A stretch of DNA of 64,000 nt from Nitrososphaerota archaeon (GCA_015522695.1 WALT01000010.1:62001-126000), one strand, 5' to 3'. Counted from the first letter of the stretch, positions 1 through 64,000 are shown. Numbers and translations: made by a program. Notes: a model not told the origin generated them from the letters alone.

Positions 1-1
1 G

Positions 2-835
2 ATGCATGGCAGAAACTGGAGTTTAGCGCAGAGGATCGTGGAGTCGAACCTCGTCCTGGATTCGGATGAGGCCCTGAAAAATGGGATGATAGACGTCGTC
101 GCCGTCAACTCGAACGATTTGCTCGCTGAAGTGGATGGCCATCATGTGGAACGCCTCGGTGTGACCCTCGAGCTCAGAAATGTGAAGGTCGTCGAGGTGA
201 GAAATACATTGAGACAGATGGCGTTATCGACGCTCTCAAATCCCATGTTGAGCAGCTTGTTACTGATGATAGGACTTCTCCTCCTGATCTTCGGATTGGC
301 GACGCCGGGACTTGGGGCAGAGGTTATAGGGGCGATAATGGTCGTGCTCGGGTTGATCGGCGTCGGCATCGACGTCAACCTGGTCGTGGTTGCCCTGATG
401 GTTTTGGGTGCAGCATTGATAGCTTATGAATTGTCGAACCCGGGATTCGGGATCTCAGGGGTCGGTGGAGCCGTAGCGCTCCTCCTCGGAGGACTCCTAT
501 TGGTGGCGCGCCCATTTACACCTTCACTCATCAGCCCAAACTACATCAGCTCTACACTTTTATGGGTCGGAATGACATCTGCAGCTGCTGTAGGCTTCCT
601 CGTTCTGATGGTGTACAAGGCGGTGAAGGCAGCTAGGCTCAAGCGCTCCTATAGTTACGATATAGTGGGGAATGTGGGGAGGGCTATAGAGGATATACCC
701 GAAGGCTCGCTTGGCTTCATCGTAGTTAAGGGAGAATACTGGAGGGCTCGTCCACTCAAGGATGTTGGCAGTGGATCTAGGGTCAGGGTAGTAGGTAGGG
801 AGGAGGATGGTGTACTCAGGGTGGAGCCGATTTGA
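2..835 (+). CDS. NfeD-family membrane serine protease, C-terminal part (5' truncated by window edge)
   Basis: This is the C-terminal part of an NfeD/ClpP-class membrane protease. The reading frame is open to the window edge, so the true start lies upstream. The first ~45 residues (SLAQRIVESN, DEALKNGMIDVVA) match the end of the ClpP-like serine protease domain; the catalytic Ser/Lys would be off-window. About five hydrophobic segments follow (roughly residues 83-210: LLLMIGLLLLIFGLATPGLG, VVVALMVLGAALIAYEL and so on). A soluble tail of about 60 residues (GNVGRAIEDIPEGSLGFIVVKGEYWRA) fits the NfeD OB-fold domain. The family cleaves membrane-associated proteins such as stomatins; no stomatin gene is visible here, but upstream sequence is missing. 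The TGA stop overlaps the TTG start of the XPB helicase. Confidence 0.85.
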   Translation: MHGRNWSLAQRIVESNLVLDSDEALKNGMIDVVAVNSNDLLAEVDGHHVERLGVTLELRNVKVVEVRNTLRQMALSTLSNPMLSSLLLMIGLLLLIFGLATPGLGAEVIGAIMVVLGLIGVGIDVNLVVVALMVLGAALIAYELSNPGFGISGVGGAVALLLGGLLLVARPFTPSLISPNYISSTLLWVGMTSAAAVGFLVLMVYKAVKAARLKRSYSYDIVGNVGRAIEDIPEGSLGFIVVKGEYWRARPLKDVGSGSRVRVVGREEDGVLRVEPI

Positions 836-2217
836 ACGAGGATAGAAAGGTGAAGATGACATATCAGGGTGGCACCGTGCTCATCAGCGGTGCCTGGGCT
901 CCCTACACGATGTGGGACGATAGGCTTGGGGCTTACAGGGCCTTCGCCATTCACTATCCTCTGATAAGGAGATATTTGGAATCCGCTGGCTATCAGCTCG
1001 AGGATGATGTTCTGGAGCTCGAGGATGTGTTGTTCGAAGATATCGTGGAGCTCAAGCCGGTCCAGAAGCATGCCCTCGATTCGTGGGAGAAAGCCGGTAG
1101 AAGGGGTATAGTCGTACTCCCCACTGGCACTGGAAAGACGTATGTGGCCTTGAAGGCGATGGCGAGGCTATCAAAGCCCACGCTGATAATAGTGCCGACG
1201 ATAGATCTACTGTCCCAATGGGGCGAGAGGGTGCAGTCACATCTAGGCTACGAGTCTGGCTATCTCGGAGGTGGAAAGCAGGAGATAAGGGGTGTGACCA
1301 TAGCGACCTATGACTCAGCTTATCTATGGGCGGAGAGGCTTGGCAACCGGTTCATATTAGTGGTCTTCGACGAGGTGCACCATCTACCGGCGCAAAGCTA
1401 TCGAAGGATAGCTGAATTCTCCGCGGCACCATATAGGCTGGGGCTTACGGCGACGCCTGAGAGGGAGGATGGCTTGGACAGGCTGTATCCGATGCTCGTC
1501 GGTGGTATCGTGTATAGTGCTGGGGTGAAGGAGCTGGCAGGTGTAGAGATAGCTCCCTTCAAGGTCAGAAGGGTTTACGTGGATTTAACGCCGGAGGAGA
1601 GGAGGACATATGATGAGGATGAGAGGCTCTTCACGGAGATCCTGAAGAGGCTTGGACTCAGGATGAGATCGCAGGACGACTTCCAGAGGCTCGTGAGGCT
1701 CACGGCCAGAAATAGGGAGGCGAGGAAGGCGCTGTTGGCGAGGCTTGAGATGAACAAGATAGCCATGAACTCCAGGGCTAAGATGGAGAAGCTCAGGGAG
1801 ATCTTAGCGGAGACCAGTACCTCCTCGACATTGATATTCACGAGATATAATAAGCTCGCATACGATATATCGAGGGAGTTCCTGATACCCGTGATAACAC
1901 ATGAAACGCCGAAGAAGGAGAGGGGTGAGATACTCGGCGACTTCAGAAGGGGCATCTACAGGGCTGTCGTGACGTCGACGGTCCTCGATGAAGGGATAGA
2001 TGTCCCGGATGCGACGCTTGCAGTGGTTTTAGGCGGCTTCGGGACCAGCAGGCAGTTCGTGCAAAGGTTAGGCAGGGTCGTTAGGAAGAGGGAGGGGAAG
2101 ATAGCCGAGATGATAGAAGTCGTAGCCAAGGGAACGCTCGACTACTATCTCAGCAGGAGGCGTAGACATGCTACCCTCGGAGCTTCTAAGGATAAGGATA
2201 AGGAAGGGAGTCGTTAG
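832..2217 (+). CDS. xpb: XPB/Rad25-type superfamily 2 DNA helicase
   Basis: This is a DNA helicase/translocase of the XPB family, in archaea linked to nucleotide excision repair. Visible features are an N-terminal damage-recognition-like domain (about 1-75), Walker A LPTGTGKT with K102, the DEVH box (180-183), motif III LTATP, and directly after it the family-specific RED motif (residues 211-213). A charged thumb-like insert follows (about 245-320), then helicase domain 2 with TSTVLDEGIDVPDA and the arginine-finger motif QRLGRVVRKR. The length of 461 aa is normal for archaeal XPB. The start is TTG at 832, overlapping the NfeD stop as TTGA. The 3' end overlaps the Bax1 gene by 50 bases, which suggests translational coupling of known physical partners. 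Confidence 0.93.
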   Translation: MNEDRKVKMTYQGGTVLISGAWAPYTMWDDRLGAYRAFAIHYPLIRRYLESAGYQLEDDVLELEDVLFEDIVELKPVQKHALDSWEKAGRRGIVVLPTGTGKTYVALKAMARLSKPTLIIVPTIDLLSQWGERVQSHLGYESGYLGGGKQEIRGVTIATYDSAYLWAERLGNRFILVVFDEVHHLPAQSYRRIAEFSAAPYRLGLTATPEREDGLDRLYPMLVGGIVYSAGVKELAGVEIAPFKVRRVYVDLTPEERRTYDEDERLFTEILKRLGLRMRSQDDFQRLVRLTARNREARKALLARLEMNKIAMNSRAKMEKLREILAETSTSSTLIFTRYNKLAYDISREFLIPVITHETPKKERGEILGDFRRGIYRAVVTSTVLDEGIDVPDATLAVVLGGFGTSRQFVQRLGRVVRKREGKIAEMIEVVAKGTLDYYLSRRRRHATLGASKDKDKEGSR

Positions 2218-3571
2218 GCCAGCCTATGTCGATGGCTGGAAGGACAGGGCAGTTCTAGAGGAGGTTCTAAACGTCTTCGAGACCGCTGCCCATAGAATGT
2301 GGAGGCTCACAGAGCTCGATGATAGGATATCGAGCCTCTCCGAGGTCCATGACTATAGACTGGTCAGAGGTCTTGCGAGGCTTTTAAGGAGGAGGATCAC
2401 GTTAGCACAGGAGTCGCGGATCTCGCCCAGAGATCTGAGGAGGTTATTGTTCTCGATGGGTCCAGTCCTCTCCGGCCACGAAAGGGCTCGGCTGCTCGAG
2501 AGCGTCGCTGCGAGGTTCGAGGTTACCGTCGAAGAACTCGAGGACGACATGTTCGCTGACATTGAAGGGGAGAAGAGGGTTACCGAGATGAAAATGATGG
2601 ATGCGGAACAATTGGCGGCATGGTATAACGCAGAGCTTTCAGAGACCCTGATCGCTAGGAGCGTGAGGCTCATCGTGAGGGCCGGTGGGCTATGGGCTAC
2701 TATACTCAGAAGGGTGAAGAGGTTCGGATTGATGTACGACGTCATCGAGGAAGGCGGACCTGGGATCGAGGTGACAGGGCCAGCAAGCGTGCTCAGGCTG
2801 ACCGAAAGATACGGAAGGTCAGCGGCTGAGCTCCTACCGCTCCTGGTGGAAATAGGGGATTGGAGGTTGGAAGGGGAGATCGTCCTGGGTGCTCGACGCA
2901 GGATATTACCCTTCATGATGAAGAGCTCGGACGCAAGCTTCCGATATCCATTCGATATCCTGAGACAAAGACCCAGGCCTTTCGACAGTACCGTTGAGGA
3001 ACGGTTCTACCATGCGCTCAAGCAGGCTTCCCCCGACCTCAAGATAACCAGGGAGCCGGCCCCCCTCAAAACTGGTACCGGCATCATGGTTCCAGATTTC
3101 AAGATAGAGAGGGGTGGAAGGGGCATATACGTGGAGATAGTCGGCTTCTGGACGCCGGAGTATTTGAGGAGGAAGTTGGAGAAGTTGGAGAAGTTGGAGA
3201 CCACGAGGATGATGGTGTTGGCCGATAGGTCCTTGGGGCTCTCTCGCCAACGGTTGGGTGGATCCAAGAGTCTCTTGTTATATGAAGGTGACCTACCGAT
3301 AAAGGCTATACTTGAGGCCGTGAGGAATGCGCTGGGAGAGGGTGCTGTCACTAAACGTGTGAAGGAGGTTAAACCTGAGTTGAGAAGGGGACTCGAAGAA
3401 TTGTTAGAACCGCTCATCGGTAGATCCTATTATGAAGTGGAGGGCAAGTTGAAACCCCTTCTTGGGGCGAGGTGGTTGGAGATCGTGGAATCGCAGGGTT
3501 ATACTTTCGATTGGAGGATGCTGGACGTCAGGAGGGCACTGTTGATCAGGAAGGATGACAAGCATCCATAG
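2168..3571 (+). CDS. bax1: Bax1-like XPB-associated nuclease (DUF790)
   Basis: This is a DUF790 protein, the archaeal Bax1 nuclease that binds XPB and incises DNA around damage-induced bubbles. The C-terminal third carries a restriction-endonuclease-like core: VEERFYHAL, then PDFKIE (catalytic Asp) and YVEIVGFW (Glu in place of the usual E-x-K arrangement, with nearby lysines in YLRRKLEKLEKLE). The N-terminal half is an Arg-rich region (RRRITLAQESRISPRDLRRLL). The length of 467 aa fits the family. The ATG at 2168 lies 50 bases inside xpb, the nested arrangement often found for this pair. The function is inferred from family and neighbourhood. Confidence 0.9.
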   Translation: MLPSELLRIRIRKGVVRPAYVDGWKDRAVLEEVLNVFETAAHRMWRLTELDDRISSLSEVHDYRLVRGLARLLRRRITLAQESRISPRDLRRLLFSMGPVLSGHERARLLESVAARFEVTVEELEDDMFADIEGEKRVTEMKMMDAEQLAAWYNAELSETLIARSVRLIVRAGGLWATILRRVKRFGLMYDVIEEGGPGIEVTGPASVLRLTERYGRSAAELLPLLVEIGDWRLEGEIVLGARRRILPFMMKSSDASFRYPFDILRQRPRPFDSTVEERFYHALKQASPDLKITREPAPLKTGTGIMVPDFKIERGGRGIYVEIVGFWTPEYLRRKLEKLEKLETTRMMVLADRSLGLSRQRLGGSKSLLLYEGDLPIKAILEAVRNALGEGAVTKRVKEVKPELRRGLEELLEPLIGRSYYEVEGKLKPLLGARWLEIVESQGYTFDWRMLDVRRALLIRKDDKHP

Positions 3572-3715
3572 ATGGGCTTCCACATCTACCTGATGATGCG
3601 AATTAAATGTTCGAACTTGGGATGATGAACGGCGTTGTCATGACGAGATTTATGTGGTCTGGCCCCCAAGAATGGCCCAGGACCGTGTCGGATTGATCAT
3701 CCAGGATCTACAATA

Positions 3716-3724
3716 TTTATATTT
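3716..3724 (+). promoter_or_regulatory. TATA box of the KaiC-like gene
   Basis: The AT-rich element TTTATATTT is centred about 30 bases before the TTG start at 3750. That spacing would place transcription initiation nearly at the start codon, so the mRNA is probably leaderless. The rest of the 178-base gap after bax1 (3572-3749) shows no further recognisable element. Confidence 0.6.
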
Positions 3725-3749
3725 GGGATGATGACAAGGTTAGCAAGCA

Positions 3750-5093
3750 TTGAGAGAGGCCCGTGGTCGAGCGTTCGCATCCACAGGGGTCGGTGGACTC
3801 GATGAGATCCTGGGCGGAGGCTATATGAGGGGCCATTTGACATTATTGGCTGGCAACCCAGGCTCGGGGAAAACTACGATGGCTTCACAGTTCCTCTACA
3901 ATGGGGCGAAGGAAGGCGAGCCCGGAATCTACATGAATTTCGTTGAACCGAAGAGCGATTTCTATAAGAACATGGAGAAATTAGGGATGGAGTTCGAGAA
4001 GCTAGAGGACGAGGGTCTGTTCGAGTACATCGAGGCCCCAAGCTTCGTGGATGCGGAATCCCTCGCCGGGATGGTGGCAGACACCATGGGCGATATAACG
4101 CGTATGAGTGCTAGAAGGTTTGTCATAGACAGCATATCGGCGATAACCGGCATGCTCACGAAACCGGAGACCAGATCCATGATCCACACAGGACTCCTTC
4201 GCCCCCTGAAATCCATGGGCGTCACCACTGTGCTCGTCGCTGAGTTACCCTATGGTGGTACAGTAGTAGGTCATGGCATCGAGGAGTTCCTGGTGGACGA
4301 TGTGATAATATTGGAAACGAAGGAGGAAAAGGGACTCCTCAAAAGGACGTTCAGGATACCGAAAAGCAGAGGGGTGGAAGTCAGGTACTATGCGTACGAG
4401 TTCGTGATAGCCAAGGGAGGTGTGCACGTCATGAAGCCTTTAGATCCTCGCTTCAGGGGAAAGCTCGAGAAGGAGAAGGCCTCGACAGGCGTCGAGGGGC
4501 TCGACAAGCTCCTCTATGGTGGGATAAGATACAATAGCAACGTGCTCGTCGTCGGCCCGGAAGGTATCGGCAAATCCATGTTGTTGATGACCTTAGCATG
4601 TACGTTCTCGAGGAGGGGTGAGACTGTGGTCTACGTCAGCCTTGAGGAATCGAAGGACCAGATAATGTCGTTGATCCAGGAGATATGTGGAGGATCTGAG
4701 ATCACCAACATAAATGTATTTGCCACCCCTCCTAACGCATTCACGGTAGGCCAGTGGCTCTATCAGACTCGAGAAGCGAACGAAAGGATAAAACCCGGAT
4801 TGGTGTTGATCGATGGGGTTGCAGCCCTGGAAAAGCATTTCGGCGAAGGGGCCTTCATAACGTTGATGCGCGACTTCACGCTGTTGACTAAAGGCTCATA
4901 CCAGATACTGGTGTTATCTGCCATACCTAGAGTCTATGATGCCCTAAGCACTCTCGCCGATGTGATAATCCGGATGTGGTACGACGATGATAGGAGGAAG
5001 GTGAGGGTGATTAAGACGAGGGGCTCCAACTGTGATATAGAAGAACATGAATTCGATATCACCGACAAAGGTATCAGGGTTAAGTTGGATTAA
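3750..5093 (+). CDS. KaiC-like protein with two RecA-type ATPase domains
   Basis: This is a soluble ATPase of the archaeal KaiC-like group with two RecA-like domains of about 220 residues. Domain 1 opens with GVGGLDEILGGGYMRG and Walker A GNPGSGKTT (residues 35-43), with the Walker B region RRFVIDSISA. Domain 2 repeats the plan with GVEGLDKLLYGGI, GPEGIGKSM and LVLIDGVAAL. At 447 aa it lacks the C-terminal autophosphorylation tail of cyanobacterial KaiC, and no KaiA or KaiB is present. Archaeal relatives are thought to act as ATP-dependent signalling or motility regulators; the precise role here is unknown. The start is TTG, supported by the TATA spacing. Its 3' end overlaps the convergent PhoU-type regulator by 14 bases. 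Confidence 0.85.
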   Translation: MREARGRAFASTGVGGLDEILGGGYMRGHLTLLAGNPGSGKTTMASQFLYNGAKEGEPGIYMNFVEPKSDFYKNMEKLGMEFEKLEDEGLFEYIEAPSFVDAESLAGMVADTMGDITRMSARRFVIDSISAITGMLTKPETRSMIHTGLLRPLKSMGVTTVLVAELPYGGTVVGHGIEEFLVDDVIILETKEEKGLLKRTFRIPKSRGVEVRYYAYEFVIAKGGVHVMKPLDPRFRGKLEKEKASTGVEGLDKLLYGGIRYNSNVLVVGPEGIGKSMLLMTLACTFSRRGETVVYVSLEESKDQIMSLIQEICGGSEITNINVFATPPNAFTVGQWLYQTREANERIKPGLVLIDGVAALEKHFGEGAFITLMRDFTLLTKGSYQILVLSAIPRVYDALSTLADVIIRMWYDDDRRKVRVIKTRGSNCDIEEHEFDITDKGIRVKLD

Positions 5094-6162
5094 CTTCCTC
5101 TATCTTACATGCCTGACTGGAGAACTCCACGCTCCTGTTGAACGCGAGCTCGGCCATCGTCCCGCTCAAGTTCACTATCTGTGCCAGATTGTCCACGAAT
5201 GTCTTTATGGCGAGCGCGGTAGCCATGCTCAACCTACCCCCGCTCTCCAGATAATTATAGGCCATGTTCAGTGCAGCTTTCTTCAACTCGTCCTCCAACA
5301 TGTTCGAGCTCTCGATCAGTATATTGGCCTTGAACGTGTCCTTGGATGCCAAACTCATGAAGGATTCCGTATATATGCTCAACGCCTCGCTCGTGTACTT
5401 GCCGAGTATCTCCACGTCTTTCTCCTTGATCTCAATCCCATCATCCATGACCCTTTTAACCTCTAACGCCATCGCCTCGGCATAATCGCCTACCTTCTCC
5501 AGCAGCTTGGCCACAAGCCTATGGCCAGGCACGTTTATGGGGATCTCCACCCCTATCTTCTGTTGTAGCTCAGGCCTGACGGAGGAAAGCAGCAGCTGCC
5601 TGACGATCAACCAATAGATCCTGTCGGCTTCCTCCTCCGCCATCACCACCTCGTTCACGTGTTCCAAGCTCTTCTCGCGCAGCGCCCTGTAGCTCGTTTC
5701 GATCATGAACCCAGCGATCGTGTGTAGCCTCTTCATCAGGTTCATCACTGGCGATCTCGTTGGATCGATGAAGCTCTGTATCATGACCTTCTTCGATGTC
5801 TGTTCGACTATCCCGAATCCGTTAAGCCTCTCCACGGCGGCCTTTATCTCGCCCATCTGTCTGGCTAATAGACCGCTGTTGCTCACTATGGTGATCGTGT
5901 CTGCGCCCGTAAGGTAAAGGGCTATCACGACCCTGCCGAGCATCCCTGCCTCGTTACAAGTATCAGCATGTACCATCTTATGGCTTCTGGTCTCCTTCTC
6001 CCCGGTTATCCCCGGCTTTACCTTCAGTGAACCATCCTCCAGCCTTATTATGGAGACGAGATCCCCAGGATTAATCCCTATCTTCTTGACCCAATCCTTC
6101 GGGAGCGATATCGATAACGTGGAGTAACCCACCATCTGGACCTTTCTGACATCGACCTTCAT
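5080..6162 (-). CDS. AbrB-PhoU fusion regulator (phosphate-type)
   Basis: This protein combines an N-terminal SpoVT/AbrB swapped-hairpin DNA-binding domain (about residues 1-50; VQMVGYSTLSISLPKDWVKK, GDLVSIIRLEDGSLKVKP) with two PhoU-like helical repeats (about 130-350; DRIYWLIVRQLLL, KLLEKVGDYAEAMALEVKR). This architecture is typical of archaeal phosphate-uptake regulators. A role as a transcriptional regulator responding to phosphate is inferred from the family; no pst or phosphate transporter genes lie in the window. The ATG at 6162 is about 24 bases from a strong TATA element. It converges on the KaiC-like gene with a 14-base overlap, so the two mRNAs would be complementary at their 3' ends. 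Confidence 0.85.
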   Translation of the reverse strand: MKVDVRKVQMVGYSTLSISLPKDWVKKIGINPGDLVSIIRLEDGSLKVKPGITGEKETRSHKMVHADTCNEAGMLGRVVIALYLTGADTITIVSNSGLLARQMGEIKAAVERLNGFGIVEQTSKKVMIQSFIDPTRSPVMNLMKRLHTIAGFMIETSYRALREKSLEHVNEVVMAEEEADRIYWLIVRQLLLSSVRPELQQKIGVEIPINVPGHRLVAKLLEKVGDYAEAMALEVKRVMDDGIEIKEKDVEILGKYTSEALSIYTESFMSLASKDTFKANILIESSNMLEDELKKAALNMAYNYLESGGRLSMATALAIKTFVDNLAQIVNLSGTMAELAFNRSVEFSSQACKIEEVNPT

Positions 6163-6180
6163 GATGCGCCCCCAAGTAGA

Positions 6181-6202
6181 TAAAAAATATACACTATTTA
6201 TG
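6181..6202 (-). promoter_or_regulatory. TATA region of the AbrB-PhoU gene
   Basis: On the minus strand this reads as two adjacent AT-rich elements, CATAAATA and TATATTTTTTA. The inner one is centred about 24 bases from the ATG at 6162, so the transcript is likely leaderless. Confidence 0.55.
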
Positions 6203-6253
6203 CATACCTCTCCTTATGTATAATCCGTCGATGAAGGTAGAAGTGGAGAATCA

Positions 6254-6288
6254 CTTTTATTCAGCCCTAAGTTAGCGCTGGTGAGGTG
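6254..6288 (+). promoter_or_regulatory. TATA-like element and Shine-Dalgarno site of mrp
   Basis: CTTTTATT at 6254-6261 is a plausible TATA element about 39 bases before the start. GAGGTG at 6283-6288 is a clear ribosome binding site 8 bases before the GTG at 6297. Unlike many genes here, this one appears to have a short leader, and the site supports the GTG start. Confidence 0.5.
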
Positions 6289-6296
6289 AAGCACTA

Positions 6297-7409
6297 GTGG
6301 GGGTGGACGAAGGAAGGGTTCTCGATGCCCTTAGAAAGGTCGTCGACCCCGACCTGAAAAAGGATATCGTATCGCTGAACTTCGTGAGGGATCTGAAGAT
6401 AGAAGGGGGTAAGGTCAGCTTTACATTGGTCCTGACGACGCCTGCATGCCCATTTCAGGATGTGCTCGTGTCGCAGGCACGTAAAGCCGTCGAGTCGCTC
6501 TCAGGTGTGAGTAAAGTCGACATAAGGGTGAAGTACGAGACCGCCCGTACCACGCCGACCGAGATATACGCCAGTTGGAAGATAAAGAACATAATAGCTG
6601 TTGGGAGCGCGAAGGGAGGTGTCGGGAAATCCACTGTAGCGGTCAACTTGGCCGTTGCGCTCGCCATGACAGGTGCCAAGGTGGGCTTGCTGGATGCTGA
6701 TGTATATGGTGCCAGCGTCCCTAACATGATCGGTTCTCTATCGCCCCCAGACGTGGTTGACGAGCGTAGGATAAAGCCCGCGGAGGTGGCAGGGATAAAG
6801 GTGATGTCCATAGGCTTATTCGTGCCCTCCGGTACACCCGTTATCTGGCGTGGTCCGCTCGTCAGTAAGGCCATCCAGGAGTTCGCCAATAATGTGGAAT
6901 GGGGGGAGCTGGACTACATGATAGTCGATTTACCTCCAGGCACTGGCGATGCTCCACTTACCGTAGCGCAGAGCATGAAGCTCTCAGGGTTCATACTAGT
7001 GACGACGCCGCAGAGGATATCCGTCGATATAGCGATAAAGTCGATCGCCATGTTCAGGAAGCTCGAAGTCAATATAATAGGGATAATAGAGAACATGAGC
7101 TACCTCATCTGCCCCTATTGCGGAAAGGAGATAGATATCTTCGGCAAGGGATCCATCGAGAAGACGGCCCGCCAGCTGGACGTACCGTTCTTGGGCTCGA
7201 TACCGATAGATCCCAGACTCAGGGAGGCCGGCGATAAGGGTGAGCTCCTGGTCGATTTTCAGGATTCTCCTTCAGCCAAGGCGATAATGTCGATCGCTAA
7301 GAGGGTTGCGGCGAGGGTAAGTACGCTAGCGTTCGAGATGGCCTCCATGAGGAGGGAGGGCGGCACCAAAGCATCACTACCGATGCCACGAAAGGAGAGC
7401 GAGGGTTGA
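6297..7409 (+). CDS. mrp: Mrp/ApbC/Nbp35-type Fe-S cluster carrier with N-terminal MIP18 domain
   Basis: This is a P-loop ATPase of the Mrp/Nbp35 family, which assembles and delivers Fe-S clusters. Residues 1-80 form a MIP18/DUF59 domain (DALRKVVDPDLKKDIVSL). The ATPase follows, with the deviant Walker A GSAKGGVGKST, DVYGASVPNM, MIVDLPPGTGD and the cluster-binding CxxC in CPYCGKEIDIFG. The length of 370 aa is normal for DUF59-Mrp fusions. The GTG start is supported by GAGGTG upstream. The stop overlaps the cofE start as TTGA, so the two are coupled. Fe-S delivery suits a window rich in Fe-S flavoproteins and radical SAM enzymes, although that link is inferential. Confidence 0.92.
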   Translation: MGVDEGRVLDALRKVVDPDLKKDIVSLNFVRDLKIEGGKVSFTLVLTTPACPFQDVLVSQARKAVESLSGVSKVDIRVKYETARTTPTEIYASWKIKNIIAVGSAKGGVGKSTVAVNLAVALAMTGAKVGLLDADVYGASVPNMIGSLSPPDVVDERRIKPAEVAGIKVMSIGLFVPSGTPVIWRGPLVSKAIQEFANNVEWGELDYMIVDLPPGTGDAPLTVAQSMKLSGFILVTTPQRISVDIAIKSIAMFRKLEVNIIGIIENMSYLICPYCGKEIDIFGKGSIEKTARQLDVPFLGSIPIDPRLREAGDKGELLVDFQDSPSAKAIMSIAKRVAARVSTLAFEMASMRREGGTKASLPMPRKESEG

Positions 7410-8188
7410 GCGTTGCGGGCTACGATAGGGGTAGCCTGCGGCTTGAAGTGATAGGGGTCCCCGGAATCCCTGAGGTTAAATCTGGAGACGATCTCGGCAA
7501 GCTCATAGTGGAGGCCGCGGTCGCCAATAAGATCTCGATCGAGGACGGGGACATCGTGGTCGTCTCCCAGAAGATCGTGTCGAAGTCTGAAGGCCGTATC
7601 GTGAAACTATCTGAAGTCGAGCCGAGCGAGTTCGCAAAGAACCTGGCGACCAGGATTGGTAAGGGTTCTGAGGAGGTAGAGGTGATATTGAGGGAATCGA
7701 ACGCCGTGATCAGGGTCAGGTGCAACCAAGGGATATTGGTGACCGAGACCAAGCATGGGTTCTTGATGGCGAACTCAGGAGTCGACAAGAGCAACGTCAT
7801 GGAAGGGTACGTCACGTTGCTGCCGGAGGATCCGGATTCATCGGCAAGGAGGATAAGGGAAAGGATACACGAGCTCACGGGGAAGGATGTGGCCGTGATA
7901 GTATCCGATACATGCGGCAGGCCTTGTAGATTGGGGTTGGTCAATATAGCTCTGGGTATCTCAGGGATCTCGCCGTTCAGGGATTATCGAGGTAAACCGG
8001 ATCAGTACGGTAAGATGTTGAAGGTCACTGTGATGACCCATGTGGATGAATTAGCGTCGGCAGCCGAGCTCGTGATGGGCAAAGCCAGGATGGTACCGGT
8101 CGCGATAATAAAAGGTTACAGTTACGAAGGGTCTGATGAGAAGGCGACCAGCGTCATAATGCCCGAGGAGAGTGACATGTTCAGATAG
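7406..8188 (+). CDS. cofE: Coenzyme F420-0:L-glutamate ligase
   Basis: CofE adds L-glutamate residues with GTP to F420-0, making the polyglutamylated hydride carrier F420. Family signatures are GDIVVVSQKIVSKSEGR (about 47-63), VSDTCGRPCRLG, GKPDQYGKMLKVT and DELASAAELVMGKA. At 260 aa it is a stand-alone archaeal-size CofE, without the bacterial FbiB nitroreductase extension. The start is TTG overlapping mrp by 4 bases. Its end overlaps convergent cofD by 8 bases, so two consecutive steps of F420 synthesis sit tail to tail. An F420-dependent LLM oxidoreductase at 30 kb is a likely user of the cofactor. Confidence 0.94.
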   Translation: MSVAGYDRGSLRLEVIGVPGIPEVKSGDDLGKLIVEAAVANKISIEDGDIVVVSQKIVSKSEGRIVKLSEVEPSEFAKNLATRIGKGSEEVEVILRESNAVIRVRCNQGILVTETKHGFLMANSGVDKSNVMEGYVTLLPEDPDSSARRIRERIHELTGKDVAVIVSDTCGRPCRLGLVNIALGISGISPFRDYRGKPDQYGKMLKVTVMTHVDELASAAELVMGKARMVPVAIIKGYSYEGSDEKATSVIMPEESDMFR

Positions 8189-9116
8189 AGTAACCCAGCG
8201 ACCTCAATACATCCTTGGCGAGCCTGGCCCTGGAAGCCCTGTCAATCATCAGGGTATTGGTGGAATGTACATCTATACCCATAGCCCTTATGGCGTCGGC
8301 ATGGACGTCATCCACGCTATCCATGACGATCAAATCCACAAGATCGCGGTAAAGCCTCGCGACGCCCACCGGTGATGGTTCGATATCGAGCTCCCGCATC
8401 ATTTTATCGGCTGGCCCTTTGATCGCCCTTCCTCCGACGATGGGTGAGATCGCCGCCACACCTGTCCTATCCCTGATCCTGGCTCTGATCCCCCCTATAC
8501 ATAATATGGGCATTATGCTCGCCAATGGATTACTGGGTGCTATTATCACGCTGTCAGCTTCTTCGAGTTCCTCAAGGACTCCATGTGCCGGTACAGCGGT
8601 CGAGCAGCCTCTGTAGATAATACCGTTTATCCTGGGCTTAAACTTCAATCTGACATAGTATTCCTCAAAGCTCACGAGCCTGCCATCGGTGAGCTGGACG
8701 AGTGTAGTGACTTTATCGTCAGTGGCAGGGAGTATCCTCGCCTTCACGCCCAACGCCTCCGCGATCTTCGCCGTTACCTCGCTGAGCTTTGTCCCGAGCC
8801 GGAGCTTGAACGTCCTGTAGATATGGGTTGCGAGGTCCATATCGCCGAGCATCATCCAGATGTCGGACCCGTATCTCCTCAACATCTCGAGGGCGCGAAA
8901 TCCATCGTCAGCAAATCCCCATCCCTTGCCCTCATCGATGAGCCCAGCCAGAGTGTATGTGATTATGTCCAGGTCTGGCGACACCTTGAGCCCTAGAACC
9001 TCGATGTCATCCCCGACGTTCACAACGGCTGTCACGTTTTCTTGACCTATGATATCAGCAAGTCCCTGTGTGAACCTCGCCGCTCCGACACCTCCAGCTA
9101 GGACGGTGACCTTCAT
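8181..9116 (-). CDS. cofD: 2-phospho-L-lactate transferase (F420 biosynthesis)
   Basis: CofD transfers the phospholactyl moiety (or an analogue) to the deazaflavin Fo, giving F420-0. The N-terminus MKVTVLAGGVGAARFTQGL is the nucleotide-binding loop. VNVGDDIEVLGLKVSPDLD, LGDMDLATHIYR and IIAPSNPLASIMPIL are strongly conserved family blocks. The ATG at 9116 is preferred over an upstream in-frame start because it fits the family N-terminus and overlaps the stop of the JAMM-E1 gene as ATGA; the product is 311 aa. It is therefore the last gene of the E2/JAMM-E1 operon, though its function points to cofE. Confidence 0.94.
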   Translation of the reverse strand: MKVTVLAGGVGAARFTQGLADIIGQENVTAVVNVGDDIEVLGLKVSPDLDIITYTLAGLIDEGKGWGFADDGFRALEMLRRYGSDIWMMLGDMDLATHIYRTFKLRLGTKLSEVTAKIAEALGVKARILPATDDKVTTLVQLTDGRLVSFEEYYVRLKFKPRINGIIYRGCSTAVPAHGVLEELEEADSVIIAPSNPLASIMPILCIGGIRARIRDRTGVAAISPIVGGRAIKGPADKMMRELDIEPSPVGVARLYRDLVDLIVMDSVDDVHADAIRAMGIDVHSTNTLMIDRASRARLAKDVLRSLGYSI

Positions 9117-10351
9117 GATGACACCCCGCCGCAAATCGGGCAATCGATCCTTCTCGGGACGCTGACCTTGACGATCGGCTTCAACCCTCCCCTTATCAGC
9201 TTCTCGACATCGATATAGAGGAGGCTATACTTAGGATCCTCCCTTCTGAGCAGGCTCAAGGACGCCTTTACCGCCTCGAAGATCGCAGGCATCATGTTTA
9301 CATGTAGAGCACCGGTAACGGGCTGTCCATACATAGCCTTCAGCCTAGGTGGCGCCTCCATATTCAGCTTGGATATCCCTGTATAGGATAACACACATCT
9401 GTAACAACCCCTGCTGCCATCGCTTGGCACCAGGATGACGTCAGCATACTTGGATCCGGGGCCGACGAAGGCTGAGACCAGCGGCACGCCGAGCTTTACG
9501 GCCATGTCGTTTACATATAGATTGGAACTATGGGAATCGGTCATAGCCAGAGCTAGATCTGAGCCCTTCATTATTTCCTCCAAGCCCTCCTCATCGACCT
9601 TCATGGGAAATCTCTCCACACTAGTGTACGGATTGTGATCGCGTATCATCTTGGCCACGACGTCTACCTTCATCGCTCCAACACCTCCCAATCCGACGAA
9701 ATGTCTGGTCACGTTCGCCGGTGCCAAAATATCTGGATCGACGAGCTTGAACGAGCCGACTCCAGCCTCCGCTAATAGATATGCTATCATACTTCCACCG
9801 CTCCCAAGACCTACTATCGTAACGGTCTTGTCGAGCATTTCCCAGAAACCCCCATGTCTAGAGCCGACCAGCACATCCTCCTCTTCGAACTTCTCAGCCC
9901 TCCATATCGGGGCAAGAGGTGAGCTCACCAGCAAATCCCTTCCAGGATCGTAGAGATATGCCGCAACCTTCCTTCTCGCGATCAGCAGCATCAAATAGCT
10001 GCCACGATACTCCTCATATCTCCTGCTGATCGCCCTCGCAGCGATGGCATCGCCCCCGGAGGGCCTCGGCTCGTCCTCAAACCAATGGCTATGCCAGTCC
10101 CCGATGAGCTCGGCAGGAAGTCCCCTTTCGGCATATGCCCTTAGAAGTTCCGCGGCGCTTTCCGAATCCGGTAGACAACGTCCACTCGAATATAATCCCT
10201 TCTTGCTGGCCTCGGCGATGACCAATGCATCTCGATATCTGTAACCTATCAACTTCCCACATCTCTCCTCCTTTTTCTGGAAACCCCTCCTGGCCTCCCT
10301 CGATATCCCGTTGAGGACCCTCCTCTCGATATATACGATCCTTGGAACCAT
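9113..10351 (-). CDS. JAMM metalloprotease-E1 (ThiF-like) fusion protein
   Basis: This is a two-domain protein of 412 aa. Residues 1-150 are a JAMM/MPN+ domain: E29 before CGKLIG, then H87-S-H89 and S98-x-x-D101 (WHSHWFEDEPRPSGGD), the full zinc-peptidase set, with eight instead of the usual seven residues between the second His and Ser. Residues about 165-412 are an E1/ThiF adenylating domain: VGLGSGGSMIAYLLAEAG (GxGxxG), VDPD at 204-207, N213 and R216. Two CxxC pairs (C316/C319, C404/C407) probably bind zinc. No other cysteine lies in the E1 part, so a classical thioester cysteine is not evident. The ATG at 10351 follows the E2-like stop by one base. JAMM domains remove, and E1 domains activate, ubiquitin-like modifiers. 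Confidence 0.85.
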   Translation of the reverse strand: MVPRIVYIERRVLNGISREARRGFQKKEERCGKLIGYRYRDALVIAEASKKGLYSSGRCLPDSESAAELLRAYAERGLPAELIGDWHSHWFEDEPRPSGGDAIAARAISRRYEEYRGSYLMLLIARRKVAAYLYDPGRDLLVSSPLAPIWRAEKFEEEDVLVGSRHGGFWEMLDKTVTIVGLGSGGSMIAYLLAEAGVGSFKLVDPDILAPANVTRHFVGLGGVGAMKVDVVAKMIRDHNPYTSVERFPMKVDEEGLEEIMKGSDLALAMTDSHSSNLYVNDMAVKLGVPLVSAFVGPGSKYADVILVPSDGSRGCYRCVLSYTGISKLNMEAPPRLKAMYGQPVTGALHVNMMPAIFEAVKASLSLLRREDPKYSLLYIDVEKLIRGGLKPIVKVSVPRRIDCPICGGVSS

Positions 10352-10352
10352 C

Positions 10353-10796
10353 TTAGAACACCGTCTTCGAACAGAAACTCCCTTCGTCCTCCTCATAGAA
10401 ATCTCTGATGAACGCAGCCGCCTGGAGCATGGCGAACGCTACGGGTCCGTCAGGATGGGGGAGGGCGATTGAAACCCAGACATCATCGCTCATTATACAC
10501 GGTTTCCCTCCTATAACGTGACACGGAAGCTCATGCGTGATATCCACAGGCTTTCGTCCTTTCATCCTGTATATGCTCGTTTCCGGAGCCTTATAGAGGG
10601 GGTTCTCGACGAATCTTAGGACGACCAGATGTTTGATGATGCGTCCCTTCGAGAATCGATAATCGACGTAGAAACTGAGTTGTAACACGCCCCTCTCGAC
10701 GTCGAACTTGAGGTCTGGGTTATACGATCTTGCTTTTTTAATCCATCCCTCTGCGATCTTTAACCATCTCAATCCAGGCAAATCACTAGCTCCCAA
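10353..10796 (-). CDS. E2-like (UBC-fold) conjugation protein, putative
   Basis: This 147-aa protein has the features of prokaryotic E2-like proteins. A central strand region (RIIKHLVVLRF) leads into prolines at 66 and 71 (NPLYKAPETSIY). Then comes a His-Cys block, HVIGGKPCIMSDDVW (H93, candidate catalytic C100, W107), and a C-terminal helix (AFAMLQAAAFIRDFYEE). This follows the UBC order of a P-x4-P segment, a His, an active-site Cys in a GKPC turn and a downstream Trp. The assignment rests on this pattern and on the adjacent JAMM-E1 gene, not on clear whole-length similarity. The TTG start at 10796 overlaps the preceding small ORF by 11 bases. Confidence 0.7.
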   Translation of the reverse strand: MGASDLPGLRWLKIAEGWIKKARSYNPDLKFDVERGVLQLSFYVDYRFSKGRIIKHLVVLRFVENPLYKAPETSIYRMKGRKPVDITHELPCHVIGGKPCIMSDDVWVSIALPHPDGPVAFAMLQAAAFIRDFYEEDEGSFCSKTVF

Positions 10797-11001
10797 CCGT
10801 CATACCAAAGTAGGGAACGGCGGGTATCCTTATCACTCTACCATCCGGGAGGATTATTATCCTCTCCCCCAGTAGGGCCCAGCTGACATCCCTGGTTCCC
10901 AGGATGAAAAAGGTCGATGGAGGTTCCTCTTCCTTCTCCCTTCTCTTCTTCGCCGGCTTTTTCCTGGACTTGTCCGGCGGCCCCGTTGAAGGATGGGACA
11001 A
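10786..11001 (-). CDS. 71-aa small protein heading the E2/JAMM-E1 operon
   Basis: This small protein of unknown function has a Lys/Arg/Glu-rich, probably disordered N-terminus (about residues 10-28, KSRKKPAKKRREKEEE). A beta-rich tail of about 43 residues follows, ending PYFGMTVGS. The TTG at 11001 is chosen because it lies about 30 bases from a good TATA box; the frame is open further upstream, but that part overlaps the promoter. It overlaps the E2-like gene by 11 bases. Its size and position match those of a modifier gene at the head of ubiquitin-like operons, but no ubiquitin fold or terminal Gly-Gly is evident. It may instead be a target or accessory protein. Confidence 0.55.
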   Translation of the reverse strand: MSHPSTGPPDKSRKKPAKKRREKEEEPPSTFFILGTRDVSWALLGERIIILPDGRVIRIPAVPYFGMTVGS

Positions 11002-11027
11002 CCCTCCAGTAGGTGGTGTGTCAAGGG

Positions 11028-11035
11028 TTTTATAA
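11028..11035 (-). promoter_or_regulatory. TATA box of the E2/JAMM-E1 operon
   Basis: On the minus strand this reads TTATAAAA, centred 30 bases from the TTG at 11001. It would give a leaderless transcript covering the 71-aa protein, the E2-like protein, JAMM-E1 and cofD, which are all joined by overlaps or a one-base gap. Confidence 0.65.
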
Positions 11036-11089
11036 CATTTCAGCCCGTGGGCTAGACCAGCTGATTTTCCGCATGATCGTCCAACTCCA

Positions 11090-11125
11090 CCGGTTGGAGG
11101 TCCTCTGTGGAGATTCCTCAACCGG
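11090..11125. repeat. Inverted repeat upstream of the E2/JAMM-E1 promoter
   Basis: The left arm CCGGTTGGAGG (11090-11100) and right arm CCTCAACCGG (11116-11125) pair over ten positions with one bulged base, around a 15-base spacer. A second, smaller hairpin (TCCAAC at 11080-11085 with GTTGGA at 11093-11098) shares the left arm. The element lies about 55-95 bases beyond the TATA box of the minus-strand operon. It could be a protein-binding site or a transcribed structure; nothing in the sequence decides between them. Confidence 0.45.
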
Positions 11126-11262
11126 CAGCTGCAGGTCCAAGGACGGTCGAAGTGACGTACGTGAAGACTGGGCCTCCTTCCGTCGATGGCCGTTGAAATA
11201 GAATTCCCATGTGTGATGGATCGTTCACGGCCTCTCCCATCGGAGGACGGGCATCGTCCCCT

Positions 11263-11286
11263 TCAATCTCAATCTCAATCTCAATC
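11263..11286. repeat. Four tandem copies of TCAATC in a long intergenic region
   Basis: Four perfect hexamer units lie in the gene-free stretch between the operon promoter (11035) and the DUF131 promoter (11523). Apart from the inverted repeat at 11090-11125 and this microsatellite, I see no gene, RNA or element in that stretch of almost 490 bases. Short ORFs there have no family features. Confidence 0.7.
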
Positions 11287-11522
11287 ATGATGGCCAACGA
11301 GCGATGATCCATCACCGTCCTCATATCTCTACAATCGCTGCAAGGCCGATCGTCAGTGCTGTCCTCCCCCGTTCAATCGGCTCGATGTACTGTGGATAGT
11401 GGAAATGGAACATCATTCCGGCGTCTCCTCCAACATCGTCAGCCGTATATCGCATATTTGACGAAGTCGATGTCCAGAACTCGACCCTTGGGTCGAGGTG
11501 GATCGATGTTACAGGGATACTC

Positions 11523-11530
11523 TGATAAAT
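11523..11530 (+). promoter_or_regulatory. TATA box of the DUF131 pair
   Basis: TGATAAAT is centred about 30 bases before the TTG at 11557. This supports that start over the longer upstream open frame, whose N-terminal extension has no membrane-protein character. Confidence 0.5.
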
Positions 11531-11556
11531 CACTTTCTCATTATCCGGCCCTGAGC

Positions 11557-11802
11557 TTGGATGCGACGGCCGCCGCCCAGCTGGGCATCACGCTGATTTT
11601 CCTAGGCTTCATGCTCCTCGTCCTGTCCATGCTGATCATCGCCCGCCGTTCGAGAGGAAAGGCACGCGGTGGAGCTGTGATATTCATAGGTCCCGTGCCC
11701 ATAGCCGTGGGCTCAGATAGGATCTCGGTCCTCATAGCGGTGTTGATGGCCGTGGCGATGATAGCCATGCTCTATCTCATGTTGTGGGGCTTCAGGATAT
11801 GA
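11557..11802 (+). CDS. DUF131-family small membrane protein, copy 1
   Basis: An 81-aa archaeal membrane protein with two predicted transmembrane helices (LGITLIFLGFMLLVLSMLII, about residues 9-28; and VLIAVLMAVAMIAMLYLML, about 57-76). Between them is the family signature GGAVIFIGPVPIAVGSD. The TTG start is chosen from TATA spacing and because it leaves the first helix near the N-terminus, as usual for the family. The function is unknown. The stop overlaps the start of copy 2 as ATGA. Nothing in the proteins connects them to the divergent E2/JAMM-E1 operon, which starts about 550 bases away. Confidence 0.75.
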   Translation: MDATAAAQLGITLIFLGFMLLVLSMLIIARRSRGKARGGAVIFIGPVPIAVGSDRISVLIAVLMAVAMIAMLYLMLWGFRI

Positions 11803-12077
11803 CGTGGGAGGAATCTGCGACATTGCTCCTGGTCGTCGGGATTTTGATGGTCGTCGCGGGATTCCTGCTTCTGATACATTCGGCCATCATCTCCATTCCA
11901 AGCGAGACCAAGATATCGTTCGGTGGTGCCGTACTTATAGGTCCCATACCCGTAGCGTTCGGCGGTGGTCCCTACGGGGAACAATTGGCGATTCTAGCAT
12001 TGATCATCGCTGTACTGTTAGCCATCATCCTCATGTTCTTTTATCTGGCTCATCCTAGGAGGGTGGGACAGACCTAA
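11799..12077 (+). CDS. DUF131-family small membrane protein, copy 2
   Basis: A 92-aa paralogue of the preceding gene with the same plan: helix 1 LLLVVGILMVVAGFLLLIH, signature FGGAVLIGPIPVAFGGG, helix 2 LAILALIIAVLLAIILMFFYL and a short basic tail. The ATG at 11799 overlaps the upstream stop (ATGA), so the pair is probably co-translated and may form a hetero-oligomer. The last 60 bases overlap the end of convergent deoxyhypusine synthase. The function is unknown. Confidence 0.75.
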   Translation: MTWEESATLLLVVGILMVVAGFLLLIHSAIISIPSETKISFGGAVLIGPIPVAFGGGPYGEQLAILALIIAVLLAIILMFFYLAHPRRVGQT

Positions 12078-12998
12078 TGCGGCCGATATCATGAATGGCA
12101 GGATCATGGTCGCATCGCCATACACGGTCACCTTCCTAGCTCTTGGTTTAACCTTACCCCATGATACAGCCTCCCTTATCGGTGCCCCGCTCAGGCTGCC
12201 ATCGTACTCCACAGCTGTCGTAACGTATACAGCATAGTCGAGCCCGCCCTTGAACTGGGCCCACCATATGGTGTGATGTTTCGATATTCCTCCGCCGAGC
12301 ATCAGGGCTCCCAGCTTCTTCGATTCGAATACGAAATCGGAGAGCAATTGCTCATCACCGAGGACATCCAGCTGAAAATCTCGTCTCCTCTGACTGAACA
12401 ACCACACCTGAGAGCCCACAGCTCCATCCATGGGCCCTGGGATAACTATGGGTATCTCGTTCTCATGGGCCCAATAGAGGATCGAGTCCTTCATCCCTAT
12501 CTTCTCCCCGATGAGCCACGCCAACTCTTTCGTCGAGAACTTCCTGACGCCGACCGAGTATGCTTCTTCCAACCATGTTAGCATCTTCTCCTCTATCAGG
12601 GGCCCATATGAGTCCCTCGGCACGAGGACGCTGCCCAGCCTGTGATATCCCTCCTTTTCGATCCTCTCATCGTCGAGTGTGAATTCACCTTCATAATAAT
12701 GGGCGAAGCTCCTAGCTATATCGTGATCGAGTGTTCCACATGTCGTTATCACAAGGTCTACAAGCCTATCCCTTAGGAGTTGAGCGAGAACGCCCCTCAC
12801 ACCGGTCGCCACGATCGCGGCTGGGAAAGAGAGCATTATCCTCACATCGGCGTCGTTCCACATCCCGGCCAATGTTTCCACCGCCTCTGCGAATTTCCTC
12901 GCGACGAAGCCGCCTGACGTGAGCATCCTTTCAGCTATATCCACAGGTTTATCCTCCGGCGAAACGGTATAATCCAGCACCCTTTCTCTCCTATTCAA
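12018..12998 (-). CDS. dys: Deoxyhypusine synthase
   Basis: This enzyme uses NAD and spermidine to transfer an aminobutyl group to a lysine of initiation factor aIF5A, the first step of hypusine formation. Visible blocks are LSFPAAIVATGVRGVL, VITTCGTLDHDIAR, the catalytic lysine segment LGGGISKHH and VTTAVEYDGSLSGAP. The length of 326 aa is typical of archaeal DHS. The start is TTG at 12998, joined to the upstream GalT-like gene by a TTGA overlap with a GGAG sequence just before it. The C-terminus (KEHEDDG) extends into a 60-base convergent overlap with DUF131 copy 2. Confidence 0.94.
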   Translation of the reverse strand: MNRRERVLDYTVSPEDKPVDIAERMLTSGGFVARKFAEAVETLAGMWNDADVRIMLSFPAAIVATGVRGVLAQLLRDRLVDLVITTCGTLDHDIARSFAHYYEGEFTLDDERIEKEGYHRLGSVLVPRDSYGPLIEEKMLTWLEEAYSVGVRKFSTKELAWLIGEKIGMKDSILYWAHENEIPIVIPGPMDGAVGSQVWLFSQRRRDFQLDVLGDEQLLSDFVFESKKLGALMLGGGISKHHTIWWAQFKGGLDYAVYVTTAVEYDGSLSGAPIREAVSWGKVKPRARKVTVYGDATMILPFMISAALGLSHPPRMSQIKEHEDDG

Positions 12999-14023
12999 AC
13001 TCCATGTCTCCTGTGCTTCTCAACTAAAAGCTCTGCCATAGCCCTTCTAGCATGCCTGGCGATCTTCTTCGCGTGATCCTCCGGCCTCTCCTTATAGATC
13101 CTGATGCCATAGCTCAGCATTATACCTTCAAACCCGCTCCCTCCATCTCTGAGCCTGATGCTCCAGTGGATATTCATCGAGGACCTCTTGAGCGAATTCG
13201 TGTAGAAGATCATGTAGAACGATCCAGCGGCCTTAGCCATCGCGGCTAGTGTCGGTGTTAGGATCTCTGCCAGCCTATTCAAGCTGGTGTGTGTCAATCT
13301 GAAAAACCTCGCCCTATGTTTGAAGGGCATTATCCATGCCTCGAATTCACCGGATGGAGCCCAAGGGAAAACCGATATGAACTGGTTATTCGATACGAGT
13401 TCCCTCGGCCCGCTCCTCTCCACCTCCGCTATCACGCAAAGGGGACATGCCCCGCTTTCCCTCATGGTCCTCCTGTGAGCTTGGATCTCCCCGGTTAGCG
13501 CCGGTGGAAGTTCAGATAAACCGAGCATGTGCACCAAGGGATGTTGGTCCCCCTTTAGATCCTCCTCGTAGTAGATCAACACGTAATTCACCCCCTTCCT
13601 TTGATACATCTTCTTCCCGAACTCCTGGATCGATAAGAGCATCAGGGCAACCTCATCTATGCCCATCGAGGAAAGCCGACCATCATGTCTCCGTGTAGGG
13701 ATTATCACGTAATGTGCTCCGACCACAGGGTCCACCTTCCTAAATGGGATCCTCGTCTCCCTGGGCTGTGATGGCTTCTCCGAGACCAGCGGGCTTAGGC
13801 AACGGACGACCTTTATGTCCCAGTCCTTCACCCGCTCGTCCTCGCTCTCCTCCATCTTCCTGATGGAGCCGCCCTCCTCCCTCGTGAAGACCATCTCGGC
13901 TGGGGGAAGGAGATCCTCATGTCCGGGGCAAAAGGGGCAGACGTCACGTCGGCGGGGTGCGATACTCGTTATGGGTGCGAGCGTGAAGTGGTTTTCGAAG
14001 TAATCCCTTCTGAGCTCGCTCAA
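12995..14023 (-). CDS. GalT-like nucleotidyltransferase (HIT superfamily)
   Basis: A 342-aa protein resembling galactose-1-phosphate uridylyltransferase. It has two zinc-type CxxC motifs, CPFCPGHED near residue 30 and CPLC in the middle, plus a duplicated HIT-like fold with GDQHPLVHMLGLSELPP and a late NIHWSIRL segment. The classical HPH active site of GalT is not seen in its usual form, so substrate and even activity are uncertain; archaeal relatives may act on sugar phosphates with ADP or UDP. The start is TTG about 29 bases from TATA element CTAAATAA. It sits back to back with a GH57-like gene, which hints at sugar or glycan metabolism, and is coupled to deoxyhypusine synthase. Confidence 0.7.
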   Translation of the reverse strand: MSELRRDYFENHFTLAPITSIAPRRRDVCPFCPGHEDLLPPAEMVFTREEGGSIRKMEESEDERVKDWDIKVVRCLSPLVSEKPSQPRETRIPFRKVDPVVGAHYVIIPTRRHDGRLSSMGIDEVALMLLSIQEFGKKMYQRKGVNYVLIYYEEDLKGDQHPLVHMLGLSELPPALTGEIQAHRRTMRESGACPLCVIAEVERSGPRELVSNNQFISVFPWAPSGEFEAWIMPFKHRARFFRLTHTSLNRLAEILTPTLAAMAKAAGSFYMIFYTNSLKRSSMNIHWSIRLRDGGSGFEGIMLSYGIRIYKERPEDHAKKIARHARRAMAELLVEKHRRHGV

Positions 14024-14048
14024 TGATACCGTTGAATGGTGTGTTCCT

Positions 14049-14128
14049 CTAAATAACGGTTTCCCGTCGTTACCGGTCTACTTCAGTTGACAAAGAACTG
14101 GACAAGCGTTCCCAGGCCCCCTTTTATT
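14049..14128. promoter_or_regulatory. Divergent promoter region: GalT-like (-) and GH57-like (+)
   Basis: The minus-strand TATA element is CTAAATAA (14049-14056, read as TTATTTAG), centred 29 bases from the GalT-like TTG. The plus-strand element is CTTTTATT (14121-14128), centred about 31 bases from the GH57-like TTG. The two are separate, so the genes can be controlled independently. Confidence 0.5.
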
Positions 14129-14155
14129 GTTTTTCCATGACTTGCGCATGTGTAG

Positions 14156-15322
14156 TTGAGGCAGATCTGCCTGGTGTTCGCCGCTCACTATCCAGTGATA
14201 GTGAATAAGCTCTTTCCTTACCAGAGGCTATCGATAATAGCCTCTGGAGCGACGGTGACCGACAAATATTTCGACCACGAGGCCACGCACAAAGGCTTCG
14301 TCAGGGCATCGGGCTCACTATACTTGCCATTCTTGGAGGCCGTGGAGGAGGTCGCCGAGGATGCAAAAAGGCTAGGGGTTCCATTCAAGATAGGCTTTTC
14401 CCCTTCTGGGTTGTTCCTCGAAAACGCGATCAGGCATGCGAGGGAAGTGCATGAGCGCATATCCAGACTTCTCAAATCCGGGGTCCTAGAGATCGTCGCC
14501 TCCCCATACTACCACAGCCTTTCCTCCACATACCCGGATAAGATGGAGGAGTTCGAGTATCAAGTCAGGTTGTTCAAGGCGCTCGTCCAGAAGGTTTATG
14601 GCATAGAGCCTCAGGTGATGGCCAACACTCAACTGCTCTTCTCAGATAACGTGGCATCGGTGGCTGAGAGGGAAGGCCTTCAGGCCGTGATAGCGGACAT
14701 TTCCAATATCGCTCCAGGTGTTTACACACATACCTCATCGAAGACCAGGATCATCGTTAGGGATGATGCGCTGGTCCGGGGGATTCTGGATGGAAGATAC
14801 GAGGTTGTGGATGAGCTTGAAGGAAGGTTATCGGGTTATGTTAGACTGGAGCACTTCCCGAGCCCGAGCGGTGAGAAGTTCAAGTTCATGCTCTCGAGCA
14901 TCATAAGCCAAGGGGTGGAGTTCATGTCCCCCTCTGAGATATTGCTGGCTGAGGAACCGAGGGGTTCATTGACCCAACCCGAGGTCGAGCCAGCTGTAGA
15001 AAGGGAGATCGGAGGCTTGGATGGATTGCTGGGCAACCCCATGCAGAAGATGTTCTACAGCAGGATCGTCGGCATGTCACCATATGTGAAGCAGGTGGGG
15101 AAGAGGGATCTCCTCATGTTATGGAGGCTCCTGCAACAGGCGGATCTCCTGGCGATGCTCTCCGAAGGGGATGTGAATGGATATGAGAAAACGGTGTCAG
15201 ATCACATGGAAGCTTACACGATACTGGATTCGATATTGTCGGACATCGAGGGAAAGGTCGCCAGCAGCTATCACAAGATGTTGCAGGCCAGGAGGAGCTT
15301 TCCAACGCCACAGGTCGAATAG
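14156..15322 (+). CDS. GH57 alpha-amylase-like protein lacking catalytic residues
   Basis: A 388-aa protein aligned with glycoside hydrolase family 57. Motif SPYYHSLSSTYPD (116-128) matches the family ETYYHSL block. EPQVMANTQLLFSDNVA (151-167) matches the nucleophile block, which normally reads NTELIYS; here the catalytic Glu is Gln159. The block that normally carries the proton donor (DYETFGEH) reads RLEHFPSPSGEKF, so the Asp also appears lost. The C-terminal half (GVEFMSPSEIL) keeps family character. Catalytically dead GH57-like proteins are known, so this may be a binding or regulatory protein. The TTG start fits TATA spacing. A phosphoglycerate mutase gene follows after 39 bases. Confidence 0.75.
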   Translation: MRQICLVFAAHYPVIVNKLFPYQRLSIIASGATVTDKYFDHEATHKGFVRASGSLYLPFLEAVEEVAEDAKRLGVPFKIGFSPSGLFLENAIRHAREVHERISRLLKSGVLEIVASPYYHSLSSTYPDKMEEFEYQVRLFKALVQKVYGIEPQVMANTQLLFSDNVASVAEREGLQAVIADISNIAPGVYTHTSSKTRIIVRDDALVRGILDGRYEVVDELEGRLSGYVRLEHFPSPSGEKFKFMLSSIISQGVEFMSPSEILLAEEPRGSLTQPEVEPAVEREIGGLDGLLGNPMQKMFYSRIVGMSPYVKQVGKRDLLMLWRLLQQADLLAMLSEGDVNGYEKTVSDHMEAYTILDSILSDIEGKVASSYHKMLQARRSFPTPQVE

Positions 15323-15361
15323 ACGATCGTTTTAATAGCAGCTATCTACTGAAAGCCCTCG

Positions 15362-16636
15362 ATGCACGGACGTAAACTTCTCTACGTCTTGCTCGACGGC
15401 GTCGGTGATAGACCGGATCCGGCGCTGGGAGGAAAGACCCCTCTCGAAATTGCGAGGACATCGGCGCTGGACTCCCTCGCTTCAAAGGGGGTCATGGGCT
15501 CCGTGTACACCGTTGGAAGGGGGATAGCCCCGGAATCGGATGTCGCAGTGTTCCACATGTTGGGCTATAAGCTGGGGGAGGATTATCCCGGGCGCGGGGT
15601 CGTAGAAGCAGTCGGTGCATGTGTAGAGTTTAGAGATGGAGATCTCGCGCTCAGGGCGAACTTCGCCACCGTGGACCCTGACTTCCGGGTGATAGACAGG
15701 AGGGCCGGAAGAAACTTGAGCGATGGAGAAGCAGGATCGCTCTCTTCTGCACTAAACGGACAGGTGAGCTTGGGTTTGCCCGACGCAAAGGTGTACTTCA
15801 AACATACGATGGGACATAGGCTCATCGTCCACGTTAGGGTTGAGAACGTCAGACTGTCAGCCAACATAACGAACACCGACCCGGCATATCAGAGGGTGAA
15901 GGGGATGGGCGTTGCCAGGACGACGTGGAATTCGATGAAGGTGGAGGAGGCGAAGCCCCTCGACGACACCGATGAGGCGAAGTTGGCCGCCAGCATCGTC
16001 AACATGATAACGGAGGAGTCGTTCAGGGTGTTAGAGGGGAACCCGATCAACGAAAGGCGGAGGAGGAAGGGCAAACTGCCAGCTAACATCGTGTTGATGA
16101 GGGATGCCGGCGACAAGCTACCACGTGTGGAAAGCCTAGTTGAGAAGGTGGGGCTGAGGATGGCCGCGATAGCCGACATGCCGGTCGAGGTGGGCATATC
16201 GAGGATAGTAGGGATGAACGTGGAGCTGAGCCCACGAGTGGATGACTACAGATGGAAGGCCGCTAGGGCTTCAGAACTCCTCAAATCCTTCGATGGAGTC
16301 TATGTACACCTGAAGGGACCGGACGAGCCCGGACATGATGGAAAACCCCTGGCGAAATCCAGGTCGATAGAGTCCATCGACATGGACTTCTTCTCGCCAT
16401 TGCTCGACGTCATAGATCTAGAGCACACGATCGTGGTCGTCTCCGCAGATCATGCGACTCCCTGTCAACTGAAGGCACATAGCGATGACCCTGTACCCGT
16501 AATGGTTTCAGGCGATGATGTGGAAAGCGACTCTACGACCAGATTTACGGAGAAGGAGGCGATGCGAGGTTCGCTCGGCATCCTCGAAGGTCCACAGGTG
16601 CTCCAGATGGTCATAGGTCGATACTTTAAAGAATAG
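15362..16636 (+). CDS. apgM: Cofactor-independent phosphoglycerate mutase, archaeal type
   Basis: It interconverts 3- and 2-phosphoglycerate in glycolysis/gluconeogenesis and belongs to the alkaline phosphatase superfamily with two metal ions. The N-terminal metal site LLDGVGDRPDPALGGKTPLE, the nucleophile region GIAPESDVAVFHMLGY (Ser59) and the C-terminal metal motifs LKGPDEPGHDG and VVSADHATPCQLKAHSDDPVP are all present. At 424 aa it is full length. The ATG is preceded by a weak TTTTAATA element about 30 bases away, so it may have its own promoter or be read through from the GH57-like gene. Confidence 0.94.
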   Translation: MHGRKLLYVLLDGVGDRPDPALGGKTPLEIARTSALDSLASKGVMGSVYTVGRGIAPESDVAVFHMLGYKLGEDYPGRGVVEAVGACVEFRDGDLALRANFATVDPDFRVIDRRAGRNLSDGEAGSLSSALNGQVSLGLPDAKVYFKHTMGHRLIVHVRVENVRLSANITNTDPAYQRVKGMGVARTTWNSMKVEEAKPLDDTDEAKLAASIVNMITEESFRVLEGNPINERRRRKGKLPANIVLMRDAGDKLPRVESLVEKVGLRMAAIADMPVEVGISRIVGMNVELSPRVDDYRWKAARASELLKSFDGVYVHLKGPDEPGHDGKPLAKSRSIESIDMDFFSPLLDVIDLEHTIVVVSADHATPCQLKAHSDDPVPVMVSGDDVESDSTTRFTEKEAMRGSLGILEGPQVLQMVIGRYFKE

Positions 16637-16660
16637 GCCCCCTATATACGGCTGCACGGG

Positions 16661-16867
16661 ATGTCATCGGATCAGGAGGAGAGGATAGCTTATGGGTTCA
16701 GGATCGGCGACCGTGTCGTGACCGATCTCGGAGCTAAGGGCGTCGTCGAGGACATAATGGAGATCCAGGGCAAACCCTACATCCTCGTCAGATGGAGGAA
16801 TAAGAGCAAGGGTGCTTATGGAAGGGAGGAGATAAAACGTTATGGGATCAGAAAGGTACCTGGCTGA
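16661..16867 (+). CDS. Small SH3-like barrel protein, unknown function
   Basis: A 68-aa protein with alternating strands: YGFRIGDRVVTDLGAKGVVEDI, then GKPYILVRWR and a basic tail. The pattern resembles small SH3/KOW-type or DUF2098-like barrels, but no family can be assigned firmly. It starts with ATG 24 bases after apgM and stops one base before the convergent LysA-like gene. Its codon use is like that of its neighbours and it is probably a real gene; any role in RNA or protein binding is speculation. Confidence 0.6.
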   Translation: MSSDQEERIAYGFRIGDRVVTDLGAKGVVEDIMEIQGKPYILVRWRNKSKGAYGREEIKRYGIRKVPG

Positions 16868-16868
16868 G

Positions 16869-18164
16869 CTAATAACCTCCCTCCTCTCTATATAATGCAT
16901 CGAGGCTCTCCCGTGGTCTAGCAACCTCCACATTGCCATCACCGTTCCTGAACAGGATCGGTGGTTTCGGTTGTGAATGGAAAGGCATGTTAAACACGGT
17001 GCTGTAGGCCCCAACGTTCCCGAACACGACCAGCTTACCTATATCGAGCCCGGAGATTATGCTCATCCTACCCAAGGGGAACACGTCGTCCATGTCACAT
17101 AACATCCCGGCCAGCACTACCCTCCTCTTGTTCGTCGAGCCCCCTCCTGCAGGAACAACCCTGACAGGGTACACCTGTCTAACGAGCACGGCATCCAGTA
17201 GATTGTGATACCCCGTATCGAGATAGGCGTACAACTTTCCACTGTAATTCTTGATGTTGAGAACCCTCGAAGCCAGCACACCAGCCTCGGCGACTAGAAA
17301 CCTTCCGCTTTCAACTATCAGATCAGGTGCTCGACCTAGCCTCCTCGCCAGTTCGTTGAGCCTCTCCACCACGGATCGCGATATGTCCCTCGCGCTCGGG
17401 ATTCCATAATCATAGGACACTGGCATCCCTCCGCCGATATCAACTATCCCTACATCCAGCCAGCTCCTACTTCTCACCAGCTCCTCTATACGATCTATGG
17501 CGTTAACGAACATTTCCGGCTCTGTGACCTGTGTACCCACGTGGAAGTGGAAACCCCTGATCCTCAACGAGCTGGATCTCGATGCCGATTCGACCAGCTT
17601 CTCCCCGCTCTCCCCGCTCGGGTCTCGTACGGGAACCCCGAATTTACCGTTGAGATAGAATCGTTTGCTGTTCGGTCTATAGCCAACCTCAGGATTTATC
17701 CTTATGAGGACGTCCACTTTACGACCCGCTCTATCAGCTGCCCTCTCCAAGTTCCATAATCCCCTCATCGATCCTACGACGAAGAGCCTGACGCCATGAT
17801 CTAAAGCTCTCCTGAACTCCTCATACGTTTGAGTGACGCTTGTGTAGACGCTTTCGGAGGCCCTCCCGACAGCCCTCTCGACGAAGTACAGTTCCTCGAC
17901 CGTCGCCGTGTCGAAGAGCATCCCCTCTTCTCCATAGACCTTTAACACCCTAGGTGTGAAGTTAGCCTTGACCGAATACGCTATCGACACCTTTCCGATA
18001 TATATGGAATAAGCATCACGTAATTCCTCGGCCTTCCTCCTGATGGTCGCCTCGTCCATCAGGAAATACGGTGTTCCGTAGCTATCTGCAAGCTCGAGCA
18101 GTAACTGCTCGGACAACTTGAATATTAAATTCCCCTTTCCCCTTAATACTTCCTCCCTTAACAT
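16869..18164 (-). CDS. lysA: Diaminopimelate decarboxylase-like PLP enzyme
   Basis: A fold III (alanine racemase-type) PLP decarboxylase. The lysine that binds PLP is in AYSVKANFTPRVLK (about residue 70); other conserved blocks are IRINPEV, GFHFHVGTQV, VDIGGGMP, ESGRFLVAEAGVL and the substrate-binding Cys segment GMLCDMDDVFPLG. The best match is diaminopimelate decarboxylase (last step of lysine synthesis), but no other dap genes are nearby, and related enzymes act on arginine, ornithine or carboxynorspermidine. The length of 431 aa is normal. The ATG at 18164 lies 29 bases from a TATA element shared with the divergent cyclophilin-like gene. Confidence 0.78.
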   Translation of the reverse strand: MLREEVLRGKGNLIFKLSEQLLLELADSYGTPYFLMDEATIRRKAEELRDAYSIYIGKVSIAYSVKANFTPRVLKVYGEEGMLFDTATVEELYFVERAVGRASESVYTSVTQTYEEFRRALDHGVRLFVVGSMRGLWNLERAADRAGRKVDVLIRINPEVGYRPNSKRFYLNGKFGVPVRDPSGESGEKLVESASRSSSLRIRGFHFHVGTQVTEPEMFVNAIDRIEELVRSRSWLDVGIVDIGGGMPVSYDYGIPSARDISRSVVERLNELARRLGRAPDLIVESGRFLVAEAGVLASRVLNIKNYSGKLYAYLDTGYHNLLDAVLVRQVYPVRVVPAGGGSTNKRRVVLAGMLCDMDDVFPLGRMSIISGLDIGKLVVFGNVGAYSTVFNMPFHSQPKPPILFRNGDGNVEVARPRESLDALYREEGGY

Positions 18165-18188
18165 TTAGCCCGACCCTTCAGGAGCCAA

Positions 18189-18198
18189 GTTTTTATTG
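18189..18198. promoter_or_regulatory. Shared bidirectional TATA element (lysA-like / cyclophilin-like)
   Basis: GTTTTTATTG is centred 31 bases from the plus-strand TTG at 18224 and 29 bases from the minus-strand ATG at 18164. A single AT-rich element is therefore correctly placed for both divergent genes, and no other candidate is visible in the 59-base gap. Confidence 0.5.
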
Positions 18199-18223
18199 AC
18201 TTGACTGCTTACGTGCACGCAGC

Positions 18224-18589
18224 TTGGTCGAGCTGATGTTTAAGCTTATCGTTCAGGGCGTTGGCGAGGCCAGTGGAGTTTTGAGGCGTGCCATAGCACC
18301 CAGGACGGTGTCGGAGATCCTGAAGTCCAAAAAGCTATCGGGCTACTTCATATCGAGAGGCTGTATGATAGGCTTCATCACCGACATAATCTCCGCACCG
18401 GAGAAGGCCAAGGTGGAGTTCAAGGAGGGGGAAGTAGCGTTCAGCCCACCGGATAGGAGCCTGTGGATAGCCCTCGAGGACTGCAGGAGCAACAGGCCGT
18501 TGACCCCCATAGGCAAGATCTTGAAAGGTCTAGAGGTATTGGAAATGGCCTCTGGAAAGGCCACGACCCTAGAGGTGTTGGAAGGCTAA
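18224..18589 (+). CDS. Cyclophilin-like fold protein (TM1367/DUF369-like)
   Basis: A 121-aa protein with the layout of the small cyclophilin-like family found in archaea and Thermotoga: a first strand FKLIVQGVGEASGVL, the APRTVSEILK segment, GEVAFSPPDRSLWIAL and a closing TPIGKILKGLEVLEMASGKATTLEVLE. Peptidyl-prolyl isomerase activity has not been shown for this group, so a cellular function cannot be given. The TTG at 18224 is favoured by TATA spacing; an ATG four codons later is possible. The end overlaps convergent rpS25e by four bases. Confidence 0.55.
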   Translation: MVELMFKLIVQGVGEASGVLRRAIAPRTVSEILKSKKLSGYFISRGCMIGFITDIISAPEKAKVEFKEGEVAFSPPDRSLWIALEDCRSNRPLTPIGKILKGLEVLEMASGKATTLEVLEG

Positions 18590-18921
18590 TCTCCCTTGAG
18601 TGCATATACATGATGGCCACTATAGCCGCCGACCTTCTCAGCGAGTCCCATCTCCACAAGCTTCGTGAGTAGAGCATTCGAGGTGCTGGCTTTCACGTTG
18701 AGGGCATGCATCACAGAGTATGTCGTCAGCGCCTTTAACGGCCTCAGCCTTTCCAGAACGTATTGAACATCCTCGACGACGAGCGCATCGGCCCTGGCCT
18801 TACCCTCAGCTATGTTCATGGCTCGCTCCCTTTCCATTGCTCCCTTCTTTTTCTTCTCCTTCCCTCGTGATCTTTGCTTTCTCTCCACAGGGCTTATGGA
18901 CTTCTTCTTCACGCCAACCAT
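18586..18921 (-). CDS. rps25e: 30S ribosomal protein S25e
   Basis: A small-subunit ribosomal protein. The N-terminus is a basic tail (VKKKSISPVERKQRSRGKEK). The C-terminal ~75 residues form the winged-helix S25e domain: ALTTYSVMHALNVKASTSNALL and LVEMGLAEKVGG. The ATG at 18921 (111 aa) is preferred because archaeal S25e proteins begin directly with the lysine-rich tail. The frame also opens at 18963, where an ATG overlaps the purB stop (ATGA) and would add 14 residues, so the true start is open. A TTTAAA element lies about 34 bases before 18921. S25e is absent from bacteria and supports an archaeal, TACK-like origin. Confidence 0.8.
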   Translation of the reverse strand: MVGVKKKSISPVERKQRSRGKEKKKKGAMERERAMNIAEGKARADALVVEDVQYVLERLRPLKALTTYSVMHALNVKASTSNALLTKLVEMGLAEKVGGYSGHHVYALKGD

Positions 18922-18959
18922 GACGTTGCCAGAGGCGTCTATGATCGCTTTAAACGTTA

Positions 18960-20384
18960 TCATACCATCGCTGAGAGCTTACTGAAGTTCCTAGCCCTCC
19001 TCTCAGCCTCTGCGCTGAGCTTTTCAGCCTCTCTAGAGAGGTTCCTCGCCTGCTCGCACGAGTAACCGAGGTAAGCGGTCGGGGTGAGCGATAGAAGCCT
19101 ATCCTTGAGGTTCTGGTCCACATCCAGGCTCTTCACAAGACCGGAATATCCCGTCTCGCCCAATCTTAAGCCTTGGACAAGCCCTCGAGCTTTCTCATAT
19201 GCTTCCTCGACTCCACTGGCCCTGAGCAACGTTTGAATGGCCTCTCCAAGCGTCTCCCAGTGTCCGTCCAGATCGGCCAGTGCAGCCTCCTCATAATATT
19301 CCAGCCTCATCAGGGCCTTTTCAACCCTCTTCAGGCCGGCGACAACCATCCCGAAGGTCTCACCGTAGAACCTCTTCACCACGGAGTCGCTGAGGTCCCG
19401 TTGCAGCCTAGAGATCTGCAGCTTGCCGGCGATGAATTCCAGCGTCCGACCGGCGAGCTTCAACATCCCCTCCCCACCCTCTATATCGACTGGGTTCACC
19501 TTCTGGGGCATCGTGGAAGAGCCGACCTCTGTCGGTACAGCCTTGACCAACCTCGCGTAACCCAGCAGGAGATAGAGCCAAAGGTCCTGTACGAGGTCGA
19601 TGGCCGCGTTACATGCCAGTGCAACGGAGTATAGAAGTTCGCTCTCCCTATCATGTGGCAGCACCTGCTTCGTCGCAGGTTCATATTCCATGCCGAGGTC
19701 CTCGACGAACCCCTTAGCGAACCCAGGCCAGTATATATCTGGGAACGCTAATGCATGTGCTGCCAGCGTACCGACAGCCCCTCCGAGCTTTCCCCTGGGC
19801 TTATAAGATGCCAACTTCACCGCTATCCTGGATAGCCTGATCGCATGTACGGCCAACTCCCTACCGAGCGTCGTTGCCACTGCTGGCTGGCCATGGGTCC
19901 TGCCCAGGATCGGAGAGCAGGCATAGTCCTCAGCCTTCTCAGCAGTCAAGTTCGCTAGCTGCGCTAGAACACCGGCCACGCGCTTAGATAGCAGCTCGAG
20001 CATCGCTGAGTAAGCGAGGTTATTGACATCCTCGCTCGTCAGACCGAAATGCACATATCTTCTCAACCTGACCGGTACACGGCTGGAAACGAACCTGATA
20101 ACGGCGGCTACATCATGTCTCGTCTCAGCCTCTATCTTCCTTATCTCCTCGACGCTATCACAGGAGAACCCGGAAAGGATCTCCTGGATGGTCCTATCCT
20201 CCTCTTCCGAGATCGGTTCCTCGAGCCCCGATTCTGCAAGTTCCCCCACGAGCGCCTCCAGATAATAAACCTCCACAGCCACCCTCAGTTTGTGCAGGAC
20301 GGCCTCGGAAGATATGGCTGCGACCTCCTCCACAAGAGGCCAGTACCTCCTATCTAGAGGTGAGATCGGTTCCCTAGAGCTCAA
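18960..20384 (-). CDS. purB: Adenylosuccinate lyase
   Basis: It splits adenylosuccinate to AMP and fumarate, and SAICAR in IMP synthesis. The fumarate lyase signature GSSTMPQKVNPVD is present, as are the RTHGQPAVATTLGRELA block, LTSEDVNNLAYSAM and LPHDRESELLY. The length of 474 aa is within the family range. The TTG start overlaps the end of purA by 11 bases, so the two consecutive AMP-synthesis enzymes are coupled; rpS25e follows on the same strand. Confidence 0.95.
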   Translation of the reverse strand: MSSREPISPLDRRYWPLVEEVAAISSEAVLHKLRVAVEVYYLEALVGELAESGLEEPISEEEDRTIQEILSGFSCDSVEEIRKIEAETRHDVAAVIRFVSSRVPVRLRRYVHFGLTSEDVNNLAYSAMLELLSKRVAGVLAQLANLTAEKAEDYACSPILGRTHGQPAVATTLGRELAVHAIRLSRIAVKLASYKPRGKLGGAVGTLAAHALAFPDIYWPGFAKGFVEDLGMEYEPATKQVLPHDRESELLYSVALACNAAIDLVQDLWLYLLLGYARLVKAVPTEVGSSTMPQKVNPVDIEGGEGMLKLAGRTLEFIAGKLQISRLQRDLSDSVVKRFYGETFGMVVAGLKRVEKALMRLEYYEEAALADLDGHWETLGEAIQTLLRASGVEEAYEKARGLVQGLRLGETGYSGLVKSLDVDQNLKDRLLSLTPTAYLGYSCEQARNLSREAEKLSAEAERRARNFSKLSAMV

Positions 20385-21672
20385 GGCCTAGATCTAGGAA
20401 CTCCTCCCTCGAGGGACCGTAAGACACGCCACGGATCTGCACTCCGATGAGCTCCTCCAATCTCGCCAGATAGCCCCTGAGGGGTTTAGGGAGCGCATCC
20501 TCTCCTTCCTCCCTGGCTTTACGCCAGAACCCATATCCATAGCTCCTCCATCCCTCTAGTTCCTCGTACACGGGCTTTGCCCTATCTAACTCCTCAGCTG
20601 TCAACGGCATCTCGTCCGTCTCCTCACCGTCTATCCTATATGCGGTCGCTACCTTGATTTTCTCGAAATCGGATAACACATCGAGCTTGGTCAGTATTAT
20701 CTGATCTGCACCGTTCAGCATCGCAGCATATCTGACGATGACTGCATCGAACCAACCACACCTTCTCGGCCTTCCAGTCGTGGATCCATATTCCTTCCCC
20801 AGATCTCTGAGGATCGAGCCATGCTCCCCTTTATCCTCGGTGGGGAAGGGGCCGCTGCCGACCCTCGTGGTATAGGCTTTGGCTACCCCCACGACATGTG
20901 AGATCCTGTTGGGTGGAAGACCTGTGCCCACGGACGAGGCCGCAGCTACGGTGTTCGATGATGTGGAGTATGGATACGTGCCGTAGTCGACGTCGAGCAA
21001 TGTCCCCTGTGCCCCCTCGAAGAGCACGCGCCCCCCACTGGACACCAACCTATTCAATTCGTACTCCACTTTGCCTATATATCCTCTAAGCCTTCTTCCA
21101 TGATCTAGAAGTTCATCATAGAGCCCGTCGAAGTCCGGCATGTCGGTATATCCATATACTTCCTTGAAGATCTTCTTCTTAAGTTCGTAAAGGACCCTAA
21201 GCCTATCCTCCAATATATCGGGCTCAAGAAGGTCGGCGACCTTCAATCCGACCCTGAGGGCCCTATCGGAATATGTGGGCCCGATCCCCCTCCTGGTCGT
21301 ACCCACGGCCCCACTGCCTCTCCTCGCCTCCTCTAGACCATCATGTATCCTGTGAAGCCTAGTCGTGACCTGTGCCCTCCCGCTCAGCAGTAGCTTGGGC
21401 TTAACCCCAGCACCCTCCAGAGTACTCAGCTCCTCTAGAAGTATCCCCGTGTCGACGGCGACGCCGCTTCCAACTATACACAACCTTCCCTGTAGAGCGC
21501 CTGAGGGCATCACGTGGAATACGCGCTTCTCATCCCCTATGACCACGGTGTGGCCGGCATTAGAGCCGCCCTGGAACCTAGCTACGGCATCGAACTTGGG
21601 GGCGAACAGATCTACGAGCTTTCCCTTCCCTTCGTCGCCCCATTGTAGACCGACGATGACGGCTCCTGACAT
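20374..21672 (-). CDS. purA: Adenylosuccinate synthetase
   Basis: It makes adenylosuccinate from IMP, aspartate and GTP. The N-terminus SGAVIVGLQWGDEGKGK carries the GTP-binding glycine loop and catalytic Asp. FQGGSNAGHTV, GTTRRGIGPTYSD, LFEGAQGTLLDVDYGTYPY and GRPRRCGWFD are further family motifs. The ATG at 21672 is chosen because it gives the canonical N-terminus (432 aa); a longer open frame to 21771 encodes no conserved sequence. The likely TATA (21731-21738) lies about 62 bases away, giving a leader of roughly 35 bases. Confidence 0.95.
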   Translation of the reverse strand: MSGAVIVGLQWGDEGKGKLVDLFAPKFDAVARFQGGSNAGHTVVIGDEKRVFHVMPSGALQGRLCIVGSGVAVDTGILLEELSTLEGAGVKPKLLLSGRAQVTTRLHRIHDGLEEARRGSGAVGTTRRGIGPTYSDRALRVGLKVADLLEPDILEDRLRVLYELKKKIFKEVYGYTDMPDFDGLYDELLDHGRRLRGYIGKVEYELNRLVSSGGRVLFEGAQGTLLDVDYGTYPYSTSSNTVAAASSVGTGLPPNRISHVVGVAKAYTTRVGSGPFPTEDKGEHGSILRDLGKEYGSTTGRPRRCGWFDAVIVRYAAMLNGADQIILTKLDVLSDFEKIKVATAYRIDGEETDEMPLTAEELDRAKPVYEELEGWRSYGYGFWRKAREEGEDALPKPLRGYLARLEELIGVQIRGVSYGPSREEFLDLGLEL

Positions 21673-21730
21673 TCCACGGCGTGTTGTGATGAAACCGGAA
21701 GAAAAACCCTGCGGACCCCAGCAACAACGC

Positions 21731-21738
21731 TTATAATG
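21731..21738. promoter_or_regulatory. TATA element between purA and phosphoribosyltransferase gene
   Basis: TTATAATG is centred about 31 bases before the GTG at 21765 on the plus strand. Its inner TTATAA is palindromic and may also serve purA on the minus strand. AAGGAG directly before the GTG (21760-21765) is a possible ribosome binding site, although it runs into the start codon. Confidence 0.45.
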
Positions 21739-21764
21739 GCTCTCAGGAGCTGGTACTATAAGGA

Positions 21765-22439
21765 GTGCCACAACGTAAGTATCTCAAGCCGAGCTATGAC
21801 GAGATAAGGGAGCTCTCGTTGATCCTATACCATAAGATAAGATCCTCGGGTTTCGATCCTCAAGTCAACGTGGGAATAGGACGTGGAGGGTTGTTCGTGC
21901 TAAGATCCCTCCAGGACTTCTATGCGGCATCGAGGAGGAAGATCCCTTATCTCGTGGCGGTAGCTGAGAGGTACACGGGGATAGATAAGGCTGGTAAGGT
22001 CGTGATAAGGTACATGAACGCTAGAGGTGTTCGAGGAAAACGTGTATTGGTGATCGATGACGTCGCGGACTACGGATATAGTCTGATGGCTGTAAAGGAG
22101 AAGCTCGAGGAGAGGGGAATCTCGGAGGTCAAAACCGCTACACTACATGTCAAGCCATGGTCTAAGCTCATACCAGACTATTATATAGTCGAGACGGATG
22201 CCTGGATAATATATCCTTGGGAACTTTACGAGAGCATAGGAAATCTTCTAGAACTTCTCGCAGATGAGGGGGCTGATGTTGAGGATGCCTATAGGGAGAT
22301 GATATCGAACGCCAATATAACGCCGCAGGAGCTCTCGAACTTCAGCGACATGACATCATATGACCAACCGCTTAAACCGAAGGCCCGGAGGTTGTTGGAG
22401 GGCCTGTTGAACATGTACACATACGTGAGGAAACATTAA
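21765..22439 (+). CDS. Purine phosphoribosyltransferase (HPRT/XGPRT-like)
   Basis: A type I phosphoribosyltransferase of 224 aa. The PRPP-binding motif VLVIDDVADYGYSL is clear. GIGRGGLFVLRSL supplies the early PRPP loop, and KPWSKLIPDYYIVETDAWIIYPWE is the C-terminal purine pocket seen in archaeal xanthine/guanine/hypoxanthine transferases. A role in purine salvage fits its place divergent from purA-purB. Base specificity cannot be read from the sequence. Confidence 0.82.
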   Translation: MPQRKYLKPSYDEIRELSLILYHKIRSSGFDPQVNVGIGRGGLFVLRSLQDFYAASRRKIPYLVAVAERYTGIDKAGKVVIRYMNARGVRGKRVLVIDDVADYGYSLMAVKEKLEERGISEVKTATLHVKPWSKLIPDYYIVETDAWIIYPWELYESIGNLLELLADEGADVEDAYREMISNANITPQELSNFSDMTSYDQPLKPKARRLLEGLLNMYTYVRKH

Positions 22440-22473
22440 TGTGTGCTGTCGTCGCTCGTCGGGCCATACGACG

Positions 22474-23766
22474 ATGAGAACACATCGATCGGTGGATCTC
22501 CAAGACGTCGAGGAGGGGATTAAGGTAAAGGTAGCTGGATGGCTTGCAAGTTGTAGGGATCAGGGCTCGATATTGTTCATCATCATCAGGGACGGATGGG
22601 GCGAGATCCAGATAACGTTGAGGAAGGGTGAGACGTCCGAAAAGCTCATGGAGAAGGCCCGTCACATCCCCCCTCACTCAGCCCTGGTCGTGGAGGGGAT
22701 AGCTCGTCGTGACCTGAGGGCTCCATGGGGGATGGAGGTGGTCCCTTCCAGGATCACCATCGCCTCGAGGGCCCGTCGGGCTCCACCCTTTAACGTATAC
22801 GGAGGAGATCTGCCGAGCCTCGATAAAAGGCTCGATGTGAGGGCCGTGGACTTGAGGAGGGTGAAGGCCCAAGCGATATTCAAGATCAGGCATCTGACGC
22901 TGCAGGCCATACGTGAGTTCTTCGTAGGTGAGGGGTTCTTAGAGGTGCAGACGCCGAAGATAATAGCTACAGCCACGGAGGGCGGTGCCGCCCTATTCCC
23001 TCTGCTTTACTTCGATAAGGAGGCGTTCCTTGCACAGAGCCCACAGCTGTACAAGGAGCAGTTGACTATGGCTTTCGACAGGGTGTTCGAGATAGGCCCC
23101 ATATTCAGGGCAGAGCCGTCAAGAACCCTCAGACATCTGAGCGAGGCCATAAGTGTCGATGCTGAGATCGCGTTCGCAGAATATAAATCAGTCATGAAGG
23201 TCCTCGAGGAGCTCATGGTCCGCGTGGTCGACAAGATCTTGAATGGCGCACGAAGGGAGCTCGAGATATTGAACTATAAACCTGAACGCCCGAAGCTGCC
23301 GATGCCCAGGATAACCTACCGAAGATGTTTGGAGATATTGAAGGGGAGGAACTCGAATAAGCCATTCGGTGAGGATCTGGACGCCACCGACCTGAAGATA
23401 TTGGGGGAGGAACTGGGAGGATACTACTTCATAATCGACTGGCCCCTGAGGTTAAAACCGTTCTACATAAAGCCGTCACGGGGCAGATCGGAGCTCTCTG
23501 AGAGCTTCGACCTCATGTATAGGGATCTGGAGCTGGCCAGTGGAGGTACGAGGGTGCATAACAAAAGGCTTCTGATGAAGAGGCTCAGGGAACAGGGGCT
23601 TGAACCGAAAAGCTTCGGACATCATCTCAAGGTCTTCGACTATGGCATGCCCCCACATGCTGGCTTCGGTTTAGGTCTCGACAGACTTGTCATGGTGTTA
23701 ACCGGCCAAGGGAACATAAGGGAGGTGACTGCATATCCGAGGGACGTGAGGAGGCTGACCCCCTGA
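22474..23766 (+). CDS. aspS: Aspartyl-tRNA synthetase (archaeal type, probably non-discriminating)
   Basis: A class II synthetase with an N-terminal OB-fold anticodon-binding domain ([21 protein letters not shown]) and no bacterial insertion domain. Catalytic motifs are the motif 2 region [21 protein letters not shown], preceded by [22 protein letters not shown], and motif 3 [15 protein letters not shown]. The ATG at 22474 (430 aa) gives the usual N-terminus; the frame also opens at a GTG 33 bases earlier. At the position that separates Asp-only (Trp) from relaxed (His) archaeal enzymes, this one appears to have Ala. The overlap with gatC suggests it supplies Asp-tRNA(Asn) for amidation. This is an inference from context. 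Confidence 0.93.
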
Positions 23767-24041
23767 TGCCCAAGGTCGATGTTGAGAAGCTGAGGAAGCT
23801 CGCCGTGCTTGAGCTGACCCCAGATGAGAAGAAGGAGGTAGAGCAGAAGGTGAAGGAGGTGCTTGGATACTTCGAGAAGCTCAGGAGTCTGGACCTTTCA
23901 GGAATAGACCCCATGTATACCGTCGAATTCGAGAAGCCACACTACAGGGATGATGAGCCCTTGCGATTCGATTCCGACGAGCTACTGAGACTTGTCCACA
24001 AAGGGAAGGATCGTTATGTTAAGGCTCCTAGGATGGTCTAG
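23766..24041 (+). CDS. gatC: Asp-tRNA(Asn)/Glu-tRNA(Gln) amidotransferase subunit C
   Basis: A 91-aa GatC: VDVEKLRKLAVLELTPDEKKE and LRSLDLSGIDPMYTVEF are the family's helical and belt segments that wrap GatA and GatB. The ATG overlaps the aspS stop (TGATG) and gatA begins three bases after its stop, so aspS-gatC-gatA form one unit. GatCAB converts misacylated Asp-tRNA(Asn), and in bacteria also Glu-tRNA(Gln), to the amide. In archaea the Gln route normally uses GatDE, so an Asn-directed role is likely here. Confidence 0.92.
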   Translation: MPKVDVEKLRKLAVLELTPDEKKEVEQKVKEVLGYFEKLRSLDLSGIDPMYTVEFEKPHYRDDEPLRFDSDELLRLVHKGKDRYVKAPRMV

Positions 24042-24044
24042 GAT

Positions 24045-25475
24045 ATGGTAACCCCTGGATTGTGGGAGGCCATGGAGGAAGCCGAATCGGATTCCGGATA
24101 TCCTCAGGAGCTAACATATGAGCTCCTGGAGTCGATGAGGAGGATCGATCCGGGGCTGAACTCCTTCATCACAGTGAACGGGGCTGCAGTGGAACAGGCA
24201 AGACGACGTTCTGGGAAGGGGCCACTTAGGGGATTACCGATAGCGATCAAGGACAGCATAACCACCGATGGTATAGAGACGACCTGTGGTTCGCGGATAC
24301 TCGAGGGATATGTACCTCCCTATAATTCCACGGCGGTGGAGAGGTTAATAGCCGCTGGTGGCGTCGTGCTGGGGAAGACGAACATGGATGAGTTCTCCAT
24401 GGGGAGCACCGGTGAGAACAGCTACTTCGGGCCCACGAGGAACCCCTGGGATCTGGAGAGGGTCCCAGGAGGCAGCAGCAGTGGGAGTGCTGCCGCGGTA
24501 TCAGCCGGCCTAGCTCCAGCTGCACTGGGTGCGGACACCGGCGGAAGCGTGAGGGCACCAGCCTGTTTCACGGCGACGTTCGGGCTTAAACCGACATACG
24601 GCCGCGTCAGTAGATACGGCCTCATAGCATATGCCAATAGCATGGAGCAGATAGGCCCCATAACTAGGGATACAAGGGATGCAGCGCTCTTGATGTCGAT
24701 AATAGCAGGTTGGGATCCTAAGGATCCTACATCCAGCAAGGAACCCATCCCTGATTATCTAGGGGCCCTTGATGTTGACGTTAAAGGTTGGAAGATAGCC
24801 ATCGTTAAGGAGATGGTCGATGGGGGCGTTGACGGCGATATCCTCAGATCGTTCTGGAGGGCCGTCGATGAAGCCAGCAGCTTAGGTATCGACATCGAGA
24901 TGACGAGTGTGAAGTACCTGGGACATGCCTTGGCTGCATATTACATAATAGCGTGCTCCGAGGCCAGCAGTAACCTAGCCAGATATGACGGCCTCAGGTA
25001 CGGTATGACCGGGGAATACGTCGGCAACTGGAGGAAGGTGTTCGCCAAGATCAGGGGAGAAGGGTTCGGCCGTGAGGTCAAGGTCAGGATAATGCTCGGC
25101 ACATATATGCTCTCCGCTGGTTACTACGAGGAATTCTACTTGAAGGCGCTCAAGGTGAGAAGGCTGGTGGCTGAAAGCTTTTACAGGCTCTTCAAGAAGT
25201 ATAGACTCCTGCTGTCCCCCACTATGCCGATATTACCGCCGAGGCTGGGGGAGAAGCTGATGGATCCCTTGGCGATGTATATGATGGATGTGGAAACTGT
25301 CCCGGCTAGCTTGGCCGGAATACCATCGGCGAGCTTACCCGCAGGCTTCTCGAAAGGCCTCCCCATCGGGTTACAGATAATGGGCCCACCGTTTGGCGAA
25401 CCGGAGATATTCGCGTTTTCAGCAAGATTGGAGGAGAAGCTCGGCTTGAACCCGAGGCCTCCGATCTCACTCTAG
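24045..25475 (+). CDS. gatA: Asp-tRNA(Asn)/Glu-tRNA(Gln) amidotransferase subunit A
   Basis: An amidase-signature enzyme releasing ammonia from glutamine. The Ser-cisSer-Lys triad is visible: Lys69 in IAIKDS, the cis-Ser region PGGSSSGSAAAV, and the nucleophile in ADTGGSVRAPA. CGSRILEGY and KTNMDEFSMGSTGENS are further GatA-specific blocks. The length of 476 aa is normal. It has a four-base convergent overlap with the radical SAM gene; gatB lies just beyond on the opposite strand. Confidence 0.95.
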   Translation: MVTPGLWEAMEEAESDSGYPQELTYELLESMRRIDPGLNSFITVNGAAVEQARRRSGKGPLRGLPIAIKDSITTDGIETTCGSRILEGYVPPYNSTAVERLIAAGGVVLGKTNMDEFSMGSTGENSYFGPTRNPWDLERVPGGSSSGSAAAVSAGLAPAALGADTGGSVRAPACFTATFGLKPTYGRVSRYGLIAYANSMEQIGPITRDTRDAALLMSIIAGWDPKDPTSSKEPIPDYLGALDVDVKGWKIAIVKEMVDGGVDGDILRSFWRAVDEASSLGIDIEMTSVKYLGHALAAYYIIACSEASSNLARYDGLRYGMTGEYVGNWRKVFAKIRGEGFGREVKVRIMLGTYMLSAGYYEEFYLKALKVRRLVAESFYRLFKKYRLLLSPTMPILPPRLGEKLMDPLAMYMMDVETVPASLAGIPSASLPAGFSKGLPIGLQIMGPPFGEPEIFAFSARLEEKLGLNPRPPISL

Positions 25476-26428
25476 CCCTGTTGCATATAGCACGTCAGTG
25501 GTTTTATCCTCCACCTCTCGGCTGGGGCTATGAGCTCTCCCTCTCCGACCGGAATCCCGTAGTATAGACCCCTTTTCTTCGAGGTCTTCCTGACCCGTCT
25601 CGAGATATCCTCCTGATAATCCCTCGGTGGTACTCGATAGGGTCCAGCCCTTCTACCGTCCCTAAAGTATAATTGGACAAGGCGTTGATATGCTTCCGTG
25701 AGGCCCTCCTCGATGAGGAGCTCCCTGAACCTCTCCCAGATATCTTCGCGTAGCCTGAGGACGCCGTTATATACAAACCTGGCCCCACTATCGGCGGCCC
25801 TCTCGACGAGCTCCTCCAATCTTCCCCGTCCATCGGTCAACCCCGGTATCACCGGGTCTATGTTGATGCCCACGGGTACATCGGCCTCCGAGAACCTCCG
25901 CATGGCCTCCAGCACCCCACGTGCAGCCGATGCCCCTGGTTCCAATAACCTCTTGATCCCTTCATCTAACGTCGTGAGGCTCCACACGATCGCACATCTA
26001 TCCCTATATCTAGCGTGTAGGTCGAGATCCCTGGTTATGCTAGCGGATTTCGTGAATATATAGTATGGTATCCCTCTGGACTGCAGCACCTCCACGATCC
26101 TCCTGGTGAGCCTGTACACGCCCTCGATCGGTTGATAGGGATCTGTAACCGTCGAGAGGAACACGGGTTCCACGAATCTCCTCTTCAACATAGCCAGCTC
26201 CCTTACCAGGACCTCGGCCGCGTTTATCTTCACATCCACGATGTCATGGAAATCCCCCTTCCATTCGAATGTCGCATAACAATACACACATCTATGGGAG
26301 CAGCCGACGTAGGGGTTCACTGTGAGGCCATCATATTCATCGTCCACATCATGATACCGGTGCAAGAGGCTTCTAGCCCTTTTCACCCGTGTCTCGACCG
26401 TCCTTTTCCTCCACCAGGACATGTCCAT
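25472..26428 (-). CDS. Radical SAM protein, SPL-like (COG1533)
   Basis: A 318-aa radical SAM protein. The cluster motif CSHRCVYCYA (about residues 43-52, CxxxCxxC) and STVTDPYQPIE are characteristic of the COG1533 group, distantly related to spore photoproduct lyase. The substrate is unknown for nearly all members. The C-terminus contains a conserved-looking basic region (RRVRKTSKKRGLYYGIP). The start is ATG at 26428 or two codons later. It lies between gatA and gatB, interrupting what would otherwise be a gat cluster on two strands. Confidence 0.8.
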   Translation of the reverse strand: MDMSWWRKRTVETRVKRARSLLHRYHDVDDEYDGLTVNPYVGCSHRCVYCYATFEWKGDFHDIVDVKINAAEVLVRELAMLKRRFVEPVFLSTVTDPYQPIEGVYRLTRRIVEVLQSRGIPYYIFTKSASITRDLDLHARYRDRCAIVWSLTTLDEGIKRLLEPGASAARGVLEAMRRFSEADVPVGINIDPVIPGLTDGRGRLEELVERAADSGARFVYNGVLRLREDIWERFRELLIEEGLTEAYQRLVQLYFRDGRRAGPYRVPPRDYQEDISRRVRKTSKKRGLYYGIPVGEGELIAPAERWRIKPLTCYMQQG

Positions 26429-26448
26429 TCCTTTGAAGTCGCCGATAT

Positions 26449-27876
26449 TTAGGTCGACCTTATTTTCCCTGCGATAAGCCGTGCTGCAGCTCTAGCGTCG
26501 ACCCTGCCGCTCGCCCTCTTGAGCACAAGCCCTACGATGTAGTTGAGCGCCTTGGGGTTCCTCCTAGCATCCTCCACGGCTTTGGGGTTCTCGGCCATCA
26601 CCTGATCCACGATCCTCTCGAGCTCCTCGTTCAGGAGAAACCCGCCGGTTAACCCCAAAGCCTTCATGGCTTCACCGGTTCCCACGTCATGGTCGAGCAT
26701 ATGATACAGACATCTCTTGACATCCTTGTGGCTCAGCTCCCCCTTCTCCATGAGCTTCGCCAGGCCCGCTATACGTCTTGGGTTCGATCTCAGATCTTCA
26801 ACCTCTATCCCCCTTTCATTGATGTAGGAGACGAGATCGATCGCTATTATACTCGCAACGCTTTTCGGTGGAGCCCCAGATGCTACGACCTCCTCGAAGA
26901 GGCCTGCCAAACTGGGGGAATAGGCTAGCGCCTCAGCCAGCGTACCGCTGATCCCATATTCCTTCATATATCTCGATCTCTTATCCTCAGGTAACTCGGG
27001 TATGGCCACCTTGGCCTCCTCCAGTATATCGTCGGTGACCACTATCGGGGGAAGATCGGGTTCTGGGAAATATCTGTATTCCTCCTCCTCCTCCTTAGTC
27101 CTCAAGCTGACTGTTATCTTCCTGATCTCGTCCCAATGTCTGGTCTCCCTCTCGACGTTGATCCCTCTAGATATCCTGCTTTCCTGTCTCGTCGCCTCAA
27201 ACCTGAGCGCCTTCTCCACGTCGACAAAACCCGATATATTTTTCACCTCAACCCTGGCGCCGCCGGGCAACGATATATTGGCATCACAGCGTATCGCACC
27301 CTCCACGCCGGGTTTGTACACCCCCAGGTACTCGAGAATGCTGGCGAGCTTCTCCAGGAACTCCCTGGCCTTGGCCGGGTCGCTGATGTCGGGCTCCGTC
27401 ACTATCTCCAGGAGCGCTATGCCGTGCCTGTTGTAGTCCACGAGGGCATGAGGCGACCGAGTTATCCCTCCCTCGTAAACTATCCTGGCAGGATCTTCCT
27501 CCAGATGTATCCTGCGTATCCTCACCCTCTTACCATCGGACATCTCCAAGTATCCATCTTGGGCGAAGGGCACGCCCCCCGCCCTATCATACTGGCTTAT
27601 CTGGAAGTTCTTCGCGAGATCCGGATAGAAATAGTTCTTCCTGTAGAAGCGTGATATCCTGTTTATCTTACAATGAAGGGCGAGTGCGACCTTGGCGGCC
27701 TCCTTCACTGCTCCCTTGTTCAAAACGGGCAGTGTACCTGGGAGCCCCATACATATGGGGCACACGTTCGTGTTCGGAGGCTTGCCCCTGTAATCCGAGC
27801 TACAAGAACAGAACAGCTTCGTCTTTAAACTCAGGATCTGTACATGTACCTCGAGACCTATCCTGAGATCCTGCAC
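26449..27876 (-). CDS. gatB: Asp-tRNA(Asn)/Glu-tRNA(Gln) amidotransferase subunit B
   Basis: The kinase/amidation subunit of GatCAB. The N-terminus RIGLEVHVQILSLKTKLFC and the cysteines in CSCSSDY and NVCPICMGLPGTLPVLN form the zinc site. VDYNRHGIALLEIVTEPDI is the phosphorylation-site block. The YqeY-like tail (LNYIVGLVLKRASGRVD) binds tRNA. The length of 475 aa is complete. The start is GTG at 27876 with AGGTGA upstream, and TTATAAG at the end of the preceding methyltransferase gene is correctly spaced as its TATA box. Confidence 0.95.
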   Translation of the reverse strand: MQDLRIGLEVHVQILSLKTKLFCSCSSDYRGKPPNTNVCPICMGLPGTLPVLNKGAVKEAAKVALALHCKINRISRFYRKNYFYPDLAKNFQISQYDRAGGVPFAQDGYLEMSDGKRVRIRRIHLEEDPARIVYEGGITRSPHALVDYNRHGIALLEIVTEPDISDPAKAREFLEKLASILEYLGVYKPGVEGAIRCDANISLPGGARVEVKNISGFVDVEKALRFEATRQESRISRGINVERETRHWDEIRKITVSLRTKEEEEEYRYFPEPDLPPIVVTDDILEEAKVAIPELPEDKRSRYMKEYGISGTLAEALAYSPSLAGLFEEVVASGAPPKSVASIIAIDLVSYINERGIEVEDLRSNPRRIAGLAKLMEKGELSHKDVKRCLYHMLDHDVGTGEAMKALGLTGGFLLNEELERIVDQVMAENPKAVEDARRNPKALNYIVGLVLKRASGRVDARAAARLIAGKIRST

Positions 27877-27900
27877 ACGACCTGTTCACCTAGTCCCATC

Positions 27901-28578
27901 TTATAACAGTTTAACCGCTACCGTGATAATGACCCCTCCAAAGAGGAGCTTCCACATGCTCGCATGTCCAAACACCTTCCTGAACGACCTCAGGACGAAC
28001 TCGTTCCTGGGCATGGCCAGATATGTGAGTTCAAGCTTGCCGAAGAGCTGGGTAAACGGCCCCGTCAATATCGCTAAGAGCTTGGACGCACCCCTCCAGT
28101 AGGCGGTTATGATCATCCGTTTCAACCTCCCGTCAGGTTTCCCCAGGTCTAATACGATGAAGACACCGCCCCTTCTCATAACCCTCCTCACCTCGATTAT
28201 CGCCGCCCCGAGGTTCCAGGAATCCCTCAATGAGAAACCTGCGACGACGCACTCGAAGGCGTCATCCCTGAACGGCAACCATTCGTACATCCCTCTCACA
28301 CCTTCAGAATTCACACACGTTCGCCGCGACCAAGGCAGTATATCCAGCATGACACTTCCTGGACGACCATCACAACATCCAGCGGCCTTGGACATGAGGC
28401 CCGGACCAGCGCCTAGGTCCAATAGGTTTCGACAGCCACTTAGGCCCCAAGCAGCCTTTCTACGTAGAGCACCGATCATGCCCAACGAGAGTATTATGTT
28501 GCCAGCCTCATAGACCCCAGACAGCGCTCCGATGCTTGCGATGACGCTGGCCCAATCGCCCCCTAAACTAGAGGCCAT
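27901..28578 (-). CDS. SAM-dependent methyltransferase, UbiE/MenG-like
   Basis: A class I methyltransferase of 225 aa. Motif I is NLLDLGAGPGLMSKAA, followed by MYEWLPFRDDAFECVV (motif II/III) and EVRRVMRRGGVFIVLDLGKP. The overall order resembles UbiE/MenG quinone methyltransferases, and the hydrophobic C-terminus (FGGVIITVAVKLL) would suit a membrane-associated substrate. A quinone role is plausible given the ETF:quinone reductase in the window but remains inference. It overlaps the NnrD-like gene by 11 bases. Confidence 0.65.
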   Translation of the reverse strand: MASSLGGDWASVIASIGALSGVYEAGNIILSLGMIGALRRKAAWGLSGCRNLLDLGAGPGLMSKAAGCCDGRPGSVMLDILPWSRRTCVNSEGVRGMYEWLPFRDDAFECVVAGFSLRDSWNLGAAIIEVRRVMRRGGVFIVLDLGKPDGRLKRMIITAYWRGASKLLAILTGPFTQLFGKLELTYLAMPRNEFVLRSFRKVFGHASMWKLLFGGVIITVAVKLL

Positions 28579-29437
28579 CCTTTGTCTTCACCTTCAGGGA
28601 ATCGAACCTCATCAGGACTCCTTGAATCTCCCTCAATATCTCCGAGGCACCGGCATGAAACCCTGCACGATCGACGACCTTCTCGCCAGCCATTCCAGCG
28701 ATGTACGTGGCCGTTATCGCCGCTTCGGCGGGACCTAGCCCCCTCGCCATGAAGCCAACAGCTAAGCCCTCCGTTACAGCACCAGCTCCACTAACCGTCA
28801 TGAGCGACGTCCCTGTCTTATTCATCAACGCCGATGATCCGTCCGATACTACATCCACAGGACCTTTCAATAGAATGGTACCTCCCATCGCCTCAGCCAC
28901 TTCAGCTACGATCTTAGCATCCTCCTCCGGAATCCCGGAAAGCTTCAGCCTGAATACCCTCTCAAATGACCTTCTGGAGTATGAGGCGACGAACGATTTC
29001 CCATGCAGATGTCTTAACACATCCAGCTCGGCTCCCTCCGATGTCAGCAGAAGCCGTGTACCTCTCATGGCCATCTCCTGCGCCAGGATCTCAGCACCCT
29101 CTACACTTCCCCTCTGGAGACCTACACCGATCAACACCGAATCAGCGTCCTTGACGAGCTTCAGCAGGCGCCTGGAGACCCCACGCGTGAGCCTGTAATC
29201 CGATAACTTGATCACATCGTAGTCCGGCGAGTAGCAACGGACGGGCGTAGCTATATCCTCAGGAACCGCTATCGTTACCTCGTCAACACCGGAGTAGAGC
29301 GCCGCTAGCCCAGCAAGAACTGGCGGCCCATGGTTCCTCCAGCTTCCTCCGACCACCAATACCCTACCGTTGTTCTCACCACTCCTCGGAGGCATCCATA
29401 CGGTTATCTCCTTCAGGCCGGCGATCCTAATCTCCAA
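28568..29437 (-). CDS. NnrD-like (YjeF C-terminal, ribokinase fold) protein, active site degenerate
   Basis: A 289-aa relative of ADP/ATP-dependent NAD(P)H-hydrate dehydratase. Blocks include VLVVGGSWRNHGPPVLAGLAAL, DADSVLIGVGLQRGS and ILLKGPVDVVSDGSSALMNKTG. The catalytic motif, normally GTGDVLAG, reads GAGAVTEGLAVG, so the Asp is replaced by Ala. The YjeF N-terminal epimerase domain is absent. The TTG at 29437 is preferred because it gives the 11-base overlap with yjbQ and a family-like N-terminus; the frame extends further upstream. The protein may be inactive or changed in function. Confidence 0.7.
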   Translation of the reverse strand: MEIRIAGLKEITVWMPPRSGENNGRVLVVGGSWRNHGPPVLAGLAALYSGVDEVTIAVPEDIATPVRCYSPDYDVIKLSDYRLTRGVSRRLLKLVKDADSVLIGVGLQRGSVEGAEILAQEMAMRGTRLLLTSEGAELDVLRHLHGKSFVASYSRRSFERVFRLKLSGIPEEDAKIVAEVAEAMGGTILLKGPVDVVSDGSSALMNKTGTSLMTVSGAGAVTEGLAVGFMARGLGPAEAAITATYIAGMAGEKVVDRAGFHAGASEILREIQGVLMRFDSLKVKTKDGL

Positions 29438-29840
29438 TGATCGTGACGACAAGCCTCCTCGTACTCCTCGGGCCATCCAATTCCACGAGGAATATGTTCT
29501 GCCACGTCCCTCTGACAAGCCTTCCAGCCGATACCGGGAATACTCGGGCTGAACCTATTATCGATGACGCTAGATGTGCATGGGCGTTGTCGTCGATCCT
29601 ATCGTGTAGATATCCTGCGCCGCGTGGGAACAATTCGGAGACCTTCTTGATCACGTCCTGCATGAGTCCCGGCTCCGCCTCATTCGCCATCACAGCCGCC
29701 GTAGCATGAGGAGCGAAGACCATGCACATCCCGCTCTCGATCCTCGACTCCTCGACGACCCTCTCAACGTCCCGTGTGATATCGATGAGCTCTAGACTCT
29801 TCTTGGTGGAGTATCTGAGCTCCCTCGAGTAGACCTTCAT
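29427..29840 (-). CDS. YjbQ/UPF0047 family protein
   Basis: A 137-aa member of UPF0047. HATAAVMANEAEPGLMQDV, HDRIDDNAHAHLASSIIGSA and GTWQNIFLVELDGPRS are the strictly conserved blocks; the histidines probably bind metal. Bacterial YjbQ has weak thiamine phosphate synthase activity, but the physiological role is not settled. The ATG at 29840 has an AT-rich element (ACTATTATT) about 28 bases upstream. It is the first gene of a chain yjbQ, NnrD-like and methyltransferase. The 284 bases beyond it (29841-30124) hold nothing I recognise. Confidence 0.88.
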   Translation of the reverse strand: MKVYSRELRYSTKKSLELIDITRDVERVVEESRIESGMCMVFAPHATAAVMANEAEPGLMQDVIKKVSELFPRGAGYLHDRIDDNAHAHLASSIIGSARVFPVSAGRLVRGTWQNIFLVELDGPRSTRRLVVTIIGD

Positions 29841-30124
29841 GCCCAGGTCCCTAGGGTCTCCGCTTCGAATAATAGTTTCCCCTGGAGATCTCCATTTCCA
29901 TTACATCTATCGATCAGTTATGGGATGCCCTACAGGATCGATGAAGATCGGCGGATATTCATCCTCATGGCTCATCGGAAGGGAGATGGAGCCAGGAATG
30001 CTCCCCCGTAAATCCTCGGCACGTGACGAAATAAACGAGCCGAATCATGTATCTTGGTGCACAGGTGGTTTCCGGATGCTCCAGGACCTCAGATATACAG
30101 ACGGGATGAAGGGGATCTTGGAGG

Positions 30125-30967
30125 CTAAAAACTCTCCATGACCTCCTTGCGGAACCACGTGATCCTCTCGAGCGCCTCCTCCTTAGGATATCTCCAGACC
30201 AATCCACAGAGTCTGCAACCGGAGTCGACGAAGCCCTGTATGAAGTTCAAGGCCTCCGACCTCGTTTGGAATGGAGTATAGATCTGGAAGGCTGGCAAAA
30301 ACCTTCCGGGATCCCTCCCGTAAGCTGATGCCATACTCGTTATACGGGACCAGCCGAGCCTATACTTGTTGTGTGAGATGAGGGTAGGTATCCAGCCGTC
30401 ACCATATCTCGCGGCCAGTCTACTCATCCTGATACCGGTTGTGCCGAAGAGCACCGGAGGTCCAGGTTTCTGGATCGGTCTAGGATCCAAGACCGTGTTG
30501 CGGATCGTATAATAACGGCCATTAAACTCCCCTATGCGACCCTTGCTCCAGAGTTTCCGGATTATCCTCATGTCCTCCTCGACCATCAAGACCCTCTCGC
30601 CAGCAGGTCTCCACTCGGAATAGCCGTCGAACTCGGGTTTGTGCCATCCAGCACCGACTCCGAGCAATACCCTGCCATTGGATAGATAGTCGAGGGTGGC
30701 GACCATCTTCGCCAGCTGAGCGGGATGTCTGAATGGCAACGGCGTGACGCATGTGCCCAGTCTAATCGTACTGGTCAGACTTGAGATCGCTGAAAGCAAT
30801 AACCATGCTTCGAAGGTCCTGGGGCTCTCCGGCAGCATATAGTGGTCCCAGATGAGGAATGTTGAGAAGCCCTCCACCTCCGCTTCGACCGCAATGTCCT
30901 TGGCGAATGGCCAATCAACGTAATGGCCTACACTTGGATATATCAGAGCGAATTCCACCTTGGTCAT
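30125..30967 (-). CDS. LLM-class F420-dependent oxidoreductase
   Basis: A TIM-barrel luciferase-like oxidoreductase of 280 aa. VEFALIYPSVG, FSTFLIWDHYMLPESP, RLGTCVTPLPFRHPAQLAKMVATLD and GRVLLGVGAGW with the following PEFDGY region are typical of F420-binding members. The substrate is unknown. The start chosen is the ATG at 30967, which opens with the canonical first strand; the longer frame would encode a His-Asp repeat from a hexanucleotide repeat. With cofD and cofE in the window, an F420 cofactor is likely. Confidence 0.8.
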   Translation of the reverse strand: MTKVEFALIYPSVGHYVDWPFAKDIAVEAEVEGFSTFLIWDHYMLPESPRTFEAWLLLSAISSLTSTIRLGTCVTPLPFRHPAQLAKMVATLDYLSNGRVLLGVGAGWHKPEFDGYSEWRPAGERVLMVEEDMRIIRKLWSKGRIGEFNGRYYTIRNTVLDPRPIQKPGPPVLFGTTGIRMSRLAARYGDGWIPTLISHNKYRLGWSRITSMASAYGRDPGRFLPAFQIYTPFQTRSEALNFIQGFVDSGCRLCGLVWRYPKEEALERITWFRKEVMESF

Positions 30968-30982
30968 ACAATATCCTGGGTT

Positions 30983-31002
30983 ATCGTGATCGTGATCGTG
31001 AT
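30983..31002. repeat. Tandem ATCGTG hexamer repeat upstream of the LLM oxidoreductase gene
   Basis: Three perfect copies of ATCGTG plus two further matching bases lie 16-35 bases before the chosen ATG of the LLM gene. Gain or loss of units would change promoter spacing, or, if translation starts further upstream, the number of His-Asp pairs. Confidence 0.7.
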
Positions 31003-31059
31003 TGAAATAGTTGTCTGCACCTAAACGCTTAATTTCCAGCATCGGCTGCAAGGCTGACG

Positions 31060-31470
31060 TTGGGTGAGAAGGGATTCTGGGCTGGCGATGATGAGGGAAA
31101 CCTCTACTATTTGGTCATGATGTCCGATGACGGGCTGCTCGTATATGGATCCTTACCCAGCCTCATCACCCACATTCCAGAGTTGATATTGATCATCTAT
31201 GCTGTGGTGACGTTCCCGTTGATATGGATCGGGCTCTCCAGGCTCGCCATCCTTGTGATAGTGGCTGTAATACCGCTGATGCTAGCCGCCATCATCCTCC
31301 CGAGGATGATGATCATGAGGAGGGGAGTTAGGTTTAAGGCCCTAATTCAAGGAGCCTCACGTTTCAAGGGGAAGCTCGCCATGCTGACCCTTGAGACGAG
31401 TAATGGAGAGCTCGTGCTCTACGCCCGTGTAAAACACCTACCAACGAATATAGCCGGACTCTTATCCTAG
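31060..31470 (+). CDS. Membrane protein of unknown function
   Basis: A 136-aa protein with two strongly hydrophobic segments (about residues 38-60, IPELILIIYAVVTFPLIWIGL; and 62-82, LAILVIVAVIPLMLAAIILP). Each side carries a soluble part; the C-terminal ~50 residues form alternating strands (GKLAMLTLETSNGELVLYARV). No family is recognised. The TTG at 31060 is supported by an AT-rich element (CTTAATTT, 31028-31035) about 29 bases upstream. It is divergent from the LLM oxidoreductase with a 92-base gap. No other gene accompanies it. Confidence 0.6.
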   Translation: MGEKGFWAGDDEGNLYYLVMMSDDGLLVYGSLPSLITHIPELILIIYAVVTFPLIWIGLSRLAILVIVAVIPLMLAAIILPRMMIMRRGVRFKALIQGASRFKGKLAMLTLETSNGELVLYARVKHLPTNIAGLLS

Positions 31471-31765
31471 ACGTCGAAGATGGTATGGAGGAAGGACGAG
31501 TAGGAGCGTGGATCCTCGGCCTAAAGTATATCAACAGGCGATAACCATCACATGGGAAACCTTTCCATCATCTACCTCTTAGAAGAATTCCAGCCTTCAC
31601 CATGATGCATGTAGACCAGATATCATGCGTGCGAGAGGCTTAGCGCGGAAGCCCATCCTCGCTTTGAGCACTAGAAACCCTTCATGTTACATTTTAGATC
31701 TATCGAGGAAATGGAGGTCATTCCATCATGGAAACTTCCCTCGACGGAACGCGAAGGCCATCCAA
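31471..31765. other. Intergenic region without recognisable gene
   Basis: The 295 bases after the membrane protein gene contain only short ORFs with untypical codon use and no family features. I see no tRNA, RNA box or strong promoter. The stretch ends in the hairpin described next. Confidence 0.5.
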
Positions 31766-31786
31766 GCCAAGCCGGACTGGCTTGGC
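31766..31786 (-). terminator. Stem-loop directly after the radical SAM stop codon
   Basis: A perfect 8-bp stem, GCCAAGCC (31766-31773) with GGCTTGGC (31779-31786), closes a 5-base loop. It abuts the TAG of the minus-strand radical SAM gene at 31787. There is no U-run behind it, and archaeal termination normally uses U-tracts, so it may instead stabilise the 3' end of the mRNA. Confidence 0.4.
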
Positions 31787-33343
31787 CTATCGTCGATCAG
31801 GGCAACCCTCTAGATCTTTCAAGTATTCTTGATGACCGTGTTCTAGGAGACCACGGCTCAAGCCCAGATCCACTTGAGCCCAGGGGACGGGCTCCCCAGG
31901 CTCGAAACCCATCAGATAACGTCGCACGTCCAACCTGCACCTCCTCATAGCTTTCATCCATGAGCTTTCTACACCACTGGCGAGGGACAGTAGAGGACAG
32001 GAGACCTCTGGGCCGCCCCTGGAAAGCACGGTCTGTATCACGGCTAGACGTGGATTGTAGTAGCTGACCTCTACACCGACTTTGTTGAGCATTCTCATGA
32101 GCACCTTAACCTTGGCACGGAGCGTCCTCTCGTCCTCTAGGGGCATCCACTGCATGGGGGTTGATGGTTTCGGCATGAATTGGTTAATGGTAACGCTGAT
32201 CCTACCTGTAGAGAAGACATCGCGTTTGAGGCTTAGGACCTCCCTGGCCACCCCGATGGCCTCCTCCATGGTCTCCCCTGGAAGGCCGATCATGTAATAC
32301 AACTTCAGGTTCTTCATCCCAGCTCGTGATGCTGCAGCGACCGCTTTAACCAGGAGGTTTTCAGGGATGTATTTATTCATGGCCCTCTTCAGCCTGCAAC
32401 TGTTGGACTCGGGAGCTAGGGTTAGCGTCCTTTGACCCAGCCTCGCTATAGTCTCTATCCTCTCCTCGCTCAGGGTCTCTATCCTCAAGGATGGTACCGA
32501 GATGGCAGCCCCAGAGGAGCCTACTATCTCAAGTATGCCGTCCGCATCTCTGTGGTCGAAAAATGAGAGACTATAGAACGTTACCTTGTCGACCGAATTC
32601 GTTTTGAGCCCTTCCTTCACGATCTTCTCAATTTGTATCAACACTCTATCCCTTTTTGGAAGAAATATATGGCCTTCCATACAGAACCTACATCCCCTGA
32701 AACAGCCTCTCATCGCTTCCACTAGGAGGCTTCTCCCCCAGATCGGCTTGCGATCCAGCGGTTGTATTTGAGCTATGGGATGAAATTCCAAAGGTAATTC
32801 CCTGGGATAAACCCTCTTGACCTCCTCCAGACCCAGGGTGTAGAACCCGGGCTTGCTGGCCAGCGCATCGACGATATCCCTGGGGCGACCCGAAAGCCGT
32901 CCCACGAGTACGGGCAATAAAGATTCCATCTCCCCCACCATGATCAAGTCCGCCACCTTGGACAGCGGAGCTGGGTTAGCTATCGCTGGCGGTCCTCCGA
33001 CGACCAGCAATGGCCCTGATCTCCTTCTCTCCACATCCGGCTCTATATCGGACGATATGAGCATCTTGACGAGGTTCAAATAGTCGAGCTCATAATGAAC
33101 GCTGGCCATTATGACGTCCATGGCCGAGAGTCTGCTACCCCACTCCAGCCCTATCGGTCGCCGATCTCCCTCAAACACGAATCGCTCTGCGACGAAATCG
33201 GAAAGCGAATTCAAGTAGTAGTACATCGCCTGATACGATAAGCTGGCTATCGCGGCCTCATAGACGGAGGGGTAGACGAGACCTACCTTTATGTGGCCAG
33301 GACCACCCCTCTTCCTCACGACGTTTCCCTCCCTTAGGCGCAT
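31787..33343 (-). CDS. Radical SAM protein with B12-binding-like N-terminus (COG1032)
   Basis: A 518-aa protein. The N-terminal ~180 residues have Rossmann-like character (IKVGLVYPSVYEAAIASL, LLVVGGPPAIANPAPLSKVAD, LIMVGEMESLLPVL), as in B12-binding domains, though the DxHxxG cobalamin motif is not evident. The radical SAM core has CFRGCRFCMEG (CxxxCxxC), LTLAPESNSCRLKRAMNK and YYMIGLPGETMEEA. The substrate is unknown; relatives include tRNA- and metabolite-modifying enzymes. The ATG is about 27 bases from TATA element CTTATACG (33366-33373). Confidence 0.75.
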   Translation of the reverse strand: MRLREGNVVRKRGGPGHIKVGLVYPSVYEAAIASLSYQAMYYYLNSLSDFVAERFVFEGDRRPIGLEWGSRLSAMDVIMASVHYELDYLNLVKMLISSDIEPDVERRRSGPLLVVGGPPAIANPAPLSKVADLIMVGEMESLLPVLVGRLSGRPRDIVDALASKPGFYTLGLEEVKRVYPRELPLEFHPIAQIQPLDRKPIWGRSLLVEAMRGCFRGCRFCMEGHIFLPKRDRVLIQIEKIVKEGLKTNSVDKVTFYSLSFFDHRDADGILEIVGSSGAAISVPSLRIETLSEERIETIARLGQRTLTLAPESNSCRLKRAMNKYIPENLLVKAVAAASRAGMKNLKLYYMIGLPGETMEEAIGVAREVLSLKRDVFSTGRISVTINQFMPKPSTPMQWMPLEDERTLRAKVKVLMRMLNKVGVEVSYYNPRLAVIQTVLSRGGPEVSCPLLSLASGVESSWMKAMRRCRLDVRRYLMGFEPGEPVPWAQVDLGLSRGLLEHGHQEYLKDLEGCPDRR

Positions 33344-33851
33344 ATGCCTGGATAGTACACAACATCTTATACGTTAGACTCCTTCACGGATCATCGGGAG
33401 GCCATCATGCTGCTTGCTCGAGCTGATCCATGACGGCCATTCTTAGCGTTCGGATTTCTATATTCTATGTAATCGTGATGGATAGAAGATGGATTTCTAA
33501 ACGATCTTGAAGAAATTCGATCATACGATGATCGTCCAAATGCATTCGATCGATTATCGATGCCCTCAGAAGGTTGGAGTGGCCATACTTTACATCGGCA
33601 CGATATCGAAGGTCTCGCCCGAACTCGACGGATGTCCCTCCCGGAAGTTCGTTGATGATGTCGATCGTTAGAGGCATCGAGAAGGAGATCGGCCGATTTT
33701 TAGGATGGGTTGTCGATTATAGTCGCACGGACGGTGATCGAAGCTGGGTCGATGGAGGCCAAGTAAAAGTATAACATACCATTGTGCTGTGTACGTGCGA
33801 GAGTGCTGAAACGCGGAAAACCCTAATGAGGATGCAGGATATAATCAGCCC
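33344..33851. other. 508-base intergenic region; one weak small ORF
   Basis: Apart from the radical SAM promoter (33366-33373) and an AT-rich plus-strand element (33765-33775) that may serve the phosphoesterase gene, the only item is a 70-codon minus-strand ORF at 33465-33677. It begins with ATG about 24 bases from a CTAAAAAT element. It uses CGA/CGT arginine codons rather than the AGG/AGA usual here and matches no family, so I do not call it a gene. Confidence 0.5.
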
Positions 33852-34604
33852 ATGATCGGATGGAGGTTCGTTACCGGGTACCCGGCTTTCCTCTTAGAGG
33901 GCGAGGAGAGGACGCTGATAATCTCCGATCTGCATCTGGGACTGGAGGAAGAGCTCAGGAGAAATGGTGTCTACGTTCCACCCGTAACGCCTATGATGCT
34001 CGGTGAACTGGCGAAGATAGGTGAAGGGACCAGGGCTACAAAGCTCGTTGTGTTGGGAGATATCAAGCATTCGACAGCCGGGGTCACGCCCTTCGAGATC
34101 AGGGAGATCCACAACTTCTTCGGTGGGGTTCTAAGGATGTTCAGGGATGTACTGATCGTGCCCGGCAACCATGACGGCGGTATCATGAGGATAGGATTGG
34201 GATCTGTGAACGTATCGAGCCCTCAGGGCATCAGGATAAACGTCGATGGCTTCACGGTGGGTTTGACCCATGGACATACGAGGTTGCCGAAGTATTTGGT
34301 AGATGTCGACCTCCTGCTCGCTGGACATCATCACCTATACGTCAGGGGGATCTCCAGGTATGTAGAGAAGTATCCAGTCTGGGTCAGGACGCTGAGGGCC
34401 AGGTCGCCGAAAGAGATAATCATAGTCCCAGCGTTTAACAACCTCTTAGGTGGAGCCACCCTGATGGGGAACGTTGAAAGAGGTCCAGTGCTTAATCTTG
34501 CATTGGAGGATCCCAGAAGTACGGAGGTTTATACACTAGATGGATATCATCTAGGGACGCTCGATATTCTGGAGGCAGGCCTTCTTGTCGAGATGGAAGA
34601 TTAG
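33852..34604 (+). CDS. ICC-like metallophosphoesterase (COG1407)
   Basis: A calcineurin-like phosphoesterase of 250 aa. Metal ligands lie in ISDLHLG (near residue 26), VVLGDIKH, IVPGNHDGG, LTHGHTRLP and AGHHHLY, the full motif set. It belongs to the archaeal/bacterial COG1407 group often found near Lhr helicases and thought to act in DNA or RNA metabolism, but its substrate is unknown and no Lhr is in the window. The last 20 bases overlap the subtilase gene, so the two are probably co-transcribed, an unexpected pairing of a cytosolic and a secreted enzyme. Confidence 0.85.
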   Translation: MIGWRFVTGYPAFLLEGEERTLIISDLHLGLEEELRRNGVYVPPVTPMMLGELAKIGEGTRATKLVVLGDIKHSTAGVTPFEIREIHNFFGGVLRMFRDVLIVPGNHDGGIMRIGLGSVNVSSPQGIRINVDGFTVGLTHGHTRLPKYLVDVDLLLAGHHHLYVRGISRYVEKYPVWVRTLRARSPKEIIIVPAFNNLLGGATLMGNVERGPVLNLALEDPRSTEVYTLDGYHLGTLDILEAGLLVEMED

Positions 34605-36804
34605 GACCATCCTTCTACTGTTATTCGCGATCCTGATAATATCGGTCAAGGTGGGGACTGCCGGAAGCCTGGAGACCGTACTTCTGTTATTACCGAACAA
34701 CGTCAGCAACGGCATCGCGCTTCACGAGCTCAAGACCTCAGGCGTTGACATCAACGTTCTGTGGGAGTTAAAGGCGCTGGGACCTGGGCTGATATTGGAG
34801 ACGAGCGATGCGGCGAGCCTGAAGAGGATATTTCCTCATGCCCTCGTGCTTCATGATAGATATCTACCTGGACCTTCTATTGCGGGCCTCGGAGCTCCGA
34901 GGTCCTATAACTACAATGAAGGCCTGAACTATACTGGAAAGGGCATACTAGTGGCGATCATAGATACCGGAGTTAACGACAGCCTACCCTGGCTTAAGGG
35001 CAAGGTCATCTCACAATATGATTTCATCGATGGAGACAACGATACGTCGACCAGGAACCCGCACGGGAACGTAATCGCCAGTATAATAGCTGGATCATGG
35101 AGCAACTTCACCGGAGTAGCTCCCAAAGCTAAGATCTTAGCGTATAGGATCTTCGGGAATGGAGGGTTCACATCAACAGCACTTCTAGCTAGAGCTCTAG
35201 AGAGGGCTACGGAGGAGGGTGCCGACATCGTGAACCTGAGCCTAGGCGGCATCACGACACGTAGTGAGCTTAATCCGTTGATCTATAGGTTATATCGTAA
35301 GGGCATCGCGGTGATAGCTGCCGTCGGTAATAGCGGCCCAGACCCGGGGACGGTGAGCTACCCGGCGCTTTCCTGGAGCGTGCTGGGCGTCGGGGCTTCA
35401 CTATCTCCATTCGCAAGGGGATACTTTCCCCTCGTCAAACTGGGGGATGGAACGATTTTACTGACACCTATGCTGATGGCTGGAGCAAACGTCACATCCA
35501 GGAGCGTCGACGGCAGGCTGGCATATGTCATCCATGCCAGACTCACTGATGTGAGGGATATCGACTTGAGAGGGAAAGTGGCCGTCAGCGTTAGAGATCA
35601 CAGAACGTATTTCGGCGTTATGGCGAAAAACGTGGCGGAGAGAGGGGCAGTAGCTTTGCTCGTGGTCAACGACGAGAACGGCAGTTTCAGAGGGAAAATA
35701 TTGCTGCCGGAAAACCCGAACTACACGTCGCCGATACCGGTGCTCAGCGTCAGCGGCGAGGAGAGAGATATTCTCCTCAGGGCAGCGAAAAGGGAAGATC
35801 ATGTATCGATATCCTTCTTGAGAAGGGCTCCAGCACAATTCTCCGCGAGGGGACCGGCCCTCGGTCTGTACGTTAAGCCGGATGTCATCGCCTGGGGTAG
35901 TATGGATCCGAATCCATTGGGGTTCAATGCGACCGGAACGAGCTTCTCAGCGCCATATGTCACCGGGGTTGCAGCATTACTCATGGAGAGATTCGGGAAG
36001 ATCGGACCGGAAAAGTTGTACTCGATGATGAAGCTGGCAGCTAGCCCTCTCCCAGTACCTGGAGGAGGCCTATTCTCGCCCATCATTCTGGGGGCGGGTG
36101 AGATCAATGCCAGCGTCGAGGTCTCAAGGGCCTCCCTCTACATTGTACCGAGCTATCTCTCCCTTTTTCCTACATGTAGCAAGCCATACAAACTGGAGGC
36201 CAAGATCGGGACCCTGGGTCATGGCGGAATCGCCGTGTTGAGCATCGTAGGTGTGGACGCCAGCGTGCACCCGGGCAGGATCACCCTAGTTCCCGGGATA
36301 GAGCGTACCATAGATATACGAGCGGAGCCGACTTGCAAGCGGAGCTTCGGTTGGTTGAAGATACTCTATGATGGCTATAACTATACACTTCCCATGTTCA
36401 TCGAACCTGGCAAGGCCCTCGTGAGCGTCAGCGGGTATACCGTCAATACAGCTCCAGGAAGGAATTATACGCTTGAAGTGATAGGCTCCAGCATGGAACC
36501 TGTCCAGGAATACTACAGTGTGGGGAACGTGACCTTAAGGGATGTCGGACCAGGCTATTGTGCCGTCCTAGCATATACAGCTAGCTCGCTAAAACCTGTC
36601 GGTAAGATGTTGACCTACATCGCCGTGCCCCTAAGTGGAAGGCCGGGATTTGCTCTGGCTGGGCCTCCAGTCGAGACCTATGTGGTCGTCCTGATAACGA
36701 TAGTACTTTCAGCGGCATTAGCGCTGCTCGCGTTGGCCCTGGATAAACTCCTGGCTAAGAGGATCACCAGGGCCCGTAACATCCGAGCTGATCGTAGGAT
36801 ATAG
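34585..36804 (+). CDS. Membrane-anchored subtilisin-like serine protease with PA domain
   Basis: A 739-aa S8 peptidase. Residues 5-26 form a signal peptide or anchor (IRTILLLLFAILIISVKVG), then comes a propeptide-like segment. Catalytic residues are Asp127 in IIDTG, His160 in NPHGN, and Ser near 450 in GTSFSAPYVTGVAALL. A protease-associated insert lies between His and Ser (RGAVALLVVNDENG). The C-terminal ~220 residues are beta-rich, followed by a transmembrane helix (VVLITIVLSAALALLALAL, about 705-723) and a basic cytoplasmic tail. Many N-glycosylation sequons (NVSN, NYTG, NDTS, NFTG) suit an extracellular glycoprotein. It probably degrades external protein for the amino acid and acid catabolism seen downstream. 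Confidence 0.9.
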   Translation: MSRWKIRTILLLLFAILIISVKVGTAGSLETVLLLLPNNVSNGIALHELKTSGVDINVLWELKALGPGLILETSDAASLKRIFPHALVLHDRYLPGPSIAGLGAPRSYNYNEGLNYTGKGILVAIIDTGVNDSLPWLKGKVISQYDFIDGDNDTSTRNPHGNVIASIIAGSWSNFTGVAPKAKILAYRIFGNGGFTSTALLARALERATEEGADIVNLSLGGITTRSELNPLIYRLYRKGIAVIAAVGNSGPDPGTVSYPALSWSVLGVGASLSPFARGYFPLVKLGDGTILLTPMLMAGANVTSRSVDGRLAYVIHARLTDVRDIDLRGKVAVSVRDHRTYFGVMAKNVAERGAVALLVVNDENGSFRGKILLPENPNYTSPIPVLSVSGEERDILLRAAKREDHVSISFLRRAPAQFSARGPALGLYVKPDVIAWGSMDPNPLGFNATGTSFSAPYVTGVAALLMERFGKIGPEKLYSMMKLAASPLPVPGGGLFSPIILGAGEINASVEVSRASLYIVPSYLSLFPTCSKPYKLEAKIGTLGHGGIAVLSIVGVDASVHPGRITLVPGIERTIDIRAEPTCKRSFGWLKILYDGYNYTLPMFIEPGKALVSVSGYTVNTAPGRNYTLEVIGSSMEPVQEYYSVGNVTLRDVGPGYCAVLAYTASSLKPVGKMLTYIAVPLSGRPGFALAGPPVETYVVVLITIVLSAALALLALALDKLLAKRITRARNIRADRRI

Positions 36805-36883
36805 TGGATATCCCTCGTGGACTGAAATATCGTCACATATCCAAAAAACCTCGAGCGAAACCCCAACTATCGGTTCAAAATCC

Positions 36884-36914
36884 TCCTTTCACTTTTATTC
36901 TATCTTATTTTTCT
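36884..36914 (+). terminator. T-rich termination region after the subtilase
   Basis: This pyrimidine-rich stretch has several T-runs (CTTTC, CTTTTATT, CTTATTTTTCT) about 80-110 bases after the subtilase stop, the pattern of archaeal U-tract terminators. The 171-base gap (36805-36975) holds no gene. Confidence 0.45.
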
Positions 36915-36975
36915 ACTGAAGTTCGACAAAATCTCTATAATAATGTTCTAGGACATCACATTTAGGGATGACCGC

Positions 36976-38205
36976 CTAGAGCACGAGCGTGAGGCTGGGT
37001 TTGACTTCCCTGAGCCTATCCAGCTTCCCAAGGAGGTTCTCCCTGATCCCGTCGATGGATAAGAACTCTCTCACAATCCTACCGGACGACATCATGGGTT
37101 TTAGCAATGGCTCATAGCCATCGGGCGGTTTCCACCCAGCTGGTGCCACATAGTCATGGAACGTTTCGATGTTCCTGAAGACCTCCTTCCTCCCTGAGAG
37201 GTCCCCGCGCTTCGCCTTAGGCAATAACTTGCCGTCTGGACCCTCAACTTCCACGACCTTCATGTTAAAATCTATCGTCGGCGCATCGGAGACCCTCGTA
37301 CCCACACCGAAGCCGTCGACCAGATCCCTGAGCTCCCTGACCTCCTCTTCGTCTATCCCACCCGATATGAATATCCTGATCTTACGTCCAGTTCTGATGT
37401 TGAGCTCCCATCTGACCTCCTCTATTATCTTCCTCCACTCCCCCCTCCGGCTGGAAGGCGTATCTAGACGTACACCATACAACTTCTCACCAAGGGTCTC
37501 ATACGCCATCAGCGACTCCATCTTCTCGTCGCAAAGCGTATCGACGAGGGCCACCCTTGGCACATCCGACGGCAATGCACCGTCGAATGCTCGCCACGCC
37601 TTTCTTTGATCATCGAAGCACAGTATGAAGCTATGTGGCATCGTACCGGCTGCCTTTACCCCCATGAGCTTCGTGGCTATTATATTCGAGAAGCTATCGA
37701 ATCCAGCCATATATGCACACCTCTCTATCAACGGTGCGAGGGCCGGATGTGCCCTTCTGGTGCCGAAGCTCAGTAGGACCTTGTCCCGCCCAGCGATCAT
37801 TCTGATCCTAGCGGCCTTCGTCGCATAGCCAGAGGCGGAGCACAGAAAACCGAGCACGGCTGTCTCATATCTAGCGAAATCAGCGTACCTGCCCTGTATC
37901 CTCATGATCGGCTCATAGGCAGCCGTCCTGCTTGAGGTCTGGAATATCTCGCCCTCCTCTAATGCCCATATGTCGAGGGGCAAACCCTCCAGGAGCTTCG
38001 CCACCTCGTATATTCCGGCTGCGACGCCCCACTCGTCCGCGTAAGGGAGCTTCCTCGTATATACCTCAACCGTGACGAGGGGATTTTTACCTGCCTTCCT
38101 CAAGGCCCTCTCGACGTTCACGAAGTAATAGTCCGTTACCTCACCGTTTTTGATCTCGGAGTCCTTAGCAACCCAGAACATCCTGTCGTCGAGGTCCATT
38201 TCCAT
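36976..38205 (-). CDS. pncB: Nicotinate phosphoribosyltransferase
   Basis: It makes nicotinate mononucleotide from nicotinate and PRPP in NAD salvage. EGEIFQTSSRTAAYEPIM, LLSFGTRRAHPAL (with the phosphorylated His), SNIIATKLMGVKAAGTMPHSF, IFISGGIDEEEV and DGFGVGTRVSDAPTIDF are clear family blocks. The ATG at 38205 (409 aa) is preferred because GGGGG lies about 8 bases before it and the sequence then begins as in relatives; upstream in-frame ATGs exist up to 38250. A PAC2 gene precedes it on the same strand. Confidence 0.92.
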   Translation of the reverse strand: MEMDLDDRMFWVAKDSEIKNGEVTDYYFVNVERALRKAGKNPLVTVEVYTRKLPYADEWGVAAGIYEVAKLLEGLPLDIWALEEGEIFQTSSRTAAYEPIMRIQGRYADFARYETAVLGFLCSASGYATKAARIRMIAGRDKVLLSFGTRRAHPALAPLIERCAYMAGFDSFSNIIATKLMGVKAAGTMPHSFILCFDDQRKAWRAFDGALPSDVPRVALVDTLCDEKMESLMAYETLGEKLYGVRLDTPSSRRGEWRKIIEEVRWELNIRTGRKIRIFISGGIDEEEVRELRDLVDGFGVGTRVSDAPTIDFNMKVVEVEGPDGKLLPKAKRGDLSGRKEVFRNIETFHDYVAPAGWKPPDGYEPLLKPMMSSGRIVREFLSIDGIRENLLGKLDRLREVKPSLTLVL

Positions 38206-38257
38206 GGCTAACCCCCCAGCTGCTCGCATTATTTCAATTCTCCGCGTCAAATAGCGT

Positions 38258-39007
38258 TCAGCTTATGTAATCCATCCTGCCTGGCTTACTCTCCTTCGTT
38301 TCTTCCCTCTTAGCTAGCTCAGCCCTCATGGCTTTGAGCGCCTTCTCCGTTTCTGCCGCCATTACGTCCAGCATCCCGTAGCTGACTTCAACTCCAGATA
38401 ATCTAGCGAAAACCCTCAGAACCTCCTTGGATGCGAGGGCGTCGGTATAGTAACCGGCCGTTTCCCCCAGAAGACATGCTCCCTCCATCCCCTTCAACGA
38501 TGCCATAGCGAACAACAATCCGTTCATCCCGGTTATCGTACCTCCATCCATGAGCTTGACGCCGACTTCCCCAAGCTTCTCGAGTAACCTCTGGCTGGTG
38601 GCAGTTCCATGGACGCCCCTTTCTAGAGGCTCCCTACCCAATATATAAGCTGCCAGCGAGTATACGATCCTGACACCTGACTCCTTAGCGAGCTCTAAGA
38701 GTCTGTCCACAACTTGATAGCCGGCTTCCCCGCTCTCCGTTTGAGCAGGCCCTGTGAAGAGCAGCATTCCACTGTTTGCACGAGTATGGTACAGCTGAAA
38801 TCTTGGCATCACCGCTATTCCATCATCTTGGATGTATATCTGTGGAGGGAAAGCTGATGTGTATATCTCAGCGACAAGATCGGCCTTCAGCTCATGTATT
38901 AGGTGATCCACGGCTATCTTACCGACATGTCCGGCCCCTGGCACCGCCCCTACCAAGATCTCCGCCCTTGGAGGGTTGTCCATAAAGCGCTTCACTATGA
39001 CGCTCAT
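38258..39007 (-). CDS. PAC2 family protein (COG1938)
   Basis: A 249-aa member of the PAC2 group, archaeal relatives of eukaryotic proteasome-assembly chaperones. ILVGAVPGAGHVGKIAVDHLI, YTSAFPPQIYIQDDG, LLFTGPAQTESGEAGYQVVD and GMNGLLFAMASLKGMEGACLLGE are the conserved segments. The archaeal function is not established; a link to proteasome assembly is by homology only, and no proteasome gene is present in the window. It stands alone upstream of pncB with a gap of about 50 bases. Confidence 0.85.
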   Translation of the reverse strand: MSVIVKRFMDNPPRAEILVGAVPGAGHVGKIAVDHLIHELKADLVAEIYTSAFPPQIYIQDDGIAVMPRFQLYHTRANSGMLLFTGPAQTESGEAGYQVVDRLLELAKESGVRIVYSLAAYILGREPLERGVHGTATSQRLLEKLGEVGVKLMDGGTITGMNGLLFAMASLKGMEGACLLGETAGYYTDALASKEVLRVFARLSGVEVSYGMLDVMAAETEKALKAMRAELAKREETKESKPGRMDYIS

Positions 39008-39056
39008 AATTCCCTGCCGCCATTATGTGGAGGCAACTGTCTAATAAGCTGACCGT

Positions 39057-39743
39057 CTAGTCCTCCAGTAGTTGTACGAGTTCCTCGAACACGTAGTCGA
39101 TGAGCTCTTCCTGCATCGCTCTACCGAAGACCGTGACGACCGAGTTCCTCGTAACCCCTAAAACGAGATCGCCCCTCTCTGGAAGGGAAACCACCACGTA
39201 CCAGATCTTACCATGAGATAGGTACTCCTGATATAGGGATGAATCCCTGAGCGACTCGCCGTAGAGTGCGAGCACCTCCACGTTCGGTAGGTCCACTTGA
39301 TCGAAGTAGACGACCCTGGCGTTCTCCATCTTCGTCTCGAAGTACCTTCTAAATCTATCGTGAGATAGCAAGGCTTCGATCACGGCACTCGGCCTACCAT
39401 AGATTATCTTGGACAGGTCGATGGCTATCTCGTTAGCTATCCTCTTCTTGGCCAGCACCAATAACAGCTGGTTGACCCCATCTTCGAGCCTCGCGAATAT
39501 CGGGATCTCGAGCGTCCTGACCGTTTTGATCAGCTCATCCCTTTTCCTATAGACGATAGCCCTATCCTTAAGCACGTTCGCAGTCAGGACGCCTGTGGAG
39601 TAGGAGACATCCCTTATCTCCTCCGTCAGCATCTGTCCCGTCTCCTGGTCCTCCCACATGATCTTGAAATCCTTGAGCTTCAACAGCGCTATCTCCGGCT
39701 TCACGGTCTCGGATAGCTTGAAGAGTTTAGCGGCTAATGGCAA
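39057..39743 (-). CDS. Conserved-looking protein of unknown function
   Basis: A 228-aa soluble protein I do not recognise. It has an N-terminal beta-rich part (about 15-75), a helical middle with LLLVLAKKRIANEIAIDLSKII and SAVIEALLSHDRFRRYF, and a C-terminal part with strands (KIWYVVVSLPERGDLVLGVTRNSVVTVFGRA) ending in an acidic helix (EELIDYVFEELVQLLED). There is no signal peptide or membrane segment. The TTG start is about 30 bases from an AT-rich TGTTTTTT element. It follows the proline dehydrogenase-type operon on the same strand, but its own promoter suggests separate expression. Confidence 0.6.
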   Translation of the reverse strand: MPLAAKLFKLSETVKPEIALLKLKDFKIMWEDQETGQMLTEEIRDVSYSTGVLTANVLKDRAIVYRKRDELIKTVRTLEIPIFARLEDGVNQLLLVLAKKRIANEIAIDLSKIIYGRPSAVIEALLSHDRFRRYFETKMENARVVYFDQVDLPNVEVLALYGESLRDSSLYQEYLSHGKIWYVVVSLPERGDLVLGVTRNSVVTVFGRAMQEELIDYVFEELVQLLED

Positions 39744-39779
39744 TCCTGAAGAAGCCAGATGTAGGGGTGGGAAAAAACA

Positions 39780-40901
39780 TTACTCCCTATATGGTCTGAA
39801 GTCCTCTAAGAACTGATCCCTTCTACCATCAGCTATCTCCACGGCTGCCCTGGCAGCTACAGCCGTCCCGATGCTGAATCCATAGTTGTTGAATCCATAG
39901 ATGTAGTATAGGTTCTCATATTTCCTGCTCCACCCAACTATAGGGAGCCCATCGTCCGTGTAATCCAGATATGCTCCCCACTGCCTCAACACGTTTATGT
40001 AGGCGAAGCTCGGAAACAGCTTCACAGTTACCGTCGCGATCCTCTCCAGAAGTCTCAGGCTCTCCTCTATATCATAGCTCGGATTGTCGATGCCCATATC
40101 GTACACGACAGCGGCGAACTCGTTCCTGAGGGTCTGTGTAAGCCTGTATCCCTTGCTCTCCACCGTTATCACAGGCTTGAATAGGTACTTATAGGGTTCT
40201 GTGCAGAAACCGCCAGCTGTTGTGACCCTTATGGGTTTGACGGGGTCATCCAGCTTCTTAGCGATCTCCCTGCTCTTGGCGCCTCCAGCTACTACGAACA
40301 CATCGGCATCCGCTTTATGTCCATCCTCCATCACAGCCGCCTTTATCCTTCCACCGCCCGTATCGAAGTCCTTTATTTCCCTGTATTTGTACACCTTACC
40401 GCCCTTCATCCTCATGAGTCCAACCCTACCAAGTGTAAAGGGGAACGTGAACGCCTTATAGTCGTCATATGTCACCAAGGCACGATAGAAGGAGTTCTCG
40501 TCCACCCAAGGTAAGAGCTCCTCTTTAACCTCCCCAGGACTGACGTCCTTGACATCGATCCCCTCGCTCCTCCAAACTTCAGAGTAATCACGTAAGATCT
40601 CGTAATCCCTCTCCGTGAAGGCCACAGAGACGTGAGGGCATCTCTCACCGAATATGCCGATCGGGAAGTTGGCCTCCTCCTTCAGCCTCCTATCCAACTC
40701 CTTCGCCAGTTCGACGCTCTCCAACGCCAACTTCACCAATCGCCTATCCCTTTGTTGGACGCTGAACACGCTGAGAGACCTGCTCGTGGCCCCATAACCA
40801 AGATACTTGGCATCATAGATCTCGACGTCAACACCCTTATCCGCCAACTCTTGGGAGACGCTAGTCCCGATGGTCCCTGATCCGATGACGAGCACCTTCA
40901 T
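39780..40901 (-). CDS. pdhB: FAD-dependent amine dehydrogenase, beta-type catalytic subunit (PdhB-like)
   Basis: A 373-aa D-amino acid oxidase-fold flavoprotein. The Rossmann motif VLVIGSGTIGTSVSQELADKG, the GATSRSLSVF region and the C-terminal LRQWGAYLDYTDDGLPIVG are typical of the sarcosine/glycine oxidase and proline dehydrogenase beta-subunit family. In the matching complex of Thermococcales this subunit oxidises L-proline. The gene order alpha, ferredoxin, BFD, beta is identical to pdhA-F-X-B there. Sarcosine, glycine or hydroxyproline remain possible substrates. It is the last gene of the operon, four bases after pdhX. Confidence 0.78.
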   Translation of the reverse strand: MKVLVIGSGTIGTSVSQELADKGVDVEIYDAKYLGYGATSRSLSVFSVQQRDRRLVKLALESVELAKELDRRLKEEANFPIGIFGERCPHVSVAFTERDYEILRDYSEVWRSEGIDVKDVSPGEVKEELLPWVDENSFYRALVTYDDYKAFTFPFTLGRVGLMRMKGGKVYKYREIKDFDTGGGRIKAAVMEDGHKADADVFVVAGGAKSREIAKKLDDPVKPIRVTTAGGFCTEPYKYLFKPVITVESKGYRLTQTLRNEFAAVVYDMGIDNPSYDIEESLRLLERIATVTVKLFPSFAYINVLRQWGAYLDYTDDGLPIVGWSRKYENLYYIYGFNNYGFSIGTAVAARAAVEIADGRRDQFLEDFRPYRE

Positions 40902-40905
40902 CTCC

Positions 40906-41229
40906 TCACACCTCCTCCAGGTTGTTTTTGGCGAAGATCCCGAGGGGAACGGGCTGCGCTGGCGATCTGGCTTTATATTTTAACTCGTCTGGGCTTATCC
41001 TCACATCGAGCTTCCTCATCTCGTTCACATATATCCTTTGCATGAGCGCTAAGCAACCCCTTCCCTGACAGAATCCAGTGGTGCCCCAGCTGAACCTTCT
41101 GAATGCATTGATGTCGGCACCATCGATCCCCAAAAAGTCGATCATCATGTGGAATGCCCCGATCATGTCCTCCTGTGTTCTATCTAAACACCTACAGATT
41201 ATGGCCGGGTGCAACTTCTTCTCACTCAT
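40906..41229 (-). CDS. pdhX: BFD-like (2Fe-2S) small subunit (PdhX-like)
   Basis: A 107-aa protein with a bacterioferredoxin-associated ferredoxin-like cluster site: ICRCLDRTQEDM (two Cys) and TTGFCQGRGCLALMQRIY (two Cys). This fits the delta subunit of four-subunit dye-linked proline dehydrogenases and the equivalent domain of heterotetrameric sarcosine oxidase. The ATG at 41229 overlaps the stop of the ferredoxin gene as ATGA; a longer open frame upstream lies entirely inside that gene and is rejected. Confidence 0.8.
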   Translation of the reverse strand: MSEKKLHPAIICRCLDRTQEDMIGAFHMMIDFLGIDGADINAFRRFSWGTTGFCQGRGCLALMQRIYVNEMRKLDVRISPDELKYKARSPAQPVPLGIFAKNNLEEV

Positions 41230-41771
41230 CTCCTCCTCACCTCCACGTGTTTGATCTCGAAGGCCCACCCTTGAGGTACCAGGATATTGACGAGCACCGT
41301 GCCGAACTTAGGGCTCTTAATAACGGAGAACACTTCGGCCTCGCCGACGAGCTTGCCTCCCCTATCATATACATCGACAACATCCCCCTTCCTCGGTATC
41401 GGCGTTAACTCATAGGGTATCATGACGAGCGAGTAATCCTCGTACCCTGGCTTCCTCAGGCTCTTCTTTCCAAAGAAGTAATTCACTATATTAATAGCTA
41501 AACCGGGACAAGCTTGTGCACAAAGGGTACATCCGGTGCATTTATCCCAATCGATCTCCGGCCTATCTATCATGTTCTTCATGACTATAGCTTTAGTGGG
41601 GCAGACGTCCCTGCAAGGAGTACAGGGGATATCCTCGAGGCAGTCTATCACCGGCATCGGGGCTCTTTCAAGGGCCTTGAGCGGTGGTATCCTGTCATTT
41701 CTCTTAAGGTCTTCAACGGTAACGTAGCCAGCCTCTATAGTGTCTGTTCCTTCCAATACCTCCTCGCTCAA
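41226..41771 (-). CDS. pdhF: Ferredoxin-like subunit with two 4Fe-4S motifs (PdhF-like)
   Basis: A 181-aa subunit. It has Cys-rich clusters CLEDIPCTPCRDVCPTKAI and CTGCTLCAQACPGLAI, suited to two 4Fe-4S centres, then a C-terminal beta-barrel-like tail of about 70 residues (PIPRKGDVVDVYDRGGKLVG). It probably carries electrons between the flavins of the complex, as the gamma subunit does in the Thermococcus enzyme. The TTG at 41771 is chosen because it overlaps the pdhA stop as TTGA. The longer frame lies inside pdhA. Confidence 0.8.
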   Translation of the reverse strand: MSEEVLEGTDTIEAGYVTVEDLKRNDRIPPLKALERAPMPVIDCLEDIPCTPCRDVCPTKAIVMKNMIDRPEIDWDKCTGCTLCAQACPGLAINIVNYFFGKKSLRKPGYEDYSLVMIPYELTPIPRKGDVVDVYDRGGKLVGEAEVFSVIKSPKFGTVLVNILVPQGWAFEIKHVEVRRR

Positions 41772-43225
41772 ACCCTCTCCCCCATCAAGACCTTCTGTAT
41801 ACCTTGTTTTATCCTCTTGTAGTCCGGGCTCTCCCTGAACAAATCGAGCCACTCCATCGCCTGCCTCCTCTCCTCTTCGAGCTCGTCACCTCCGAGGCCA
41901 AGGCTGGATGCCGCTGATGTCCCTGCTATCCTGCCCTCCATGATCGCCGTGGAGGCTTCCTCGATGCCGCTAGCGTCTCCCGCAACGTATACCCCAGGAG
42001 CGCTCGTCTCCAGATACTGCGTCCTATAAGGCACGTACCCCCCTAGCTCCGGCACGAACTTCATCCTCGCACCGAACTTCTCTAACATCTCCACGCTCGG
42101 CGTTAAACCGACGGCCAACCATATGCCATCCACCCGGATCTCCTTCTCGCTGCCGGGTACAGGTCTGAAGTTCTCGTCCACCTCATATATCTCTGCTGAT
42201 TCAACCTTACCATCCCCATATACAGCCTTTATCGTATGTCGCAGAAGTATCGGCATCCTCATCCTTCTGATCTTGGCTGCATGGACCAGATAAGCACCAG
42301 TTTTCGGTAATATATCTATCACCGCCTTCACCTTTATCCCTGCCTGGGCAGCCTGATAAGCTATGATGACACCGACGTTCCCGGCGCCTATTATGAGGAC
42401 CTCATCGGCCGGCCTTATCCCGAACACGTTCATCAGCGTCTGGGCTGCACCAGCTCCCATCACACCCGGTAGATCGTTTCCGGGGAAGGCTAAAGTTCTC
42501 TCCATGGCACCGGTAGCGACGATGTATCTCCTTCCCTTCATCATGAGCAACGTATATCTGTTGACGCCATCCGTTCGCACGGCGGTTAACATGCCCTCCG
42601 GAGCGTAGTAGCCGACAGCCTGCGCCATGGGATATAGATCTACGTTCTCATGATCCCTGACCTCCGATAGGAGTACGTCGGCTATATCTACCCCTCTCGT
42701 TCCAGCATGACTTTCCTTCGTGCCGAAGAACTTATGCGTCTGTTTTACGAGTTGCCCACCTGGATATGGTGATTGATCCAAGACGGCGACTTTAGCTCCA
42801 GCTTTAGCCGCAGATATAGCAGCGGATAGTCCTGCTGGACCGGCACCGACGATGATCACATCATATGACAGCGTTTTCCTCTCGACTTCAAGGCTAGAGA
42901 CAGGTGTTGGGAACTCGGATTCATGCGGGTTTTCGGTCTCAACGACCATCCCCTCTTCCACCGGCGTTATACATGTCCTGACATGGGGGATGCCGTTAAC
43001 CCTCATCAGGCATTGACTACATTTGCCTATCATACAGAAGGGACCACGTGGCCTGTGTAGGATGCTGCTCTGGGTGAATGACATTATTCCAGCGGCATAA
43101 AGGGCAGCAGCTATCGTCTCATTTTTGTACGCGACTACGCCCTTTCCATCGAACGTGAACTTCACCGGTTCGCCTCTATCCCACGTCAACACTGGATGCT
43201 CCCATATCCTCCTGTCTACACTCAA
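41768..43225 (-). CDS. pdhA: FAD/NAD(P)-binding dehydrogenase alpha subunit with 2Fe-2S domain (PdhA-like)
   Basis: A 485-aa flavoprotein. The N-terminal ~100 residues carry a 2Fe-2S-type cysteine set (FCMIGKCSQCLMRVNG with a later HVRTC). A two-dinucleotide-binding fold follows: VIIVGAGPAGLSAAISAAKAG for FAD and VLIIGAGNVGVIIAYQAAQAG for a second nucleotide, ending with GVYVAGDASGIEEASTAIMEGR. This is the layout of the alpha subunit of proline dehydrogenase, HcnA/B fusions and part of sarcosine oxidase alpha. The start is TTG. It heads the operon; a candidate operator overlaps its promoter. Confidence 0.8.
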   Translation of the reverse strand: MSVDRRIWEHPVLTWDRGEPVKFTFDGKGVVAYKNETIAAALYAAGIMSFTQSSILHRPRGPFCMIGKCSQCLMRVNGIPHVRTCITPVEEGMVVETENPHESEFPTPVSSLEVERKTLSYDVIIVGAGPAGLSAAISAAKAGAKVAVLDQSPYPGGQLVKQTHKFFGTKESHAGTRGVDIADVLLSEVRDHENVDLYPMAQAVGYYAPEGMLTAVRTDGVNRYTLLMMKGRRYIVATGAMERTLAFPGNDLPGVMGAGAAQTLMNVFGIRPADEVLIIGAGNVGVIIAYQAAQAGIKVKAVIDILPKTGAYLVHAAKIRRMRMPILLRHTIKAVYGDGKVESAEIYEVDENFRPVPGSEKEIRVDGIWLAVGLTPSVEMLEKFGARMKFVPELGGYVPYRTQYLETSAPGVYVAGDASGIEEASTAIMEGRIAGTSAASSLGLGGDELEEERRQAMEWLDLFRESPDYKRIKQGIQKVLMGERV

Positions 43226-43256
43226 GTTCTCGAGCTATCGGTGGGGGCCATAAGGG

Positions 43257-43283
43257 TAAAAATATTGTCTTCTCACAATAATT
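43257..43283 (-). promoter_or_regulatory. Promoter and candidate operator of the pdhA-F-X-B operon
   Basis: A TATA-like element (TAAAAATA, plus-strand reading, 43257-43264) lies about 35 bases from the pdhA TTG. It runs into an imperfect inverted repeat, AATATTGT (43261-43268) with ACAATAATT (43275-43283), separated by six bases. A dimeric regulator bound here would cover the TATA/BRE region. No regulator gene is adjacent. Confidence 0.35.
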
Positions 43284-43321
43284 ATAGTTCATTCAAAACT
43301 ACTTATCAGGAAATATTTATT

Positions 43322-45349
43322 CTAGATATCGTCCTCCCCGGTCGACCGTCCAGCCAGAAGCTGTGCTACGTCCACCACCTTGAGCCCCATAGCCTCGGCT
43401 TCGGATCTCAACATGGCATTGCAAAACGGACAGGCTACAACTATGGTCTTAGCGCCGGTCTCTGCAGCTTGCTGCGCCCGAAGCTTGCTGATCCTCTCGC
43501 CTATCTTGATGTCGAAGAAGAAGTGTCCCCCACCGCCTCCACAACAAAACGTCCTCTTCCCGTTATTCTTCATCTCGATGAGTTCAGCCCCTGTACTTTT
43601 GATGAGGCTGCGGGGCTCATCGAGCACGTCGTTCCACCTGGCGAGGTAACATGGGTCATGGTACGTCACGATGAGGTCCTTTGCCTCCCGCGGTTTCACC
43701 TTACCCTCTAAGAGCAGCTGATGTAGAAGTTGTGTATGATGTACGACATCGATTTTCACTCCATAAAGTGGATATTCATGTTTAAAGTTGTTATAACCAT
43801 GTGGACAGTTCACAAGAAGGGATTTGAACTTGTAGTGCGATAGGATATCGCCCACAGTTTTAACTGTCTCCTCGAACAGGAACTCGTCCCCTATCCTGCG
43901 GGCTGGTTCGCCGCAACACGTCTCCTCCGCTAATAATGCCACTTTAATACCAGCCCTCTTAAGGAGGGTTAGCAATGCTTCCGCCACAGGCCTTATGTTC
44001 GGATCGAACCCGGTGTTGCATCCTATCCAATAGAGATAGTCGTATTCCTCGCCCGGTTGTGCAAAGGGAACACCCGTCCTCTTCGATAGCTCTTGCATCC
44101 ATGATGCCTTATCGTCAGGGTTAAAGCCGAACGGATTGCCCAGCCTCATTATATTATACGATGCTTGCATCAAGCCCTCCGGAACATAGCCCTCGGCGGA
44201 CACGAGCCCTCGGCGGACGTCCAATATCGTCTCCACGTGATGTATCATCGCTGGGCATTCGTACACACATGCACCACACGTCACACAGCTCCAATAGATA
44301 TTGGGGTCGACAGTATCCTCGGAGGCCAGCGGAGCATCTCCGCCCCGCTCATACATGAGCTTCTTGAGCGATTGTATCAAGAGCATTGGACTGAGGGGCT
44401 TGCCGGAAGCCACAGCTGGACACACGTTCTGACAGCGGGCACATTCAGTGCAGGCATCGAAGTCCATCCTCTGCTTCCAGCTCAGATCGGACATCTTCAC
44501 GGCTCCGAGGACTTCGCCCTTCTCGACCTTCTCATCTATCTTCGATATCGGTTTAAACGCCGAGGGATGCTCGAGTCTGGAGTAAAAGATATTGAAGAAA
44601 CCAGCGGCAACTATGTGAAAGAATTTCGTAAATGGCAGGAACCCTATGCTGAATACCGCCAGTAACATGTGGAATATCCAGACGGCCCTATAGACCGTGA
44701 TCAAGGAAGTATAGGTGAGGCCTTGGCTCTCATAGAGTAGAGCCAGACTCCAGCCAATGGGGTCGAAAAATCCTATCCATCCCATCCTATATGCCAATGT
44801 ATTGACGGAGTCGAGGAAGAATCCCGTCAGGGCTATCAGGAGAAGGGAGATGAGCATATAATGATCCCTCGGACCGAACGGTAAATTGGGGGTTAATCCC
44901 CTGATCCTCCTATAATAAGCTAGAATGAGGCCCAATATCAACACAATTCCACCTATATTCAATGCCAGCTTGTAGCCCAAGTAGACACCACCGACCAGGA
45001 ACCTCGAGCTTATCGTCTTGAGTGTGATGTCGGACTCTACAGCCCTGAGCACGGTCCCGATCAACAATATCGTGGTTCCCCAGAATATCAGGGTGTGGAT
45101 TAAGCCCGGGAGTGGATGTGCCCTGACTTTAACCTGCCAGATGCTATATTTGAACAGATAGTAAATCCTTCTGCCTAGATCATCGAACCATGGGATGGGC
45201 TGACCCATCTTCCATATTTTTATTGCCCTATAGAGGCCGTAACATAATATGATTGCAGCGATTATCGTCGATATATATACCAGGGGTTCTAAGTCCTTGA
45301 CGAAGATGAAGTGCGATATGGCGGCTGTTACGCCGTTGACCGAACTCAT
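43322..45349 (-). CDS. Membrane Fe-S oxidoreductase, ETF:(mena)quinone reductase type
   Basis: A 675-aa fusion. About residues 15-280 hold five to six transmembrane helices of the NarI/cytochrome b type with histidines (GLIHTLIFWGT, WIFHMLLAVFS, FHIVAAG) that could bind haem. Then follow two 4Fe-4S motifs (CTECARCQNVCPA and CVTCGACVYECPA) and two HdrD-like CCG domains (CNTGFDPNI with EETCCGEPARR; HDPCYLAR with CCGGGGGHFF and CPFCNAML). This arrangement, directly after etfB-etfA, is that of membrane reductases passing electrons from ETF to menaquinone. It therefore probably connects acyl-CoA dehydrogenase to respiration. The ATG start is four bases after etfA. Confidence 0.85.
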   Translation of the reverse strand: MSSVNGVTAAISHFIFVKDLEPLVYISTIIAAIILCYGLYRAIKIWKMGQPIPWFDDLGRRIYYLFKYSIWQVKVRAHPLPGLIHTLIFWGTTILLIGTVLRAVESDITLKTISSRFLVGGVYLGYKLALNIGGIVLILGLILAYYRRIRGLTPNLPFGPRDHYMLISLLLIALTGFFLDSVNTLAYRMGWIGFFDPIGWSLALLYESQGLTYTSLITVYRAVWIFHMLLAVFSIGFLPFTKFFHIVAAGFFNIFYSRLEHPSAFKPISKIDEKVEKGEVLGAVKMSDLSWKQRMDFDACTECARCQNVCPAVASGKPLSPMLLIQSLKKLMYERGGDAPLASEDTVDPNIYWSCVTCGACVYECPAMIHHVETILDVRRGLVSAEGYVPEGLMQASYNIMRLGNPFGFNPDDKASWMQELSKRTGVPFAQPGEEYDYLYWIGCNTGFDPNIRPVAEALLTLLKRAGIKVALLAEETCCGEPARRIGDEFLFEETVKTVGDILSHYKFKSLLVNCPHGYNNFKHEYPLYGVKIDVVHHTQLLHQLLLEGKVKPREAKDLIVTYHDPCYLARWNDVLDEPRSLIKSTGAELIEMKNNGKRTFCCGGGGGHFFFDIKIGERISKLRAQQAAETGAKTIVVACPFCNAMLRSEAEAMGLKVVDVAQLLAGRSTGEDDI

Positions 45350-45353
45350 ACCA

Positions 45354-46283
45354 TCATTGCTTCTCCTCCAATTTCTTCAGCAAAGCTGGAAGGAACTGGT
45401 ATAGATCACCTACTATCCCGTAATCCGCATATTGAAATATCGGCGCATTCTTGTCCTTATTGACCGCGGCTATTATCTTCGAATCCAGTACTCCCGACAT
45501 ATGTTGAGGAGCACCTGATATCCCTATCGCGAAATATAGCTTCGGCCTGATCTTCTTGGAGGAGATCCCTATCCATCTATCCTCGGGTAACCATCCGTAG
45601 TCTGCAGCTATCGGTCTACTGCAGCCGACCTCGCCCCCCAACAGTTCAGCCAGCTGAAACGCCGTCTTCAGATCCTCCTCCTTCTTGAAGCCCCGACCGA
45701 CTCCGATAACTATCTCGGCGCCCTCTATATCGACCTCTCCCTTTACCTTCTTCTCCACCCCGATGAGCTTTGGCGCCTCGGCGCTTACCTCCAGATCCTC
45801 GACCTCGAGCGCCCCTGAGGCTTCTGGAGGCTCGAACTTCTTCATGGGGACTGTGGCCGTGAAGGGAGGTTTAACGTGGTACTCCCCGATGGCCCTCCCG
45901 GCCATAACGCCCCTTTTGAGCAGAAGTTCGTCGTCCATGACATGGGCCTCTATAACTTCCGTCAACATCGGTATACGGGCCTTCGCGGAGAACCTGGCGA
46001 GGGCATCCGTCAAGTTCTTCAATGCAGGTGCAACGACGGCATAAATCCCATCCTTGGAGAGGATGTCCAAAGCTGCAGCTAAGCTCTCTGGTGGATGACC
46101 TGCTCCATTCAGGTTATAGGCCTCTGATGCTATACCACCTGCAGCGCTGGCGATCTCGTCGCTAGTTCCTGAGAACACCAGGAACGAGATGGTACTCCCA
46201 GATACGTCGCTCAGGATCTTGGCGAATCCCAGAGCCTCCCTGGCCTGTTGCGAATTCTCGCCTGCCACCACTATCCTGCTCAT
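45354..46283 (-). CDS. etfA: Electron transfer flavoprotein alpha subunit
   Basis: A 309-aa ETF alpha subunit. The FAD domain signature near the C-terminus is intact: KLYFAIGISGAPQHMSGVLDSKI, followed by VNKDKNAPIFQYADYGIVGD and a terminal helix. The N-terminal domain contributes to the interface with EtfB. It accepts electrons from the acyl-CoA dehydrogenase at 58 kb and passes them to the membrane reductase encoded four bases downstream. No ferredoxin extension is present, and the neighbours differ from the EtfABCX bifurcating set, so a non-bifurcating role is likelier. Confidence 0.92.
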   Translation of the reverse strand: MSRIVVAGENSQQAREALGFAKILSDVSGSTISFLVFSGTSDEIASAAGGIASEAYNLNGAGHPPESLAAALDILSKDGIYAVVAPALKNLTDALARFSAKARIPMLTEVIEAHVMDDELLLKRGVMAGRAIGEYHVKPPFTATVPMKKFEPPEASGALEVEDLEVSAEAPKLIGVEKKVKGEVDIEGAEIVIGVGRGFKKEEDLKTAFQLAELLGGEVGCSRPIAADYGWLPEDRWIGISSKKIRPKLYFAIGISGAPQHMSGVLDSKIIAAVNKDKNAPIFQYADYGIVGDLYQFLPALLKKLEEKQ

Positions 46284-46289
46284 GACCCT

Positions 46290-47093
46290 TCACCTTCCAG
46301 GGATGATCACCCCTTCCTCGGTCAGCCTTTGTATGAGGACCTCAGCGGCCTCTTCCGGTTTCGATCCATCGATGATCACGTTCTTCCTCTTCTGGGCTAG
46401 CACCTTTATCGCCAGCTGTTCTATCTTCGCCTCACGTTTAACGCCGATGTCCTGAGCTGTATAGAACTTTATCGGCTTTACGAAGGCCCTCCTTATCTGC
46501 AGGAGCGTTGGAAGCCTCGGCTGATTGGCCTCGCCGGTCACGCTCATCACCAATGGAGGATCCACGTGTACGACCTCGAGCTTATCCTCGAGATCCCTGG
46601 TGATCTTGAAACCACCATCTTCTATATCTATCCTCTTCGTGAAGGTGACGACGGGCAGACCTAGGAGAGCTCCAAGCCTCGGCGCGAGCTGGCTCGATAC
46701 CATATCCGACGAGCCCTCCCCCGTCACGTAAATGTCGAAACCGCCGAGCTTCCCAGCTAGCGCGGCCATGACCTCGGCCGTGACCAGAGGTGTACCATCG
46801 ACGTATCCATCGTCCAACACCACATGTGCCTCATCCACGCCCATAGCCAGGACCTCCCTCATCACGTTCTCGTATTCTTTCTTCTTCGCGCTGACTGGAC
46901 CCCAGCTGGCCAGGGAAAATGCAGCCACACTGCCTCCAAGTTTACCCTTGATCTCGACGGCCGCTTGAACGGCGTTCCTGTCGTACTCCGCAATGACGAG
47001 GGGTGTCTGTTGAGCGAGGACATTGCCCTGGGGATCGGCCTTCATCAGGTTGACGTCTATAGCCGCCTTGACGAGCACAGCCACCCTTGCCAT
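46290..47093 (-). CDS. etfB: Electron transfer flavoprotein beta subunit
   Basis: A 267-aa ETF beta subunit. VLVKAAIDVNLMKADPQGN, the nucleotide-binding region YDRNAVQAAVEIKGKLGGSV, and DGTPLVTAEVMAALAGKLGGFD are typical, with VSVTGEANQPRLPTLLQI-type residues near the recognition loop. It pairs with etfA six bases downstream. The ATG is about 30 bases from TATA element CTATATATG (47119-47127). It opens the etfB-etfA-membrane reductase operon. Confidence 0.92.
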   Translation of the reverse strand: MARVAVLVKAAIDVNLMKADPQGNVLAQQTPLVIAEYDRNAVQAAVEIKGKLGGSVAAFSLASWGPVSAKKKEYENVMREVLAMGVDEAHVVLDDGYVDGTPLVTAEVMAALAGKLGGFDIYVTGEGSSDMVSSQLAPRLGALLGLPVVTFTKRIDIEDGGFKITRDLEDKLEVVHVDPPLVMSVTGEANQPRLPTLLQIRRAFVKPIKFYTAQDIGVKREAKIEQLAIKVLAQKRKNVIIDGSKPEEAAEVLIQRLTEEGVIIPGR

Positions 47094-47118
47094 CCCGCTG
47101 GTACTTCGCTGAAGCTCA

Positions 47119-47127
47119 CTATATATG
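47119..47127 (-). promoter_or_regulatory. TATA box of the etfB-etfA-quinone reductase operon
   Basis: On the minus strand this reads CATATATAG, centred 30 bases from the etfB ATG at 47093. A second AT-rich stretch (CTTTTAATAC on the minus strand, 47135-47144) lies further upstream. Confidence 0.5.
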
Positions 47128-47172
47128 TGTCCTTAGTATTAAAAGAAAGTAAAATGGATATGGATCGGATTA

Positions 47173-49485
47173 TTATCTGGTGCTGGAGATCGCCCTAAGC
47201 GCTCTCCAGACCCTTTCAGGGCTCATGGGGAGCTCCCTGAGCCTTACTCCAACCGCATCAGCTATGGCGTTAGCTATCGCCGGTGCCATCGGAATTATCG
47301 GGCTCTCAGCCATCCCCTTCGCACCGAAGGGTCCAGCTGGGTCTGGCTCGCCGACCGATACGGGTATTATCTCCGGGACATCGACCACCCTTGGCATCTT
47401 GTATTCCTCGAACACCCCGTTAAGTACACGACCCCCTGACACCTTGAGCTCCTCTATCAGCGCCAGACCTATCCCCATCATCACACCGCCATGAACCTGA
47501 CCCTTGAACCCATTGGGGTTTATCACCCTGCCAGCGTCATGTGCGCTCACCACCTTGAGCACTTTAACCTTCCCGGTTTCCCTGTCGACCTCGACCAACG
47601 CCGATTGACAGCCGAAACCATATGCTGCAGATATGTTACCGTATCCATGTTTATCCTGTTCCTCTGAGGGTGGCTCGTAGAAGTAGGATGTGGATACGAC
47701 TGTTCCCTTCGCCCCCTTGAAGAAGTGCATCCTCCTGATCATCTTATCATATGCCATCCTCTTCTCGTAATTCTTCTTAGAATAGATCATGCCATCCTTT
47801 AAATCCAGGTCGTCCGAGCTCTCATCTAGGAACTCGGCAGCGCCCTGGAGCAACTGCCTCCTGGCCTCCCTCGCGGCGTGAAGGGCTGCATTGCCGCAAA
47901 CGAAGGTCCCCCTACTGGCATGTGTACCGACATCCCAGAGCCTTATGTTGGTATCACCGTTGATGTACACCTTCACCCGGTCGAGTGGTATGCCCAACTC
48001 TTCGGCGACTATCAGCTGTACACTGGTATCTAGGCCATTCCCATATTCGGTGCCACCTACAATGACGGTCACGCCTCCGAAGTCATCGATCTTTACAGCG
48101 GCCCCACAACCGTCGGACCTGTATATCCTGGCACCTCCTCCCACATGGAAATAACAGGCGAAGCCTATGCCCCTATCTGGACCAGCTGAGCGCCTTCCCC
48201 TCCATCCTATCCTTTCAGCAGCCTCCCTGAGGGCCTCCTCCATGGCGCATGTGGTTATCTTGGCTCCTTGACTTGTCACCGTTCCCGGCTTGTTGGCGTT
48301 TTTCAGCCTGAATTCCACCGGATCCATGCCGAGCTCCTCGGCCAGCTCCTCAAGGTTGCTCTCCAGGGCGAATGTTATCTGTGAATTGCCAGCACTCCTT
48401 TGTGCACCACAATAGGGGTTGTTGGTGTACACGACCTTCGTCTTGAAGTTCACGAATGGAACTTGATACAGGCCTGTTGCAGTATATTGCATCACCCTGG
48501 CGTCGAACACGCCCCACGAGACGTAGGGACCACTATCGATGACCAAATCGACCGACCTCGCCACGAGTTTCCCATCCTTCGTGGCGCCGTGCTTCACCAT
48601 GGCTATTATGGGCTGCTTAGGTGGAGCGTTCTGGAGCTCCTCTGCTCTCGTGAATTGAAGTTTTACCGGCCTCCTGGTTTTCATGGCCAAAGCAGCGACT
48701 ATCACATCGAATGGTAGAACATCCAGGCTCCTACCGAATGCCCCGCCGATATATGGCTGTACTACCCTGACCCTGTAACCGGGTAGCCCTAGAGCTTCTG
48801 CGAGCCAACGCTGATAGAGGAATGGGGCTTGTGTGTTCGTCATCACGTTCATCACGCCGTGTGCATCCATCCAAGCCAGGGCGCCCATAGTATCCCCTGG
48901 ATTTGCGGCGACATATTGTGTCCTATATGTCCCTTCGACGACGACATCGGCTGCCTTCAGCGCAGCTTCAACGTCACCCGCCTCAAATCCGAAGTCGAGG
49001 TTTACGGAATTCGTGCCGAACTCGTCGTGTATCAGGGGGGCGCCCGGCTTGAGCGCCTTCAGAGGATCGAAGACCGCAGGTAGGGGATCGTATTCGACCT
49101 CTATATCATCTAAAGCCTCCATCGCTATTTCAGGATCCACGGCCGCTACAGCAGCCACCTCATCCCTGACACTCCTCACCTTGTTCGATTTCAATGGAGG
49201 ATTGTCCTTCATGAACCCTATGGGATTCAGCTTCACATCCCTAGCCGTTATCACGGCAACTACCCCGGGAATCCTCTCGGCCTTCGATGTATCTATCGAC
49301 AATATCCTGGCATGGGGATATGGACTGCGCAGTATCTTAGCATGAAGCATGCCAGGCATATCGACGTCGGCGAGATATCTCGCCTCGCCGACTACCTTCT
49401 CAGGGGAATCATACTTCGGCACTTCCTTGGATATGTGTTTAAGTTCTTCCTTCACCTCGACCACGCCTGTAACCTGACCGCTCAT
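47173..49485 (-). CDS. Molybdenum hydroxylase large subunit (xanthine dehydrogenase/CoxL family)
   Basis: A 770-aa molybdopterin subunit. YDSPEKVVGEARYLADVDMPGMLH opens the aldehyde-oxidase hammerhead domain; YIGGAFGRSLD binds the cofactor; GAKGMAES near the C-terminus holds the catalytic Glu. The active-site loop that reads AYRCSFR or AYRGAGR in CoxL-type proteins reads YCGAQRSAGN here, so it is not a form I CO dehydrogenase. Likely reactions are hydroxylation of an N-heterocycle, an aldehyde or an aromatic acyl-CoA, by family. The context of acyl-CoA ligases and ETF suggests a catabolic dehydrogenase. It is last in the coxM-S-L-like operon. Confidence 0.85.
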   Translation of the reverse strand: MSGQVTGVVEVKEELKHISKEVPKYDSPEKVVGEARYLADVDMPGMLHAKILRSPYPHARILSIDTSKAERIPGVVAVITARDVKLNPIGFMKDNPPLKSNKVRSVRDEVAAVAAVDPEIAMEALDDIEVEYDPLPAVFDPLKALKPGAPLIHDEFGTNSVNLDFGFEAGDVEAALKAADVVVEGTYRTQYVAANPGDTMGALAWMDAHGVMNVMTNTQAPFLYQRWLAEALGLPGYRVRVVQPYIGGAFGRSLDVLPFDVIVAALAMKTRRPVKLQFTRAEELQNAPPKQPIIAMVKHGATKDGKLVARSVDLVIDSGPYVSWGVFDARVMQYTATGLYQVPFVNFKTKVVYTNNPYCGAQRSAGNSQITFALESNLEELAEELGMDPVEFRLKNANKPGTVTSQGAKITTCAMEEALREAAERIGWRGRRSAGPDRGIGFACYFHVGGGARIYRSDGCGAAVKIDDFGGVTVIVGGTEYGNGLDTSVQLIVAEELGIPLDRVKVYINGDTNIRLWDVGTHASRGTFVCGNAALHAAREARRQLLQGAAEFLDESSDDLDLKDGMIYSKKNYEKRMAYDKMIRRMHFFKGAKGTVVSTSYFYEPPSEEQDKHGYGNISAAYGFGCQSALVEVDRETGKVKVLKVVSAHDAGRVINPNGFKGQVHGGVMMGIGLALIEELKVSGGRVLNGVFEEYKMPRVVDVPEIIPVSVGEPDPAGPFGAKGMAESPIIPMAPAIANAIADAVGVRLRELPMSPERVWRALRAISSTR

Positions 49486-49537
49486 TTCTCCAACCTCCTG
49501 ATGAGATCATCGACGTTAATTCCATTTCTGTGCATGA

Positions 49538-50032
49538 TCAGCCCCCTCCAGCAGGTCTCCGCATCCTCTTCGATGCCAATTTTATCGCCTCTATTATCTT
49601 CACATAACCAGTACATCTACACAGATTCCCCCTGAGCGCGTCCTTGATCTCATCGTCGCTAGGATCCGGGTTCTCGTCCAAGAGGGCCTTGGCCGACATG
49701 AGCATACCACTCGTACAGAACCCACATTGGATCGCACCGGCTTCCACGAACGCCTCCTGTAGCGGATGTAGACCCTCCGGTGAGGCGAGCCCTTCGATCG
49801 TGATCACGTTCCTACCATCCACCTTATAGGCCGGCAAGATGCTGGAATACACGGCCCTGCCATCTATGATCACCGTACATGCACCACAGCCCCCACAGGC
49901 TCCTCTACAGAACGCTAGCTTCGTACCCTTCAGTCCGAGCTTTTTCCTGATGACATCGAGGAGGCTTTCCCAAGGTTCCACGTCGACCGTGACCCGGCTG
50001 CCGTTGAGAATAAAGGATATCCTTGTGCTCAT
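49538..50032 (-). CDS. Molybdenum hydroxylase 2Fe-2S subunit with unusual first cluster site
   Basis: A 164-aa small subunit. The helical second cluster is normal (CGFC at 103-106 and LCRCTGY with C138/C140). The plant-ferredoxin-like first site is odd: cysteines at 42, 46, 49 and 52 (FCRGACGGCGACTV), while the usual fourth Cys after DGRAVYS is Ser63/Ser64. The family normally has C-x4-C-G-x-C and a fourth Cys about 12 residues later. The start is ATG overlapping the FAD-subunit stop (ATGA). The fold assignment is firm; cluster ligation is not. Confidence 0.9.
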   Translation of the reverse strand: MSTRISFILNGSRVTVDVEPWESLLDVIRKKLGLKGTKLAFCRGACGGCGACTVIIDGRAVYSSILPAYKVDGRNVITIEGLASPEGLHPLQEAFVEAGAIQCGFCTSGMLMSAKALLDENPDPSDDEIKDALRGNLCRCTGYVKIIEAIKLASKRMRRPAGGG

Positions 50033-50886
50033 TGCTCCCTATACCTCCATGCTGCCCTCCTCAACGCCCTAGCGGCCACGACTCCGGCGAGGTATCTCCT
50101 GTAATCCGCTGACGCCTTATAGTCCTCTATCGGACTGACCTCCTTGCGAGCCAGTTCCGCGACCTCATCGATCATCTCCTCCGGTCTTAAGCCCTTCACA
50201 CAGTCAAGGGTGACGAGATTTGGAATGCCTCCGCCTATCGCTATACTGCCGCCTTCGATCCTTCCATCCCTGGAGAACGTGAGGAGTGCGGACGCCGTCA
50301 TGATGCCGTAGTCGAAGTCATTGATCGTGAACTTCTCATGTGCCGAGGAGGATCCCTCATGAAATGGGATGTAGATCTCATAGACGAACTCGTGATCCAT
50401 GAGCTTGGGTTTCAATGGCGCCTCTAGAAATTCAAGTATCGGGACCTCCTTCCTACCAGATCGTCCGTAGATGCGTATTCTAGCATCTAGAGCTGTGAGC
50501 GCCACCGGGAGATCGTAATAAGGTAGGCTGCTCGCTACGCTGCCCCCGATCGTGGCCATGTTCCTGAGCTGTCTGCTCGGCACAGCCCTTATGGCATCGA
50601 CGATCGCCATGAACTCCCTGTGAGATCGGATGAGTGAGGATCTGGCTATGTCGATGAACGTCGTATATGCCCCTATAGCTATACCATCTTCCTCTTTAAG
50701 GTAATCTAAGCCGAGCTTGGACAGGTCGATCACGGTATCGACATGGTCGAGCAATCCACTGTACTTGATTCCGTAGATAGTCGTGCCCCCGGCGATTATC
50801 ACGGCATGCCCAGCGTTCTCGGATAATACCTCGGCGGCATCATCCATACTCGTGGGCAATAAGAGCTTGCTCGGTTTGAACGGCAT
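50029..50886 (-). CDS. Molybdenum hydroxylase FAD-binding subunit (CoxM-like)
   Basis: A 285-aa FAD subunit. FAD pyrophosphate loops are IIAGGTTIYG (about 30-39) and ATIGGSVASS (about 111-120); the C-terminal domain (DFDYGIMTASALLTF, GGSIAIGGGIPNLV) is typical. No 4Fe-4S insertion is present, unlike the beta subunit of 4-hydroxybenzoyl-CoA reductase. It is first in the three-gene operon, with a strong TATA element 30 bases before its ATG. Confidence 0.9.
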   Translation of the reverse strand: MPFKPSKLLLPTSMDDAAEVLSENAGHAVIIAGGTTIYGIKYSGLLDHVDTVIDLSKLGLDYLKEEDGIAIGAYTTFIDIARSSLIRSHREFMAIVDAIRAVPSRQLRNMATIGGSVASSLPYYDLPVALTALDARIRIYGRSGRKEVPILEFLEAPLKPKLMDHEFVYEIYIPFHEGSSSAHEKFTINDFDYGIMTASALLTFSRDGRIEGGSIAIGGGIPNLVTLDCVKGLRPEEMIDEVAELARKEVSPIEDYKASADYRRYLAGVVAARALRRAAWRYREQ

Positions 50887-50911
50887 GTCCAGTCTACTTT
50901 TGCTCAGTTCT

Positions 50912-50920
50912 CTTATAAAA
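50912..50920 (-). promoter_or_regulatory. TATA box of the molybdenum hydroxylase operon
   Basis: On the minus strand this reads TTTTATAAG, centred 30 bases from the ATG at 50886. The flanks are AT-rich (TTAAATTATCAAAATT on the distal side). Confidence 0.6.
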
Positions 50921-50978
50921 ATTTTGATAATTTAATATGGAGAATAAATTGTCTTCAAATTGGAACGGTAGTAAAATA

Positions 50979-52529
50979 CTACCCGTTCCCGAATCCTCCA
51001 TATCGCTCCCTCAATACCCTGCGCAGGGTCTTCCACCCTGCCATCTTGGGTATCTCGTCAAGGATCACGACATGGCGTGGAACCTTATAGCTCGCCATAT
51101 GTTGCCTCGCCCACTCCACTATCTCTTCCTCGGTCGCTTTCTCGCCTGATTTCAAGACCACGGCTGCAGCAGGTACCTCACCTCTTCTCTCATCGTACTT
51201 TGCGAATACCGCCACCTCCTTTATCTTCGAGTATTGCAGTAGTATGTTTTCCACCTCAGCTGGATAGATGTTGAAGCCAGAAGTGATTATCATGTCCTTC
51301 TTCCTATCGGTGACGTAGAGTGCACCGTCATCATCTAGATACCCTAGATCCCCTGTCAGGAACCAGCCGTTCGGCATGAAGGCCTCCTTTGTCGCCTCTT
51401 CATTCAGCCAGTAGCCCTTGGCGACCGAGGGACCTCGCAACGCGATTTCGCCTATCTCTCCAGGTTCGAGCTCCCTTTTTGGATCCTTTGGATCGACTAT
51501 CTTCACCTCCGTATAACCTATCGGAACCCCGACGGATCTGTAGCCCTTGCTATAATAGTCCCACCCTGGAACAGTCCCAGGGGCCGAACCTATGACTATG
51601 GTCTCAGACAGACCATATGCGTTTAGGACCGGGATGCCGAACCTCTTGACCCATTTCTCCCATATCACCGGAGGAGTCGGGCCGCCACCTGTTATCGTCG
51701 CTCGAACTGTCCTAAGATATTCCTCTATTCCAGGCGGCCCATTGACCAGATCGTTCATGACGGGCGGCATTTGACAGAGCAACGTCACTCCATATTCCGC
51801 AATATACCTCAGATATTTGTCCATCTTATACCTCTCCATGAACACGACCGTGGCTCCGTACTTCAACGCCATTATCCCCCAGCTGGCCCCCACATGGACC
51901 AGTGGATAGATGTAGAGCATCACGTCCTTATCTGTCAACTGGAAAGCCCATCTCTCAGCCTCCACGGCCATCATCCAGTTACCATGCGTCAACATCGCAC
52001 CTTTAGGTAGCCCGGTCGTGCCAGCCGTATATTGTAACTGGGACAGGCAATCGAACTCACAGTTCTCCGCCCTGAGGCTGGGGGAGGCCTTCTCCATGAG
52101 TTCCTTCAGGTAGTATGTGCCGTCGACCTTCTTATCGACGACCACCGTTCCTTCGAGTGAGGGGATCTTATCCCTAATCTTCCTGACGACCTCCAGGCCT
52201 GTGGTGTTCGTCACGGCGATCTTCGAATTGGAGTTGTTCAATATGTGTTGGACCTCGAGATCCTTGAGGACTATATTTATCGGAACGGCGATCGCACCTA
52301 TCCTCCATATGGCGAGAAAACCTATCAAGGCCTCCGGCCATGTGGGTAGATAAAGGGCTACCCCGTCCCCCCTTTTCACCCCCAATTCCCTGAGGACATT
52401 CCCCATCTCATTCACACGCTCGAGCAGATCTGAGAACGTATATTGTTCCCCCTTATCTGGGAATATCGCCACGGTTTTCCTCGGCCAATACTTTACGTTG
52501 ACGTCCAGGAACGTGGTGAAATTTGGCAA
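50979..52529 (-). CDS. Acyl-CoA synthetase (AMP-forming), copy 1
   Basis: A 516-aa ANL-superfamily ligase. The P-loop motif QYTAGTTGLPKGAMLTH, NAYGLSETIVIG, the A8 region WFLTGDLGYLDDDG with DRKKDMIITSGFNIYP, and A10 Lys in MAGWKTLRRVLRERYG are complete. It activates a carboxylic acid to its CoA thioester; chain length or aromatic preference cannot be read. The start is TTG, about 32 bases from an AATAAGTT element. It lies between livF and the molybdenum hydroxylase genes, all on one strand. Confidence 0.9.
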   Translation of the reverse strand: MPNFTTFLDVNVKYWPRKTVAIFPDKGEQYTFSDLLERVNEMGNVLRELGVKRGDGVALYLPTWPEALIGFLAIWRIGAIAVPINIVLKDLEVQHILNNSNSKIAVTNTTGLEVVRKIRDKIPSLEGTVVVDKKVDGTYYLKELMEKASPSLRAENCEFDCLSQLQYTAGTTGLPKGAMLTHGNWMMAVEAERWAFQLTDKDVMLYIYPLVHVGASWGIMALKYGATVVFMERYKMDKYLRYIAEYGVTLLCQMPPVMNDLVNGPPGIEEYLRTVRATITGGGPTPPVIWEKWVKRFGIPVLNAYGLSETIVIGSAPGTVPGWDYYSKGYRSVGVPIGYTEVKIVDPKDPKRELEPGEIGEIALRGPSVAKGYWLNEEATKEAFMPNGWFLTGDLGYLDDDGALYVTDRKKDMIITSGFNIYPAEVENILLQYSKIKEVAVFAKYDERRGEVPAAAVVLKSGEKATEEEIVEWARQHMASYKVPRHVVILDEIPKMAGWKTLRRVLRERYGGFGNG

Positions 52530-52573
52530 GTTGATATCAGTCTCCGTCGTTGCGACAAATAAGTTTTTATCAT

Positions 52574-53290
52574 CTAAAGGCCAAGGTAGGCTTCCCTGAC
52601 CTTAGGGTTCGACATTATCTCACCGGCGGTTCCACTCAGGGTTATTCTCCCATGCTCTAACACGTGGGCCTCGTCGGATATCGGCAATGCGACGCTGGCA
52701 TCCTGCTCAGCGGCTAACACCGTAACCCCTCGATCCTCCCTGATCTTAGCGACCGCATCGAAGATCTTCTCCCTGAGCGATGGAGCAAGGCCGACGCTCG
52801 GCTCGTCGAGTAAAAGGAGCTTGGGCCTCGACATGAGGGCCCTGCCTATGGCGACCATTTGCTGTTCTCCCCCGCTCAGAGTACCGGCCATCTGATTCTT
52901 TCTAGCCTTGAGGGCTGGGAATATCTGATATACCATCTCAAGATCCTCCCCTACCCCCTTCTTGTCCTTGCGGTGATAGGCTCCCATCAAGAGGTTCTCA
53001 AGGACGGTCATCTCTGGGAATAGCCTTCTCCTCTCCGGCGCGAGGACTAGACCTCTCCCAACCCTTTCGTAGGGCTCCAATCGCGTTATATCCTCACCGT
53101 CTAGCCTGACCTCTCCAGAGTACGGTTTTATTATTCCGGTCAACGTCAGCAACAACGTCGTCTTTCCGGCGCCGTTTGGACCTATTATCGACACTATCTT
53201 CTTCTCGCCTACGCCCAGACTCAGATCATATATTATCTGGGCATTACCATAACCGGAGTTAAGCCCGTTGACCTGAAGCAAGCATCCCAA
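52574..53290 (-). CDS. livF: Branched-chain amino acid-type ABC transporter ATPase LivF
   Basis: A 238-aa ABC ATPase. Walker A is GPNGAGKTTLL, the signature is LSGGEQQMVAIGRALM, Walker B is LLLLDEPSVGLAPSL, and the characteristic LivF ending is YLGL. The TTG at 53290 overlaps livG by 32 bases; a second TTG three codons later is equally possible. It works with LivG and the permeases LivH/LivM encoded 8 kb away. Flanking acyl-CoA ligases suggest the cargo is an organic acid rather than an amino acid; this is inference. Confidence 0.92.
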   Translation of the reverse strand: MGCLLQVNGLNSGYGNAQIIYDLSLGVGEKKIVSIIGPNGAGKTTLLLTLTGIIKPYSGEVRLDGEDITRLEPYERVGRGLVLAPERRRLFPEMTVLENLLMGAYHRKDKKGVGEDLEMVYQIFPALKARKNQMAGTLSGGEQQMVAIGRALMSRPKLLLLDEPSVGLAPSLREKIFDAVAKIREDRGVTVLAAEQDASVALPISDEAHVLEHGRITLSGTAGEIMSNPKVREAYLGL

Positions 53291-54038
53291 CCCTCCTACC
53301 TAAATAGGCTTCGATGACGACTTTAGCTTTCACGGTTTCCTGTGGTCTGCCCTCATATATCACTGAACCTTCAGACATCACTATTACTCTCTCCACAAGT
53401 CTCATCAATTCCCTCAATCTATGCTCTATTATCATCACAGTGCCTCCCTCCTCGTGAAAGCCCTTTATGGCGCCCGAGAGGACGTTCACCTCCTCGGCCG
53501 TCAACCCCCCGAATGGTTCATCTAGCATCAAGAGTTCCGGTTCTAATGCGAGGGCTCTAGCGATCTCCAGCTTTTTCAACTCACCATGTGTGAGAAGCTT
53601 GGCCTTGGTATCTTCCCTTCCCTCCAGGCCCACCATCCTTATTATCCCTTTGATCCTCTCCTCATCGGGTTCATCGCCCCTCCTGAAAATACGTGGGGTA
53701 TACCTTACCACCTTTATGCTATCCCAAACGGTGAGCTCCTTAAAGGGCCTGACTATCTGAAACGTCCTGGCCATCCCCATCTCCACACGATCCTCGGGTT
53801 TAGCCCTCGTGATCTCCTTACCGAGGAAGTATACATGACCGGAATCCGGCTTCTCAAAACCCGTCAACAGGTTGAACAACGTCGTCTTTCCGGCGCCGTT
53901 TGGACCTATGATTCCGATCAGTTCTCCCCTATCGATCGAGGAACTGACGTTATCGACGGCCGTTATGCCGCCGAAGCGTTTCATCAGGTTGTCGGCCCTT
54001 AATATCTCTCGACCTCGCCCGGTTATACCCTGGGCCAT
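53259..54038 (-). CDS. livG: Branched-chain amino acid-type ABC transporter ATPase LivG
   Basis: A 259-aa ABC ATPase. Walker A is GPNGAGKTTLFNLLTG, followed by MGMARTFQIVRPFKELTVWD (LivG-specific), LLMLDEPFGGLTAEEV and EHRLRELMRLVERVIVMSEG. The signature motif is replaced by LLTHGELKKLEIARALALEP, a variant common in LivG-type proteins where LSGG is altered. The ATG has GAGGAG upstream and an AATAAATT element at about 54056-54064. Confidence 0.92.
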   Translation of the reverse strand: MAQGITGRGREILRADNLMKRFGGITAVDNVSSSIDRGELIGIIGPNGAGKTTLFNLLTGFEKPDSGHVYFLGKEITRAKPEDRVEMGMARTFQIVRPFKELTVWDSIKVVRYTPRIFRRGDEPDEERIKGIIRMVGLEGREDTKAKLLTHGELKKLEIARALALEPELLMLDEPFGGLTAEEVNVLSGAIKGFHEEGGTVMIIEHRLRELMRLVERVIVMSEGSVIYEGRPQETVKAKVVIEAYLGRRVGMLASGQRA

Positions 54039-54092
54039 AACAACTCCTCACTGAAATTTATTGATGATGGACTGATTTATTACTCTATCTCC

Positions 54093-55838
54093 TCACGTGA
54101 CATCAGAGCTGCCTTGCTCACCCTTTCCGATCTCCTCCTCCCTTAACTTGTACCTCAGCGTCTTGCCCACGCCGCTTTTTGGCAACTGATCCCTGAACTC
54201 GAGCATCTTCGGCACGGCATATGGCACCAGGTACTTTTTACAGTGATCTATTATATCCTGCTCGTTCACCTTCCCTTCGCATCCTCTTCTCAAAACCACG
54301 AAGGCCTTAACCAGCTCTCCATATTCCACATGTGGAACTCCGATGACGGCTGCATCGGCAACGCAATCGTGGACGAATAGAGCCTCTTCCACCTCACGTG
54401 GATACACAGAATATCCCTTGTACTTTATCATATCCTTCTTCCTGTCTACTACGTAAAAATATCCTTCATCGTCCATATAGCCTATGTCGCCCGTGCGGAG
54501 CCATCTGTAGCCACCATGCTCGAAGAAGGCCTGTTCGTTCTCCTCCTCCAATGTATAGCCGAGCATGACCTGAGGACCGCTGATCACGAGCTCTCCGGTC
54601 TCCCCAGGCTTCAGTATTCTGGCCTCGCCGACATCGGCTACGGCTGCGTATGTATTCGAGATGGGGGGACCTATGCTCCCTATCTTGTATTTACCATTGA
54701 TGGGATTCACATGTGTGACCGGACTTGTCTCGGTTAGCCCATAGCCCTCCCTGAGCTTACCTCCGGTGAGCTTCTCGAATTTCTCATGGACTGCCCTTGG
54801 CAACGGACCAGCTCCACTGATACAGACCTCTACGCTGCTCAAATCGAAGCTCGAGACCTTCTGATGGCTCGTTACCATAGCATAGAGGGTCGGAACTCCA
54901 TGAAAGATATTGGCCTTATACTTCTGTATCGCCTTTATTATCTCGTCGACGTCAGGCCTTGGAAGGACTATTATCGTAGCAGCCTTGTAGAGCGCGGCGT
55001 TCAAGGCGACCGTTTGACCGTAGATGTGGAACCAAGGAAGTGCCCCTATATAGGTATCGACGCCCTTGACCCCTCTCTTGTACCAAGCGTCCACCTGAAT
55101 GACGTTCGAGAGTAAGTTGTAATGTGAGAGCTTAGCGGCCTTTGGAAGACCGGTCGTGCCCCCGGTGAACATCAAGGCCGCGATATCCTCCTTCGGGTCC
55201 ACGCTCTCGGGTTCGCGCAGAGGGCTGCTGGATCTGAGCAGCTCCGCAAATCTGTACACGCCCTTGGATGAGTATACGGTCTTCGGGGGCTTGTTTTTCC
55301 GTTCCTTAAGTTTATATAGGAAGGCCAAGAGGCCCGGTAGATACTCATCTATACCCGTGTAGATCACAGACTCTAAACCCGTCTCAGCACGCGCCTTCTC
55401 GATCCTTTCATGAAGTATATCCAGAGCTATCACGACACGAGCCCCATTGATCTTCAAGTTTCGTTCGATCTCCCAAGCGGTGTAGAGGGGGCTCATGGGC
55501 GAGACAACAGCCCCTACCATCAGGGCGCCATAGTAGGCTATGGCGAACTGTGGAGCGTTCGGCAATATCATGGAGATGACGTCCCCCTTATTTATTCCGA
55601 GCTTATCCGTCAACGCTCGAGCGAACCTCTTGGCCGATTCCAAGAGCTCAGAATACGTCAGCTTAGATCCATAAAACACCAGGGCATCTCTATCGGGAAA
55701 ATCCTTAGTCGAGTTCTCGAGGATCCAATATAGCGGTTCCTCCGGTATCTCTACATCAGATGGTACACCAGGATCATAGAACTTGAGCCAAGGTCTACTG
55801 GTGTATAGTGACAGGTTACCGCCGTTTTCACCTTTCAT
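54093..55838 (-). CDS. Long-chain acyl-CoA synthetase (AMP-forming), copy 2
   Basis: A 581-aa ligase of the long-chain fatty acyl-CoA synthetase group. MFTGGTTGLPKAAKLSHYN, REGYGLTETSPVTHVNP, WLRTGDIGYMDDEG, DRKKDMIKYKGYSVYPREVE and PKSGVGKTLRYKLREEE supply all core motifs. It is longer than copy 1 and shares the family features of FadD. It has its own TATA box 28 bases upstream of the ATG, and is followed by livG after 54 bases. Confidence 0.9.
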   Translation of the reverse strand: MKGENGGNLSLYTSRPWLKFYDPGVPSDVEIPEEPLYWILENSTKDFPDRDALVFYGSKLTYSELLESAKRFARALTDKLGINKGDVISMILPNAPQFAIAYYGALMVGAVVSPMSPLYTAWEIERNLKINGARVVIALDILHERIEKARAETGLESVIYTGIDEYLPGLLAFLYKLKERKNKPPKTVYSSKGVYRFAELLRSSSPLREPESVDPKEDIAALMFTGGTTGLPKAAKLSHYNLLSNVIQVDAWYKRGVKGVDTYIGALPWFHIYGQTVALNAALYKAATIIVLPRPDVDEIIKAIQKYKANIFHGVPTLYAMVTSHQKVSSFDLSSVEVCISGAGPLPRAVHEKFEKLTGGKLREGYGLTETSPVTHVNPINGKYKIGSIGPPISNTYAAVADVGEARILKPGETGELVISGPQVMLGYTLEEENEQAFFEHGGYRWLRTGDIGYMDDEGYFYVVDRKKDMIKYKGYSVYPREVEEALFVHDCVADAAVIGVPHVEYGELVKAFVVLRRGCEGKVNEQDIIDHCKKYLVPYAVPKMLEFRDQLPKSGVGKTLRYKLREEEIGKGEQGSSDVT

Positions 55839-55860
55839 CTATATAGAGTTGTACTGAGTA

Positions 55861-55873
55861 ATAAAATATATTA
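55861..55873 (-). promoter_or_regulatory. TATA box of acyl-CoA synthetase copy 2
   Basis: On the minus strand this reads TAATATATTTTAT, centred about 28 bases from the ATG at 55838. It separates the ligase from the beta-oxidation genes upstream, so the two units can be expressed independently. Confidence 0.6.
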
Positions 55874-55893
55874 TTTTTGGTTTTGGCTGGGGA

Positions 55894-57876
55894 TTACTTC
55901 CCTTTAAACTTTGGCCTACGCTTCTCTAAGAACGCAGATACACCCTCGACGACATCATCGGTGCTGAGCAACAGCCCAAAGAGCCAAGATTCATTCGCCA
56001 ATCCGGCCCAGATATTGCTCTCGAGCCCCATTATCACTGCATATTTCGCGGCCATAAGTGCTAGAGGAGGTTTCTCGGCCAGTTTGAGTGCGAGCTCTCG
56101 CGCCTCATCTGACAGCCTCTCCGGCGGCACGACCTTATCTATGAGTCCCATATGAGCTGCCTCCGAGGCCGGTATTCTATCACCGGTATAGATCATCATC
56201 TTAGCGGCGCTCTTTCCGACGAGTCTTGGTAGCCTCTGTGTACCTCCAGCCCCCGGTATGAGCCCCAGGTTTATCTCGGGCTGCCCCAGCTCGGCGAGCT
56301 CGCTGGCCATCCTGAAGTCACACGCCATAGCTACCTCCAGCCCGCCTCCGAGCGTATATCCATTGAGGGCAGCTATCACGGGCTTAGTATAGAACTCTAT
56401 CTTACTCGTGAGCTCCTGGAACCTCCTCGAAAATATCGCTGCTTTTACCGGCGTTATACCGACGAACGATGTTATATCAGCGCCGACACTAAAGGCCCTT
56501 GAACCTGCACCGGTCAATATCACGACCCTGACGTCATCCCTCTCCTCCAACTCATCCAGCGCCCTCGACATCTCGGAGATCATCTCAGTAGTTATCGCGT
56601 TCAGTTTTTCCGGCCTGTTCAGGATGATCCATGCTATGGGTGGCTCCACCCTTAGCATTATCGTCCTGAGCTTTTCCTCTTCTGCTTTGGCATACTCGTA
56701 GAAGCCCTTCCCCGTCTTTCTACCGAGGTTTCCCTCCTCCATGATCCTGGAGAGCATGGGATCTGGCGTGAACTCTTCCGATTTGAGCGTTCCCTTGAGC
56801 TTGTTGAGGGCGCTGACCACAACGTCTATACCGTAGTCATCAGCATATTCGAAGATGCCCTTTGGGTAATTAAGGCCAAGCTTAACGGCCTTATCTATAT
56901 CATCTCTGCTCGCCACACCATCCCTCAGCAGGTATGCTGCCTCATTAACAGCGGGGGCTATGAGCAACACCGGATCCACGTTCTCAGCCAGACCCTTATC
57001 TATCGATGGTTTCCTAAACCTATTACCCGGATGTTGATAGAAGCCTTCACCCTTCTTAACCCCATATTTGCCCTGTTCGTACTTCTCCTCGAAGAGAGGA
57101 CATATCTCCATCTTGAAACCCCTGGCCGTTATCGCAGCCATGATATCATATAGTACATCGATCCCCACGTAATCTGAGAGCTCGAAGGCCCCCATCGGCA
57201 TCCCTAGCTTATAACGTATAGCGGCATCGATCTCCTCTATGCTGGCCACGCCCCCTGCAGCCAACCGGCATGAAGTCCCCAAGAACCTGGCGAGTATTCT
57301 ATTCACGATGAAGCCCGGTATATCCCTATTGACCAGAACCGGTTGTTTGCCGAGCTTCTTTGCAAGTTCATATGCCCCTTTCACCGTTCCCTCGCTAGTA
57401 TGTTTACCCCTTATCACCTCAACCAACGGCATGAGGACGGGTGGATTGAAGAAATGCATGCCGACGACCCTCTCGGGTCTCGATGTCGTTTCCGAAATCT
57501 CGGTGATCGGCAGGCTGCTCGTGTTCGTGGCCAATATCGCGTGTGGTGGAGCGTTCCTGTCGAGCTTTGTGAAAACATCCCTTTTTATTTCCATCCTCTC
57601 TGGGACGGCTTCTATCACGAAGTCCGCACGCCTTGCAGCTGATTCCAGGTCCAACGTGGTCTCCACCCTCGAGAGGATCGTGGAGGGGCTCTCCCTAAGT
57701 CCTCCCTTCTCGGCCATCTTCTCAAGGCTCCACTTTACCTTCGAGATGGCATTATCGAGGAATTCCTGTTTTATATCATGTATAATCACCCTAAATCCAT
57801 TCATAGCAGCGACCTCGGCTATTCCATGGCCCATCGTTCCTGCACCGACGACTAGTATATTTTCCAAGGATACCAT
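55894..57876 (-). CDS. Fused 3-hydroxyacyl-CoA dehydrogenase / enoyl-CoA hydratase
   Basis: A 660-aa bifunctional enzyme for the two middle steps of beta-oxidation. Residues 1-390 are the NAD-dependent dehydrogenase: ILVVGAGTMGHGIAEVAA, VGMHFFNPPVLMPLVEVI (catalytic His), two C-terminal HAD domains including RKTGKGFYEYA. Residues about 405-660 are the hydratase: ALNGYTLGGGLEVAMACD and GQPEINLGLIPGAGGTQRL with both catalytic Glu. The order dehydrogenase-hydratase is the reverse of bacterial FadB and matches the archaeal crotonyl-CoA hydratase/3-hydroxybutyryl-CoA dehydrogenase type. It begins nine bases after acyl-CoA dehydrogenase. Confidence 0.94.
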   Translation of the reverse strand: MVSLENILVVGAGTMGHGIAEVAAMNGFRVIIHDIKQEFLDNAISKVKWSLEKMAEKGGLRESPSTILSRVETTLDLESAARRADFVIEAVPERMEIKRDVFTKLDRNAPPHAILATNTSSLPITEISETTSRPERVVGMHFFNPPVLMPLVEVIRGKHTSEGTVKGAYELAKKLGKQPVLVNRDIPGFIVNRILARFLGTSCRLAAGGVASIEEIDAAIRYKLGMPMGAFELSDYVGIDVLYDIMAAITARGFKMEICPLFEEKYEQGKYGVKKGEGFYQHPGNRFRKPSIDKGLAENVDPVLLIAPAVNEAAYLLRDGVASRDDIDKAVKLGLNYPKGIFEYADDYGIDVVVSALNKLKGTLKSEEFTPDPMLSRIMEEGNLGRKTGKGFYEYAKAEEEKLRTIMLRVEPPIAWIILNRPEKLNAITTEMISEMSRALDELEERDDVRVVILTGAGSRAFSVGADITSFVGITPVKAAIFSRRFQELTSKIEFYTKPVIAALNGYTLGGGLEVAMACDFRMASELAELGQPEINLGLIPGAGGTQRLPRLVGKSAAKMMIYTGDRIPASEAAHMGLIDKVVPPERLSDEARELALKLAEKPPLALMAAKYAVIMGLESNIWAGLANESWLFGLLLSTDDVVEGVSAFLEKRRPKFKGK

Positions 57877-57885
57877 CTTCTCCCG

Positions 57886-59094
57886 CTATATCATACCAAC
57901 AGCCGAGCCGAAAAGTTTTCTCATGAGCTGCCTGATTATCGTTATCCTCTGGATATCGTTCGTTCCCTCATATATCGTCGTCACCAGCGAATCTCTGAGC
58001 AATCCCTCGACGCCGACCTCCCTGTCCAGCCCGACACCGCCGTGGATCTTTATCGAGGCGGCGCTAGCCCACTCCGCGACCTCGGTCGCGAACGTTTTAG
58101 CTAGACTAGCAGCGACCACGGCCTCATCCCTTCCCTTCTCCTGAAGCGTTGCAGCCCAATAGGTCATGAGTCGAGCGGCTTCGAGCTTCATGAGGATATC
58201 CGCAAGTTTGAAGGATACGGCCTCGAAGGATATTATCGGCCTCTCGAAGGCCCTTCTCTGGATGGCATAGTTAAAGGCCTTCTCGAAGGCCGCCTGGGCG
58301 ATTCCGACCGCCTGGCCGGCGATTCCGACCCGTCCATAGTCATAGGTGGTCACGGCTATCTTGAACCCATCGCCTTCCCTTCCCAGAAGGTTTTCCTCTG
58401 GAACCTTTACGTCCTCCAAGATGACCTCGTTCGGCTGCTCACCCCTCAAACCTATAACCTCGAACTTCTGCCCTATCCTCACACCCGGCCAATCCTTCTC
58501 GACGATGAAGAAGCTCAGGCCTTTCCACCTCTCCTTTCTGTTCTGTGAGGAGCTCGTACGTGCGGACACGACGAAGTAATCAGCCTTGTCAGCTCCCGTG
58601 ATGAATATCTTCTGGGCATTGACGATCCAGTGATCTCCATCCCTCTTGGCAGTGCTTTGGATACCGGCTACGTCGCTACCGGCAATCGGTTCCGTGTTCG
58701 CGTGTGCAGCGAACCTCTCGCCACGTGCCACTGGAGGTAGATACTTCCTTTTCTGCCCTTCATCGCCGAACAACATCACAGGTACTGTGAACAATCCACT
58801 GACGGCCACCGCGGTGGCAAAGGCTGGAGACACGCGAGACAACTCCTCCATCATGACGGTGAGCATGAGGGGACCGCCACCCTGACCGTCATATTCAGGC
58901 GGTATCCCGATGCCGAACAATCCGAGCTCTCTAGCCCTATCGAACAGCTCATCCGGTATCCTGTTCGTCTTCTCCATCTCCTGGGTCCTTGGTCCTATAT
59001 CGTTCTCCGCGAACTGTCTGATGGTCTTCCTGAACAGTTCGACCTCATCGCTTAATTCAACTCCAAAGTCCAGTATGTTCTCGAAGGGAAACAA
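57886..59094 (-). CDS. Acyl-CoA dehydrogenase
   Basis: A 402-aa FAD enzyme for the first oxidation of beta-oxidation. FAD and substrate motifs are TEPIAGSDVAGIQSTAKRDG and FITGADKADYFVV, with YDYGRVGIAGQAVGIAQ; the catalytic Glu lies in TIYEGTNDIQRITI, as in short/medium-chain acyl-CoA dehydrogenases. Electrons would go to EtfAB. The TTG start is about 31 bases from an ATTTTTTAG element. It leads a two-gene unit with the fused dehydrogenase/hydratase. Confidence 0.94.
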   Translation of the reverse strand: MFPFENILDFGVELSDEVELFRKTIRQFAENDIGPRTQEMEKTNRIPDELFDRARELGLFGIGIPPEYDGQGGGPLMLTVMMEELSRVSPAFATAVAVSGLFTVPVMLFGDEGQKRKYLPPVARGERFAAHANTEPIAGSDVAGIQSTAKRDGDHWIVNAQKIFITGADKADYFVVSARTSSSQNRKERWKGLSFFIVEKDWPGVRIGQKFEVIGLRGEQPNEVILEDVKVPEENLLGREGDGFKIAVTTYDYGRVGIAGQAVGIAQAAFEKAFNYAIQRRAFERPIISFEAVSFKLADILMKLEAARLMTYWAATLQEKGRDEAVVAASLAKTFATEVAEWASAASIKIHGGVGLDREVGVEGLLRDSLVTTIYEGTNDIQRITIIRQLMRKLFGSAVGMI

Positions 59095-59147
59095 GTCCGT
59101 GATGAAGTGGGGGATACTCCACTAAAAAAATTGTGATTTTCGAAGAG

Positions 59148-59687
59148 CTATTCCACCGGCTCGAACTCGTAGATGAGATAGTTCTCGGGTTGCCTTCTCA
59201 CGACCTTTAGCTTCACCTTCATCCCGACCCTCAATTTCTTCGGGTCCCCATCGACCCATGCCAGAACGTTGATCCCTTCCGGCATCCTGGCTATTCCCAC
59301 GGTGTAGTCCTGATAGTGGGAAAAGCTCATGGGCTTTACATTTATCACGGTGAACGTGAGCAACTGGCCCACATCAGAGAGCTCGATCCATTCCACGTCC
59401 TCTGATCCACATCTGGAACAGAAGTCTTGAGGAGGGAAGTACAGCTCGCCGCATCTCCTGCACCTCGTCGCCATTATCCTGCCATCTGCCAGGCCCTCAA
59501 AGAACCTACGTGTCTTCTCCACGCTCACCGTGTATTTCAATCGCAGCTCCCTTTGATCATACCATGTTGCAGCCCCTGTCTTGGCATCGGGAACTATCGG
59601 TAAGCCCACGCTCCCCTTCACCTCCTTCACGAAGGCCTCAGCCTGTTTCAGCGCTGCCTCTATCTCATCCCTCTGGGTCTTGTTCAT
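59148..59687 (-). CDS. DUF35 zinc-ribbon/OB-fold partner of thiolase
   Basis: A 179-aa DUF35 protein. An N-terminal helix precedes a rubredoxin-like zinc ribbon (TRCRRCGELYFPPQDFCSRCGSEDVEW, four Cys) and an OB fold (GQLLTFTVINV, YTVGIARMPEGINVLAWVDG). In archaea such proteins bridge thiolases and acyl-CoA-binding partners and channel intermediates. The ATG overlaps the thiolase stop (ATGA), so the two subunits are co-translated. Confidence 0.9.
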   Translation of the reverse strand: MNKTQRDEIEAALKQAEAFVKEVKGSVGLPIVPDAKTGAATWYDQRELRLKYTVSVEKTRRFFEGLADGRIMATRCRRCGELYFPPQDFCSRCGSEDVEWIELSDVGQLLTFTVINVKPMSFSHYQDYTVGIARMPEGINVLAWVDGDPKKLRVGMKVKLKVVRRQPENYLIYEFEPVE

Positions 59688-60880
59688 GCTTCCACTTCCT
59701 TGTGTAGGGAAAGGACGGTCACATATGCATAGTGACCTGTGCCCCCGACGTTGTGTGCCAATGCCACGCCCCTCCGTATATCGGCCTGACGCTCACCTCC
59801 AACCTTGCCCAGGAGTTGATGATGGAGCTCTGCGATCATCGACTGGCCTGTCGCACCGATAGGATGGCCCTTAGCCTTTAAGCCTCCGCTTAAATTCACC
59901 GGTATCGAACCTTCTTTATACGTTTCTCCTTCCTTCAACAACTTCAGCCCTTCACCCCTTTTAGCGAACCCCAGGTCTTCATAGGCCAGTATCTCCGCTA
60001 TCGTGAAGCAATCATGGACCTCAGCGACGTCTATGCTTTTCACAGGGTTTCCTGGATCTATCCCGGCCTTCGAGTATGCCGACCGCGTCGCTACAACCGA
60101 GGCATCTAAACTGGTAAAGTCCTGCCGTTTACTCATGTTCGACGTCCCGGTTGCCGATCCTATACCGAGTATCCACGTGGCCTCCCTACCGTGCTTCCTT
60201 ATGTAATCCTCGCTGGCCAAGATGACTGCTGCTGCACCATCTGTTATCGGGCTACAATCGTAGAGCTTGAGGGGCCATGCTATATAGGGCGACCTCATAC
60301 ACCTCTCCACGTTTATCTCATTTCTGAACTGTGCCCTCTCGTTTCTAGCGGCGTAATAATGGTTTTTAACTGCAACCTCGCACAGATCCTCCTCCTTCAC
60401 ACCGTACTTGGCCATGTATGCTGTAGCATAAAGTGCATAATAGCCCGGGAATGTAAGACCGAAGTTCTCGAACTCCCACATGTAATTACCGGCCCTGCCT
60501 ATGAACTCGACCACTAAGGGAGTCGGTGATTCCTTCATCTTCTCAACGCCTATCGCTGTCGCTACTTCCGCCTGTCCAGCTGCTATGATGTCATGTGCCA
60601 ATTTCACGGCGGCACTACCGGATGCACATGCAGCCTCTACCCTCACGGAGCCCTTAGGTCTGAGGCCCATGGCCTCGGACACGACGACCGCGGGGAGGGG
60701 TTCACTGCTCCATGCCCCCACATTCGAGACGACCGTGAACTCTATCTCATCCTTGTCGATACTGGCCTCCTGGAGCGCCTCTCGAAAGGCTTCCCATGTC
60801 AGTTCCGCGAGGTTTACATCCTGCCGATCGCCGAATTTAGAGTATGCTGCACCTATAATTCCAACCCTTCTAGACGACAT
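59684..60880 (-). CDS. Thiolase, archaeal SCP-x-like type
   Basis: A 398-aa thiolase-fold enzyme for CoA-dependent chain cleavage (or acetoacetyl-CoA formation). The nucleophile is Cys85 in EAACASGSAAV; the His motif is NLSGGLKAKGHPIGATG, and the second-Cys position of classical thiolases is replaced by HNVGGTGHYAYV, as in the SCP-x-type group. It is paired with DUF35 and divergent from an SCP2 protein, so the three parts of an SCP-x-like system are encoded separately. The ATG is 27 bases from a symmetrical TATA element. Confidence 0.9.
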   Translation of the reverse strand: MSSRRVGIIGAAYSKFGDRQDVNLAELTWEAFREALQEASIDKDEIEFTVVSNVGAWSSEPLPAVVVSEAMGLRPKGSVRVEAACASGSAAVKLAHDIIAAGQAEVATAIGVEKMKESPTPLVVEFIGRAGNYMWEFENFGLTFPGYYALYATAYMAKYGVKEEDLCEVAVKNHYYAARNERAQFRNEINVERCMRSPYIAWPLKLYDCSPITDGAAAVILASEDYIRKHGREATWILGIGSATGTSNMSKRQDFTSLDASVVATRSAYSKAGIDPGNPVKSIDVAEVHDCFTIAEILAYEDLGFAKRGEGLKLLKEGETYKEGSIPVNLSGGLKAKGHPIGATGQSMIAELHHQLLGKVGGERQADIRRGVALAHNVGGTGHYAYVTVLSLHKEVEA

Positions 60881-60901
60881 CGGATTATTTGGGCGGTGTA
60901 G

Positions 60902-60911
60902 TTTATATAAA
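60902..60911. promoter_or_regulatory. Symmetrical TATA element shared by thiolase and SCP2 genes
   Basis: TTTATATAAA is a perfect palindrome. Its centre is 27 bases from the thiolase ATG (60880, minus) and 28 bases from the SCP2 ATG (60935, plus). One TBP site could thus serve both leaderless transcripts and co-regulate the two genes. Confidence 0.6.
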
Positions 60912-60934
60912 AATAGCGTTCTAGAGATGACGGG

Positions 60935-61267
60935 ATGGATGAAACGATAAAATCGAGGTTTCTTGCCGTCTACGAAAAGGCGAAGGTGAAAATAGGTGAT
61001 GAAATCAAGACCTGGAATAAGGCATTTCAGTTCTCAATAGATGGCGACGAATTCTACGTCGAGTTCAAAGATGGGGAACTTGTGATTTCGGAGGGCAAGC
61101 ATTCCAGGCCAACGGCCACCCTGATCATGTCCAAGGAAGTGTTGGAACAACTCCTTGAAGGGAAATTGGATGCGATGACGGCGTTCCTGAGGGGTAAGAT
61201 GAAGATAACGGGCAATGTCCTCGATACAGCGATGCTCAGGAAGATGCTCGAAGCAGTCAGGGCCTAG
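60935..61267 (+). CDS. SCP2 sterol/lipid-carrier domain protein
   Basis: A 110-aa stand-alone SCP2 domain: WNKAFQFSIDGDEFYVEFKDG, RPTATLIMSKEVLEQLLEGKLDAMTAFLRGKMKITGNV is the typical core. SCP2 proteins carry acyl-CoAs or other lipids in a hydrophobic tunnel. Its position back to back with thiolase suggests it carries substrates for beta-oxidation. It is the only plus-strand gene of the catabolic island, and its end overlaps convergent livM by 11 bases. Confidence 0.88.
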   Translation: MDETIKSRFLAVYEKAKVKIGDEIKTWNKAFQFSIDGDEFYVEFKDGELVISEGKHSRPTATLIMSKEVLEQLLEGKLDAMTAFLRGKMKITGNVLDTAMLRKMLEAVRA

Positions 61268-62231
61268 ATCCTCCTCTTTTTTTCATCGATTCGGATATCT
61301 GTCGTGCGACATCTATCAGTCCACCTCTGTAAAAATAGAATATCAGGAAGACTATCGTCGCATATATGAACAGCCTGGCCTTCAACAATATCTCTATCCT
61401 GAGCGATTCCTCTATCCCCTTTATGAGATAAGCACCTATCACCGGGCCGAATATCGTGCCCCTGCCTATCAGGAAGGACATTATGAGCGGATAGCTTGCG
61501 TTGTCGAGTCCATAGATCGTAGGGTTTACGACGCCGGATAGAAATACTATGAAGCTCCCCGAGAGGCCGGCCACATATGCGCTCACTATGAGTCCATACA
61601 TCTTATACTTAGTCACATCGATGCCTGCAGCCCTCGCAGCGACCTCATCCTCCCTTATGGCCTGGAGCATAAGCCCATATCTGGATTTGACTATCGCCAA
61701 TGTGACGGCCAAGGCGAACACCAATAGAACGAATGACATGTTAAATTCCAATAATCTCTTGATGACCATATCGCTGCTGAGGAAAGGTATCCCGAAGAGG
61801 CCATCATGCCCCCCGAGCCAAGGTGTCGCATCCGTTATCTTCGCTGCCACGAGGATCAAGAGGAACGTCAGCAGGGCGAAGAAATGTCCTCGAAGCCTCA
61901 AGCTCGGCAGCCCTACAGCCAACGTTATCACGATCGCCACCAATGGTCCCAGGAATATTGCCGCTATCGGTGGTATCCCATAATTGAGCGCCATCAGGGC
62001 AGCTGAATATCCTGCGACGCCCATGAAGAACGAATGACCGAGGCTCAATAGGCCCAGATAACCGAATAGGAAGTCCCAGCTTATCGCCAGCACTGCATAA
62101 GTGTTCATTATCGTGAGCAGGTACATCAAGTATTCTGCATGTATAGCTTGAGGTAGCAGCCAGTCGAATATCAGCACGAGTGCCCCTATAAGCCTGATCT
62201 TCCTCTTGGTCAAGTAGTAGATGATGGCCAA
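61257..62231 (-). CDS. livM: Branched-chain amino acid-type ABC transporter permease LivM
   Basis: A 324-aa inner-membrane permease with about nine hydrophobic segments. Family blocks are LLSLGHSFFMGVAGYSAAL, LPSLRLRGHFFALLTF, GRYGL-like SRYGLMLQAIREDEVAARAAGID (contact with the ATPase) and GRGTIFGPVIGAYLIKGIEE. The start is TTG at 62231, seven bases after livH. The strongly basic C-terminus (ESMKKRGGSRP) is cytoplasmic. Confidence 0.92.
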   Translation of the reverse strand: MAIIYYLTKRKIRLIGALVLIFDWLLPQAIHAEYLMYLLTIMNTYAVLAISWDFLFGYLGLLSLGHSFFMGVAGYSAALMALNYGIPPIAAIFLGPLVAIVITLAVGLPSLRLRGHFFALLTFLLILVAAKITDATPWLGGHDGLFGIPFLSSDMVIKRLLEFNMSFVLLVFALAVTLAIVKSRYGLMLQAIREDEVAARAAGIDVTKYKMYGLIVSAYVAGLSGSFIVFLSGVVNPTIYGLDNASYPLIMSFLIGRGTIFGPVIGAYLIKGIEESLRIEILLKARLFIYATIVFLIFYFYRGGLIDVARQISESMKKRGGSRP

Positions 62232-62237
62232 CGGGTA

Positions 62238-63119
62238 TCACACCTCCCTGCTTCTGCCGAATATCCCCTGTGGCCTGAACCAGAGCACGAGCACGACTGC
62301 TATCATCGATGCTGCACCGGCAAGCAATGGAGATACGAAGTTCAGCACCGCCACCTCCACATATCCTATGATGAACGATGCGAGAAGGGCACCACGGAAG
62401 TCCCCCAGACCACCTAACACGACTATCGCGAAGGCATACGTTAGGACATCCCAGCCCATGAACGGGGTTATGTGCTCGACAGGTGAGACGAGGGCTCCAG
62501 CTATCCCCGATAACATGACGGAGAGGCCTATAGCGTACGCCATGATGCTATCCGGCTTGACGCCCATCAGGAGGGAGGCCATGGGATCCTGCGCCACAGC
62601 CCTTATGGCCATGCCGAGCTTGCTACGATAGATGAGCCACCAAAGCATGACCAGTAATGCAAAGGACGTCACGACGGCTAGCGTCTGTTGATTGAAGACG
62701 GACACGCCGAACAGGGACGTCGAGCCCCCGATGTGCATCGGTATCGACCAAGAGAAGTCCGTGAACATCCATCGAATGAAGCTCTGAAGCATCAGGGCCA
62801 AGAGGAACGACGCCAGAAGGAAGTCAAGCGGAGCTTCCCTCATCCTCCTGTTCACCCCATAATAGTAACCGATCCCTATCAGGAAGAGGGCGGCAGCGCC
62901 TATCAGTGTAGAGAGATACACGCTCAAATTGAGGAGTTTAACCGATAACACGTAGATGATATATCCCATCAACATGTACCAGGCACCATAAGCTACATCG
63001 ATAACCTTCGCCACACCGAAGATCAAAGAGAAGCCCTCGGATATCAGAGCGAGTATTATCGATTCCGTAAAACCGTAGATCAACACCACCGTTATCAGAG
63101 TGGAGGTTATCTCTATCAA
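62238..63119 (-). CDS. livH: Branched-chain amino acid-type ABC transporter permease LivH
   Basis: A 293-aa permease with about eight hydrophobic segments. GFSLIFGVAKVIDVAYGAWYMLMGY, SKLGMAIRAVAQDPMASLLMGVKPD and VVLGGLGDFRGALLASFIIGYVE are typical LivH blocks. The TTG at 63119 is about 30 bases from GATATATT, so livH may have a promoter of its own as well as being read from livK upstream, 40 bases away. Confidence 0.92.
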   Translation of the reverse strand: MIEITSTLITVVLIYGFTESIILALISEGFSLIFGVAKVIDVAYGAWYMLMGYIIYVLSVKLLNLSVYLSTLIGAAALFLIGIGYYYGVNRRMREAPLDFLLASFLLALMLQSFIRWMFTDFSWSIPMHIGGSTSLFGVSVFNQQTLAVVTSFALLVMLWWLIYRSKLGMAIRAVAQDPMASLLMGVKPDSIMAYAIGLSVMLSGIAGALVSPVEHITPFMGWDVLTYAFAIVVLGGLGDFRGALLASFIIGYVEVAVLNFVSPLLAGAASMIAVVLVLWFRPQGIFGRSREV

Positions 63120-63159
63120 CTCTAAACCAAAAAAGTTATGGGGAATATATCGGTTGCGT

Positions 63160-64000
63160 TCAGGGCATGACTAAATTATACACGACCTTGGGATTTCCGG
63201 CGCTCCACACATCCACTAATTTCCCATTTTGCCACTGGCCGAAGTACCAGTATATCTTCGGTTCAGCGAATTCCAAGCCGTGGAATCTGGTGAACTTGAT
63301 CGGACCTATCACACCCTCGTAATCCGTTTGTTCCAACGCTTTAACCAGCTTGTCGGCATTCCAAGTTCCTGCCTTCTCTAGAGCTATCTTGAGAATGTAC
63401 ATACCATCGTATATATCGTATGCCGCCGTGTTCGGCGTGTCATGATATTTAGCCTTGAACCTGTCATAGAACTCAGCGGTCTTCTGTATGGGCCAATCCT
63501 TGGGTAGCCTTATGCTCGCAGGCCACCATATGCTACTCTGTGCTTTACCTGTAGTCTGGTCCCAGAACCAGCTGAATCCTCCCAGCAGACCAGGACCCCA
63601 TACTATCGGCTTTTTATATGGCGACCAGTCATAGTCCTGCCATTGCTTGACGAAGGCTACACCAGGAGCTCCGCTGAACAGGAACAGTATTTGGCCTACG
63701 CCTGCTGCTTTGGCTTTAGCTAAATAGCTGGAGAAATCGGCCTCCGTAGTCGGATAGAGATCCATGTACGGTATATCGAAGCCGAACTTCGTCTGTAGCG
63801 CTTTGACGTAACTCGAGTTTCCTACCGGTCTACCCACTATTTTCACTGTCCATAGGGCGTTCTCCGCCAGTATCGCCATCCTACTCATGTTGGGATATTC
63901 GGGATGTGTTTTACTGAACGACCTCAAAGCCATCGGAAATAGGACCATGTACGGCTTGAACACGCTGCCGTTTGCGAACAGATGGAAGTAGTATTTATAG
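63160..64000 (-). CDS. livK: Branched-chain amino acid-type ABC transporter substrate-binding protein (5' truncated)
   Basis: This is the C-terminal ~280 residues of a periplasmic-binding-type (peripla_BP_6) protein; the frame continues past the window end, so start and signal peptide are missing. SRMAILAENALWTVKIV, YPTTEADFSSYLAKAKAAG and FSGAPGVAFVKQWQDYDW follow the family, and TAAYDIYDGMYILKIALEKAG matches its hinge helix. It ends in a tryptophan/tyrosine-rich lobe (FAEPKIYWYFGQW). The ligand class cannot be told, but relatives bind amino acids, short amides, aromatic acids or fatty acids. Confidence 0.88.
   Translation of the reverse strand, partial: YKYYFHLFANGSVFKPYMVLFPMALRSFSKTHPEYPNMSRMAILAENALWTVKIVGRPVGNSSYVKALQTKFGFDIPYMDLYPTTEADFSSYLAKAKAAGVGQILFLFSGAPGVAFVKQWQDYDWSPYKKPIVWGPGLLGGFSWFWDQTTGKAQSSIWWPASIRLPKDWPIQKTAEFYDRFKAKYHDTPNTAAYDIYDGMYILKIALEKAGTWNADKLVKALEQTDYEGVIGPIKFTRFHGLEFAEPKIYWYFGQWQNGKLVDVWSAGNPKVVYNLVMP

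Follow-up and report, generated by a model that had tools for sequence, protein, structure and literature searches.

A compact archaeal operon pairing a JAMM-E1 fusion protein with a probable E2-like protein: a candidate cassette for reversible protein conjugation

Ubiquitin signalling probably has its forerunners in prokaryotic operons that combine E1, E2 and JAMM genes, most of them bacterial; the Bil (bacterial ISG15-like) system, for example, consists of separate Ubl, E2, JAMM and E1 genes. A JAB domain fused N-terminally to an E1 defines the bacterial 6e operons, which comprise Multi_ubiq, Prok-E2_E, JAB-E1 and DUF6527, and whose E2 has been described as inactive (Iyer et al. 2006). In type II CBASS, Cap2 attaches a CD-NTase through that enzyme's C-terminus, and no ubiquitin-like protein is required; the last residue of this donor is Gly or Ala, and its change to Ser abolishes conjugation (PMC10097602). 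Among archaea, the Caldiarchaeum operon encodes a ubiquitin precursor, E1, E2, a RING-type E3 and a separate Rpn11, and its pro-ubiquitin provides a precedent for trimming of a precursor by a JAMM protein (PMC5654768). Moreover, a single-chain archaeal Jab-E1 fusion has already been reported in the methanogen RC-I, the passage describing it making no mention of an E2-like partner (Makarova and Koonin 2010, PMC2948915).

The window analysed here, a stretch of 64,000 nucleotides from a Nitrososphaerota archaeon (GCA_015522695.1, WALT01000010.1:62001-126000), carries three tightly packed open reading frames on its minus strand (window 9113-11001), encoding proteins of 71, 147 and 412 aa and followed by cofD (Table 1). 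The first-pass annotation had described three genes joined by an 11-base overlap and a one-base gap behind one TATA box, an F420 gene translationally coupled downstream, and no cGAS-like or obvious toxin gene beside them, and each of these elements is found in its place: the first two frames overlap over 11 nt (10786-10796), the gap of 1 nt falls at 10352, the stop codon of the JAMM-E1 gene and the start of cofD overlap as ATGA (9116-9113), and the operon is bordered by cofD and DUF131 genes, with a PhoU-type regulator, Mrp, cofE and deoxyhypusine synthase also among its neighbours. Between the TATA-like box and the start codon of the 71-aa frame downstream of it the distance is 27-34 nt, a spacing that a leaderless transcript would fit. 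In 200 shuffles of 2.2 kb the longest ORF had a median of 113 codons, a 95% value of 160 and a maximum of 305, and the 412-codon frame exceeded the longest ORF in 200/200 shuffles, which the 147- and 71-codon frames did not. All three nevertheless show a coding signal that is confined to their own frame, with scores per codon of 0.30 for the 71-aa, 0.18 for the 147-aa and 0.29 for the 412-aa frame, against 0.28 for cofD.

Table 1. Features of the operon and its downstream gene, in window coordinates.
Feature	Position	Strand	Basis
TATA-like box TTATAAAA, candidate promoter	11028..11035	-	direct reading, consensus only
71-aa ORF, TTG start	10786..11001	-	ORF reading; coding score 0.302 per codon
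147-aa E2-like ORF (probable), TTG start	10353..10796	-	motif and position; low-confidence model
412-aa JAMM-E1 fusion ORF, ATG start	9113..10351	-	Pfam/NCBIfam, PDB phmmer, alignments, cysteine list
cofD (F420 2-phospho-L-lactate transferase)	8181..9116	-	profile match; ATGA overlap with JAMM-E1 gene

We are confident, judging from its sequence, that the 412-aa protein consists of an N-terminal JAMM and a C-terminal ThiF/E1 domain in which the JAMM, ATP-site and zinc residues are intact. Pfam matched ThiF at 4e-27 and Prok-JAB at 1e-4 (22.7 bits, just below the curated cutoff of 25 bits, which the relatives exceed), and these matches agree with the residues in bearing out the earlier reading of a complete JAMM motif and an adenylating domain in a single chain. 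The JAMM half (approximately residues 1-150) has E28/E29, H87, H89, S98 and D101, corresponding to the E...HxH...S..D zinc site of JAMM/Prok-JAB isopeptidases, and the ThiF/E1 half (approximately 165-410) has GxGxxG at 181-186, R216, K228, D272 and the Zn ligands C316/C319/C404/C407, and so combines a ThiF fold with the GxGxxG motif, Arg finger, Lys and zinc tetracysteine of the E1-like (ThiF/MoeB) superfamily. Of the six cysteines in the protein four are the Zn ligands, while the other two, C31 and C59, belong to the JAMM half, and in an alignment with Cap2, 6a and 6e enzymes it has no catalytic-loop cysteine at the Cap2-type E1 position. In the aligned Cap2 and 6a enzymes the first zinc pair is followed by a loop that mostly has G-C, and this G-C occurs in none of the 412-aa protein, the Nitrosopumilaceae E1s and the 6e E1s. 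Lacking the loop cysteine, the protein is unlikely to form a thioester where other E1s are known to carry it. Its nearest solved relatives by PDB phmmer are ThiF, Uba4 and MoeB, with Cap2 weaker. The best pairwise score of the JAMM domain is with a Cap3 (z 14.6), a Nitrosotenuis JAMM reaching z 12.6, and the JAMM residues and four zinc cysteines are invariant in an alignment of four full-length fusions. In a tree of E1 domains these four fusions did not group; a single origin was not rejected (p-AU 0.21), and neither were the alternatives tested.

The 147-aa protein encoded directly upstream is probably E2-like. The E2-type pattern of P-x4-P, His, GKPC and Trp is present as first described (P66-x4-P71, H93, GKPC100 and W107) and puts a candidate catalytic Cys100 in H93-VIGGKP-C100; this is a motif reading, and no match to an E2 was returned by Pfam, the other profile libraries or a PDB profile search. 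The first-pass annotation would count its reading as refuted if this protein did not model as a UBC fold. An AlphaFold model from four sequences (pLDDT 54, pTM 0.54) has the UBC-like order of helix, strands, active-site loop and helix, and with this low-confidence model Foldseek found no significant match, an RWD domain appearing at rank 3. Because the model was too weak for Foldseek, the E2-like protein of a relative was modelled instead; this model was also weak, and UFC1 and Ube2 structures recurred among its Foldseek matches, none of them significant. When the relatives' E2-like family is aligned with a Nitrososphaeria protein to which Pfam gives a weak UQ_con assignment, the two stay in register through the H and the C, and the family's alignment with bacterial 6a E2 domains beats 100/100 shuffles. 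As for the window protein itself, a global shuffle test against the Nitrosopumilaceae E2-like proteins gave z=4.1 (1 in 1000), local, HMM and hhalign tests were not significant, an HMM built from the relatives' family scored it below zero, and a search of genomes of the class returned only chance-level matches besides the window itself.

Similar to the 6e operons, the window operon has a JAB domain N-terminal to the E1, an E2-like gene immediately upstream and a small protein before that, and 6e E1s likewise have no Cap2-type cysteine. However, no measurable likeness links the JAMM of the window operon to the 6e JAB domain (z -1.2 and 2.0), and Multi_ubiq, DUF6527 and Prok-E2_E gave no profile match in the window operon, although both 6e loci recovered as references match the expected 6e profiles. 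We therefore rejected membership in 6e, since the JAMM domain, the partners and the E2 family differ though the gene order matches. Type II CBASS (Cap2/Cap3) and 6a operons also bring E1, E2-like and JAMM functions together, but in CBASS the E2 is fused to an E1 with a catalytic Cys and Cap3 is separate, and in 6a the order is E2-E1-JAMM, whereas in the window the JAMM is fused to the E1; moreover, the Cap2 and 6a E1s have the G-C loop and an adjacent CD-NTase or MBL gene, neither of which is found here. With one adenylation domain fused to JAMM and no recognisable Ubl, the operon does not have the make-up of Bil either. The Caldiarchaeum operon resembles it in having archaeal E1, E2 and JAMM genes close together, but the window operon has no ubiquitin precursor, RING-type E3 or separate Rpn11. 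The RC-I protein is described as a single-chain archaeal Jab-E1, and to that extent it is like the 412-aa protein. The first-pass annotation had proposed an archaeal variant with activation and deconjugation in one chain; the two domains are indeed fused, but since 6e fusions and the RC-I Jab-E1 were already described, the single-chain JAMM-E1 is not new. Likewise, because a JAB-E1 with an upstream E2-like gene is already known, we regard the locus as a variant of prokaryotic conjugation operons and not as a new kind.

Queried with the window protein, 3/300 genomes of the class, not counting its own, yielded JAMM-spanning relatives, and when 398 genomes of the phylum were searched with a profile, the full length was recovered only in its own genome and in one of those three. 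The full-length JAMM-E1 relatives come from three Nitrososphaeria genomes, G025, G225 (Candidatus Nitrosotenuis GW928_bin.17) and G133, with 25-28% identity (pairwise E 2e-27 at 25%), and in 3/3 of them an E2-like gene with the H...PC motif directly precedes the JAMM-E1 gene. The co-occurrence by which the first-pass annotation proposed to check its reading is thus seen for the E2-like/JAMM-E1 pair, which recurs in three other genomes, and not for the three-gene trio, as the 71-aa gene does not recur upstream of other JAMM-E1 genes. In these Nitrosopumilaceae genomes the pair belongs to a conserved block of six genes (L070 939-6627, L071 703-6399 and L072 821-6388), which encode the E2-like protein, JAMM-E1, a Zn-finger/wHTH protein, a small membrane protein, a HerA/VirB4-like ATPase and a protein of 200-248 aa. 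The flanks of the block are unrelated, and the block probably belongs to a mobile or conjugative element. The block shares with the window the JAMM-E1 architecture over its full length, the E2-like H...PC gene directly upstream and the archaeal class; it differs in its added Zn-finger/wHTH, membrane and HerA/VirB4-like proteins, which are absent from the window operon, in an E2-like protein of 212-224 aa in one frame where the window has 147 aa, and in an E1 with no equivalent of the window D272. A search of the window genome for the Zn-finger partner came up empty, repeats around the operon such as an insertion might leave were of chance size only, and nothing useful came from querying genome contigs with the window protein alone or from scanning viral contigs.

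A presence/absence site is evident nearer to home, at window 9113-11540 against 9032-9111 of the sister-genus locus L100. The complete 1.59 Mb genome of the same family, G008, has cofE, cofD and a DUF131 gene in the window order with approximately 50-80 bp at the operon site, where the window has the operon and up to approximately 540 bp of apparently non-coding DNA. Because the G008 site is without it, the operon was either gained in the window lineage or lost in G008; taken with the differently flanked Nitrosopumilaceae block, this suggests that the operon is mobile. Because the sister genus keeps cofD without the operon, the F420 link looks positional. A tandem repeat, (TCAATC)4, is present at window 11263-11286, between the operon and the DUF131 genes. 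In the window genome (G000, 95.5% complete) we found no second E1, and no ThiS/MoaD carrier (PF02597) of the SAMP/MoaD/ThiS pathway, a family for which 11/14 control genomes were over the cutoff. The ubiquitin family (PF00240) was also without a match in this genome, and since 0/14 controls were over the cutoff this search has no positive control. In none of the same-family genomes G000, G008 and G038 was a ThiS/MoaD protein found, and G008 and G038 are also without an E1-like match.

Taken together, these observations lead us to lean towards a compact, patchily distributed protein-conjugation cassette, and reversible conjugation by the window operon is likely. The E1 half would consume ATP in adenylating a small protein at its C-terminal carboxylate. 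Because this E1 has no evident cysteine relay, we infer that the acyl group would pass from the adenylate directly to Cys100 of the E2-like protein, which may then hand it on to target amines, and the fused JAMM could trim the precursor and/or remove conjugates. As JAMM and E1 share one chain, activation and removal would be held at 1:1. Within the operon the 71-aa product is the sole candidate modifier. It has a Lys/Arg/Glu/Pro-rich start of approximately 27 residues, then a beta-like stretch with a DG turn, and the C-terminus ...FGMTVGS, which would probably need trimming to expose a glycine; since Ser abolishes conjugation in the CBASS donor, it would not serve as it stands. The operon had been called ubiquitin-like at first, and of that claim the encoded small protein stands while its implied identity as a modifier is weakened: the 71-aa protein has no family match in Pfam/NCBIfam, searching 61 genomes of the class gave no relative, and we rejected it as a beta-grasp modifier on account of the lack of any profile, an end in VGS in place of G/GG, and too little length after the basic tail. 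Its VGS resembles the end of the UFM1 precursor, a likeness of three residues that we treat as chance.

Several other readings bear on this proposal. The 71- and 147-aa frames might be halves of one E2-like protein of approximately 215 aa, split by a frameshift through assembly error, decay or recoding, and although we consider this rather unlikely it would account for a number of features: if one base of the 11-nt overlap is skipped, the reading runs on without a break for 215 aa, the E2-like proteins of three relatives measure 212, 214 and 224 aa and their E2 core is preceded by 66-69 residues, a relative's model has an NG-turn beta hairpin before helix 1 like the DG-turn stretch, the TTG start of the 147-aa frame has no obvious Shine-Dalgarno, and the 71-aa ORF is without relatives. 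However, no measurable similarity connects the 71-aa protein with the relatives' N-terminal extension (shuffle p 0.07-0.19), the HMM score was as high in 837/1000 trials when the N-terminal part was shuffled, and short overlaps are ordinary in archaeal operons. A fused frame would mean, with the same rather low probability, that there is no separate small protein and that the locus is a two-gene E2-like/JAMM-E1 unit as in other archaea, which is compatible with the conjugation mechanism but removes its only local candidate modifier.

It is only a tentative and unlikely suggestion that conjugation here dispenses with a classical ubiquitin-like protein altogether, such that a single bifunctional chain would adenylate a non-ubiquitin C-terminus without an E1 thioester, transfer it directly to a separate E2 and remove it with its own JAMM, in an archaeon that shows neither another E1 nor a known beta-grasp carrier. 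Another reading, in which the operon is a CBASS-like antiviral arm for conjugation and an unlinked signalling enzyme donates its C-terminus, strikes us as improbable: the JAMM resembles Cap3, PADLOC E1-E2 models match the E1 half, the distribution is patchy, and Cap2 itself has no need of a ubiquitin-like protein (PMC10097602), but no CD-NTase or effector gene is adjacent to the operon and the E1 has no Cap2 catalytic cysteine. Also improbable, in our estimation, is a role in sulfur transfer or cofactor maturation, with the E1 half as a MoeB/ThiF/SAMP-type adenylyltransferase and the JAMM half as a desampylase-like protease. The nearest neighbours of the E1 domain, by tree path and identity, include archaeal MoeB-like E1s (32% identity), and the missing Cap2-position cysteine would suit such an enzyme. 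However, no rhodanese is fused and an E2-like gene is adjacent, two sister genomes are without both E1 and ThiS, and as the genome has no detected ThiS/MoaD, ubiquitin-family protein or second E1, a sulfur-carrier role is unlikely.

If the proposed conjugation cassette operates, a two- or three-gene archaeal unit in which a Cys-less E1 is fused to its own deconjugase would in our judgement be among the smallest known reversible conjugation systems. Because neither a further E1 nor any known carrier turned up in the host, a search for the attached protein would be clean, and ATP-dependent adducts of this type in the host should come from the window operon. Elsewhere in the Nitrososphaeria, locus L074 (G081; 3582-6277) has separate JAB (332 aa), E1 (418 aa) and E2 (205 aa) genes in one operon, the E2 matching Pfam UQ_con at 5e-5 and carrying a YPLSPP and an H...C motif.
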